Source: Acidobacteriaceae bacterium
GTDB lineage: Bacteria; Acidobacteriota; Terriglobia; Terriglobales; Acidobacteriaceae
Length of the DNA stretch: 40,926 nt
NCBI GenBank assembly: GCA_013361705.1
Contig: JABFXN010000178.1
Location: 1 to 40,926 of the forward strand
Direction: 5' to 3'
Shown here piece after piece: positions 1 to 40,926 of this stretch. A program made the position numbers and the translations under genes. The number at the start of each line of letters is the position of its first letter. Position 1 is the first letter of the stretch. The notes beneath the pieces are model-generated. The model worked only from the letters and a program-made list of their open reading frames with translations. It made no database searches and was not told where the DNA came from.

Positions 1-43
1 CGGTGCTGCTCGATCGTATCGAAAACCCACCTTTACTGAAGAA

Positions 44-141
44 CTATATAGCGGGCCTTCAGCCCTTAGTTTTCAATGGGCCGGAGACCTGGGGCGTTGC
101 CCCAGGCTGGTATCGAGCGCGCCTTCAGCGCTTATATATAG
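44..141. repeat. REP-like palindromic element, family A copy 1
   Basis: Outer ends ctatata/tatatag; three short inverted repeats GGGC-CTTCA-GCCC, CCTGGGG-CGTTG-CCCCAGG (88-106), GCGC-CTTCA-GCGC; same layout near 5449, 9088 and 31903. Confidence 0.75.
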
Positions 142-313
142 CCCTACGTAGCTCGGGCCAAACCGGGGTTACCGGCGAACTTGTTGATGCGGCCCCGCAA
201 AAATCTCCTGGCGCAGGCCATCGCTACGGAACGAGTTCGCATCACATCTTCGTCCGGTTGTGCGGGAAAGCCGCGCCGGTCGATCCCTCTGACGATTTGC
301 AGGGCAAAACAAT

Positions 314-2737
314 ATGAATCGCAAGCTGTGTGTCTTTCTTGCTTTTGGTTTCTTTCTCCTGGCTGCTCCCGTATTTGCTACCGTCTCGGTTTCCAGTCCT
401 CAGAACGGCTCGACGGTGAGCTCCCCGGTCAGTTATGTTGCCACGGCTACTGCCTCCACCTGCTCCAGCGGCGTCGCCGCGATGGGGATCTATGTCAATA
501 ACTCGCTCGTCTATCAGGTGAACGGCGCCTCGCTTAACACCAAGCTCACGATGAGCCCGGGTTCGTATTACACGGTGGTGCAGGAGTGGGATAACTGCGG
601 CGGTTCAACGACGACGCCGGTCAGTATTACGATCCCTGGCGGCAGCACACAGAACGGCGTCACCGTCAGCTCGCCTGCGAACAACAGCACGGACACCTCT
701 CCTGTGACCTACACCGCTACAGCGGGCAGCACCACCTGCGCGGCAGGTGTGGCGGCGATGGGCATCTATGTCAATAACACGCTTGCCTACCACGTCAACG
801 GCGCGTCGCTTAATACCAAGCTGACTCTCAATCCAGGCACATACAACACCTTCGTGCAGGAATGGGATAACTGCGGTGGAGCACTCAATACACCGGTAAA
901 CATCACGGTCAGGAACCAGGCGCCGCCTACAGTCAACTTCACCGCGACCTCTTCCACGATTACGGCGGGCAGCTCTTCCACACTCAAGGTCATCGCCGGC
1001 GATGCCACCAGCGTCGTTATTAGCGGGAACGATGGCTCCAACTACACGCTCGCCGCGACCGGCGGAACGCAGGTGGTCACACCCAACGCCACAACCAACT
1101 ACACGGCAACGGCCACGAACTCGGATGGCAATACCTCGGTGGTTGCTACGGTTACGGTTGTGCCCGCAGCCGATCTGCAGAAGATCAATCATGTGGTCTT
1201 CATGCTGCAGGAGAACCGAAGCTTCGACAGCTACTTCGGCATGCTGAATCCGTATCGCCTGAGCAATGGCTGGAATATCGGTCAGGACGGAAAGACCTAC
1301 AACGTCGACGGCATCGACGATAAGCTCGCCAGTGTCAGCAACCAGAATGACGAGGGTGTCTCGTATCAACTCTTCAAGCTGAAGAGCAGTTGCATCGATG
1401 ACGCCAGCTCCTCATGGCTGGAGAGCTATGGCGATGTCAGCCGCTATGACTTCAGCACGCTACGCGGCATCAATCTTGATGGCTTCGTGCACACGGCGGA
1501 AGGCTTTGCGAAGTCGTGCCTGCAGTCGGGAGTCTGCTCCGGCAGCTATAGCGATACCAACGGCATGCGTGTGATGGGGTACTACGATCAGGGGTTCCTG
1601 AACTACTACTACTACATGGCGTCGCAGTTCGCAGTCTCTGACCGCTGGTTCTCGCCGCTGTCAAGCAAGAGCATTCCCAACCGCATTGCCACCTTTAGCG
1701 GAGGTACCACGCAGGGCCTGGTCTTCGATCCTGGCTCGAACGACCATCTGCCGCAGCTTGGCCTGCCGACCATCTTCCAGGAGCTCGACCAGTCCAGTGT
1801 GAGCTGGAAGGTGTACTACACGGTCACGCAGGGTTCATGCCTCTCTGCGGATGACTGCACGGGAGGCGCGGCGGCGCAGTTCCCAGCCACCGTCCTTAGC
1901 TACTTTGGGTGGGCGAACAAATATCTCTACCAGAACCCTTCGGGCTCAGCATGCGTGGCTCCGACGCAGAAGTCCAGTGTTGTGGGCGATGCCTCCAACT
2001 CCTTCTGCATCGATCCCAACCACGTCGCTCCACTCTCGACTTACTTTACTGACCTGACCAACAACACGCTGCCGAGCTTCTCCTTCATCGAGGCCGGCTA
2101 TGGTCAAAACGACGAGCACCCAGGCTCCGGCGGATCGAACATCGTCGGACAGGCGCAGGTTGCGAAGGTCGTGAATGCTCTCACGGCCAGCCCGGAGTGG
2201 AAGGACTCGGTCTTCTTCCTCAGCTACGACGAGGGCGGCGGACCGTACGACCATGTGCCTCCGGTGCCCGGCGCATCGAACGCCAATACCGATGCCTCGC
2301 TTGGTTCGATTCCGGACATCGCGCAGATCTCCGTGAATGCTGATTCCTACAAACCCTGCGTGCCCACCGGCGGCGTGCCGACGACACACTGCGACCTGAA
2401 CTCGAACGATCCCGGAGCCAATGCAGCCGACGCTCCAGCCAAACAGGGCTTCGCCGCTCAGCTCGGCTTCCGCGTTCCGAACATCGTCATCTCGCCCTTC
2501 AGCCGCAAACATTTCGTCTCGCATACACCGATGGATCACACGGCCGTGATCAAGTTCGTAGAGAACCGCTTCCTGGGGTCCTCCGCACACCTGACGGCCC
2601 GCGATGCGGCTCAGCCGAATCTGCTGGAGTTCTTCGACTTCAATGCAGTGCCGTGGTCAACGCCACCGACACCTCCGGTGCCGGTGAGCGTGCAGTCGCT
2701 TGGGTATGATCCGTGCACACCTACGAAGATGTATTAG
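314..2737 (+). CDS. Exported phosphoesterase / phospholipase C family protein with two N-terminal Ig-like repeats
   Basis: Signal peptide MNRKLCVFLAFGFFLLAAPVFA; phosphoesterase-family motif HVVFMLQENRSFDSYFGMLNPYR; duplicated VSSPxNxS...AAMGIYVNN...VQEWDNCGG domain. Confidence 0.88.
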   Translation: MNRKLCVFLAFGFFLLAAPVFATVSVSSPQNGSTVSSPVSYVATATASTCSSGVAAMGIYVNNSLVYQVNGASLNTKLTMSPGSYYTVVQEWDNCGGSTTTPVSITIPGGSTQNGVTVSSPANNSTDTSPVTYTATAGSTTCAAGVAAMGIYVNNTLAYHVNGASLNTKLTLNPGTYNTFVQEWDNCGGALNTPVNITVRNQAPPTVNFTATSSTITAGSSSTLKVIAGDATSVVISGNDGSNYTLAATGGTQVVTPNATTNYTATATNSDGNTSVVATVTVVPAADLQKINHVVFMLQENRSFDSYFGMLNPYRLSNGWNIGQDGKTYNVDGIDDKLASVSNQNDEGVSYQLFKLKSSCIDDASSSWLESYGDVSRYDFSTLRGINLDGFVHTAEGFAKSCLQSGVCSGSYSDTNGMRVMGYYDQGFLNYYYYMASQFAVSDRWFSPLSSKSIPNRIATFSGGTTQGLVFDPGSNDHLPQLGLPTIFQELDQSSVSWKVYYTVTQGSCLSADDCTGGAAAQFPATVLSYFGWANKYLYQNPSGSACVAPTQKSSVVGDASNSFCIDPNHVAPLSTYFTDLTNNTLPSFSFIEAGYGQNDEHPGSGGSNIVGQAQVAKVVNALTASPEWKDSVFFLSYDEGGGPYDHVPPVPGASNANTDASLGSIPDIAQISVNADSYKPCVPTGGVPTTHCDLNSNDPGANAADAPAKQGFAAQLGFRVPNIVISPFSRKHFVSHTPMDHTAVIKFVENRFLGSSAHLTARDAAQPNLLEFFDFNAVPWSTPPTPPVPVSVQSLGYDPCTPTKMY

Positions 2738-2860
2738 GAACGGGATCACGAGATTCAATAAGAAGTTTGAGTCTTCGGTTGGTCCACGGAGAGCCCGTCT
2801 GCTGGCTATCATCCATTCAGGCTTGGCGCTGACAGCCGCGCCATTTCAGGAGCTTCATCG

Positions 2861-3427
2861 ATGGCCGTTGCGACTCTTTCGAAGGAACAACGAGAGACAC
2901 TCTTCAAAACACTGCAAGACCGCTTTGAGAAAAACGGGAATCGTCATAAGGGGTTGGCGTGGTCTGACGTGCAGGCAAGGCTCGCACGAAAGACCCGGGC
3001 GCTTTGGACGTTGAGCGAGATGGAACGGACAGGCGGCGAACCTGATGTCATCGGCAGGGATGATGCAACGGGGGAATATATCTTCTGCGATTGTTCGGCC
3101 GAGAGTCCCGAGGGTCGCAGGAATGTCTGCTATGACCGGGAAGGGCAAAACAAGCGGGAGAAGGAGGGTCTGCCGGTCGCGGGCAATGTCCTGGATATGG
3201 CGGCTGAGATCGGGATTGAGCCTTTGAACGAAGAGCAGTATCGGGAGTTGCAGAAGCTGGGGAGCTTCGACACCAAGACTCAGAGCTGGTTGAAGACGCC
3301 GGATGAGATTACGAAGCTGGGCGGGGCTATCTTCGGTGATCGGCGCTATGGGCGTCTCTTTGTGTATCACAATACCGCTCCCTGCTTTTATCGCGGCAGA
3401 GGGTTTCGCGGATTGCTGAGGGTTTGA
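2861..3427 (+). CDS. DUF4256 domain-containing protein
   Basis: 188-aa ORF; overall sequence (LSKEQRETLFKTLQDRFEKNGNRHKGLAWSDVQARL..., FVYHNTAPCFYRGRGFRGLLRV) resembles the DUF4256 family. Confidence 0.75.
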   Translation: MAVATLSKEQRETLFKTLQDRFEKNGNRHKGLAWSDVQARLARKTRALWTLSEMERTGGEPDVIGRDDATGEYIFCDCSAESPEGRRNVCYDREGQNKREKEGLPVAGNVLDMAAEIGIEPLNEEQYRELQKLGSFDTKTQSWLKTPDEITKLGGAIFGDRRYGRLFVYHNTAPCFYRGRGFRGLLRV

Positions 3428-3488
3428 GCGGTTCTTCGTTTGTGAGAAGAAGTATGCGTCGAGAAGTAGATTTCCCCGCTGCGCTTCA

Positions 3489-3510
3489 CCCCAACCAGCA
3501 GAGCTGGCCG
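3489..3510. repeat. Family B palindrome (CCCC-AA-CCAGC-AGA-GCTGG-CC-GGG variant)
   Basis: Same architecture as 29148-29171 and 21068-21091 with a different but still paired inner stem. Confidence 0.5.
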
Positions 3511-3617
3511 GGGCCCCCGAACGCTACGAAATGACAAACAAAAAGACGGTCGTGCTGCGGTCGAATGGCTCACCCTTAGCGATTGGGTGGGTGCGAACGG
3601 GGTGAAGAGCGGACCTC

Positions 3618-3730
3618 AGCGGCTGAAGCCGCTTGCTTCTTTGGCGGATGTGCGGCATGGCTGAAGCCATGCCCTTAAGCAAAACGATTCGAGCTGACGT
3701 TCGAATACACCCATTGCGATGCAATGGGTG
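3618..3730. repeat. Cluster of consecutive perfect inverted repeats
   Basis: AGCGGCT-GA-AGCCGCT (3618-3633), GGCATGGCT-GA-AGCCATGCC (3654-3673), ATTCGA-N8-TCGAAT (3687-3706), CACCCATTGC-GAT-GCAATGGGTG (3708-3730). Confidence 0.8.
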
Positions 3731-3801
3731 GAGCCCCTAAAGTGTGGGCTGCGGATTAATACCGTGCAGACATCTGCCGGCTCTCTTTGCCACAATGAGG
3801 C

Positions 3802-4146
3802 ATGGTGCCTTCGAATCTTGCCGCTAACTGGATTGCTGCCTGGAATTCGCATGATCTGGACCAGGTGCTCGAGTTCTACACTGATGACTTTGAGATGTCG
3901 TCTCCGCATATCGTGAACATCATGGGAGAGCCTTCCGGCACCTTGCACGGCAAGCCCGCCATCCGCGCTTACTGGCAGAAGGCCATGGGTCTGTTCCCCG
4001 GTTTGCATTTCACGCTGGAGACGGTTTACACCGGAGCGAATTCAGTGGTGATCGCCTACACCAACCAGGCGGGCCGCCGCTGTGGGGAGATCCTTTTCTT
4101 TAACGATGAAGGCAAGTGTTTCCGCTCAGCCGGGAATTACGCGTGA
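3802..4146 (+). CDS. SnoaL / NTF2-like protein
   Basis: 114 aa; WIAAWNSHDLDQVLEFYTDDFEM...GxxAIRAYWQKAM pattern of the NTF2-like fold. Confidence 0.75.
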   Translation: MVPSNLAANWIAAWNSHDLDQVLEFYTDDFEMSSPHIVNIMGEPSGTLHGKPAIRAYWQKAMGLFPGLHFTLETVYTGANSVVIAYTNQAGRRCGEILFFNDEGKCFRSAGNYA

Positions 4147-4150
4147 GGTA

Positions 4151-4190
4151 GTTGAATGGTTGAATCGTTGGATAGTTGAATAGTTGAATA
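4151..4190. repeat. Octamer tandem array (GTTGAATN)
   Basis: gttgaatg gttgaatc gttggata gttgaata gttgaata: five units of period 8. Confidence 0.85.
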
Positions 4191-4284
4191 GTGCGTGGCG
4201 GAGTGAAGATCGAGGCGCCCTTCGAGGGCGTGACAAGGTACAAGTAGCGTGCGGCGCTTCCGAATCGTCATATACTGCGCTCAC

Positions 4285-5334
4285 ATGATCTGTGCGCGTT
4301 TCTATTGGAAAAAGCTCTTTGGTCTCGCGACAGCCGTTCTTATGGCGAACTCTGCGTTTGCTATGCAGAGTCAGACGGTTTCTGCCGGCCAGCCTGCGGA
4401 TTGCTCCGCGTATGTTTCTGTACCACTGCCCGCGGAAGCGGAAAAGGTTCCAGCTCCGAAGGTATATCCAGCGTGTGCGTCTTATCGCTCCTATCGCGGT
4501 ATCGGGCGTCCGGTGAACTACGCCGAAGCGCGTGCCTGTGCATGGCGGGAGCGCCTTGCGCAGAAGGCTGAACTCGCACAGAACCCGGATCAACCTACGA
4601 GCTGGGTGGTTGGCGGTTCGCTGATCCTGGCCGATCTCTATGCCAACGGTGCAGGAGTGCAGCGTAACGTTCCGCTGGCGATGCGGTTTGCCTGCGAGGC
4701 GGAAGGGTTGATGGCGACGAGCGCGCTGCCGGAGATTGAGGAGCGCGCCCGCGGCAACCATGAGCCGTTTGAGTTCTGCGACCATGCTACGACGACGTTG
4801 AGCGCGACCTTCTGTAGTGATTATGCCTCGGAAGTCAAGGACGAGCGCAGAGGCCGATACGAGAACACGCTCAAGTCTTCGGTGGCTGCTGAGCAGCAGG
4901 CAGCATTTACCAAACTGCTTGCTGCCCGTGATACATACCTCAAGGCACATGCCTCAGAGGTGTATCAGGGTGGCAGCATTCGCAATATACGAACGCTACG
5001 TTCGCAGGAGATTCTCAGCGATCTTTTTCAGGCGGAGCTGGCTCGCTATGAACGCAAGCAGTGGCCTGCACTTTCTGCCAATCAGATTGCTATGTCCGAT
5101 AGTCTGCTACAGCGCGAGTATGAGAAGAAGGTCCAGAGCTTGCGGGCGCAGACGAAGGAAGCGATGGATGAGGGAGCAGTGAAGGCAGAGAGTCTCTCCA
5201 GTGTGGAGAGAACATGGGAGGCGTATCGCGATGCCTGGGTTGCATTTGCACAAGTGCGTTATCCATCCGCTGTTGACGCGATCCGTGCGCAGATTACGTT
5301 AGACCGATATCGGTTGGTGAAGACGATCTCGTAG
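4285..5334 (+). CDS. Exported protein with LprI-like (DUF1311) C-terminal domain
   Basis: Signal peptide MICARFYWKKLFGLATAVLMANSAFA; C-terminus SVERTWEAYRDAWVAFAQVRYP...ITLDRYRLVK. Start moved from 4249 to the ATG at 4285. Confidence 0.7.
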   Translation: MICARFYWKKLFGLATAVLMANSAFAMQSQTVSAGQPADCSAYVSVPLPAEAEKVPAPKVYPACASYRSYRGIGRPVNYAEARACAWRERLAQKAELAQNPDQPTSWVVGGSLILADLYANGAGVQRNVPLAMRFACEAEGLMATSALPEIEERARGNHEPFEFCDHATTTLSATFCSDYASEVKDERRGRYENTLKSSVAAEQQAAFTKLLAARDTYLKAHASEVYQGGSIRNIRTLRSQEILSDLFQAELARYERKQWPALSANQIAMSDSLLQREYEKKVQSLRAQTKEAMDEGAVKAESLSSVERTWEAYRDAWVAFAQVRYPSAVDAIRAQITLDRYRLVKTIS

Positions 5335-5448
5335 GGACTCCTGTTGATCTCAGCCGCTGGACAAAGCGGTCCTTCGCTTTCGCTCAGGATGACAACTAAA
5401 ACGGTTTGGTGCTCGACAAAGCAGTGCTAGAGGCCACAAGCCGCATTT

Positions 5449-5537
5449 CTATAGAGCGGGCCTTCAGCCCTTGGGGTTGTTAATACCGCTAACCTGGGGC
5501 GTTGCCCCAGGCTGGTATAGAACGCGCCTTCAGCGCG
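5449..5537. repeat. REP-like palindromic element, family A copy 2
   Basis: ctatagagcgggccttcagccc...CCTGGGGCGTTGCCCCAGG (5493-5511)...gcgccttcagcgc. Confidence 0.75.
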
Positions 5538-5568
5538 TACCCTGCCGGGGTACCCACCTCGGGAGTCA

Positions 5569-5586
5569 CGAACTTGTTCGTTGGGG
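5569..5586. repeat. Family B palindrome, partial, inverted orientation
   Basis: CGAAC-TT-GTTCG followed by TTGGGG; reverse-complement orientation of the 29148 copy. Confidence 0.55.
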
Positions 5587-5683
5587 TGAACACTAGGAAC
5601 GGAAGGTGGGTTAGGAACACCCTGCATTTCTAACAAAACACAAACCACGTGTCTCGGTACGCACCTGGCAAAGCTTACTGTCG

Positions 5684-6325
5684 TTATTGCACGACTCCTG
5701 AGTCGTCGCCGGTGCTGCTGTTAGCGGCTTTGGTGAGTTGCCAGCCTTGTGGGGTATTGGTGAGCATTGCGGTTGTCGGTTTAGGCCCGCTGAGAGCGAA
5801 CTGTATCGCTGGGAAGGCGATCTTGGTTTCGGGGGCCTCTGCCCAGTCGGGGACGCCGTCGATGGTGTAGTGATAGCTCACCGTCGTGGTCGCTCCTGGC
5901 TGGTCGGACGTAGGCGTGTTGCTGTCAATCGACGCAACCTTGCGATGGCCGTAGCAGAAGTTGCCGTAGCCGGGCTGGGATGGATCCGTAGTCCAGGCGG
6001 AACGGCCCTTTTCGCTGATGTCGTAGTTGTTCATCTGTTTGGAGACGATGATGATCTTCTTCTCGGCCGAGGTGCGGGTCAGCAGTCCCTGATCGACCAG
6101 GGCGTCGAACTGGCGCGTCTTGTCCTGGTCAGAGTGCGCTACTTGTACGGGGAACTGCTGGGGCGTCGGCCATACGCAGAGAGGGTGAGCGGCGTAGTAT
6201 GTATCGATCGCGCCGGCATAGTTAGGAGCGACCGTGGCTGTCTTCTTGCAGGCCGTCATTACAAACGCCAGTGCACTCACCGAGAACGCGACTATCTGCA
6301 GCGCTTCTTTCACCTTCCGTTTCAT
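5684..6325 (-). CDS. Hypothetical (lipo)protein
   Basis: 213-aa ORF; N-terminal hydrophobic segment followed by FVMTACKK (lipobox-like); no recognised family. Confidence 0.6.
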   Translation of the reverse strand: MKRKVKEALQIVAFSVSALAFVMTACKKTATVAPNYAGAIDTYYAAHPLCVWPTPQQFPVQVAHSDQDKTRQFDALVDQGLLTRTSAEKKIIIVSKQMNNYDISEKGRSAWTTDPSQPGYGNFCYGHRKVASIDSNTPTSDQPGATTTVSYHYTIDGVPDWAEAPETKIAFPAIQFALSGPKPTTAMLTNTPQGWQLTKAANSSTGDDSGVVQ

Positions 6326-6417
6326 GCAACCTTAGTTGCCGGGGTAGGGATTGCAGTTGTCACCGTCTAGCCATTCTTTCGGTTATCAATCAGACAGAAC
6401 AACTTAGGTTTGCGCCG

Positions 6418-7077
6418 CTACAGCAGTGTGACGACTCCGGTGGCGACATCGTAGAAGGCAGCCTGAATCTTTAGCTTGCCCTCGTTGACCATAGGCCACA
6501 GCACGGTAGAGGTCTGGGCGAGCAGGTTTGCCTGGATCTGCGCATTTTTCTTGATGGCGGCAACCAGATTTCCTCCTGCGGCCTCGACGGCAGGCTGCAG
6601 ATGCGGATAGAGCGAGGCAATCTGGCCGGGAACGGGCTTTTTCGCGATGGCTGCTTTGACCGCACCACAGTTGGCATGGCCCATGACCACAAGAACCTCT
6701 ACGCCCAGACCGGCGGCTCCGTATTCGAGGCTGCCTATGATCTCAGAGTTGATGATGTTGCCGGCGACACGTCTGACGAAGATGTGACCGATGGTCTGGT
6801 CGAAGACCAGCTCCACGGGAACGCGGGAGTCGGCGCAGGAGAGCACGGCCGCGAAGGGCTCCTGCTTGTCGACCGTGTGTTCCTTCAGAACCTTTAGGTC
6901 CTGTGCAATGCTTGTGTATTGATCGGCCGCGAAGCGTCGGTTACCTTCCATGAGCCGCTGCAGCGCTGCGTCCGGGGAAGAAGGCGGGACTTCCTGTGCG
7001 GCTGATGAGAGGGAAGGTGCGATCGAAGCTGAAGCGGCGGCAACGAGGAAGGTGCGGCGTGACCAAGGTGTGCTCAT
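6418..7077 (-). CDS. Beta-class carbonic anhydrase, probable Tat-exported
   Basis: CADSR...HANCG zinc-site motifs, VRRVAGNI; N-terminus MSTPWSRRTFLVAAASASIA with twin arginine. Start set at 7077; the ORF track start at 7167 runs into a repeat. Confidence 0.88.
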   Translation of the reverse strand: MSTPWSRRTFLVAAASASIAPSLSSAAQEVPPSSPDAALQRLMEGNRRFAADQYTSIAQDLKVLKEHTVDKQEPFAAVLSCADSRVPVELVFDQTIGHIFVRRVAGNIINSEIIGSLEYGAAGLGVEVLVVMGHANCGAVKAAIAKKPVPGQIASLYPHLQPAVEAAGGNLVAAIKKNAQIQANLLAQTSTVLWPMVNEGKLKIQAAFYDVATGVVTLL

Positions 7078-7126
7078 CGGTGTCTCCCGGAGTGACATGG
7101 AACGCAAGGTAAATGGAACGGCGCGG

Positions 7127-7242
7127 TAGAGTATTTCTCCTGTAGATGTAATGCGGGGCTTGTGCATCTATGGGCGTTTTCCTCAATGAAAACGCCGCTG
7201 CACGCTCCTCGCGGTATAGCCAGCAACAGGAGAAATACTCTA
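7127..7242 (-). repeat. Structured repeat, family C copy 1, upstream of the carbonic anhydrase gene
   Basis: Perfect 17-bp terminal inverted repeat tagagtatttctcctgt/acaggagaaatactcta; internal 9-bp hairpin ggcgttttc-ctcaat-gaaaacgcc (7173-7196); second copy at 36254-36361. Confidence 0.8.
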
Positions 7243-7325
7243 ATTTGCCCCTCGACTATACCCCTCTCCTGCTGCGTCGTCATGCACTCCGGCGGTGAAT
7301 TCGGCAGTATCTGTCGCTGAAAGGT

Positions 7326-8309
7326 TCAGGCTTGCGGTTCGTACCAGCGAAGGACACGCAGGGCACGGAGTGTATTCCACCGGCTGGGCCCACCAACTGT
7401 CTCTCCCACCGGAAAAGGGAGCGCCTCGTCATAAGCGATGTCGAGGAGCCAGTGGCCGCCGGGTTGGCGGCGGCTCTTCAGAATGCCGATTGCTTCGCTG
7501 AGCCGCGGATCTGCGCGGTTGGCGGCGCGGAAGTAATCGAGGGCGCGGAGGATGTCGTAGTGGTAGCGCGGCGGGAAGGCGAGCTCCAGGAACTCGGCGT
7601 TTGCAACTTCGCCGGTCGAGAGTCGGCGGAAGAGATTGCGCTGCAGCAGGTACTCTTCCCCGCGAGCTCTGGCTGCGACAACCTCTGGCGCAGGTCCGAC
7701 GGAGCGTTCATACTCGAGCAGGCCTTCGAGAACGCAGATGGTGGTGTGGAAAGAGGAGCGGCTGCTGGTTGGGGCGTCACAATTCCAACCGCCATCTTCA
7801 AGCTGCTGTGAGATAAGACGTTGCGCAAGGGTTGAAGACGGACGGCCGAAGTATCCGCCCAGTGCCAGCACACCGCCGTTGATGCAGGGCTCTTCTTCGC
7901 CCTCGAAGAATGGATTGCCGCCGGGCGTGGGAGGCCGCAGGTCCCAGAAACCGGGATGGTCGTCCCAGCAGAGACTGGTCTCGAGCCGGACCACAGCCGC
8001 ATCGACGGTGGGATCGGCAGGATCGATTCCGATAGAACGCAGCAGAAGCATGGTCACCAGCGTCGATGCCCACGTGGGTTCATCGGTCCGGAGCCATGAG
8101 CCATTCGGTTCCTGACTGGAGAGAACCCTTGCTCCCAGACCTTCGCGTGGGATGCGGGCTCGATCGGGTGAAGCTGGTTGAATGGTTGAATCGTTGAATG
8201 GTTGAATGGTTCCTTCGCTCACCGACGATTGGGAGGATTTCACAAGATCGCGCATTGTCTGCCAGCGGATGGCGGGGTCGGATTCGAGTAGCCAGTCTAG
8301 AGGAGTCAT
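7326..8309 (-). CDS. Prenyltransferase / squalene-cyclase-like alpha-toroid protein
   Basis: MTPLDWLLESDPAIRWQTMRDL, LSSQEPNGSW, ISQQLEDGGWNCDAP, LKSRRQPGGHWLLD (QxxDGxW-like repeats). Confidence 0.7.
   Translation of the reverse strand: MTPLDWLLESDPAIRWQTMRDLVKSSQSSVSEGTIQPFNDSTIQPASPDRARIPREGLGARVLSSQEPNGSWLRTDEPTWASTLVTMLLLRSIGIDPADPTVDAAVVRLETSLCWDDHPGFWDLRPPTPGGNPFFEGEEEPCINGGVLALGGYFGRPSSTLAQRLISQQLEDGGWNCDAPTSSRSSFHTTICVLEGLLEYERSVGPAPEVVAARARGEEYLLQRNLFRRLSTGEVANAEFLELAFPPRYHYDILRALDYFRAANRADPRLSEAIGILKSRRQPGGHWLLDIAYDEALPFPVGETVGGPSRWNTLRALRVLRWYEPQA
8177..8211. repeat. Octamer tandem array (GTTGAATN) inside the CDS at 7326..8309
   Basis: gttgaatg gttgaatc gttgaatg gttgaatg gtt; period 8; encodes ...IQPFNDSTIQP... 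in the minus-strand frame. Confidence 0.85.
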
Positions 8310-8327
8310 CGGAGGTCGCCCGGAGAG

Positions 8328-8876
8328 CTATCGGAACTCGGTTCCGTATTTGAGCGCGATCTCGTGGATCTGTTCGCGGGTAAGTTGCTTTGACGGTGTT
8401 CCAGGAGCGGTGCAGGTTTCGCGGAAAAAACCTTCCAGCCCCGGAGGCGAAACCGTCCAGAGCAGGAGCAGTTCGTGATCGGGGTTCTGGAAGCCGTGCC
8501 ACGCATTACGCGGGATGAAGATGGTTGCGCCCTTTTCGAAGGGATGGGGAACATCGTTCAATAGGAAGCTGCCGCTGCCTTCCAGAACATAGAAGACTTC
8601 GTCCATGTGAAGGTGGCGGTGAACGGGGATTCCCGTCCCCTGCATCACCTGCTGTGTGCCAAGCGCGAACTGGTCGGAACCTGTTGCCGGAGATGCCTTA
8701 ATGAGGATGACCCCGTGGTCGCGGAAGTGGACCAGGGTTTCGCCTTCGCTCATGTCGAGCACATAGCTTTGCTGTGTTGCGTGAGACTGGGTCGAACCGG
8801 GTGGCAGGACCTGGGTAAGGCCCAGGCTGCCGGCGCCAACGAGGAACGAACGGCGTTGTGGATCGAATGAGTCCAT
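8328..8876 (-). CDS. Cupin domain protein with Tat-like signal
   Basis: PQRRSFLVGAGSLGL; cupin motif GIPVHRHLHMDEVFYVLEGSGSFLLND...GATIFIPRNAWHGFQN. Confidence 0.82.
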   Translation of the reverse strand: MDSFDPQRRSFLVGAGSLGLTQVLPPGSTQSHATQQSYVLDMSEGETLVHFRDHGVILIKASPATGSDQFALGTQQVMQGTGIPVHRHLHMDEVFYVLEGSGSFLLNDVPHPFEKGATIFIPRNAWHGFQNPDHELLLLWTVSPPGLEGFFRETCTAPGTPSKQLTREQIHEIALKYGTEFR

Positions 8877-9087
8877 TCAGATTTCTCTCCCCGTGCGTTG
8901 CATGGGATTCTACCGTGTTGCGGCCGCTGGATGGAGATGGATTCCCTCAGCTTGTTTCTCGACACGCGATACGGGAAGACGGAAGCATCACCAGGAGTGC
9001 AAGGTCACGGCGCGAGAGGAGCAGGAAGTTTCGCGACCGGCTCAATTCTAAGACCGCGCCGTGATAACGGCACCTATAGATGCCGAA

Positions 9088-9180
9088 TTATGGAGCGGGC
9101 CTTCAGCCCTTCCATGTCGTTGTGCCGTTAATCTGGGGCGTTGCCCCAGGCTGTTATAGAGCGCACCTTTGGCGCTTTAA
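9088..9180. repeat. REP-like palindromic element, family A copy 3 (diverged)
   Basis: gagcgggccttcagccc...CTGGGGCGTTGCCCCAG (9133-9149)...gagcgcacctttggcgct. Confidence 0.7.
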
Positions 9181-9234
9181 AGCGAGCCCTCCCGCACGAC
9201 AGCAGCTGTTGATCTTGCATGAGGGGACAAGCAC

Positions 9235-10419
9235 TTACAGATACGAGATCCACCAGGAATGTTTTCGCGACTTGACCATAGCCCACCAGCGGCAGAGTGG
9301 ATAGAGCAGGACGAGCGCTGCCAGCCACACCAAGTACACCACTGGCAGCGAGAACCCGGAGCCCGCAAGCTTTTCCGGAAGGAAGAATGCGTTGCGAATC
9401 TGATCGAAGGCGCCTGCCATGGGCTTGTGCGTCAGTATCAGCAGAACGATGTTCGCAGCATGGAGCAGGTAGATATGCACGACATACGCAAAGAGCGGCA
9501 CGGAGCCAAAGACGCGAAGAATATCGGTGAAGCGGCCGCGCCAGTGATCGAACAGTGGCGCAAGAAGGAAGAGAATGCCGAGCGTGACAGAGAGAAAGAG
9601 CAGTGACGGCGGATACTTCTGCACGTTGAAGAAATGCATTACGGTCTGCGCTGGAGTCGCTCCCGATGTCCATGGATGGGGGTCGCCGTAGATGTTCAAT
9701 GCACGAAGACCGAAGAAGAAGATCAGCAGCAGCACACCGGCGGCAGTAAAGATCCGGTTGCGGCGCGGAGACAGGAAGATGGGTGCAATGGCGTATCCGA
9801 GCGCCATGACAGCGGCCCAGACAAGTAGCGGATAGGTGACGAGCAGCAGGGCTGCATCGGTGTTGGGCCAGCGGCCTCCGCTGTGAAGCAATGCCCAGAG
9901 CTGACCGAGATGTGCGGGGCCAGCTAGCCGGAGGCCGTCGAGCAGATTGTGTCCGGCGATGATTACGAGGCTGATGGCAAGAATCGCCGCGCGGGGCAAC
10001 CAGATGAGCGCTGTGAGAGCGATCATGGAGCATCCGATCGCCCAGATCACCTGCAGATAGATGAGATAGGGAACCGAGAAGGCCCATCCGAAGCTGATGA
10101 CGGTTACCTCAAGAGTGATCAGCCACAGACCGCGCATGAGGAGGAAGCGGGAGAGCTGGCCGAGAGACTTCCCGCGATGATGCTGCAGCCATGCCGAGAC
10201 ACCGGCGAGGAGAAGAAATGCAGGAGCACAAAGATGCGTGATCCAGCGGGTTAAATAGATCGCCGGAGTGGTCTGTGCAGCATCCAGCGGGTCATAGGCA
10301 TAGGCACTCGCGTGAAAGAAATCACGGGCATGATCGAGCGCCATGAGACAGATGACGAGACCGCGAAGCGCATCGATGGAGTGCAGGCGGGGCCGGGGCG
10401 GGGGGATCAGAGGCTCCAT
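9235..10419 (-). CDS. Multipass membrane protein, DUF1624 / heparan-alpha-glucosaminide acetyltransferase-like
   Basis: RLHSIDALRGLVICLMALDHARDFFH, HLCAPAFLLLAGVSAWL, many hydrophobic segments. Confidence 0.75.
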   Translation of the reverse strand: MEPLIPPPRPRLHSIDALRGLVICLMALDHARDFFHASAYAYDPLDAAQTTPAIYLTRWITHLCAPAFLLLAGVSAWLQHHRGKSLGQLSRFLLMRGLWLITLEVTVISFGWAFSVPYLIYLQVIWAIGCSMIALTALIWLPRAAILAISLVIIAGHNLLDGLRLAGPAHLGQLWALLHSGGRWPNTDAALLLVTYPLLVWAAVMALGYAIAPIFLSPRRNRIFTAAGVLLLIFFFGLRALNIYGDPHPWTSGATPAQTVMHFFNVQKYPPSLLFLSVTLGILFLLAPLFDHWRGRFTDILRVFGSVPLFAYVVHIYLLHAANIVLLILTHKPMAGAFDQIRNAFFLPEKLAGSGFSLPVVYLVWLAALVLLYPLCRWWAMVKSRKHSWWISYL

Positions 10420-10470
10420 CAGTGCTGCCTACCTTATGAGTGGACAAACAATGTCCAACATCATACGGCT

Positions 10471-10502
10471 GATTGAAGGATTGAATAATTGAAGGATCGA
10501 AT
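10471..10502. repeat. Octamer tandem array (GATTGAAN)
   Basis: gattgaag gattgaat aattgaag gatcgaat: four units of period 8. Confidence 0.7.
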
Positions 10503-10558
10503 CAGTTGCCCGGCAGACATCTGCTCGATGGAACCGCTACAATCGATTCCGCGCTTCT

Positions 10559-11509
10559 GTGACCGTAGATATCAGCCAGATCGAGATGTATCGGCCTCCT
10601 CTAACGGGCCACTGTTACCGCATGTTGGGATCTGTCTTCGATGCGGACGACGCCGTGCAGGAGACGATGATCCGTGCGTGGAAGAGTCTTGAGAGCTTTG
10701 ACGGCCGCTCGACCTTGAAGACCTGGCTATACCGCATTGCCACGAACGTGTGTCTCGATGAGCTGAAGAAGCGTGGCCGGCGCGCCAGGCCGGTTGACGA
10801 AGGTACGCCTTCTTCGGGTGCACCTCCGTTGGAGTCGTTGACGCAGCAGCCGCAGGAATACTGGATTGAGCCGATTCTGGATACGCAGGTGGTATCGAAC
10901 GATGCCAGCCCGGCGGAACAGGTGGTGCAGCGGCAGAGCGTTCGGCTTGCTTTTGTAGCAGCACTGCAGAATCTTGCTCCACGGCAGCGCGCCGCGTTGC
11001 TGATGACTGAAGTCTTAGGGTGCTCCGCCGCCGAGGTGGCGGAGACGCTGGAGACCTCCGTGCCCTCGGTAAACAGCGCATTACAGCGCGCCCGGGCAAC
11101 GCTGGCGAAACGCAGTGAGGAGCAGCCAGTTTCGTTGACCGCAGCCCAGCAGGGAATGCTGCGCCGCTATGTCGCCGCCTTCGAGCAGTACGATGTCGCC
11201 GGGCTTACAGCGCTGATGCGTGAGGATGTCACGCTGTGCATGCCTCCGTTCGAACTCTGGCTGCAGGGGACAGAGGAGATTCAGACGTGGATGCTGGGCC
11301 TGGGTTGCGGCTGCAGGGGATCGCGTTTATTCCCAACCTCCGCCTCCGGCTGGCCTGCATTTGTGCAATATCGCCCGAATCCCGAGGGCGGCCATAAGGC
11401 CTGGGGCCTGATCGTGCTGGAGTTGGATGGCGACCGCATCGCGGGCGTAACCACGTTCCTGGATACGGCACGCCTGTTTCCCAGGTTTGGGTTTGCAATA
11501 ACAGTTTAA
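10559..11509 (+). CDS. ECF sigma factor with fused C-terminal SnoaL-like domain
   Basis: Sigma region 2 (DADDAVQETMIRAWKSLESFDGRSTLKTWLYRIATNVCLDELKKR), region 4 (LQNLAPRQRAALLMTEVLGCSAAEVAETLETSVPSVNSALQRAR), then an NTF2-like tail. GTG start. Confidence 0.88.
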   Translation: MTVDISQIEMYRPPLTGHCYRMLGSVFDADDAVQETMIRAWKSLESFDGRSTLKTWLYRIATNVCLDELKKRGRRARPVDEGTPSSGAPPLESLTQQPQEYWIEPILDTQVVSNDASPAEQVVQRQSVRLAFVAALQNLAPRQRAALLMTEVLGCSAAEVAETLETSVPSVNSALQRARATLAKRSEEQPVSLTAAQQGMLRRYVAAFEQYDVAGLTALMREDVTLCMPPFELWLQGTEEIQTWMLGLGCGCRGSRLFPTSASGWPAFVQYRPNPEGGHKAWGLIVLELDGDRIAGVTTFLDTARLFPRFGFAITV

Positions 11510-11604
11510 TGGAATAAGTGAATGATTGAATAAGAATTTTTTGCGGGGACCGATGAGTTTTGGTTGCCGGGGCAGTCAATGCGTTCGTAAGGAGAACACG
11601 AACC

Positions 11605-12036
11605 ATGACTGCACAGACGATTGCGAACTCTGAGACCTATTCAACTCACCCCGCACAGAACACCGTTTCCCGGAGCCAACTCTGGATCGGACGCGTATTG
11701 AGCTGGCTGGCCGCGGCTTTCTTTCTGATGGATGCCGGCATGAAGCTGGTGAAACCGCCGTTCGTTGTCCAGGCCACCGTACAGCTCGGCTATCCCGAGA
11801 GCTGCATCATCGGCCTTGGAGTCGTGCTGCTGCTGAGCACGCTTCTCTACCTTATTCCCCGCACCGCCATCTTGGGCGCGGTACTGCTGACTGGCTACCT
11901 GGGTGGAGCAGTGGCAACACATGTTCGCGTCAGCGCAGGGTGGTTCAACATCCTGTTCCCCGTTGTCTTTGGCGCGATTGCCTGGACGGGCCTCTATCTG
12001 CGCGACTGGCGGCTGAAGACTGTCTTCGCAAGCTAA
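11605..12036 (+). CDS. DoxX-like family membrane protein
   Basis: QLWIGRVLSWLAAAFFLMDAGMKL...LGYPES...PRTAILGAVLLTGYLGGAVATHVR; start at ATG 11605 after aaggaga. Confidence 0.82.
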   Translation: MTAQTIANSETYSTHPAQNTVSRSQLWIGRVLSWLAAAFFLMDAGMKLVKPPFVVQATVQLGYPESCIIGLGVVLLLSTLLYLIPRTAILGAVLLTGYLGGAVATHVRVSAGWFNILFPVVFGAIAWTGLYLRDWRLKTVFAS

Positions 12037-12072
12037 CACCCTTTCTCTACAACCAGACACAAGGAGAGCACG

Positions 12073-12483
12073 ATGAAGAGCGTTCTTGCATTTCTGCACT
12101 TTGAAGGTAACTGTCGCCGGGCGATGCACTTCTATCAACAATGTCTTGGCACGGAGCTGCAGCTCACGCCATATCCCGATGCCGAAGGTCAGCCTTCGAG
12201 CGATGCCGATGCCATGATCATGCACAGCCAGTTGAACTACAAGGGTCAGCCCATTCTGATGGCCTCAGACTCAGCGCCCGGCGGCAAGGTTCATGCCGGG
12301 AACAACTTTACGGTCTCGGTCGACTGCGAGTCACTGGCTGAGCTGGAACAGTTCTTCGCTGTGTTTGCAGACGGCGGTACGATTCGCCTGCCGCTGAGCG
12401 ATATGCCATGGGGGGCGCGTTTCGGCATGCTGACTGACAAGTTCGGGATCCAGTGGTTCTTCAACTGCGCCCTCACTCAGTAA
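12073..12483 (+). CDS. VOC / PhnB-like glyoxalase-fold protein
   Basis: MKSVLAFLHFEGNCRRAMHFYQQCLGTEL...MPWGARFGMLTDKFGIQWFFN. Confidence 0.85.
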   Translation: MKSVLAFLHFEGNCRRAMHFYQQCLGTELQLTPYPDAEGQPSSDADAMIMHSQLNYKGQPILMASDSAPGGKVHAGNNFTVSVDCESLAELEQFFAVFADGGTIRLPLSDMPWGARFGMLTDKFGIQWFFNCALTQ

Positions 12484-12524
12484 CGACTGACTACACATCT
12501 TCACTGCAAAGGAGTAATGGACGT

Positions 12525-13001
12525 ATGAGCAACACGACGACAGAGACCAGAGGCCGCGACCTGATTCTTACCAGCGTGATTGACGCCGCGCCGGAGAAGC
12601 TGTTCCGCGCGTGGACCGAACCGGAACTGATGAAACAGTGGATCGCTCCGCTGCCGTTTACGACGCCACACGCGGAGACCGACCTCCGCCCAGGTGGCGC
12701 AAGCATGTTTGTGATGCGCGGGCCGGACGGAACGGAGTTTCCCTGCCGCGGCGTCTACCTGGAGGTTGTGCCGAATGAGCGTGTGGTCTTCACCGATGCC
12801 TATACCGACGCATGGGTGCCCTCGGAGAAGCCTTTCATGACCGTCACCCTGACGTTCGAGGCATACGAGGGGAAGACGAAGTACACCGCAGTTGCGCGCC
12901 ACTGGACCGAGGCCGATCGCGAAGCACACGAGAAGATGGGCTTCCACGAAGGCTGGAAGGTCTGCACGGAGCAGCTTGCGAAGTTAGTGGCTGAACTATA
13001 G
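12525..13001 (+). CDS. SRPBCC / AHSA1 family protein
   Basis: LTSVIDAAPEKLFRAWTEPELMKQWIAP...GWKVCTEQLAKLV; start at ATG 12525. Confidence 0.85.
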   Translation: MSNTTTETRGRDLILTSVIDAAPEKLFRAWTEPELMKQWIAPLPFTTPHAETDLRPGGASMFVMRGPDGTEFPCRGVYLEVVPNERVVFTDAYTDAWVPSEKPFMTVTLTFEAYEGKTKYTAVARHWTEADREAHEKMGFHEGWKVCTEQLAKLVAEL

Positions 13002-13046
13002 GAGAAGGCCCCATTCGAGATGACCTATGCATCGGGCGCACATCCT

Positions 13047-13421
13047 CTACCGATGTGCGCCCGCCTCCTTTATGCGAACATTCCACAGTATCCACGAGAT
13101 AAGCGTCAGCAGCGTAAACACAGAAGGAGCGATTGCTACGGCAAGACCGTCTCCTCGCAAGAGGTGAGATGCAGCAGCGCCGGTCAGCTCAAACACGGTT
13201 CCGGCATAAGCCCACTCCCGAATGCGGTTGATACGAGGAAATACCAGTGCTGCCGCGGCCAGGACTTTCCAAAAGCCGAGAATCGTCATCATGTAGAGTG
13301 GGTAGCCGAGGTGGATCATCACCTCGGAGGCCCATCGGGCTCGCATCAGATCCGCAACGCCTCCCACGAATAACTCCGCCACAATAATGCCTGTCGCCAA
13401 CCAGTAGAGAACAGATTTCAT
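13047..13421 (-). CDS. DoxX-like family membrane protein
   Basis: MKSVLYWLATGIIVAELFVGGVADLMRARWASEVMIHLGYPLYMMTILGFWKVLAAAALVFPR; a second in-frame ATG lies 21 bp upstream at 13442. Confidence 0.78.
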   Translation of the reverse strand: MKSVLYWLATGIIVAELFVGGVADLMRARWASEVMIHLGYPLYMMTILGFWKVLAAAALVFPRINRIREWAYAGTVFELTGAAASHLLRGDGLAVAIAPSVFTLLTLISWILWNVRIKEAGAHR

Positions 13422-13632
13422 GGACCTTTCCTGGAATTTCATGGACCTCTCCTTGGAACATGCCCATCGTATCGCTGTCTGCGGTGCGATGGAGGGCAGG
13501 CTGGTTTCACGCCCATTTGCCCGCTTGGTTCCATCTGCTTCGCAAAGACCGTTCCACAGTGATAAGAAGGATGGGCGGAACTGCCGAGACGTAGAACGTC
13601 CGCAACCACGTCTACGAGAGAGAAACAAAGCT

Positions 13633-14301
13633 ATGGGCGGCACAGCATACTGGGTGAACCGGACGAAGCGGCACAGCCTGCTCGCTATGAGCGCGATCGT
13701 AATCACCGCCGGAGCTTACCTTGCGACGCCTCCTCCCGATTTCAGACATCGGCTCAGCATGGCAACAGCGTATGCCAGTCTGGTCTTTTTTGTGGCTTCG
13801 CTCTGGCTTGGTCCGTGGAACGTTCTTCGCCGCAGGCCAAACCCGGTGAGCTTCGACCTGCGCAGAGATATCGGCATCTGGGCCGCGCTGCTTGCGCTGA
13901 TACATACCGCCGTGGGCTTGACCGTCCATCTGCGGGGGCGAATGTGGATGTACTTCTTTAAGCGCCTGCATCCGTTGGCGATCCAGAATACAAAGTTCGG
14001 CTTCGCTAACTTTGTAGGCTTGGCTGCCGCGATACTCTTTCTGCTTCTGCTGGCGATCTCGAATGATCTTTCCCTTCGTAGTCTTGGAGTAAGACGCTGG
14101 AAGGCAATACAGCAGTGGGCCTATGTCACCTTCGGGCTCACCATCGCGCATGGAGTTGCATACCAGATGATCGAGAAGCGCAAGATTCCATGGGTGGTTG
14201 TGTTTGCCTGCCTCAGCGTCGCGGCGGTCGTGATTCAGACGATTGGGTGGAAGATGAGAGCGGGAAGACCGACTGAATCATTGAAACCGCCCACTGGCTG
14301 A
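13633..14301 (+). CDS. Ferric-reductase-like transmembrane domain protein
   Basis: DIGIWAALLALIHTAVGLTVHLRGRMW, RRWKAIQQWAYVTFGLTIAHGVAYQ; spaced His residues in TM helices. Start at ATG 13633. Confidence 0.72.
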   Translation: MGGTAYWVNRTKRHSLLAMSAIVITAGAYLATPPPDFRHRLSMATAYASLVFFVASLWLGPWNVLRRRPNPVSFDLRRDIGIWAALLALIHTAVGLTVHLRGRMWMYFFKRLHPLAIQNTKFGFANFVGLAAAILFLLLLAISNDLSLRSLGVRRWKAIQQWAYVTFGLTIAHGVAYQMIEKRKIPWVVVFACLSVAAVVIQTIGWKMRAGRPTESLKPPTG

Positions 14302-14340
14302 AGCAACTGATAATGCGCGCGGGATATACTTCGCGGCGAG

Positions 14341-15480
14341 GTGAAAGCTGCAATGCGTCTGTCTCTCTACCGTCTCTCCTGTGCCGTCCTTCTGCTGGCA
14401 GCCTGCGCAGGAGCGCACGCGCAGACTGCGGCGCCGTCCACTACACCGGCCCGGCCACCCGCGCCGACGCGTGATCCGCATACGCCCGGCTACGTCGAGG
14501 CAAAGGATCTGGCCGATGGAGAACTTCCTCCTGCGGATCAGGATGGCAACTTCATTCTTGGGCCGACACATCAGCCCGCGCCAGAGGCCGTTGCTCACGA
14601 CGGAATACCCCATGGCGACGTCGGTGAATTTGTGCTGAGTTCGGCCGACAGCAAGATCTATCCGGGCATTGCACGGGAGGCGAATACCTTTGGCACTCCC
14701 GATCCGAATGATCCGGCGAAGCTGATCGTCACCACCAGCCATCCTGCGCCCTATACGCGCAAAGTCACTGTCTACGTGCCGAAGCAGTATGTGGCCGGAA
14801 CAGCCGCGCCCTTCATCGTCGGCGCTGACGGACCGGATACGCTGCTCTTCACGGTGCTCGACTCGCTGATTGCCGCACATAAGGTTCCGCCGATGATTGC
14901 CGTCTCTATTTCGAACGGCAGTGGCGATGCCCAGGGCAGCGAGCGTGGTCTTGAGTACGACACCATGTCCGGACGCTACGCGGAGTTTGTCGAGCAGGAA
15001 GTTTTACCGAAGGTGGAGTCGCAGTTTCACGTGAAGCTGACGCACGATCCAGAGGGACGTGCCAGCATGGGCGGAAGCTCAGGCGGGTCATGCGCGCTGA
15101 TCATGGCCTGGTATCACCCCGAGCTTTACCATCGCGTGCTGACCTACTCCGGCACGTATGTGAACCAGCAGTGGCCGAGCGATCCGAAGACCCCCCATGG
15201 AGCGTGGGAGTTCCATGAACACCTGATCCCGCAATCTGCACGGAAACCCATCCGTCTGTGGATGGAGGTAGGCGACCGCGATCATCTGAATCCTAATGCC
15301 ATGCGCGACAACATGCACGACTGGGTGGTGGCTAACGAGAATATGGCGCGGGTGCTGAAGGCGAAGGGCTACCACTATCAGTTCGTCTTTGCACGCAACG
15401 CCGGGCATACCGATCGGACAGTGAAACAGCAGACGCTGGCGGAGGCGTTGGAGTATCTATGGACGGGATATAAGTTCTGA
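14341..15480 (+). CDS. Exported esterase (enterochelin-esterase/Fes-like alpha/beta hydrolase)
   Basis: Signal LSCAVLLLAACAGAHAQ; KVTVYVPKQYV, ASMGGSSGGSCALIMAWYHPELY, GHTDRTVKQQTLAEALEYLW. Confidence 0.82.
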   Translation: MKAAMRLSLYRLSCAVLLLAACAGAHAQTAAPSTTPARPPAPTRDPHTPGYVEAKDLADGELPPADQDGNFILGPTHQPAPEAVAHDGIPHGDVGEFVLSSADSKIYPGIAREANTFGTPDPNDPAKLIVTTSHPAPYTRKVTVYVPKQYVAGTAAPFIVGADGPDTLLFTVLDSLIAAHKVPPMIAVSISNGSGDAQGSERGLEYDTMSGRYAEFVEQEVLPKVESQFHVKLTHDPEGRASMGGSSGGSCALIMAWYHPELYHRVLTYSGTYVNQQWPSDPKTPHGAWEFHEHLIPQSARKPIRLWMEVGDRDHLNPNAMRDNMHDWVVANENMARVLKAKGYHYQFVFARNAGHTDRTVKQQTLAEALEYLWTGYKF

Positions 15481-15486
15481 AGCTAT

Positions 15487-16194
15487 TTACTGGAAGTCTT
15501 CCGGGCTGACGACCATGCGCTTATCGAAGATGTAGCACTGTCCCTGCCACTTACTCTCCTGGGTGGGCACCTGTTCCAGGTAGCGCAGGATACCGCCGCG
15601 CAGGTGATACACCTCTTCAAAACCTTCCTGCAGCATGAAGGCAGACGCCTTCTCGCAGCGGATGCCGCCGGTGCAGAACATCGCTACCTTGCGGTGCTTT
15701 GCCGGATCGAGGTTCTGGCGGACATACGCGGCAAACTCGGAGAAGCTGGCCGTCTGCGGCAGTACCGCTCCTTCAAAGGTGCCGACCTCTGTCTCGTAGC
15801 TGTTGCGGGTATCGAGGATCAGGACATCCTGCTGCGCGATCAGTTCGTTCCAGTCGTCGGGTTGAACATAGGTACCGGGCTGGTTGGGATCGACGGCCTG
15901 ACGGAAGGTAATGATCTCCCGCTTCACAGCAAAGCGCAGCTTGCGGAAGGGTTCTGTTTCGGAAGTGGTGAACTTCACCTCGGCGCGGTCGAGGCCGACT
16001 TTTTCGGTGAGAGCCGCCAGCAACCGATCGATGATTTCGGCAGAGCCGGCCATCGTGCCATTGATGCCTTCTTCCGCGATCAGCAGCGTGCCGCACAGGT
16101 CCGAGTCCTGAAAAAGACTGCGTAACTCCGCCGCGAGAGCTTTGGGCTCTGCGATAGAGAGAAACCGGTAAAAGGCTGCGATGGTGTAGGTCAC
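15487..16194 (-). CDS. trhO: Rhodanese-domain tRNA uridine hydroxylase TrhO (YceA family)
   Basis: AFYRFLSI...GTLLIAEEGINGTMAG, LDTRNSYETEVGTFEGA, catalytic CTGGIRCEKASAFM, VYHLRGGILRYLE. Confidence 0.88.
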   Translation of the reverse strand: MTYTIAAFYRFLSIAEPKALAAELRSLFQDSDLCGTLLIAEEGINGTMAGSAEIIDRLLAALTEKVGLDRAEVKFTTSETEPFRKLRFAVKREIITFRQAVDPNQPGTYVQPDDWNELIAQQDVLILDTRNSYETEVGTFEGAVLPQTASFSEFAAYVRQNLDPAKHRKVAMFCTGGIRCEKASAFMLQEGFEEVYHLRGGILRYLEQVPTQESKWQGQCYIFDKRMVVSPEDFQ

Positions 16195-16205
16195 TTTTTA
16201 AATGA

Positions 16206-16240
16206 TAGTTGCTAGTTGCTGGTTTCTGGTTGCTGGTTTT
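16206..16240. repeat. Degenerate heptamer tandem array (TAGTTGC/TGGTTTC)
   Basis: tagttgc tagttgc tggtttc tggttgc tggtttt: period 7. Confidence 0.7.
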
Positions 16241-16273
16241 CAGGCATAGGGGCAGTGGGGATTGCTGAATACT

Positions 16274-17254
16274 TCAATGAGACAACGATCCCGTCACGAG
16301 CGCCACGATAATCACGACGGCAACGACACCGCCTCCTGCGACGATCGCCGCGAATGCCCGATCTGCGAGGTGAGGCCGCTCATGCTCTACCAGGACGTGG
16401 CGTACGCCACAAGCGCCAGGCACCGCGAGCGCCAGGACTCCGAGGAAGTAATACGGCACCAGGCGGACGCTCCATGGATCCTTGAGCAGGTTATCGGCGG
16501 TCAGCCAGACCCAGTTCGTATCGATATGTCGTAAATACCTGGCACGCATCACCGCGCTGATGTGTGACGCAAAGAAGAGTAGAAGATACATTCCGGAGGC
16601 GTTCTGTACTGTGTCGATCCAACCGGAGAATGGCTTGCGCATCCTGTAGGCGAGAAGCGCCCACCCACTTGCGACCTGAAAGAGGACACAGGCCAGGAGC
16701 AGGCTCTCTACTACCGGTGAGCGGTAAACCACACGCAGATGCCGCATGATCGCGATATGCGTTTCACCGCCGCCCACCCCAGCCAAATGGTTCGTAAGGT
16801 GGGCGGCGGCGAAGATGGTGATGAGTGCCGCGGAGATTCCGTGTGCAACCGCCAGCTTTGCCGGGCGCACGTTGGCATTGTCAACGGCCACCGGCCGCTC
16901 GATCAGTGTCAGGAGCAGAAGGGCGCACCACAGCAGAATCCAGACACCGTTGGCGCGATAGGGAAGCCACCGCTGCGAATCGAGCCAGCCGCCAAGGAAG
17001 CTGTAGAGCGCCGGTGCACCGACGGCGAAGTAAGCGATCCTTGTCGCACGGCGATAGGTGTTCATCTGCGCCAACCGGAATGCGAGATAGAGACACGCTG
17101 CCGGCGCCAGCAGCGTCAGCAGCAGCGCAAAGGACGACCACGCTGCAATACTCCAGACCAGAACCGGATAGAACAGACCGATGAGGCCGGGGGTGATCCG
17201 CTGGCGAAGCGAGAGCTTGATGTGTTGGACAGATACAGGTGCAGCCGTAGTCAT
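16274..17254 (-). CDS. Multipass membrane protein, possibly cytochrome-b / fumarate-reductase-like
   Basis: 326 aa, multiple hydrophobic helices with spaced His (AHLTNHLAG, FFASHISAVMRARY); family uncertain. Confidence 0.6.
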   Translation of the reverse strand: MTTAAPVSVQHIKLSLRQRITPGLIGLFYPVLVWSIAAWSSFALLLTLLAPAACLYLAFRLAQMNTYRRATRIAYFAVGAPALYSFLGGWLDSQRWLPYRANGVWILLWCALLLLTLIERPVAVDNANVRPAKLAVAHGISAALITIFAAAHLTNHLAGVGGGETHIAIMRHLRVVYRSPVVESLLLACVLFQVASGWALLAYRMRKPFSGWIDTVQNASGMYLLLFFASHISAVMRARYLRHIDTNWVWLTADNLLKDPWSVRLVPYYFLGVLALAVPGACGVRHVLVEHERPHLADRAFAAIVAGGGVVAVVIIVALVTGSLSH

Positions 17255-17372
17255 CGGGAACCGGTTCTCCTGTGCTCCTTGGCAATCAAGGCTAACGTGT
17301 AATTACCACTATGACCATGACTAATTGAGGGGGCATTCCCCATACACCCGGAACATCGTACAAATAGTACGT

Positions 17373-18281
17373 ATGCGTTTGACGCAACTGCGACAGGCAG
17401 ATCTCAATCTCCTGGTTGTCTTCGCTGTCTTTGCCGAGGAGAGAAATGTTTCGCGCGCCGCGACCCGGCTGCTGCTGAGCCAGCCGGCCGTGAGCCGAGC
17501 CTTACAGCGGCTGCGTGACATGTTTCATGACGATCTCTTTGTTCGATCGGCTGGGAGTTACGAACTCACACCGCAGGGTCAACGCCTGTTGAGCGAGTTG
17601 GAGGTCATGCTGCCGAAGCTGGACCGTCTGTTGAGCGGCTCAAACTTTGATCCCGCGAACGAACAGGCTAACTTTCGGATTGCGGTGACGGACAATGGAG
17701 CCGCCGTCCTGATTCCTGCGCTCTGCCGCGACGTGTTGCCGAAGGCAAAGAAGGTACGCTTCGAGTTCGTGGCCTGGCACAACGGCACCTTTGACGAAGT
17801 AAGACATGGCAGCGTGGATCTGACCTTCGCCGCCAGCATCGTGGAGGCTCCATCCCCGCTGCAGAGCCAGACGATCTTCGACGAGGAGTTCGTCTGCGTG
17901 GTCGATGCGAAGTATCCCTCGAAGAAGGCGATGAGGCTGGAGCAGTATCTTCAGGCCGAGCACATCTGCGTCAGTATTCAGGGTGGGATTCAGGTCGCGC
18001 CGGACAAGCCGCTGGCGGCCAAAGGCTATAAGCGCCAGATCGCCGTACATGTACCGTACTTTGAGGCGGCGGTACGTTGTGTTGCAGGAACGAAGTTGAT
18101 GGCCACGGTCCCGAAGAAGTTCATGGCGGCAGCCATCTCCAACCCAGCGATCAAGATACTGAAGCCGCCCGCCGAGATCAGCACCTTCCGCTACGTGATG
18201 ACGTGGCATCCGCGCCTGAACACGGATGCCGCACACACGTGGCTTAGAGCCACGATGAGAGAGATTGGCGGAAGGATCTAG
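17373..18281 (+). CDS. LysR family transcriptional regulator
   Basis: LRQADLNLLVVFAVFAEERNVSRAATRLLLSQPAVSRALQRLRDMFHDDLFVRS HTH; divergent from 16274..17254. Start at ATG 17373. Confidence 0.9.
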   Translation: MRLTQLRQADLNLLVVFAVFAEERNVSRAATRLLLSQPAVSRALQRLRDMFHDDLFVRSAGSYELTPQGQRLLSELEVMLPKLDRLLSGSNFDPANEQANFRIAVTDNGAAVLIPALCRDVLPKAKKVRFEFVAWHNGTFDEVRHGSVDLTFAASIVEAPSPLQSQTIFDEEFVCVVDAKYPSKKAMRLEQYLQAEHICVSIQGGIQVAPDKPLAAKGYKRQIAVHVPYFEAAVRCVAGTKLMATVPKKFMAAAISNPAIKILKPPAEISTFRYVMTWHPRLNTDAAHTWLRATMREIGGRI

Positions 18282-18282
18282 T

Positions 18283-18756
18283 TTAGCGATGACGGACGAC
18301 GGTTCCACGCGGCCCTGAGCGAGTGATAACAGCATTGCCCGTGCCACGGCCAACGACCGTGCGGTTTGCAGAGTTTCCATTCGGCCCGGTCACCGTAGTG
18401 GAGTTGCCGCCGGCATAACGCTGTGTATTCCGTGACACGGTCTGCCCGTTTGGTCCGGTCGCGGTAACATTCACATCGCCGGTGCCGCGGCCGGTAACGG
18501 TACGCGAAGCAGTCTGTCCATTCGGTCCGGTAACGGTAGTCGAGTTGCCACCGGCGTAGTGATCGGTGGTACGGGTGGCGGTCTGTCCGTTCGGGCCCGT
18601 AACGGTAACGTTCGTCTGGCCGTTGCCACGGGTTGCGGTACGTGTCGCGGTCTGCCCGTTGGCGCCGGTCACGGTGGTTGTGGTGGTGCTGCTCTGCGCC
18701 TGTACCATTCCCGTACTTAGAGCAAGGGCGGCCGCGATGACAGGAAGTCTATTCAT
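18283..18756 (-). CDS. Small exported repeat protein (TGPNGQTATR repeats)
   Basis: Signal MNRLPVIAAALALSTGMVQAQ then about 6 units of ~23 aa containing VTGPNGQTATRT. Confidence 0.75.
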   Translation of the reverse strand: MNRLPVIAAALALSTGMVQAQSSTTTTTVTGANGQTATRTATRGNGQTNVTVTGPNGQTATRTTDHYAGGNSTTVTGPNGQTASRTVTGRGTGDVNVTATGPNGQTVSRNTQRYAGGNSTTVTGPNGNSANRTVVGRGTGNAVITRSGPRGTVVRHR

Positions 18757-18980
18757 GATGTGTCTCCTTCAGATACAACGTGCGGCGGCAGATTTGCTGC
18801 CGACATTTGTGTGAGAACCGGCGGCATGGTAATGGTCGCGGGAGAGAAGTGTAAGGTTATGTCTGCTCCGGAAGGCGTGAGCGTTTGTAAGGATTTGTCG
18901 TATTACAAGGGTCAACAGCAACCGATGCCCCTGCTTCGTGTTTCTATGACCAAAGACGAAATTCACTTCTGGCGGATCTG

Positions 18981-19694
18981 GTGATGATGCAGGTGGAACA
19001 CAGCAACGCGCCATCGTTGCTTGTCATTGATGACGATATTGAGCTTTGCGGCATGCTGCGTTCTCTGCTGGAGATGGAGCAGTTTGCCGTCACAATGCGA
19101 CACGATGTAGCGAGCGGGCTTGCCGAAGCCCTCTCCGGCAGACACCGACTTGTTGTACTCGACATCATGCTGCCGGGAGGTGACGGCCGTACTCTGCTGC
19201 GGGATCTCCGCGCCAGATTACCGGTCCCGGTCATCATGCTGACAGCGCGTGGGGAGGCTACCGATCGCATCTCCGGGCTTGAGGATGGAGCGGACGATTA
19301 TCTTGCGAAGCCTTTCAACCCTGGAGAGCTGATCGCCCGCATACGCGCCGTGTTGCGCAGACACGCTCCTCCGGTGCCTGCTGACATCATCGTTGTAGGC
19401 GATATCACGGTGGAAGTCGCCCACAGGCGGGCGCTGCGTGATGGGGCTTCGATAGACCTGACCTCAGCAGAGTTCGATCTGCTGGTTGTACTGCTTCGCC
19501 GTGCAGGCGATTGTGTCACGCGCGACGATCTCTCTCAGCAGGCCCTGGGGCGCCCAATCGGCCCGGTGGATCGCAGCATCGATAACCATATGAGTAACCT
19601 GCGGAGAAAACTCGGACCCCATGCCGATGGCAGAGAGCGCATCCGGAATATCCGCAGTATGGGTTACTGCTACACCGGGAGTCCTCATGGTTAG
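18981..19694 (+). CDS. OmpR/CpxR-type response regulator
   Basis: LLVIDDDIELCGMLRSLL, VVLDIMLPGGDGRTLLRDLR, PVIMLTARGEATDRISGLEDGADDYLAKPFNPGELIARIRAVLRR; winged-helix C-terminus. Confidence 0.93.
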   Translation: MMMQVEHSNAPSLLVIDDDIELCGMLRSLLEMEQFAVTMRHDVASGLAEALSGRHRLVVLDIMLPGGDGRTLLRDLRARLPVPVIMLTARGEATDRISGLEDGADDYLAKPFNPGELIARIRAVLRRHAPPVPADIIVVGDITVEVAHRRALRDGASIDLTSAEFDLLVVLLRRAGDCVTRDDLSQQALGRPIGPVDRSIDNHMSNLRRKLGPHADGRERIRNIRSMGYCYTGSPHG

Positions 19695-21048
19695 GGTGTT
19701 CCCGAGGATCTTTGGCAAGGTCTTTCTGTCGTTCTGGGCCTCATCGCTGCTGGTGCTCATTGCGGTCGGCGCGGTGAACGCTGCTCTGGGAACTCGTCCG
19801 CTGCTGCGCGTGTGGCTGGCGAACTCGCTCACCTGGTATGGCCAGACGGCGGTCGAACTGCATGAGCATGGTGGCCCATCCACTCTGAACAACTACCTGA
19901 CGGATATCCAGGGATCTGGAATAGAGGGTGCTCTGCTCGGCCCGGATGGAGCTCTGCTTGGCTCTCACGGTGTGCCTGCAGCAACCGAGGCCGTACTGGC
20001 CAGAGAGCGACTTAGCCGGCGGAACGAAAACGACATCCAGACCTGGACATCGGCAATACCGATCCATGGCAATCGGGGAGAGTATGTCTTCGTTGCGTTA
20101 GAGCACCCGAGACGACGGGTACGGATTGCATTTCAGCCGGCCGCGTTGCTGGCACGCATTGCCGCCGGTCTGGTGGTTGCGAGCCTGCTCTGTTTCCTGA
20201 TGGCGCACTATCTCACGCGGCCGATCCGTACCTTGCAGGGTGTAGCCAGACGTTTTGCCGCGGGCGATCTGAAGGCGCGTGCTACCCCCGTGATGGGGCC
20301 ACGCGAAGACGAGCTGGGCGAGCTTGCCATCGACTTCGATCGCATGGCCGACCGCGTACAGACATTGATCGAACGGCAGCAGACGCTACTGCGCGATATC
20401 TCGCATGAGCTTCGATCGCCCCTGGCCCGGCTGACCCTGTCTGCGGAATTGGTCAGGCGAGGCGATACCGACGCAGCATCACGCATGGAAGGCGATCTTC
20501 AGCGGCTTGAGGCACTGATCTCCGAGCTTCTGACACTCAGCCGCATGGAAGCCTCAGACCGGAACTCTCGCAAAGACCGGATCGATCTTTCCAGCATGGT
20601 CCGCCGTATTCTGGAAGACGCTGCGTTTGAAGGCAGACCGGAGCAGAAGACATTGGTGCAGACCGGAGCCGATGAGGTGATGATCCAGGGTGATGCCAAC
20701 CTGCTGGAACGCTGCATCGAGAACGTCGTCCGCAATGCGATTCAACATACACCGCGGCACACAGGGATTGAAGTGAATGTCACACTCTCGGGCGAGACAT
20801 CAACCAGGCAGGTGGCGACGATACGTGTGATCGATGAGGGCGAAGGCGTCCCCGAACATGCTTTGCCGCATCTGTTCGAACCGTTCTTTCGCGTTTCGGC
20901 ATCGAGGGAACAGAGCGGACGCGGTGCCGGACTGGGGCTTTCCATCAGCCAGCGGATTGTAGAGCTGCATGGAGGCGCCATGGAAGCCTGCAATCGTGTG
21001 GAAGGCGGGTTGGAGGTGACGATGCGTTTCCCGGTGGTGCAAGGGTGA
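19687..21048 (+). CDS. CpxA-type sensor histidine kinase
   Basis: HAMP region, LLRDISHELRSPLARLTLSAELVRRGD, NVVRNAIQHTP, GRGAGLGLSISQRIVELHGG; start overlaps the RR stop. Confidence 0.92.
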   Translation: MVRVFPRIFGKVFLSFWASSLLVLIAVGAVNAALGTRPLLRVWLANSLTWYGQTAVELHEHGGPSTLNNYLTDIQGSGIEGALLGPDGALLGSHGVPAATEAVLARERLSRRNENDIQTWTSAIPIHGNRGEYVFVALEHPRRRVRIAFQPAALLARIAAGLVVASLLCFLMAHYLTRPIRTLQGVARRFAAGDLKARATPVMGPREDELGELAIDFDRMADRVQTLIERQQTLLRDISHELRSPLARLTLSAELVRRGDTDAASRMEGDLQRLEALISELLTLSRMEASDRNSRKDRIDLSSMVRRILEDAAFEGRPEQKTLVQTGADEVMIQGDANLLERCIENVVRNAIQHTPRHTGIEVNVTLSGETSTRQVATIRVIDEGEGVPEHALPHLFEPFFRVSASREQSGRGAGLGLSISQRIVELHGGAMEACNRVEGGLEVTMRFPVVQG

Positions 21049-21067
21049 GGTTCGAATACAGATCCCA

Positions 21068-21091
21068 CCCCAACCGACAAGTTCGTCGGGG
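21068..21091. repeat. Family B palindrome (imperfect)
   Basis: CCCCAACCGACAAGTTCGTCGGGG. Confidence 0.6.
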
Positions 21092-21157
21092 ATCCCGATA
21101 TGCGATGGATGGGCACCCGGTGCCGGGGTTACTTCTGCTGATACGTCTTGGTAACTC

Positions 21158-22063
21158 CTAAGGAAGCCCCAATGCCTGTAGAAAGGCATCGACGGCATCG
21201 GTGTAGGCGCCGGGAAGGCCGAGGTTGGCGTTTACCTGCATGTGCGAAAGGTTCTGCGGAAGCACCTCTGCCTTGCCGCCGAGTGCCTTTACCTTCGCAG
21301 CAAACCGCTCAGCCTGCGGGCATGGATGGTCGGGACGACTGGTGGAACAGATCAGAAGCATCGGCATGGGGGTCCGGGTAAGCTGCTGCATCGGCGAGTT
21401 CTGGTTCCAGTAGGACGGATCCGTGCCGAAGGCATTGTCATAGAGACGGTAGTGAGGGTGCTGCATGGTCTCCACCAGATCGAGTGTTGCCGTGTCGAGC
21501 GATACGGTCGCCAGCCATGGCTTCGCTCCCTGATCTGCAACCAACGAAGGCGATGTACTGAGAAGATCGACAAGATGCGCACCGGCCGAATGCCCCATCA
21601 GGACGATGCGATTTGAATCTGCTCCCCAGGAGGTCGCCTTAGCCTGTACAACACGGAGGGCTTTCGCAACGTCCTGCGCCTGCTCCAGCGGCCCAGCGGC
21701 AGGAAGGAGCCGGTTGTCCGCCGAGATAAAGACATAGCCTTTCCGCAGCCAGTAGTTCGCTTTATTCACGACAACTTCGCTCAATGTCTTATCGCCGATC
21801 TGCCAGCCCCCGCCATGCACCATGAGGATGATCGGAGCATTGTGTGGATTCGGCGGCAGGTAGACGTCCATGATCTGCGACGATGCCGGGCCATAAGCTA
21901 CGTCGCGGCGGAACGTTGCCCCAGACGGAAGGGAGAGACCACGCCGGACAAGCCGGATGGGCGGGGTGTCCTGTTGCTGCGGCGACGCCTGCACAGCGAA
22001 GGAGGCGAACAACAGCGCTGAAACAATGCACGACCTCACAAGACACCTCCGCCAGACACTCAC
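21158..22063 (-). CDS. Exported alpha/beta hydrolase (esterase/lipase)
   Basis: PIILMVHGGGWQIGDK, YVFISADNRLLP, IVLMGHSAGAHLVDLL. Confidence 0.87.
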   Translation of the reverse strand: MSVWRRCLVRSCIVSALLFASFAVQASPQQQDTPPIRLVRRGLSLPSGATFRRDVAYGPASSQIMDVYLPPNPHNAPIILMVHGGGWQIGDKTLSEVVVNKANYWLRKGYVFISADNRLLPAAGPLEQAQDVAKALRVVQAKATSWGADSNRIVLMGHSAGAHLVDLLSTSPSLVADQGAKPWLATVSLDTATLDLVETMQHPHYRLYDNAFGTDPSYWNQNSPMQQLTRTPMPMLLICSTSRPDHPCPQAERFAAKVKALGGKAEVLPQNLSHMQVNANLGLPGAYTDAVDAFLQALGLP

Positions 22064-22515
22064 TGCATGTTGCCTGAACCGCGGTTCTGCATGCGAGCCC
22101 GAGCCTGTTGCCTCATCTGCTGCTCGATCTGGGCATATTGCTGCTTCTGCTGGTCATTGAGGATAGGATCGATCTTCTTGTCGCTATCTTCCATGATCTT
22201 CTTTGCCTTACGCATGCGCTGCATGGGACGTGAAGAGGTGTCTTCTCTCAGGTCTCGCAGCTTCTGTTGACGATCGGCGATGATGGGCTTGATCTGTGTC
22301 TTCTGGTCCTCTGTCAGATTGAGCCTGGCGGCGAGCATATCCACGACTTCGTCAGGGTCCATCGGCTGACGGCCTGTGGTTGCAGAGGAAGCTTGATCCT
22401 GTGCGTTCTGATCTCGAAGACTGAGGTCTTCGGCATACGCGCGGCACAGAGGTCCGGCAAAGAGCAAACAACTCATCAGAGAGATTGCCCACGAATTTAT
22501 CCAGAGACGTTTCAT
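22060..22515 (-). CDS. Exported Spy/CpxP-like (LTXXQ-like) protein
   Basis: Signal peptide; LAARLNLTEDQKTQIKPIIADRQQKLRDLRED...DPILNDQQKQQYAQIEQQMRQQ. Confidence 0.6.
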   Translation of the reverse strand: MKRLWINSWAISLMSCLLFAGPLCRAYAEDLSLRDQNAQDQASSATTGRQPMDPDEVVDMLAARLNLTEDQKTQIKPIIADRQQKLRDLREDTSSRPMQRMRKAKKIMEDSDKKIDPILNDQQKQQYAQIEQQMRQQARARMQNRGSGNMQ

Positions 22516-22693
22516 AGTGAAGGATCCTTTCCTGCTTCGGCAGAGGGGAAGAGATAGATGGCGATCTCATGATCAGCATCTATCTCATCAGACAGGGCCG
22601 GGCATCTTCCTGTTGCGCTCCGGAGTGTAAGGAAATGTCAGGATGAGTATTGCCGGAGAAGATCCGGAGCATTCTTCACGGGAGCGTCCGGTG

Positions 22694-23491
22694 CTACTTC
22701 CGTCCAGAAACGAGCAGGGCCTTCCATCCCATGCTACTCATAGGCAGACGATCCCCACTGGCCAGAATGACCGTACCGTCTCCGCGACCTTCGCGGAAGA
22801 CCTCTCGCACGCATGTGAGGTTGACGATGGCGGATCGATGGATTCTGACGAAACGTGAGGGGTCGAGAGTGGCCGCAAGGTCCTTCATGCTTTCACGAAG
22901 AATAAACTCTTTGTGTCCTGAGTGGATGCGGACATAATAATCAGCTGCTTCAATCCATTCGATTGCTTCTACATCGAGAAAGGTGGTCTTTGCGCCGTCA
23001 GGCACGAGCAGTCGTTTCGCATAGGTAGCCGGCGGCTGCGATGCGGAACCGAGGGATGCGAACATGGAGCGCAACGTCTCTTCCAGATCATTCCGATAGC
23101 TTGCGGAGGCCTGCTCTCGGTTGCGTTCCCGCACACGTTCCTTGACGCGCTCGATCGTCGACGCAAGGCGCTCTTGTTCGATCGGCTTTGTCAGGTAGTC
23201 CAATGCATGCACTTCGAACGCCCGGACGGCGTGATGGTTGTGTGCCGTAACAAAGACTGTCACCGGCATCTCTCGAACACCAACCCTCTCGATCAGATCG
23301 AAACCGTTTTCGCCGGGCATCTGAATATCGAGAAAGACCACATCCACTGGGCGGGAGCTGAGAAACGCATAGGCTTCGCGGCTGTTTCTGCACTCGCCGC
23401 TGACCTCAATCTCAGGGTCGCCGGAGAGCAGACGGTTCATGCGGGTGCGGGCAAGTGCCTCGTCGTCGACGATCAATGCACGCAGACTCAT
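22694..23491 (-). CDS. LytTR family response regulator
   Basis: LRALIVDDEALARTRMNRLL, VVFLDIQMPGENGFDLIERV, LTKPIEQERL; LytTR domain FLDVEAIEWIEAADYYVRIHSGHKEFILRESMKDLAATLDPSRFVRIHRSAIVN. Confidence 0.93.
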   Translation of the reverse strand: MSLRALIVDDEALARTRMNRLLSGDPEIEVSGECRNSREAYAFLSSRPVDVVFLDIQMPGENGFDLIERVGVREMPVTVFVTAHNHHAVRAFEVHALDYLTKPIEQERLASTIERVKERVRERNREQASASYRNDLEETLRSMFASLGSASQPPATYAKRLLVPDGAKTTFLDVEAIEWIEAADYYVRIHSGHKEFILRESMKDLAATLDPSRFVRIHRSAIVNLTCVREVFREGRGDGTVILASGDRLPMSSMGWKALLVSGRK

Positions 23492-24633
23492 ACAGCGGCA
23501 ACCTCATAGGGGATGGCGATGCTTACGAGGAATCCGCCCGCCGCTGCCTGCTCCGTCTGGAAGGAGTGCTTGTCCGGATAAAAGTGGGCAAGGCGGCTCG
23601 CGGTGTTTCTGAGACCGATGCCGTGACCCGTGACAGCTTGCGTACTCAGGCCGGGACCATTGTCATGAATGCGGAGAAGCAGGGTGCCGTTGCGATTTTC
23701 AACGGAGGTCTGAATAACGCCACCATCTTCAAGCTTACCGATGCCATGGCGTATGGCGTTCTCGATCAATGGCTGCAACAGGAAACTTGGCACCAGCGCA
23801 TTGAGTGCTGACGGATCGATGCGGAACTGGAGTTGAAGACGATCTGAGAATCGGACCTGCTCAATAGCGAGATAGTTTTCAACATTCTCGAGCTCCTGCG
23901 CCAACGGGACCTTCTGCGGAGCGGAGCGTGTCAGTGTCGTCTTCAGGATGATGTTGAGGTGCTTTAGCATCGCTGACGCCTTCTGCTGCTGGCCGAGCTC
24001 CACCAGGGTTGTGATGGCGTTGAGTGTATTGAAAAGGAAGTGCGGTTCAACCTGCATCTGCAGCGCATGAAGCTGTGCTGCAGAGAGTTCCTTCTGCAGC
24101 TCAAGCGAGCGCAGGGAGTTTCGTTGCGCCAGCAACTGCAGCTTGACGACGGCGGCAACGCCAAAGATGAATCCATAGACCAGCATCTCCAGCCCCCAAC
24201 GATTGAGTACCAGATAGCGTGTCCACGTCAGATGGATAGCTGCCTGGACTGCCGGCGTAAGAAAGAGGAAATCCATCCAAGCCATCAGCAACAGATGGAG
24301 AACACCAAGGATCGAGGCCATCGCGGCATGCACCGCGAGAACCGCGATGCTTAGTTGAAGCAGCTGCGGTCTCGATTGCGCCGCTCGCCATAACCCGAGA
24401 GCAATGCCTCCCCACCATCCCGCCAGAACAAAACCATAGCGAAGCGAGGGAATAGAGGTGATGGAGTGACATTCTGAAGCAGTGATAAGCGTAATGCCGA
24501 GTGTGATCGGCATTACGATATGCCATGCCCTGATATCGAAGGCGGCAGCTCCAGCCGGCGGAGAGGCGGAAGAGTGGTGCTGATCGAGCACAGGAGGGGC
24601 GGCAGCTTCGAGATTGCTCATGAAGAGACCCAT
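23488..24633 (-). CDS. LytS-type sensor histidine kinase
   Basis: LHALQMQVEPHFLFNTLNAITTLVELGQQQKASAMLKHLNIILKTTL; LLQPLIENAIRHGIGKLEDGG; multiple TM helices. Confidence 0.92.
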   Translation of the reverse strand: MGLFMSNLEAAAPPVLDQHHSSASPPAGAAAFDIRAWHIVMPITLGITLITASECHSITSIPSLRYGFVLAGWWGGIALGLWRAAQSRPQLLQLSIAVLAVHAAMASILGVLHLLLMAWMDFLFLTPAVQAAIHLTWTRYLVLNRWGLEMLVYGFIFGVAAVVKLQLLAQRNSLRSLELQKELSAAQLHALQMQVEPHFLFNTLNAITTLVELGQQQKASAMLKHLNIILKTTLTRSAPQKVPLAQELENVENYLAIEQVRFSDRLQLQFRIDPSALNALVPSFLLQPLIENAIRHGIGKLEDGGVIQTSVENRNGTLLLRIHDNGPGLSTQAVTGHGIGLRNTASRLAHFYPDKHSFQTEQAAAGGFLVSIAIPYEVAAV

Positions 24634-24679
24634 GGGTCGCCTCCGTTGAGAATGTCTGTCTTCATTGTACGAATACCTC

Positions 24680-27442
24680 TCAAAAAGAGAATCGTGCGCC
24701 GGCTTCGAGCCGCCTGGCAGGTTCGGCCTGGTAAGGCTTGTCCAGAGAAGGCGAGGAGACTACAGTCCCAACCCCGTTTACATTGACGTGGTTCAAAACA
24801 TTAGCAGCGCGAAGGTTGAAGGTAAGGGTTCGTGCGTGCTCCTTGTCTTTCGGGTTGAGTGTAAAGGCGCGGCTGAGATTCATGTCGAGATGAATCGTAG
24901 ACGGCATTGTGCCGACATTCCGGGGCACGTTGCCGTTGGTAGTGTCGGCCGTCATCAGGCCATACCGTGTGTGGTAGACGCCTCCGGGCATTCCGGGAGA
25001 AGCATAGGAAGGACGATCGTTCACGATACCGTCGCCATTCGCATCGGTTCCGGTGGTGATGGTATATGCCGCACCAGTGTACGCATCGAACTGGGCTGCG
25101 ACTTCAACCTTGCGAGGAAGGATAAGGCTGCCAATAAAGGAACCTCCGTTGAGTCTCAGCCAGTCGGCACGGGCGGACTCTCCTTGTTCGCTGTAAGAAG
25201 ATTGCGGGCTGACGATGCCGTCGCCTCCGTTTGCTTTGAAATTCGCGTGACGGTAGTACGCGCGCAGGTTGAAACGTTTGTAGCTCTGCTGCTCGACAGA
25301 GACGGATACGAGATTACCTGCGAGATGCCCCGAGTTTTCGTAGCGCAGGATGTTTTCATTGCCGCCATACGGGCGCGGTGCGCGCAGTGCCGCGATTGGG
25401 TCGCCAGGTGCGCCAATGCTTGTACCCACGATGGGCGCGTTGATATTTCGCAGGCGAAGCACATTCCAGTCTCCCCCGAAAAAAAAGGCCGAACGTGCCA
25501 GCCATTGGTGGGCGAAGGTGTGCTCAACGGTGAAGTATCCAGTGAAGGTGGTTGTTTGTAGAAGCGCCCGTGCAAACTCCCGCCGGGTAGAGACGGCAAT
25601 GGAGGCCGGGGTTGGATTGAGCGGAGCGCTGTAGCTGGGAGAGTAGACCACGACCTGCTGCTGACGCCTGCCGTCGAGCCTGAAGCCATCCGCAATCGTG
25701 TCTGCATCGATGAAGTTCGAAAAGATGCCGGCACGCGCGTGGATCACCCAGGCGGATTTCTTATCGGGGGACCAGGCGATGCCGAGCCGAGGCTCGAAGT
25801 TGGCAAAACTGCCTGGCGAGGTCTGGAACTGATAGCGAAATCCTCCCGACAGTGTGAGCCGCTGAGCGACCTGGAAGTTCTCTTCGAAATACAGCGCGTT
25901 TTGCCATTGCGTGAAGTTCACTTCGGGATTGCCGCGGGTCTGTTGATAGGTGGTGGGATTGCCTCCTGGCAATCCAAGCAAGGTGCGGCGGTATTGCTCC
26001 ATGCCGTCAACGGTCATGGTTTGTCCCGTGAGAGCATTCTGAGTGTCCAAAGCCGGCGCGCTCCCTCCACCAAAGAGAAACGCTCCATTGAAAGTGTCGG
26101 GCGTATGGTTGTGAGTCACGATGCCTAGGCTCTGGATGCCCAGCTTGAGTGTGTTCCTGCCTTTCGTGAACATGGCATCGTGATCGAGCTCCAGGGTGTA
26201 TCGACGGTCGTCGGTCGCCTGGCTTGTTGCGCCGCCGCTAGTGAAGTATCCCGCCACCTGTAATGAAGGCGTTGTCGCATTGGGTGTGTTCTGGCTTCTT
26301 CGGGATGACAGCCCAACCTTGGTCTGATGAAGTTGGCCGGCGCCATGCGTAAACTCATTGGCAAGGCGGAACTCGTATTGGCTCGCCGTAGTGGAGTAAC
26401 CGGCTTCCGGAAGAACCAGAGCACTGACTCCCTGGTTGCCGAGACTATTTACATTCGCGGCGAAGGAGCCGGTGAACGTGTCAGATTGGCCAAGCTGCCA
26501 GCCGCTGCGCAGCGAGGCCACCCATAAGCGCTGTGGCGTGGGAACGGTCTGGTGGAACGGAACAACGGTGAAATCACTTGCTAGAATCTGTGCATTCACG
26601 ACTTTGAACTCGTCGATATCGCGCTTTTCAAGGGCGGCGGAGAAATCTCCACGGCCGGGAAGAATAGGTCCGCTGAGCTCGAAGCCGTAGCGGCGTTTGC
26701 TTGCCGGAGTCGCCGAAGGTGCAAATGCGGTCGTCGCATTCCAGCTTCCATTACTACCGGTAAAGAATGCAGCGCCGTGTATGGCTGCGGCGCCAGGCTT
26801 CGTCTTGATCTCGATGAGACCTCCACCATAGGGAGGCCAACGATACTCGGCGGAGAAGAGATCGGGGTTGACGCGAATCGATGCGATCGAACTTTTCGGA
26901 GGCAGTGTGGTGGCGTTCTGAAATCCATCGACAGTGATGCGCGCAGTGCTGGGATCACCGCCATTTTGCGACGCGAGCATCTGCAATTGGCGCAGCAGAT
27001 CGTCGGGATCGTCGGCGAGTTGCTGCACATCTCGTTCGTCCAATGTGACGGTGCCTGGCCCTCGCCCTGGGTCAAGAGCGACGGTGTTGTCGTCGGCGCT
27101 GACCTGCACCTGAGACTCCACTGAAGCAATCGAGAGTTGGATATCGAGGTGAAGTTGCTGTGAGTTTGCCGTCCGGCCGAGAGTCTGCGGAGCGAATCCA
27201 TCCGCACGTACCTGCAGAGTAAAAGAACGGGAAAGACACGGCAGCAGGTAGTGTCCACTCTGGTCACTCGTTGCCACTGCGCCAGTAGAGGCTTGTATGG
27301 TTGCACCGGGAACGATGGCTCCGCTGGGATCGGTTACCAGACCATCAACGCGAACGCCGCGGACGCATGGCTGTTGCGCCGAAGACGAAAGAGTAGCGAT
27401 CGCGATGCCGAAGACAATGCAGGATGTTCGAGATGAGAGCAT
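24680..27442 (-). CDS. TonB-dependent receptor with N-terminal carboxypeptidase-regulatory-like domain
   Basis: GLVTDPSGAIVPGATIQASTGAVATSDQSGHYLLPCL; plug ITVDGFQNATTLPPKSSIASIRVNPDLFSAEYRWPPYGGGLIEIKTK; terminal RRLEAGARFSF. Confidence 0.9.
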   Translation of the reverse strand: MLSSRTSCIVFGIAIATLSSSAQQPCVRGVRVDGLVTDPSGAIVPGATIQASTGAVATSDQSGHYLLPCLSRSFTLQVRADGFAPQTLGRTANSQQLHLDIQLSIASVESQVQVSADDNTVALDPGRGPGTVTLDERDVQQLADDPDDLLRQLQMLASQNGGDPSTARITVDGFQNATTLPPKSSIASIRVNPDLFSAEYRWPPYGGGLIEIKTKPGAAAIHGAAFFTGSNGSWNATTAFAPSATPASKRRYGFELSGPILPGRGDFSAALEKRDIDEFKVVNAQILASDFTVVPFHQTVPTPQRLWVASLRSGWQLGQSDTFTGSFAANVNSLGNQGVSALVLPEAGYSTTASQYEFRLANEFTHGAGQLHQTKVGLSSRRSQNTPNATTPSLQVAGYFTSGGATSQATDDRRYTLELDHDAMFTKGRNTLKLGIQSLGIVTHNHTPDTFNGAFLFGGGSAPALDTQNALTGQTMTVDGMEQYRRTLLGLPGGNPTTYQQTRGNPEVNFTQWQNALYFEENFQVAQRLTLSGGFRYQFQTSPGSFANFEPRLGIAWSPDKKSAWVIHARAGIFSNFIDADTIADGFRLDGRRQQQVVVYSPSYSAPLNPTPASIAVSTRREFARALLQTTTFTGYFTVEHTFAHQWLARSAFFFGGDWNVLRLRNINAPIVGTSIGAPGDPIAALRAPRPYGGNENILRYENSGHLAGNLVSVSVEQQSYKRFNLRAYYRHANFKANGGDGIVSPQSSYSEQGESARADWLRLNGGSFIGSLILPRKVEVAAQFDAYTGAAYTITTGTDANGDGIVNDRPSYASPGMPGGVYHTRYGLMTADTTNGNVPRNVGTMPSTIHLDMNLSRAFTLNPKDKEHARTLTFNLRAANVLNHVNVNGVGTVVSSPSLDKPYQAEPARRLEAGARFSF

Positions 27443-27588
27443 TTCCGAGCCTGCCTCCTGACGGTAAGCTTCATCGAGGTGCTGCTCCGGTTTCCAACGA
27501 TTTGCAGGGAAGAATGCGAATCATGCAGGGAGGCCGCGGGACTTTCGGTTCACGGAACTAACCTACGAATAAATACGTAGATGCATCC

Positions 27589-29043
27589 ATGAAACTTCCC
27601 CGCATCTTTGCCATTTGGGCACTCGCTATTTGCTCCGCCTTCTTGCCAGCGCAGGTCTCCGGACCCGCATTCGATGTCTCCACCGTTGATACTGATGTTG
27701 CCCATGCGATGCGTGAGTTTCATGCACCAGGTGTGGCCGTTGGCATTCTTGTCGACGGCAAGGTTGTGCTGGCGAAAGGCTATGGCGTTCGTCGCGCGGG
27801 CTCACCCGAAGCTGTTGATGCCGATACGCTCTTCGATATCGGGTCCATTACGAAGTCGTTTACCGGGATGGCCGTAGCGGAGATGGTTGATGACGGGAAG
27901 CTCGACTTCGATACACCCGTCACGCAGTACCTGCCAGGCTTTCGGCTCTACGATCCCATTGCGACACAGTTGATTACGCCGCGCGATCTGCTAGGACATC
28001 GTTCCGGGCTTTCGCGGCATGACTTTATCCGCTACAGCACCCATCTCACGCCCGACGAGTTTATCCAGCGGCTGCGCTACCTGGAGCCAAACCATACCTT
28101 TCGCGAGACCTTCCAGTACAACAACCTGATGTATGTGGTGGCGGGTTATCTCGCCGGCCATGTGAATGGCACAAGCTGGGAGCAGCTCTTTCATGACCGC
28201 ATCTTTGTGCCGCTGGGCATGACACATTCCAATACCTCTGCACGAGAGATACAGCAGAGCCCAGACTTCGCTACGCCGCACGAGGTTAAGGATGATGCGG
28301 CGACACCCATCCCGTTCTATGACTATCAGTCCTTCGGTATCGGTCCGAATGGAGCCGTGAACTCGTCGGTTAACGACATGTTGAAGTACCTTGCCTTCCA
28401 TGTGGGCGACGGTATGGCAGACGGACAGATTCACCGCGCTATCTCAGCAGATGGCGATCTCAGCTATGCGATGGGATGGATCATCGAACACCGCGCGGGG
28501 TATCGCCTGCTTCTACACGATGGATCCATCAATGGGTTTACGGCGATGGTGGCTCTGATTCCGGAGAAGCACACAGCAATTGTTGTGTTGAATAATGCCG
28601 AGACCGCCTTGCCCAAGGCAGTAGCGGAGAACTTTCTAAGCCGTTATCTCAGTCTTCCGTTTCACGACCGGATTGATGCGATGAAGCAGGGCCTCGAAAC
28701 CGGCAGGAAGAAAAGCGCAGAAGCTGACGCAGCCTTCGAAGCGGGACGCCTGCCTCATGCACCCGCAACGCTGCCGCTTTCCGCATATGCGGGAGAGTGG
28801 TTTCATCCTGCGTTTGGCAAAGTGTCTATGACGGCAGAGGGAGATACCCTCGACCTTCACTTCGACGTCGTGACACTGCACTTCCGCCATTACAACTACG
28901 ACACCTTTGTCGCGAGCGATCCATTCACGGGCCGGCTGACAGCGAGCTTCCATCTGGATGCCCAGGGCAAGGTAACGGAGCTTTCAATTCCGTTGGAGAG
29001 AACGGTGAAGCCGTCTGTCTTTACTCGGCCGGGGAAGAGTTAA
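27589..29043 (+). CDS. Exported serine hydrolase (class C beta-lactamase / PBP-like)
   Basis: LFDIGSITKSFTGMAVAEMV (SxTK), YNNLMYVVAGYLA (YxN-like), LLLHDGSINGF. Confidence 0.9.
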   Translation: MKLPRIFAIWALAICSAFLPAQVSGPAFDVSTVDTDVAHAMREFHAPGVAVGILVDGKVVLAKGYGVRRAGSPEAVDADTLFDIGSITKSFTGMAVAEMVDDGKLDFDTPVTQYLPGFRLYDPIATQLITPRDLLGHRSGLSRHDFIRYSTHLTPDEFIQRLRYLEPNHTFRETFQYNNLMYVVAGYLAGHVNGTSWEQLFHDRIFVPLGMTHSNTSAREIQQSPDFATPHEVKDDAATPIPFYDYQSFGIGPNGAVNSSVNDMLKYLAFHVGDGMADGQIHRAISADGDLSYAMGWIIEHRAGYRLLLHDGSINGFTAMVALIPEKHTAIVVLNNAETALPKAVAENFLSRYLSLPFHDRIDAMKQGLETGRKKSAEADAAFEAGRLPHAPATLPLSAYAGEWFHPAFGKVSMTAEGDTLDLHFDVVTLHFRHYNYDTFVASDPFTGRLTASFHLDAQGKVTELSIPLERTVKPSVFTRPGKS

Positions 29044-29147
29044 AAGTTGAGGCGTTAAGGCAGGGAGTCGTTGAAGCAAAGCACGGTGAGAATTTGAAAT
29101 CGATGATGGGGATATAACAGGCGGGCCTATGTCCCCGAGGGAGACCA

Positions 29148-29171
29148 CCCCAACGAACAAGTTCGTTGGGG
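29148..29171. repeat. Family B palindrome, perfect copy
   Basis: CCCCAACGAAC-AA-GTTCGTTGGGG: 11-bp perfect arms. Confidence 0.85.
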
Positions 29172-29211
29172 ACCCCGGACATGGGTCAGCCGGTACATGA
29201 GCATCTCGAAT

Positions 29212-29487
29212 TCATTGATACACCCTAGGTTCCGCGAGTTCTTCTTCTTCCTCGGAGGAGCCCTCTATCTGTTTTCCTGCAGGCGTCTTTTCAAAGGCGA
29301 GTAGATCGCCCGGCTGGCATTCGAGAACCTCGCACAGCAGCTCCAGCGTGCTGAACCGGATTGCTTTGGCGCGGCCGGTTTTCAGAACCGAGAGGTTCTG
29401 TGGCGTGATGCCGACCCGTTCTGCGAGGGTATTCAGCTTCATCTTCCGGCGGGCAAGCATCACATCGACATTGACAACAATTGGCAC
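29212..29487 (-). CDS. XRE/Cro-CI family HTH regulator
   Basis: VVNVDVMLARRKMKLNTLAERVGITPQNLSVLKTGRAKAIRFSTLELLCEVLECQPGDLLAFE. Confidence 0.88.
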   Translation of the reverse strand: MPIVVNVDVMLARRKMKLNTLAERVGITPQNLSVLKTGRAKAIRFSTLELLCEVLECQPGDLLAFEKTPAGKQIEGSSEEEEELAEPRVYQ

Positions 29488-29509
29488 TGCGAACGCTCCT
29501 TCCGGCGGG

Positions 29510-30037
29510 TCAGATGGTCAGTTCGTTTTCTTCGCGCATCGCCGCGGCCATCTCCATGAGCCACGAGATGACAATGACCGTTACGCCAATGGCGATTGAG
29601 TCCATGCGGAAGTAGAAGGAGTGTGGAAGGCGCCGCTCGGATAAAACCACCGCAGCGGCAATCCATATAAGATTTGCCGCTGCCCAAAGGAGGGCGGTTA
29701 TACCCAGTTGCCGGATCTCGCCGGCGGATGCAACTGTAAAAATCTTGCCTTCCGTATAGTTCCGAAATAACCGTTACAGGTGATAGAGCCCTTTGATGGG
29801 AACAGCGATCGCAAGCACGGCGACCACAGCCATAAGGATGCGTTGATACCCACCCAGTGAGCTCAATGGGATCGAGATATCGAAGGCACGGATGATTCCA
29901 CCCCTTCCAATGCAGATACCGGCGATACAGGCAAGCAACAACAGGAACATAACAAACAATGCTCCCTGGCAGATCCGTCTTAAAACCTGGCTGAACGACC
30001 GAATCCTATGCAGCTTTCTCTCGAGTTCGGAATCCAT
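29510..30037 (-). pseudogene. DUF2975 family membrane protein interrupted by one in-frame TAA (29774-29776)
   Basis: MDSELERKLHRIRSF...VPIKGLYHL-stop-RLFRNYTEGKIFTVASAGEIRQLGITALLWAAANLIWIAAAVVLSERRLPHSFYFRMDSIAIGVTVIVISWLMEMAAAMREENELTI; the same frame continues to TGA at 29510-29512. Confidence 0.8.
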
Positions 30038-30105
30038 GAACGATACCTCCGTAGATCTCCAACACCATCGAAGAAACAGTAAGGCGCCGCAACTTCCTTG
30101 TCAAT

Positions 30106-30134
30106 ATTTATTTATCGTTTTTCGATAAATAAAT
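30106..30134. promoter_or_regulatory. AT-rich perfect palindrome upstream of DUF2975-XRE; candidate operator
   Basis: atttatttatcg-ttttt-cgataaataaat: 12-bp perfect arms, 69 nt upstream of the DUF2975 start. Confidence 0.5.
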
Positions 30135-30162
30135 AGCGTTTATCCGCCATAACTGGTTCGCA

Positions 30163-30339
30163 AGCTCCCCTTCTTTGAAGAGGAGCTACCAAATTCGATG
30201 GCCTTGGATCACGTTCGAGAGTGAACTCGTGTCGGTCTCTGCCGCAGGTGCTTGCGGTTGCTCGTAAGTACAACCTTACGTGTCAGTTCCGCAATCTCAT
30301 GAATCGCATTTCCTGCCTCGATCGGGCAGGAGAGCGATT
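30163..30339 (+). other. Hairpin-rich region upstream of ppa
   Basis: Four successive hairpins: 30163-30187, 30242-30257, 30263-30280, 30302-30339. Confidence 0.5.
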
Positions 30340-30432
30340 AAAGGAAGTACCAAGGTGTGTCCTGGACGCGGATGGGGAGACTCATTCGCGTCATTTTTTC
30401 GTTTTGATTACACCGACTCGAGGAGTTACGCG

Positions 30433-30963
30433 ATGAAGGTATTGGCTGATCCTACTGCTCTATCTCCGACAAATGGGAGCGATGACGAACTGCAGGTGAT
30501 TGTCGAGACGCCTGCAAAAAGCCGGAATAAGTTTGCTTTCGATCCCGCCCAGGGAATCTTTGCGCTGAAAAAGATCCTGCCCGCGGGAATGGAGTTTCCC
30601 TATGACTTCGGCTTTGTGCCAAAGACAGAGGGCGGTGATGGCGACCCTCTGGACGTTCTGCTGCTGATGGACGAACCTGCATTTCCAGGAATAGCCGTGA
30701 AGGCTCGCATTCTGGGTGTGATTGAAGGCGAACAGATCGACGGCAAGAAGAAGATCCGCAACGACCGGCTGGTCGCCGTCGCCACAGCCTCGCAATCGTA
30801 TGCCGACGTCGAACGCCTCGACGATCTGCCGAAGAAATGGATCCAAGAGATCGAGATGTTCTTCGTTCACTATCACAAGCTGGAGGGCAAGGAGTACCGG
30901 TTGCTTGGATGCAAGGGACCGAAGACGGCGAAGCGCCTGCTTGCCTCTTCCCAGACGAAGTAA
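30433..30963 (+). CDS. ppa: Inorganic pyrophosphatase
   Basis: NKFAFDPAQGIFALKKILPAGMEFPYDFGFVPKTEGGDGDPLDVLLLMDEPAFPG; start at ATG 30433 after gaggag. Confidence 0.93.
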   Translation: MKVLADPTALSPTNGSDDELQVIVETPAKSRNKFAFDPAQGIFALKKILPAGMEFPYDFGFVPKTEGGDGDPLDVLLLMDEPAFPGIAVKARILGVIEGEQIDGKKKIRNDRLVAVATASQSYADVERLDDLPKKWIQEIEMFFVHYHKLEGKEYRLLGCKGPKTAKRLLASSQTK

Positions 30964-30977
30964 GCGACGTACATCGT

Positions 30978-31337
30978 ATGAGCGAATACTTGATTCGATT
31001 CGTCATTGGAGGAGCGGTTGTCACTGCATTTGCGATGGTGGCGGATGTCCTGCGTCCAAAGAGCTTTGCCGGCCTGTTCGGAGCAGCGCCTTCGGTCGCA
31101 CTCGCAACTCTGGGTCTGACAATCAGGCATCAGGGAGCACAATTGGCCTCAGTAGAGGCGCGATCGATGATCTTTGGAGCGATCGCCTTCCTTCTCTATG
31201 CGGCCGCGGTCAGTTGGTCGTTACGGCGATTCCATATAAGCGCCTTGACCTCGACGGTATGCCTGATGCCGCTGTGGTTTCTTGCCGCATTCACTCTGAT
31301 TGCTGTCTTCGGAGGTCCGGGGTCATGGTCGAGGTAA
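30978..31337 (+). CDS. DUF3147-like small membrane protein
   Basis: MSEYLIRFVIGGAVVTAFAMVADVLRPKSFAGLFGAAPSVALATLGLTI; start at ATG 30978. Confidence 0.7.
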   Translation: MSEYLIRFVIGGAVVTAFAMVADVLRPKSFAGLFGAAPSVALATLGLTIRHQGAQLASVEARSMIFGAIAFLLYAAAVSWSLRRFHISALTSTVCLMPLWFLAAFTLIAVFGGPGSWSR

Positions 31338-31783
31338 GATTGCGCGCGCTGAAGGAAACGAAACTCCACGAGTTCCTTCTCCGTTTCGGCTTCGGAGGGG
31401 CCTGCACAGCCATGGCCGGCTTTCTTGCTCATCGCTATGGGCCGGTGATCGGCGGCCTGTTTCTGGCATTCCCTGCGATCTTTCCGGCGAGTGTGAGCCT
31501 GGTGGAATCGCACGAGCGAGCCCGTAAACGTGAGATTGGAGTGGATGGCACACGGCGAGGACGCATGGCAGCGGCCATCGATGCCGCCGGAGCGGCCCTG
31601 GGGTGCGCAGGCCTTGTGCTGTTTGCCGTAGTGGTCTGGAAGCTGCTGCCTCATCTCAATGCGGGGCTTGTGATTGCGTTGGCCTGCTGCGTTTGGCTGA
31701 TAGCTACGCTGTTGTTGTGGGAGGTGCGTAAGCGGAGATTCTTTGGGAGACCTCGGCGAGGAACGGAAGCATTGAGTCATTGA
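31325..31783 (+). CDS. DUF3147-like small membrane protein (second gene, overlapping)
   Basis: LLRFGFGGACTAMAGFLAHRYGPVIGGLFLAFPAIFPASVSLVE; ATG 31325 overlaps the upstream stop. Confidence 0.7.
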   Translation: MVEVRLRALKETKLHEFLLRFGFGGACTAMAGFLAHRYGPVIGGLFLAFPAIFPASVSLVESHERARKREIGVDGTRRGRMAAAIDAAGAALGCAGLVLFAVVVWKLLPHLNAGLVIALACCVWLIATLLLWEVRKRRFFGRPRRGTEALSH

Positions 31784-31902
31784 AGACGTAAGTGTGGGCA
31801 CGGTCTCATCCGCCCATACGGGTGCGTTCCAGCGTGGTGAATCTGAAGTTCTGAGCGATGCGAAGGACCTGCTTTTCAATGCTTCGGATGGCAAGCCTGA
31901 TA

Positions 31903-31946
31903 CCTGGGGCGTTGCCCCAGGCTGGTATAGAACGCGCCTTCAGCGC
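31903..31946. repeat. REP-like palindromic element, family A copy 4 (partial)
   Basis: CCTGGGGCGTTGCCCCAGG (31903-31921) then ctggtatagaacgcgccttcagcgct; the left arm is missing. Confidence 0.75.
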
Positions 31947-32048
31947 TCGGAGCCGTGGCACTACCAGCTGGTATGGAATGAGTGTCTGGTGTGGACAAGC
32001 TTCTTATCCTGCCCACACGGTACGTCTTCAAACTTTCAACTTGTTTCT

Positions 32049-32438
32049 CTAGCGGTTGAGGGGAAAGACCGCTCGGACGCGAGGCTCTTTCAGGTAGAGC
32101 CCGATCCAGAGTATGGCGCCGAAGAGTACCGGCATGTACCAGATTGCCTGCTCCGCCCGCAGGTGAGTGAGGGCGGCAGCACCGAGGTAAGCCGTGAGCA
32201 GGATCGCGCCCAGAACTTCGGTGACCGGAATCAGCGCGAGCAGGCCGCCAAGCAGCGCCACAGTGCCCATGTAGGGAAGGATGCTCATGGGATAACCGAA
32301 CTGCTTGAGGCCGTCGAGCACCATCTGGGCATGGCGAAGCGTGTTGATACCGCCCGAGAGGATAAAGAGTGAGGGAATCCAGATGAGGATGCGCCCGGTC
32401 CACAGCGCGGCCTTCGAGGTGCCTGCGGTTTCAACCAT
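32049..32438 (-). CDS. DoxX-like family membrane protein
   Basis: ALWTGRILIWIPSLFILSGGINTLRH...GLKQFGYPMSILPYMG...VTEVLGAILLTAYLGAAALTHLRA. Confidence 0.85.
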   Translation of the reverse strand: MVETAGTSKAALWTGRILIWIPSLFILSGGINTLRHAQMVLDGLKQFGYPMSILPYMGTVALLGGLLALIPVTEVLGAILLTAYLGAAALTHLRAEQAIWYMPVLFGAILWIGLYLKEPRVRAVFPLNR

Positions 32439-32517
32439 GAGGCAAGGTCTCCTTTAGAGGGTTCGTCCCGTGGGATACGGGACTGCCGCCAAGGATACGA
32501 AATCCTGAGGGACCGGG

Positions 32518-33405
32518 CTAGGCCGGCTGCATGAAACTGAGAGCGCGGACGAGGTAGTCCTTCAGCTCGCGGCGCGGAACAACGGCATCGAGGAAACCGT
32601 GCTCCAGCAGGAACTCCGCGCGCTGGAAGCCTTCGGGAAGCTTCTGGCGGATCGTCTGCTCAATGACGCGGGGACCGGCGAAGCCGATCAGGGCTCCGGG
32701 CTCGGAGATGTTGAGATCGCCCAGCATGGCGAAGCTAGCCGTAACGCCACCGGTGGTGGGATCGGTCATCAGGGAGATGAACGGAATCTTTTCGGCGTCG
32801 AGACGCGTAAGAGCCGTCGAGACCTTGGCAAGCTGCATCAGGGAGGCGATGCCCTCCATCATGCGGGCTCCGCCGGAGGCCGAAATGATGATGAGCGGAG
32901 TCTTGGCCTCGTAGGCGCGGTCCACAGCGCGGGCGATGGTCTCGCCGACGACGGAGCCCATGGAGCCACCGATGAAGCCATATTCCATCACCGAAAGAAC
33001 GACACGATGCGGCCCCATCTGGCCGACGGCATTGATGATGGCGTCGTTCAGGTTGGTCTTACGGCGGGCTGCCTGCAGGCGGCCGCTGTAGCTCTTAAGA
33101 TCGGTGAAGTTCAGCGGGTCGTTGGAGCGTAGATCGAGGTCGACCAGCTCATAGCCGGGCTCAAGCAGAAGATCGATACGCGCACGGGCATCGAGGCGGA
33201 AGTGCTTGCCGCACTTGGGGCAGACCTGCAGGTTGGCTTCGAGATCAGCCTTCCAGATGATCTGCCGGCAACCCTCACACTTGATCCAAAGACCTTCCGT
33301 GCGGACTGTCTTCTCTGTGTCGTCGTTGATGATCTCGTTGTCTTCGCGCTTAAACCAGGACTTCCTGTTCGTAACCGCCTCGGCTATTTTACCGGAGCGG
33401 AGCAT
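32518..33405 (-). CDS. accD: Acetyl-CoA carboxylase carboxyltransferase subunit beta
   Basis: Zinc finger CEGCRQIIWKADLEANLQVCPKCGKHF; SASGGARMMEGIASLMQLAK; GFAGPRVIEQTIRQKLPEGFQRAEFLLEHGFLDAVV. Start trimmed to 33405 (exact start uncertain). Confidence 0.93.
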   Translation of the reverse strand: MLRSGKIAEAVTNRKSWFKREDNEIINDDTEKTVRTEGLWIKCEGCRQIIWKADLEANLQVCPKCGKHFRLDARARIDLLLEPGYELVDLDLRSNDPLNFTDLKSYSGRLQAARRKTNLNDAIINAVGQMGPHRVVLSVMEYGFIGGSMGSVVGETIARAVDRAYEAKTPLIIISASGGARMMEGIASLMQLAKVSTALTRLDAEKIPFISLMTDPTTGGVTASFAMLGDLNISEPGALIGFAGPRVIEQTIRQKLPEGFQRAEFLLEHGFLDAVVPRRELKDYLVRALSFMQPA

Positions 33406-34141
33406 ACGGTGCCGAACGGCGGAAGAAGAGGCCTCCCGCGGCACAAAGAACAAGGCCCCAGGCGATGGCAAAAGAGAGCCGCAGAGCGCCTTCCCGGCGT
33501 TCGAAGGGAAGCAGGCTCTGGCCAGCAACGACGTAGTTGCCGTTGGGAAGCGGGCGGACGGTGAGTGCCAGACGCACACGATTCTCCGGCTGCCAGGTGA
33601 TGACCGTCCGGCCCGTCTGCCGGATACGCGGAAAGATGGCGCCGGGTGGGTGCGGAAAAGCTCCATGCAGCGTGGCACTGGCAGCGATGGGTTCCCCGGC
33701 AGGGTTGTAGATGGCGGCAAAGGTATGGTCAGAACGCAGCCAGTCGAGGTCGCTGATCTCTTCCCGCGGCTGCAGCATATGCTCATCCGCTCCCTGCCCG
33801 AGTCTGGCGACGATGCTCGCCACCGCCTGACGGGGCCTGACATCGGCCTGGCGGCGTACGATCTGTTGTGCCGTAACCGCCATCACCAGGAGCACCAGGG
33901 TGGCGGCTCCAGAGAGCAGGACGGCGTGCAGCGGCCGCAAAGGTGTCGATATCCGCTCCCAAAGTCCGGAACCCAGGCTGTCCCGTAGGTGGACCAAAAG
34001 CAGCCGGCCGTGTCCCGATTGCCGCTCGTCATGGGCCTGACGTGCCGCGTCGAGCAGTTGCTCGCGATACCGTTCTCGGAATGCCTTTGGATATAGACAC
34101 AAGGATAAAGCGTAGACACGGAGGAAACGATCGAGCTTCAT
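33389..34141 (-). CDS. Hypothetical membrane protein, co-oriented with PadR
   Basis: N-terminus MKLDRFLRVYALSLCLYPKAFRERYREQLLD resembling the permease-prefix domains often next to PadR; TM helices. Confidence 0.65.
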   Translation of the reverse strand: MKLDRFLRVYALSLCLYPKAFRERYREQLLDAARQAHDERQSGHGRLLLVHLRDSLGSGLWERISTPLRPLHAVLLSGAATLVLLVMAVTAQQIVRRQADVRPRQAVASIVARLGQGADEHMLQPREEISDLDWLRSDHTFAAIYNPAGEPIAASATLHGAFPHPPGAIFPRIRQTGRTVITWQPENRVRLALTVRPLPNGNYVVAGQSLLPFERREGALRLSFAIAWGLVLCAAGGLFFRRSAPYAPLR

Positions 34142-34479
34142 GCCTTCACCTCGACGGGGCGTATGCCTTTGTCCTGAGCCATGGCGACCGCTCGCTGCAG
34201 CCGTGCTGTCTCTGCCGTAAGTACCCGCCTGCCGAGCTGGGTAACGCGATAGTAGCGCCGTCGCTCATCTTCAGAGAGACCCGTCTCCACGACAAGGCCG
34301 GAGGTCAGCAGGCGGTCGAGCGTTCCGTAGAGCGTTCCCGGTCCCATAGAGACGTGCTCGCGCGCCTCCTGCATGATGGCGTAGCCGTGCTTTTCACCGT
34401 CGGCAAGGGCGAGAAGGATGGCGAAGACTGCCGGCGTTAGCGGAAGATGATCCTCGGGCGAAGTCCTGGCGGTGCTCAT
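34138..34479 (-). CDS. PadR family transcriptional regulator
   Basis: LTPAVFAILLALADGEKHGYAIMQEAREHVSMGPGTLYGTLDRLLTSGLVVETGLSEDERRRYYRVTQLGRRVL. Confidence 0.93.
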   Translation of the reverse strand: MSTARTSPEDHLPLTPAVFAILLALADGEKHGYAIMQEAREHVSMGPGTLYGTLDRLLTSGLVVETGLSEDERRRYYRVTQLGRRVLTAETARLQRAVAMAQDKGIRPVEVKA

Positions 34480-34498
34480 GGAAGCACTCTACATCAGG

Positions 34499-34524
34499 AA
34501 CAGATATATCCGCAACAGATATAT
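34499..34524 (-). promoter_or_regulatory. Tandem direct repeat upstream of padR; candidate operator
   Basis: aacagatatat at 34499-34509 and 34514-34524, contiguous with the palindrome gatatatatc. Confidence 0.4.
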
Positions 34525-34525
34525 A

Positions 34526-35206
34526 TCAACCGGCAACCCGGCGACGACTCTTCCGGGCCATGCCCGAGATGCCGCCCACCAGCGCCAAGAAAGCGGTAAT
34601 GAAGACGGCGCGCATAGCGAACTCTGAGAGCATCTGACCGGCGTGCCCTTCGGGCGAACGCAGCAGGGAGAAGACGAGCTGCTGTTGCTGGGCGTCAATG
34701 CCGACACTCTTGTAGAACTCACCCAGCTTGTTCAGCATGTCGGCGAAAGCGGCGTCCATGGCTGCTCCGCGATGCAGGACATAACGCTGGATGACCATGA
34801 TCAGCGCGGTCGAGAAGGTGGTGAGGAACGAGACGGCGAGACCGGTTACCGTTCCGAGACGCGCGCCGATACCGCCATCCATGGGACGGTTGGGCGCCGG
34901 CTTGAGGTAGAACCAGAGCGTCGTGGTGGATGCCGTGAGAATCCAGAGAAAACGGGCGATGGAGAGCACCGGTACCAGCACAGCCAGAGCGGACAGTACC
35001 GCGGCGGCAGCGGCAACCACCAGCGAGGAGAGCAGTGCCCGGTGCCAATCGATGCGCGAGACACGCTGCAACGGCGGCAGATTGCCGGCGGCGGCTTCAT
35101 CCTCCATCTGCTCCGCGGTGACATAAAGTTGCGCCGCTCCGCAATGAGGGCAGAAGGCGGAGTCCGCGGGGAATGACTGATGGCACCGATGGCAGGTTGC
35201 GTCCAT
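34526..35206 (-). CDS. Zinc-ribbon membrane protein
   Basis: CHRCHQSFPADSAFCPHCGAAQ then several TM segments. Confidence 0.75.
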   Translation of the reverse strand: MDATCHRCHQSFPADSAFCPHCGAAQLYVTAEQMEDEAAAGNLPPLQRVSRIDWHRALLSSLVVAAAAAVLSALAVLVPVLSIARFLWILTASTTTLWFYLKPAPNRPMDGGIGARLGTVTGLAVSFLTTFSTALIMVIQRYVLHRGAAMDAAFADMLNKLGEFYKSVGIDAQQQQLVFSLLRSPEGHAGQMLSEFAMRAVFITAFLALVGGISGMARKSRRRVAG

Positions 35207-35232
35207 GCTGCTAAAAGGCTAGCAGACGAACG

Positions 35233-36210
35233 TTATTTCGCGGAGACCAGTACCATGCCGTCGGCGCCTTTGCCGGAGAAGATGCTCCTTACCTGCTCCT
35301 GTTTGGCCACGTCCAGCTCATCGATCGTTCCGGAGTGCAGGCTGGAGACAAAGGCACGTTTGCCGTCTTTGGTGATCACTACCGCCTGCGGGTATTCCCC
35401 TACCGGAATCACCTTCGTGACCTTCATCGTCGAGAGGTCCAGAAAAGCGACCTTATTGGCATGTACGAGACAAAGGATCAGGGTCTTGCCGTCGGGCGTG
35501 ATGGCGCCGCCGTAGCCGGAGGCCGGCAGCGGGACATAGTTTTTTACCTTATTGGTGGCGGTATCGATAACAGCGAGACGCGGTTCAACCTGGTCTGAGG
35601 TGAAGACGTACTTGCCATCGTTCGTAATGATGATGCGCTGTGTGTTCTTCGAGATCGGAATGATGGTAACAAGCTTCTTCGCATCGAGATCGAGCACCGA
35701 AACCGTGCCGGGGCCAACGTTCGCGGTGTAGGCGTGGTGGCCATCCGGAGAGAGCACCAGCATGTGCGATTCAGCCTGGCCAGTCGGGATGGAATAAAGC
35801 ACCTTATAGGTCTTGGGATCGATGGCGGTGATGCTCTGATCGATCTCGGTGGTCACCCACAGGACATTGCGGTGCGTGTCATAGACGGGCTTGTGCGGAC
35901 GTACACCGTGACCGAAATTGATGGTGTGGATGATCTTGTGGCTGGCCACATCAACCACCTGAATCTCCGCGCCGTCGGTGCCTGGCTTGCCGACACCGGC
36001 ACTGCCGTACATGGGAACGAAGGCGATTTTGCCGTCGGGCGTGGTGGTGATCTCGTGGCCTGTGACACCGTTCTCGGGAATCGTGTCGATGACCTTGCCG
36101 GCCACCGTATCGATATAGGTGAGGCTCCGGTCCGTCTGATTGGTGACCAGGAGGGTGGACTGGGCCAGGGCAGAGGTAGCGAAGAGAGTGGCGGCAAGTG
36201 CGATTTTCAT
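35233..36210 (-). CDS. Exported YVTN-type beta-propeller protein
   Basis: Signal MKIALAATLFATSALAQ; repeated VIDTIPENGVTGHEITTTPDGKIAFVP, YSIPTGQAESHMLVLSPDGHHAYTAN. Start set at 36210; the ORF track start at 36372 runs into a repeat. Confidence 0.85.
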   Translation of the reverse strand: MKIALAATLFATSALAQSTLLVTNQTDRSLTYIDTVAGKVIDTIPENGVTGHEITTTPDGKIAFVPMYGSAGVGKPGTDGAEIQVVDVASHKIIHTINFGHGVRPHKPVYDTHRNVLWVTTEIDQSITAIDPKTYKVLYSIPTGQAESHMLVLSPDGHHAYTANVGPGTVSVLDLDAKKLVTIIPISKNTQRIIITNDGKYVFTSDQVEPRLAVIDTATNKVKNYVPLPASGYGGAITPDGKTLILCLVHANKVAFLDLSTMKVTKVIPVGEYPQAVVITKDGKRAFVSSLHSGTIDELDVAKQEQVRSIFSGKGADGMVLVSAK

Positions 36211-36253
36211 GGCAGGCAAGGATAGCAGGAAAGCCGAAGTATTTGCCGCTCCG

Positions 36254-36361
36254 GCATTTTCCCTGTGGGTGCTGCGTGGGCTTCCGCATCTATGGGCGTT
36301 TTCCGCAATGAAAACGCCACAGCACGCCTCTTCCCGGGATACCCAGCAACAGGGAAAATGC
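36254..36361 (-). repeat. Structured repeat, family C copy 2, upstream of the YVTN gene
   Basis: gcattttccctgt/acagggaaaatgc 13-bp terminal inverted repeat; internal ggcgttttc-cgcaat-gaaaacgcc hairpin (36295-36318). Confidence 0.8.
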
Positions 36362-36399
36362 GACTCGAGCATTTATAGTGGGCCATCGAGGAGTTTGCC

Positions 36400-38406
36400 A
36401 TGAAGTGGTTTGCCGCAGCCGCGCTGGGTTGCACTCTGCTGCCATTTTCCGCCGCCGCCCAGCAAGGTGCGCGGGTTCAGGACATCGACAAGTCGCTTTC
36501 GCCGTGCAACGACTTCGACAATTATGCCAATGGGCTGTGGCGGAAGCAGAATCCGATGCCTGCGATCCAGACTTCCTGGGCACTGCGGACCGTCACCCAG
36601 GAAGAGACCACCGCGAAACTGCGCGGCCTGCTGGATGAAGCTTCCTCAAAGAAGCAGGCGGCGGGTAGCACCGAACAACTCATCGGCGACTTCTATGGCG
36701 CGTGTATGGACGAGGCGGCAGTCAATGCCGCGGGCCTGAAGCCGCTGCAGCCGGCGTTGGCGCGCATCGATGCCATCAAGGACACTCGCGGTGTGCAGAC
36801 GATGATCGTCGATCTGATGAAGGTTGGCGTTCGGGCTCCGCTCGATATCAGTTCATCGCAGGATGCACATGCTCCTCTGGACACCATCGCCGAGATCTCC
36901 ATCCGCGGCCTCGGCCTGCCCGACCGGGATTACTATCTGCGCAATGAGCCTCGGTACAAGGAGATTCGTGAGAAGTACACCGCTCACGTAGAGTCGATGT
37001 TCAAGCTCGCGGGCTACAGCGAGATCCAGGCGAAGGAAGCAACGGATGCCGTGCTGAAGATCGAGACTAAGCTGGCGGAAGCGCGGCTGTCGCGCGTGGA
37101 GCTGCGCGAGCCGAAGAATACCGACCATCCGATGCAGTTCGGCAACCTCACGAAGCAGTACGCAGGCTTCGACTGGGTGGCCACATATAAGGCACTGAAT
37201 GTTCCTCAGGGCAAGCTGAATCTCAGCCAGCCCAAGCTGACTGCGGCCTTCCTCACGGAGCTGAAACAGACGCCTGTCGGTGAGTGGAAGGCTTATCTGC
37301 GCTGGATGGTGTTGCACGCCGATGCAGCCTACCTGCCCACGACGTTTGTCGATGAGAACTTCCATTTCTTCGGAACGGTGATGACCGGGGTGAAGGAGCA
37401 GCGGCCGCGGTGGCAGCGCTGCTCTCGCCTGGTGGATTCCCAACTTGGCGAAGCACTGGGTAAGAAGTATGTCGAGGTGTACTTCTCGCCAGAGGCGAAA
37501 GCCCGTGCGCGTGAGATGGCAGTCAATATCGCCGAGCAGTTGAAGCTGAGCATTACCAGCAATGACTGGATGACGCAGGCAACCAAGGCTAAGGCCCTGG
37601 AGAAAGTAGCCGCTCTGAATATCAAGGTCGGGTATCCCGACAAATGGAAGGACTACTCCAGCGTGAAGGTCACGCGCGCCGACTTCCTGTCGGATGTGAT
37701 GTCGACGCAGGCCTTCGCGGTGCGCGACGATCTGGGGCGGATCGGCAAGCCACTGGACCGTGGCCGCTGGGATATGACTCCGCCCACGATGAACGCCTAT
37801 TACAACCCGCAGATGAATGAGGTGGTTGTACCGGCAGGATACCTACAGCCACCGGGCTTCAATCCGAAAGGCATCGACGCCATCAACTATGGCGCAATTG
37901 GAGTCACGATTGGCCACGAGATCAGCCACGGCGTGGACGATGAGGGTGCGCAGTTTGCCGCCGATGGATCGCTGACGATGTGGTGGACGCCGGAGGACTT
38001 TGAAAAGTTCAAGACCAAGACGGCATGCACGACGCAGCAGTACGACAGCTACTTCATCGAGCCGGGCATTCATCACAACGGAAAGCTGGTGACAGGCGAG
38101 GCCTTGGGCGACCTGGGCGGCGTAAACCTGGCCCTTCGGGCGTATGAGAAGTCGCGCGAGGGCAAGGGACCGGAAGCTACCGTCGACGGTCTGACGCCGG
38201 AACAGCAGTTCTTTTTGGCGGAGGCGCAGTGGCGTGGCGCCTTGGTAAGGCCCGAGGCGGCACGCAGCCAGGTGCAGGTGGACCCGCATCCGCTGGGCAA
38301 ATGGCGTGTGCTGGGTCCGTTATCGAACATGCCGGAATTTGAGAAGGCATGGGGGTGCAAGAAAGGGGACCCGATGGTGCGCGCAGAGACCTGCAAGGTC
38401 TGGTAG
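36400..38406 (+). CDS. M13 family metallopeptidase (neprilysin-like)
   Basis: DFDNYANGLW, NAYYNPQMNEVVVPAGYLQPPGF, zinc motif TIGHEISHGVDDEGAQF, GEALGDLGG. Confidence 0.93.
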   Translation: MKWFAAAALGCTLLPFSAAAQQGARVQDIDKSLSPCNDFDNYANGLWRKQNPMPAIQTSWALRTVTQEETTAKLRGLLDEASSKKQAAGSTEQLIGDFYGACMDEAAVNAAGLKPLQPALARIDAIKDTRGVQTMIVDLMKVGVRAPLDISSSQDAHAPLDTIAEISIRGLGLPDRDYYLRNEPRYKEIREKYTAHVESMFKLAGYSEIQAKEATDAVLKIETKLAEARLSRVELREPKNTDHPMQFGNLTKQYAGFDWVATYKALNVPQGKLNLSQPKLTAAFLTELKQTPVGEWKAYLRWMVLHADAAYLPTTFVDENFHFFGTVMTGVKEQRPRWQRCSRLVDSQLGEALGKKYVEVYFSPEAKARAREMAVNIAEQLKLSITSNDWMTQATKAKALEKVAALNIKVGYPDKWKDYSSVKVTRADFLSDVMSTQAFAVRDDLGRIGKPLDRGRWDMTPPTMNAYYNPQMNEVVVPAGYLQPPGFNPKGIDAINYGAIGVTIGHEISHGVDDEGAQFAADGSLTMWWTPEDFEKFKTKTACTTQQYDSYFIEPGIHHNGKLVTGEALGDLGGVNLALRAYEKSREGKGPEATVDGLTPEQQFFLAEAQWRGALVRPEAARSQVQVDPHPLGKWRVLGPLSNMPEFEKAWGCKKGDPMVRAETCKVW

Positions 38407-38427
38407 ACCTAAGACAGGGACATATTC

Positions 38428-39027
38428 ATGCGAAGTATCGGTATCTTTGGTGGAACCTTCGATCCTCCCCATTCGGGCCATATTGATGTAGCAAGAGCAG
38501 CAGCGGACAACTTTGCACTTTCCGAGGTCTGGTGGACTCCCGTGGGCCGCCAACCGTTGAAGACAACGCCGCCCCAGGCGTTTTATTCCCAGCGGCTGGC
38601 GATGGTACGCATGGTATGTAAAGCGGACTACCGCTTCGTTGCCAGCGGCGCCGACGCCCCGCGCGGCGATGGACAGCCGAATTTCACCATCGACCTGCTG
38701 CAGACACTGCGCGGAGATAATCCCGGTTGCAGTTGGTGGAATATCGTCGGTGCGGACAGCTTTCTTGACCTTCCCCGCTGGAAATACCCGGAGCAGCTTC
38801 TGAACTTTGCGCAATGGATCGTGGTCTCGCGCCCAGGTTTCGATCTTTCGCGGATTGAGGCCATGGGTCTGACCTCGGCACAACGATCACGCGTACATCT
38901 GTTGACCGATATTGAGGAACCCATCTCGGCAACGGATCTGCGCGATGCGCTGAAACGGGGTGAAAAGCCGGGAGCAGTGCCTCCGCCGGTACTTGGTTAC
39001 ATCGAAGAGCATGGGCTGTACAGATAG
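38428..39027 (+). CDS. nadD: Nicotinate-nucleotide adenylyltransferase
   Basis: MRSIGIFGGTFDPPHSGHIDVARAA; SATDLRDALKRG. Confidence 0.93.
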   Translation: MRSIGIFGGTFDPPHSGHIDVARAAADNFALSEVWWTPVGRQPLKTTPPQAFYSQRLAMVRMVCKADYRFVASGADAPRGDGQPNFTIDLLQTLRGDNPGCSWWNIVGADSFLDLPRWKYPEQLLNFAQWIVVSRPGFDLSRIEAMGLTSAQRSRVHLLTDIEEPISATDLRDALKRGEKPGAVPPPVLGYIEEHGLYR

Positions 39028-40084
39028 ACTGTCGAGTGTGAAGTGTCTCCTTGCCACACTGCTATTTGCACTCTGCTCTGCTGCCCTGTACGCCCAGGAT
39101 CCTGTACGTTTCTTCCAGTTCACCGACGCGCATCTGTTCGATGACGGCGATAAGCTTCCACGGGAAGAGGCGTTCAAGGTTGCCGCGGAGGATCGCCGTA
39201 GCTTCCGCTGGGCGATTGGGGCGATGAATGCCAGCGGCTTTCAGGCTGACTTTGCGGTCTTTACCGGTGACATGGGCCTGCTGAACGTGGACTTCTCGCA
39301 GTCGCGCTGTGCGGCGTCGCCAGTGCCGCTATCGCCGACGGGCCTGCCACCCTTCCGTCTGGATGCAGCCGTGGAGGAGGTGGCTGAGCTGCTGGCTCCG
39401 CTAAAAGTGCAGCGGATTTACTTTGTTGCGGGTAACAACGACGTGATCCATGAACGCATTGCCGACTCGGGGCGGTTTCCATGCTTTATGGCGCTGCTGC
39501 AGGAGCGCATAAAGACGAAGCACGGGCCCGAGGTGTATCCGCTGCTGACGAAGAATGCGTTCGTCATCCGCGGAGTTCGCTTCGCCGGCATGGACACGGT
39601 CAGCTTCAAAGCGAAGGAAAACTACGCAGCACCCTGTGCCATTGCGCCGGAACCGGTGAATTGCCCGAAGGAGCAGATTGCACTCATTGGGGACCTGGCT
39701 GACGACTCACCGCAGCCGCTGGTGATCTTCACGCATGAGCCGGACCTGATGGATCCGTTCCGCAAACATGCTGTGTGGGAGATTGATGAGACTTTGCGGA
39801 AGGATTGGGAGAAGACCGCCTGCGGGCCGAAGGTCATCGGCATCTTTGCCGGTCACTTCCATGATGGGTTGAAGACCAGCTATGCGGGTGCGGACAACAC
39901 GCTGGCGGTGAATCCTTGCGTTGCGGCAAAGACCCGGGTGGCGCCACCGTTAAGCGAAAAGAACCAGGTGGGCGAAGCGGAGCAGGCCCGGGGATTTTTG
40001 CGCGTCACGGTGAGCCCGGCCGGCATCCAGGGTGTAGAAGCTACGTGGTATGACACCAAGACTGTCGTACCACAGGCGCAGTGA
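39011..40084 (+). CDS. Exported metallophosphoesterase
   Basis: FFQFTDAHLFDDG, AVFTGDMG, VAGNNDV, FAGHFHDG calcineurin-like motifs; start at ATG 39011 overlapping the nadD end. Confidence 0.85.
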   Translation: MGCTDRLSSVKCLLATLLFALCSAALYAQDPVRFFQFTDAHLFDDGDKLPREEAFKVAAEDRRSFRWAIGAMNASGFQADFAVFTGDMGLLNVDFSQSRCAASPVPLSPTGLPPFRLDAAVEEVAELLAPLKVQRIYFVAGNNDVIHERIADSGRFPCFMALLQERIKTKHGPEVYPLLTKNAFVIRGVRFAGMDTVSFKAKENYAAPCAIAPEPVNCPKEQIALIGDLADDSPQPLVIFTHEPDLMDPFRKHAVWEIDETLRKDWEKTACGPKVIGIFAGHFHDGLKTSYAGADNTLAVNPCVAAKTRVAPPLSEKNQVGEAEQARGFLRVTVSPAGIQGVEATWYDTKTVVPQAQ

Positions 40085-40096
40085 AGGGGGAACAGG

Positions 40097-40561
40097 ATGC
40101 ACGAAGAGCGGATTGCATATTGGAAGGCCTTTCCGGAAGGCGTGAAGGCGCTGCAGCAGCTTGGGCACATTGTGGACAACAGCGGACTGGAACACAGCCT
40201 GCTGGAGCTGGTGAAGATGCGTTCTTCGCAGTTGAATGGATGCGCCTACTGTTTGGACATGCATAGCAAAGACGCTATGGCTGCCGGCGAGACCGCGCAG
40301 CGTCTGTTTGCCTTGAATGCATGGCGCGAGACGACGTTCTTCACTCCGCGCGAGCAGGCCGCACTGGCATGGACCGAGGCGATTACCAACATCCAGCAGG
40401 GACATGCTCCTGATGCCGTGTTCGCGCAGCTAAAGGCGCAGTTTACCGAGGACGAGATCGTGCGGCTGACCTTTGCGATTACGCAGATCAATAGTTGGAA
40501 CAGGCTCGCAATCGCGTTTCGTCCAACGGTCGGCAACTACCAACCCGCAAAACATGGCTAA
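40097..40561 (+). CDS. Carboxymuconolactone decarboxylase / AhpD-like protein
   Basis: LVKMRSSQLNGCAYCLDMHSKDAMAAGETAQRL (CxxC) and LAWTEAITNI. Confidence 0.9.
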   Translation: MHEERIAYWKAFPEGVKALQQLGHIVDNSGLEHSLLELVKMRSSQLNGCAYCLDMHSKDAMAAGETAQRLFALNAWRETTFFTPREQAALAWTEAITNIQQGHAPDAVFAQLKAQFTEDEIVRLTFAITQINSWNRLAIAFRPTVGNYQPAKHG

Positions 40562-40634
40562 GGAGTATTTACGCTGGCAGCCAACCGGCGAGATTGGGTA
40601 GGATGTCCTATCCTTGGGAATGTACTGAAGGAGG

Positions 40635-40926
40635 ATGATGGCAACGAACGAGAGCAAGCAGTTAGTTCTGGCCGCCGCAGAAGCGGCCGACAGCAAGAAG
40701 GCCGAGGACATCCGTATCCTGCAGCTCGATCCGTCCGAGAGCGGGTTGTGCGACTACTTCCTGATCTGCAATGGCACCAATGAACGCCAGAACGACGCAA
40801 TCTCCGATGAGATCGAACTGCAGTTGAAGAAGCAGTTCGGTGTCTATGCGAACTCCGTCGAGGGCCGCAGACAGGCGGAGTGGATCCTGATGGACTATGT
40901 GGACTTCATCGTCCACATCTTCTCTC
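40635..40926 (+). CDS. rsfS: Ribosome silencing factor RsfS (truncated by window end)
   Basis: AAEAADSKKAEDIRILQLDPSESGLCDYFLICNGTNERQNDAISDEIE...EGRRQAEWILMDYVDFIVHIFS; RBS gaaggagg. Confidence 0.9.
   Translation, partial: MMATNESKQLVLAAAEAADSKKAEDIRILQLDPSESGLCDYFLICNGTNERQNDAISDEIELQLKKQFGVYANSVEGRRQAEWILMDYVDFIVHIFS

Follow-up and report, generated by a model that had tools for sequence, protein, structure and literature searches.

A short palindromic repeat upstream of a carbonic anhydrase gene very probably belongs to an IS630-type MITE family of Acidobacteria that is enriched at stop codons

The window analysed here, meaning the whole 40,926-nt stretch of DNA, carries two copies of a palindromic element of about 116 bp, one beside a gene for a beta-carbonic anhydrase and the other between the divergent genes for a YncE-like beta-propeller protein and an M13 peptidase (Table 1). 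A previous, sequence-only reading had described copy 1 as a perfect 17-bp terminal inverted repeat (TIR) around a 9-bp hairpin, and both are present in the sequence, the hairpin arms lying at 7173-7181 and 7188-7196. The two copies have in common an 18-mer, GCATCTATGGGCGTTTTC, which occurs exactly twice in the window where 0.03 occurrences would be expected by chance, and copy 1 folds far beyond its shuffles, both as DNA (z = -6.98) and, on the other strand, as RNA (z = -6.43). The placement of copy 2 at 36254-36361 in that reading covers the part with perfect TIRs only, the full copy being longer, and its statement that the outer flanks of the two copies differ but stay paired does not hold: the outermost bases of copy 2 (TCCG...GACT) are unpaired and only 13 bp are perfect. 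In automatic gene calling the carbonic anhydrase ORF takes a longer form, to 7167, with an in-frame ATG inside the element (window 7078-7167); such extensions are seen at many copies elsewhere and are a likely source of mis-annotated N termini. The window also contains two Acido-Lenti-1 RNAs (RF01687), at 88-132 (+) and 31903-31947 (+), both above the gathering score.

Table 1. The two window copies with their neighbouring genes, and second-family copies elsewhere. Positions are those of the window unless a genome or locus handle precedes them; G002 is a complete 6.4 Mb genome of the same genus.
Feature	Position	Strand	Basis or remark
MITE copy 1	7127..7242	+ (the orientation with GCATCTATGGGCG)	116 bp including one target TA per end; nhmmer family member; unoccupied allele at G002:735591-735606
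Left TIR, copy 1, TAGAGTATTTCTCCTGT	7127..7143	+	Sequence; matches 5' end of the IS630-type IS of G095
Right TIR, copy 1	7226..7242	-	Perfect complement of left TIR; paired in fold
Central hairpin, copy 1, GGCGTTTTC-CTCAAT-GAAAACGCC	7173..7196	+	Evolves most slowly within the family; arms 98.9% conserved (200 copies)
Left TA of target duplication, copy 1	7127..7128	no strand	Family-wide empty/filled comparison
Right TA of target duplication, copy 1	7241..7242	no strand	Family-wide empty/filled comparison
Beta-carbonic anhydrase (Pro_CA) gene downstream of copy 1	6418..7077	-	Pfam PF00484, E=1e-31; likely start ATG 7077
Gene on other side of copy 1, end 7326	7326..8309	-	ORF list; no Pfam match
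MITE copy 2, ends decayed (TCCG.../...GACT)	36250..36365	+	Older copy; also in G002 at 695429
Left TIR remnant, copy 2, perfect 13 bp, GCATTTTCCCTGT	36254..36266	+	Sequence; partner 36349-36361
YncE-like beta-propeller gene	35233..36210	-	Pfam PF21783; start 43 nt from paired part of copy 2
M13 peptidase gene, other side of copy 2, divergent	36400..38406	+	Pfam PF05649/PF01431
Second-family copies	G002 222739-222892, 397916-398077, 765655-765807, 52564, 577539, 1137585; L235 7275; L233 15046

Both copies lie a short way upstream of a start codon, and the distances previously given for them, 49 nt to the start at 7077 and 43 nt to that at 36210, are correct. A common orientation relative to the gene had also been claimed; it holds for the carbonic anhydrase and YncE-like genes, but the divergent M13 peptidase gene (36400, +) likewise has copy 2 upstream of it, and there is no genome-wide rule. 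The shared orientation of the two copies 43-49 nt ahead of a start codon, together with the strong fold, speaks for a cis-acting structured leader RNA (riboswitch-like) that would control the downstream exported-protein genes, an interpretation that we now consider extremely unlikely. Hundreds of copies stand beside unrelated genes in both orientations, a tabulation of orientation and position put them at gene 3' ends as often as at 5' ends (91+68 neighbouring genes have their ends there, 70+47 their starts), the presence of a copy upstream of one and the same gene is polymorphic, and the element had no Rfam match at E<=10.

The search of the window's own genome gave at least 40 scored full-length or near full-length matches among 271-298 candidates. 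In the same genus, first-look candidates numbered 340 in G002, 420 in Terriglobus albidus DSM 26559 (G009), 271 in the MAG SH_60_12 (G013) and three, all weak, in a further genome (G011), and this first-look search found no copies in 14 of the 18 other same-genus genomes. A profile search of 1.6 Mb of G002 recovered 85 copies, or about 340 per genome; extrapolated from these ~1.6 Mb and the first-look counts, Terriglobus-type acidobacteria carrying the element have roughly 300-400 copies per genome. Exact cores also occur in Granulicella MAGs and in G. mallensis X5P3, and recognisable copies or ends in 15 of 200 Acidobacteriaceae genomes; plasmid collections held no copies, nor did viral contigs, which were scanned for the exact 25-base core only. 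The family consensus reads TAGAGCATTTYYCCTGTAGGTGTAGTG...GCATCTATGGGCGTTTTCCGCAATGAAAACGCC...ATACCCAGCAACAGGRRAAATGCTCTA, and the element, at ~116 bp, is too short for a transposase and has no coding capacity. Some copies form head-to-tail clusters of two to three (G009 C38 5274-5619, G009 C19 133926-134198, L113 2328-2560), and the copy number of the cluster at L113 differs from that at L134, in another genome. Other copies are found within different short repeats (L227 around 18287, L123 around 1009), whose flanks are found again at several positions in both the window's genome and G002, which suggests more unnamed repeat families.

Copy 1 is absent from the matching site of G002, which is syntenic with the window, copy 2 is common to both, and five G002 copies are missing from the window, a presence/absence polymorphism that shows recent movement. 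Clean unoccupied alleles hold a single TA and occupied ones TA-element-TA (that is, TA-GAGC...GCTC-TA; for example gtcgCTAGAC becomes gtcgCTAGAGCA...TGCTCTAGAC), so that the element proper is GAGC...GCTC, of ~112 bp, with the TA duplicated, although one TA carried along by the element would give the same sequence. Duplication of TA is the pattern of IS630-Tc1/mariner elements. The preferred target is SGNTAR in the element's orientation: R (A/G) follows the right TA in 199/232 copies, and G stands at -2 in 135/232 against C at +2 in 47/232 (p=4e-17). This orientation of the target runs counter to what a symmetric TA target would predict, and it is a point against an IS630-derived MITE.

A candidate parent was found by the profile's ends alone in another genus of Acidobacteriaceae, on a contig (G095 C131) that also has DDE_3 (IS630 transposase) matches. 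It is an IS630-family IS of 1017 bp with HTH_33 and DDE_3 domains in split frames, and it interrupts a gene at a TA, its flanks when joined giving one open reading frame. At its 5' end, TAGAGCATTTCTCCTGAAGGTGTA, 23 of the first 25 bases match the left end of the MITE, and its 3' end, TAGAGCACATCTCCTATTGCTG, has the TTGCTG that is distinctive of the MITE right end. With 260 nt of this IS as query, the matches in the window's genome, G002, G009 and G013 end after the first 21-32 bases (mostly 24-27), and those checked are MITE ends, mostly left ends of the family described here and some ends of a second family. Short elements of G095 itself (e.g. L325) have 27/27 bases in common with the IS end, and other Acidobacteriaceae IS630s start TAGAGCATTTCT (L303, L305, L307, L310). 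Counting against the IS630 explanation, the DDE domain of the G095 copy is frameshifted, and in the window's genus neither an intact IS with MITE ends nor an active partner transposase was found; a search of the fetched DNA for a full-length IS bracketed by the TIR found only second-family MITEs. The IS630-family IS resident in the window's genome (C122; L285 1371-2366) has the ends TAGAGCAAAGTTGAGG and TAGAGCAGAATTCAGT, with only TAGAGCA in common with the MITE, at both ends. The IS630s of G002 and G009 were rejected as parents, their ends (TATTGATTCCTG) being unrelated.

The oriented SGNTAR target could instead reflect the strand-specific chemistry of a tyrosine (Y1, IS200/IS605-like) transposase, the element then being of the REP/RAYT or TIRYT kind. 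Most of these genomes encode Y1 transposases, and TIR-flanked tyrosine transposases have been described in acidobacteria (PMC3733652). We nevertheless regard this origin as very improbable: Y1 genes are equally frequent in genomes without the element, none of about 30 Y1 loci scanned is bracketed by it, and both of its ends separately match an IS630. REP/RAYT elements are defined as palindromes of 20-40 bp with GTAG or CGTC at one end (PMC3733652), whereas the present element has 116 bp with TIRs, and its consensus shows no such tag at the hairpin foot. Of the mobile palindromic (REP- or MITE-like) repeat that the sequence-only reading had envisaged, the MITE is thus the form supported, by the TA duplication, the TIRs of 15-17 bp and the ends matching an IS630-family IS. 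In our assessment the element is very probably a copy of a gene-less, IS630-derived MITE of the IS630-Tc1/mariner type and not a gene-specific RNA switch.

The second MITE family shares its outer ends (TAGAGCATTTCTCCTAA...) with the first and comes in two sizes, about 115 and 153 bp. It keeps the CGTTTTC...GAAAACG hairpin of the first, with another interior, and 4 of its 14 full copies are also at stop codons. At G002 1346549-1346661 a second-family MITE is nested in a first-family copy, at the TA of the CCCATAGATG core.

The paired stem change noticed between the two window copies is real and family-wide, with 159 double changes that keep Watson-Crick pairing in 200 copies against 50 in shuffles. 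Strong covariation is seen at inner positions of the TIR (pair 12/105: CG 100, TA 72, TG 19, CA 4), and the two most variable TIR pairs underwent roughly 20 changes each between perfect pairs, as counted on a noisy tree of the 82-nt interior. TIR mismatches of G-U type are equal on the two strands (84 on + vs 89 on -, 200 copies), which suggests that the palindrome is kept as DNA and not as transcribed RNA; this too argues against a leader RNA, since neither strand shows signs of being selected as RNA. It seems to be kept as DNA by both ends fitting one transposase or by copying from arm to arm. A 51-bp near-perfect palindrome at G002 482535-482585, in which the right end of the element is joined to an inverted copy of itself, is possibly a product of strand switching.

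The central hairpin hardly varies or covaries (3 double changes in 1788 cells). Within orthologous copies its 24 nt differ at 14/456 positions, against 162/1672 elsewhere in the element, a rate about 3 times slower (p=1e-6) in a sample of 19 orthologous pairs, de-duplicated by hand, a few of which share one member. The pattern suggests that, once the element has inserted, the hairpin is subject to selection or gene conversion. Transposition alone gives no explanation for such conservation in situ, which is a further point against the IS630-MITE account.

The positions of the copies relative to genes, which were called with a simple home-made codon-usage gene caller, show a sharp peak of neighbouring gene ends exactly at the element boundary. 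In G002, 29 of 72 full copies (~40%) lie exactly within a TAA or TAG stop codon, where 8% would be expected (p=1.3e-13 against all permissible TAs), and insertions per 1000 TA amount to 38.7 at stops, 11.8 within 30 bp behind stops and 4.4 at other intergenic sites. The excess stands against TAs just behind stops (p=5e-4) and persists when only TAR sites (p=1e-10) or only SGNTAR sites (p=3e-12) are considered, and stop-site copies in this genome show a preferred orientation with respect to the gene (21 vs 8). Since the duplicated TA is followed by the first base of the element, a G, every insertion into TAA or TAG yields TAG. At each end of the element one reading frame contains a TAG, and this terminal TAG might truncate the genes entered, so that any in-frame insertion would look stop-sited and the excess would be an artefact. 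This is very unlikely and has been largely refuted: the target TA already belongs to a stop codon in about 9 of the 22 distinct alleles that lack the element, and R follows the right TA in the 199/232 copies mentioned above.

The 40% of copies directly at stop codons could also have been kept there by selection, had the host recruited the MITE hairpin as a 3'-end or intercistronic RNA element serving stability or termination. The roughly threefold slower evolution of the hairpin in orthologous copies fits such a role, as do its retention in the second family with another interior and the nominally slightly lower number of hairpin changes in stop-site copies (0.38 vs 0.67). We consider it unlikely, since the hairpin has no U-run terminator, wobble changes are without strand bias, the hairpin is conserved also in copies away from stop codons, and gene conversion between copies could yield the same pattern. 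A further proposal is in our view rather improbable as well: the MITE family would actively seek out stop codons, always in one orientation (SGNTAR), restore the stop and so add to hundreds of genes a hairpin that the host conserves. The transposon would then serve to spread a standard 3'-end RNA element among genes.

For the IS630-derived MITE that we favour, a transposase made elsewhere would bind both ~15-bp ends (GAGCATTTCTCCTGT...ACAGGAGAAATGCTC), presumably acting in trans, excise the element and insert it at a TA, with duplication of the TA and a preference for sites that read SGNTAR in the direction of the element. The paired end changes may reflect the need of both ends to fit the same transposase, or strand switching that would copy one arm into the other. 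Stop-codon sites may be favoured partly by the TAR motif and partly by the harmlessness of such insertions. In a transcript the element would form a long hairpin directly next to the gene, after or before it, and may alter mRNA stability, as has been described for ERIC and Correia elements. The initial observation was real and is confirmed in part, and its interpretation is partly supported.

These data document a large, recently active MITE family in Acidobacteria with a probable IS630 parent, and make available about two dozen natural before/after insertion sites. Landing exactly in a stop codon is a harmless entry into gene-dense DNA for a transposon, and the unoccupied alleles make the choice of target testable against later selection. 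The low rate of change in the hairpin makes it a test case for a mobile element domesticated as an mRNA 3'-end signal.

The literature searched on MITEs of Terriglobus or Acidobacteria contained nothing relevant. REP/RAYT elements and TIRYTs are likewise high-copy palindromic intergenic DNA, and TIRYTs occur in Acidobacteria (PMC3733652), but the present MITE differs from them in its length, TIR-only ends, TA duplication and lack of a GTAG/CGTC tag, and no association with a tyrosine transposase was found. ERIC and Correia/NEMIS elements are palindromic MITEs of 100-160 bp with TA at their termini that change mRNA stability via RNase E/III (PMC2229807, PMC3049150); they have other hosts and another sequence. 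For BOX of Streptococcus pneumoniae, 36 CDSs are described that end within the repeat and take their stop codon from it, without being clearly truncated (PMC3049150), which is a precedent for stop-codon placement; as portrayed there, BOX is modular and linked to ISSpn2, and the section of that account consulted contains neither proof from unoccupied alleles nor a site-normalised enrichment. RUP, the repeat unit of pneumococcus mobilised by IS630-Spn1, is similar in its ~107-116 bp, absence of an ORF, IS630-family-like TIRs, TA target with duplication and about 100 to several hundred intergenic copies (PMC2229807, PMC3049150). It belongs to a different phylum and has a different sequence, the cognate IS of the present MITE is not resident in the window's genus, and RUP density peaks 50-150 bp from genes, whereas the present MITE peaks exactly at stop codons. 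As an IS630-derived MITE family the acidobacterial one resembles RUP in kind and is ordinary in that respect; its sequence and host are new, and two of its features go beyond the routine, its precise landing in stop codons and its constrained hairpin.
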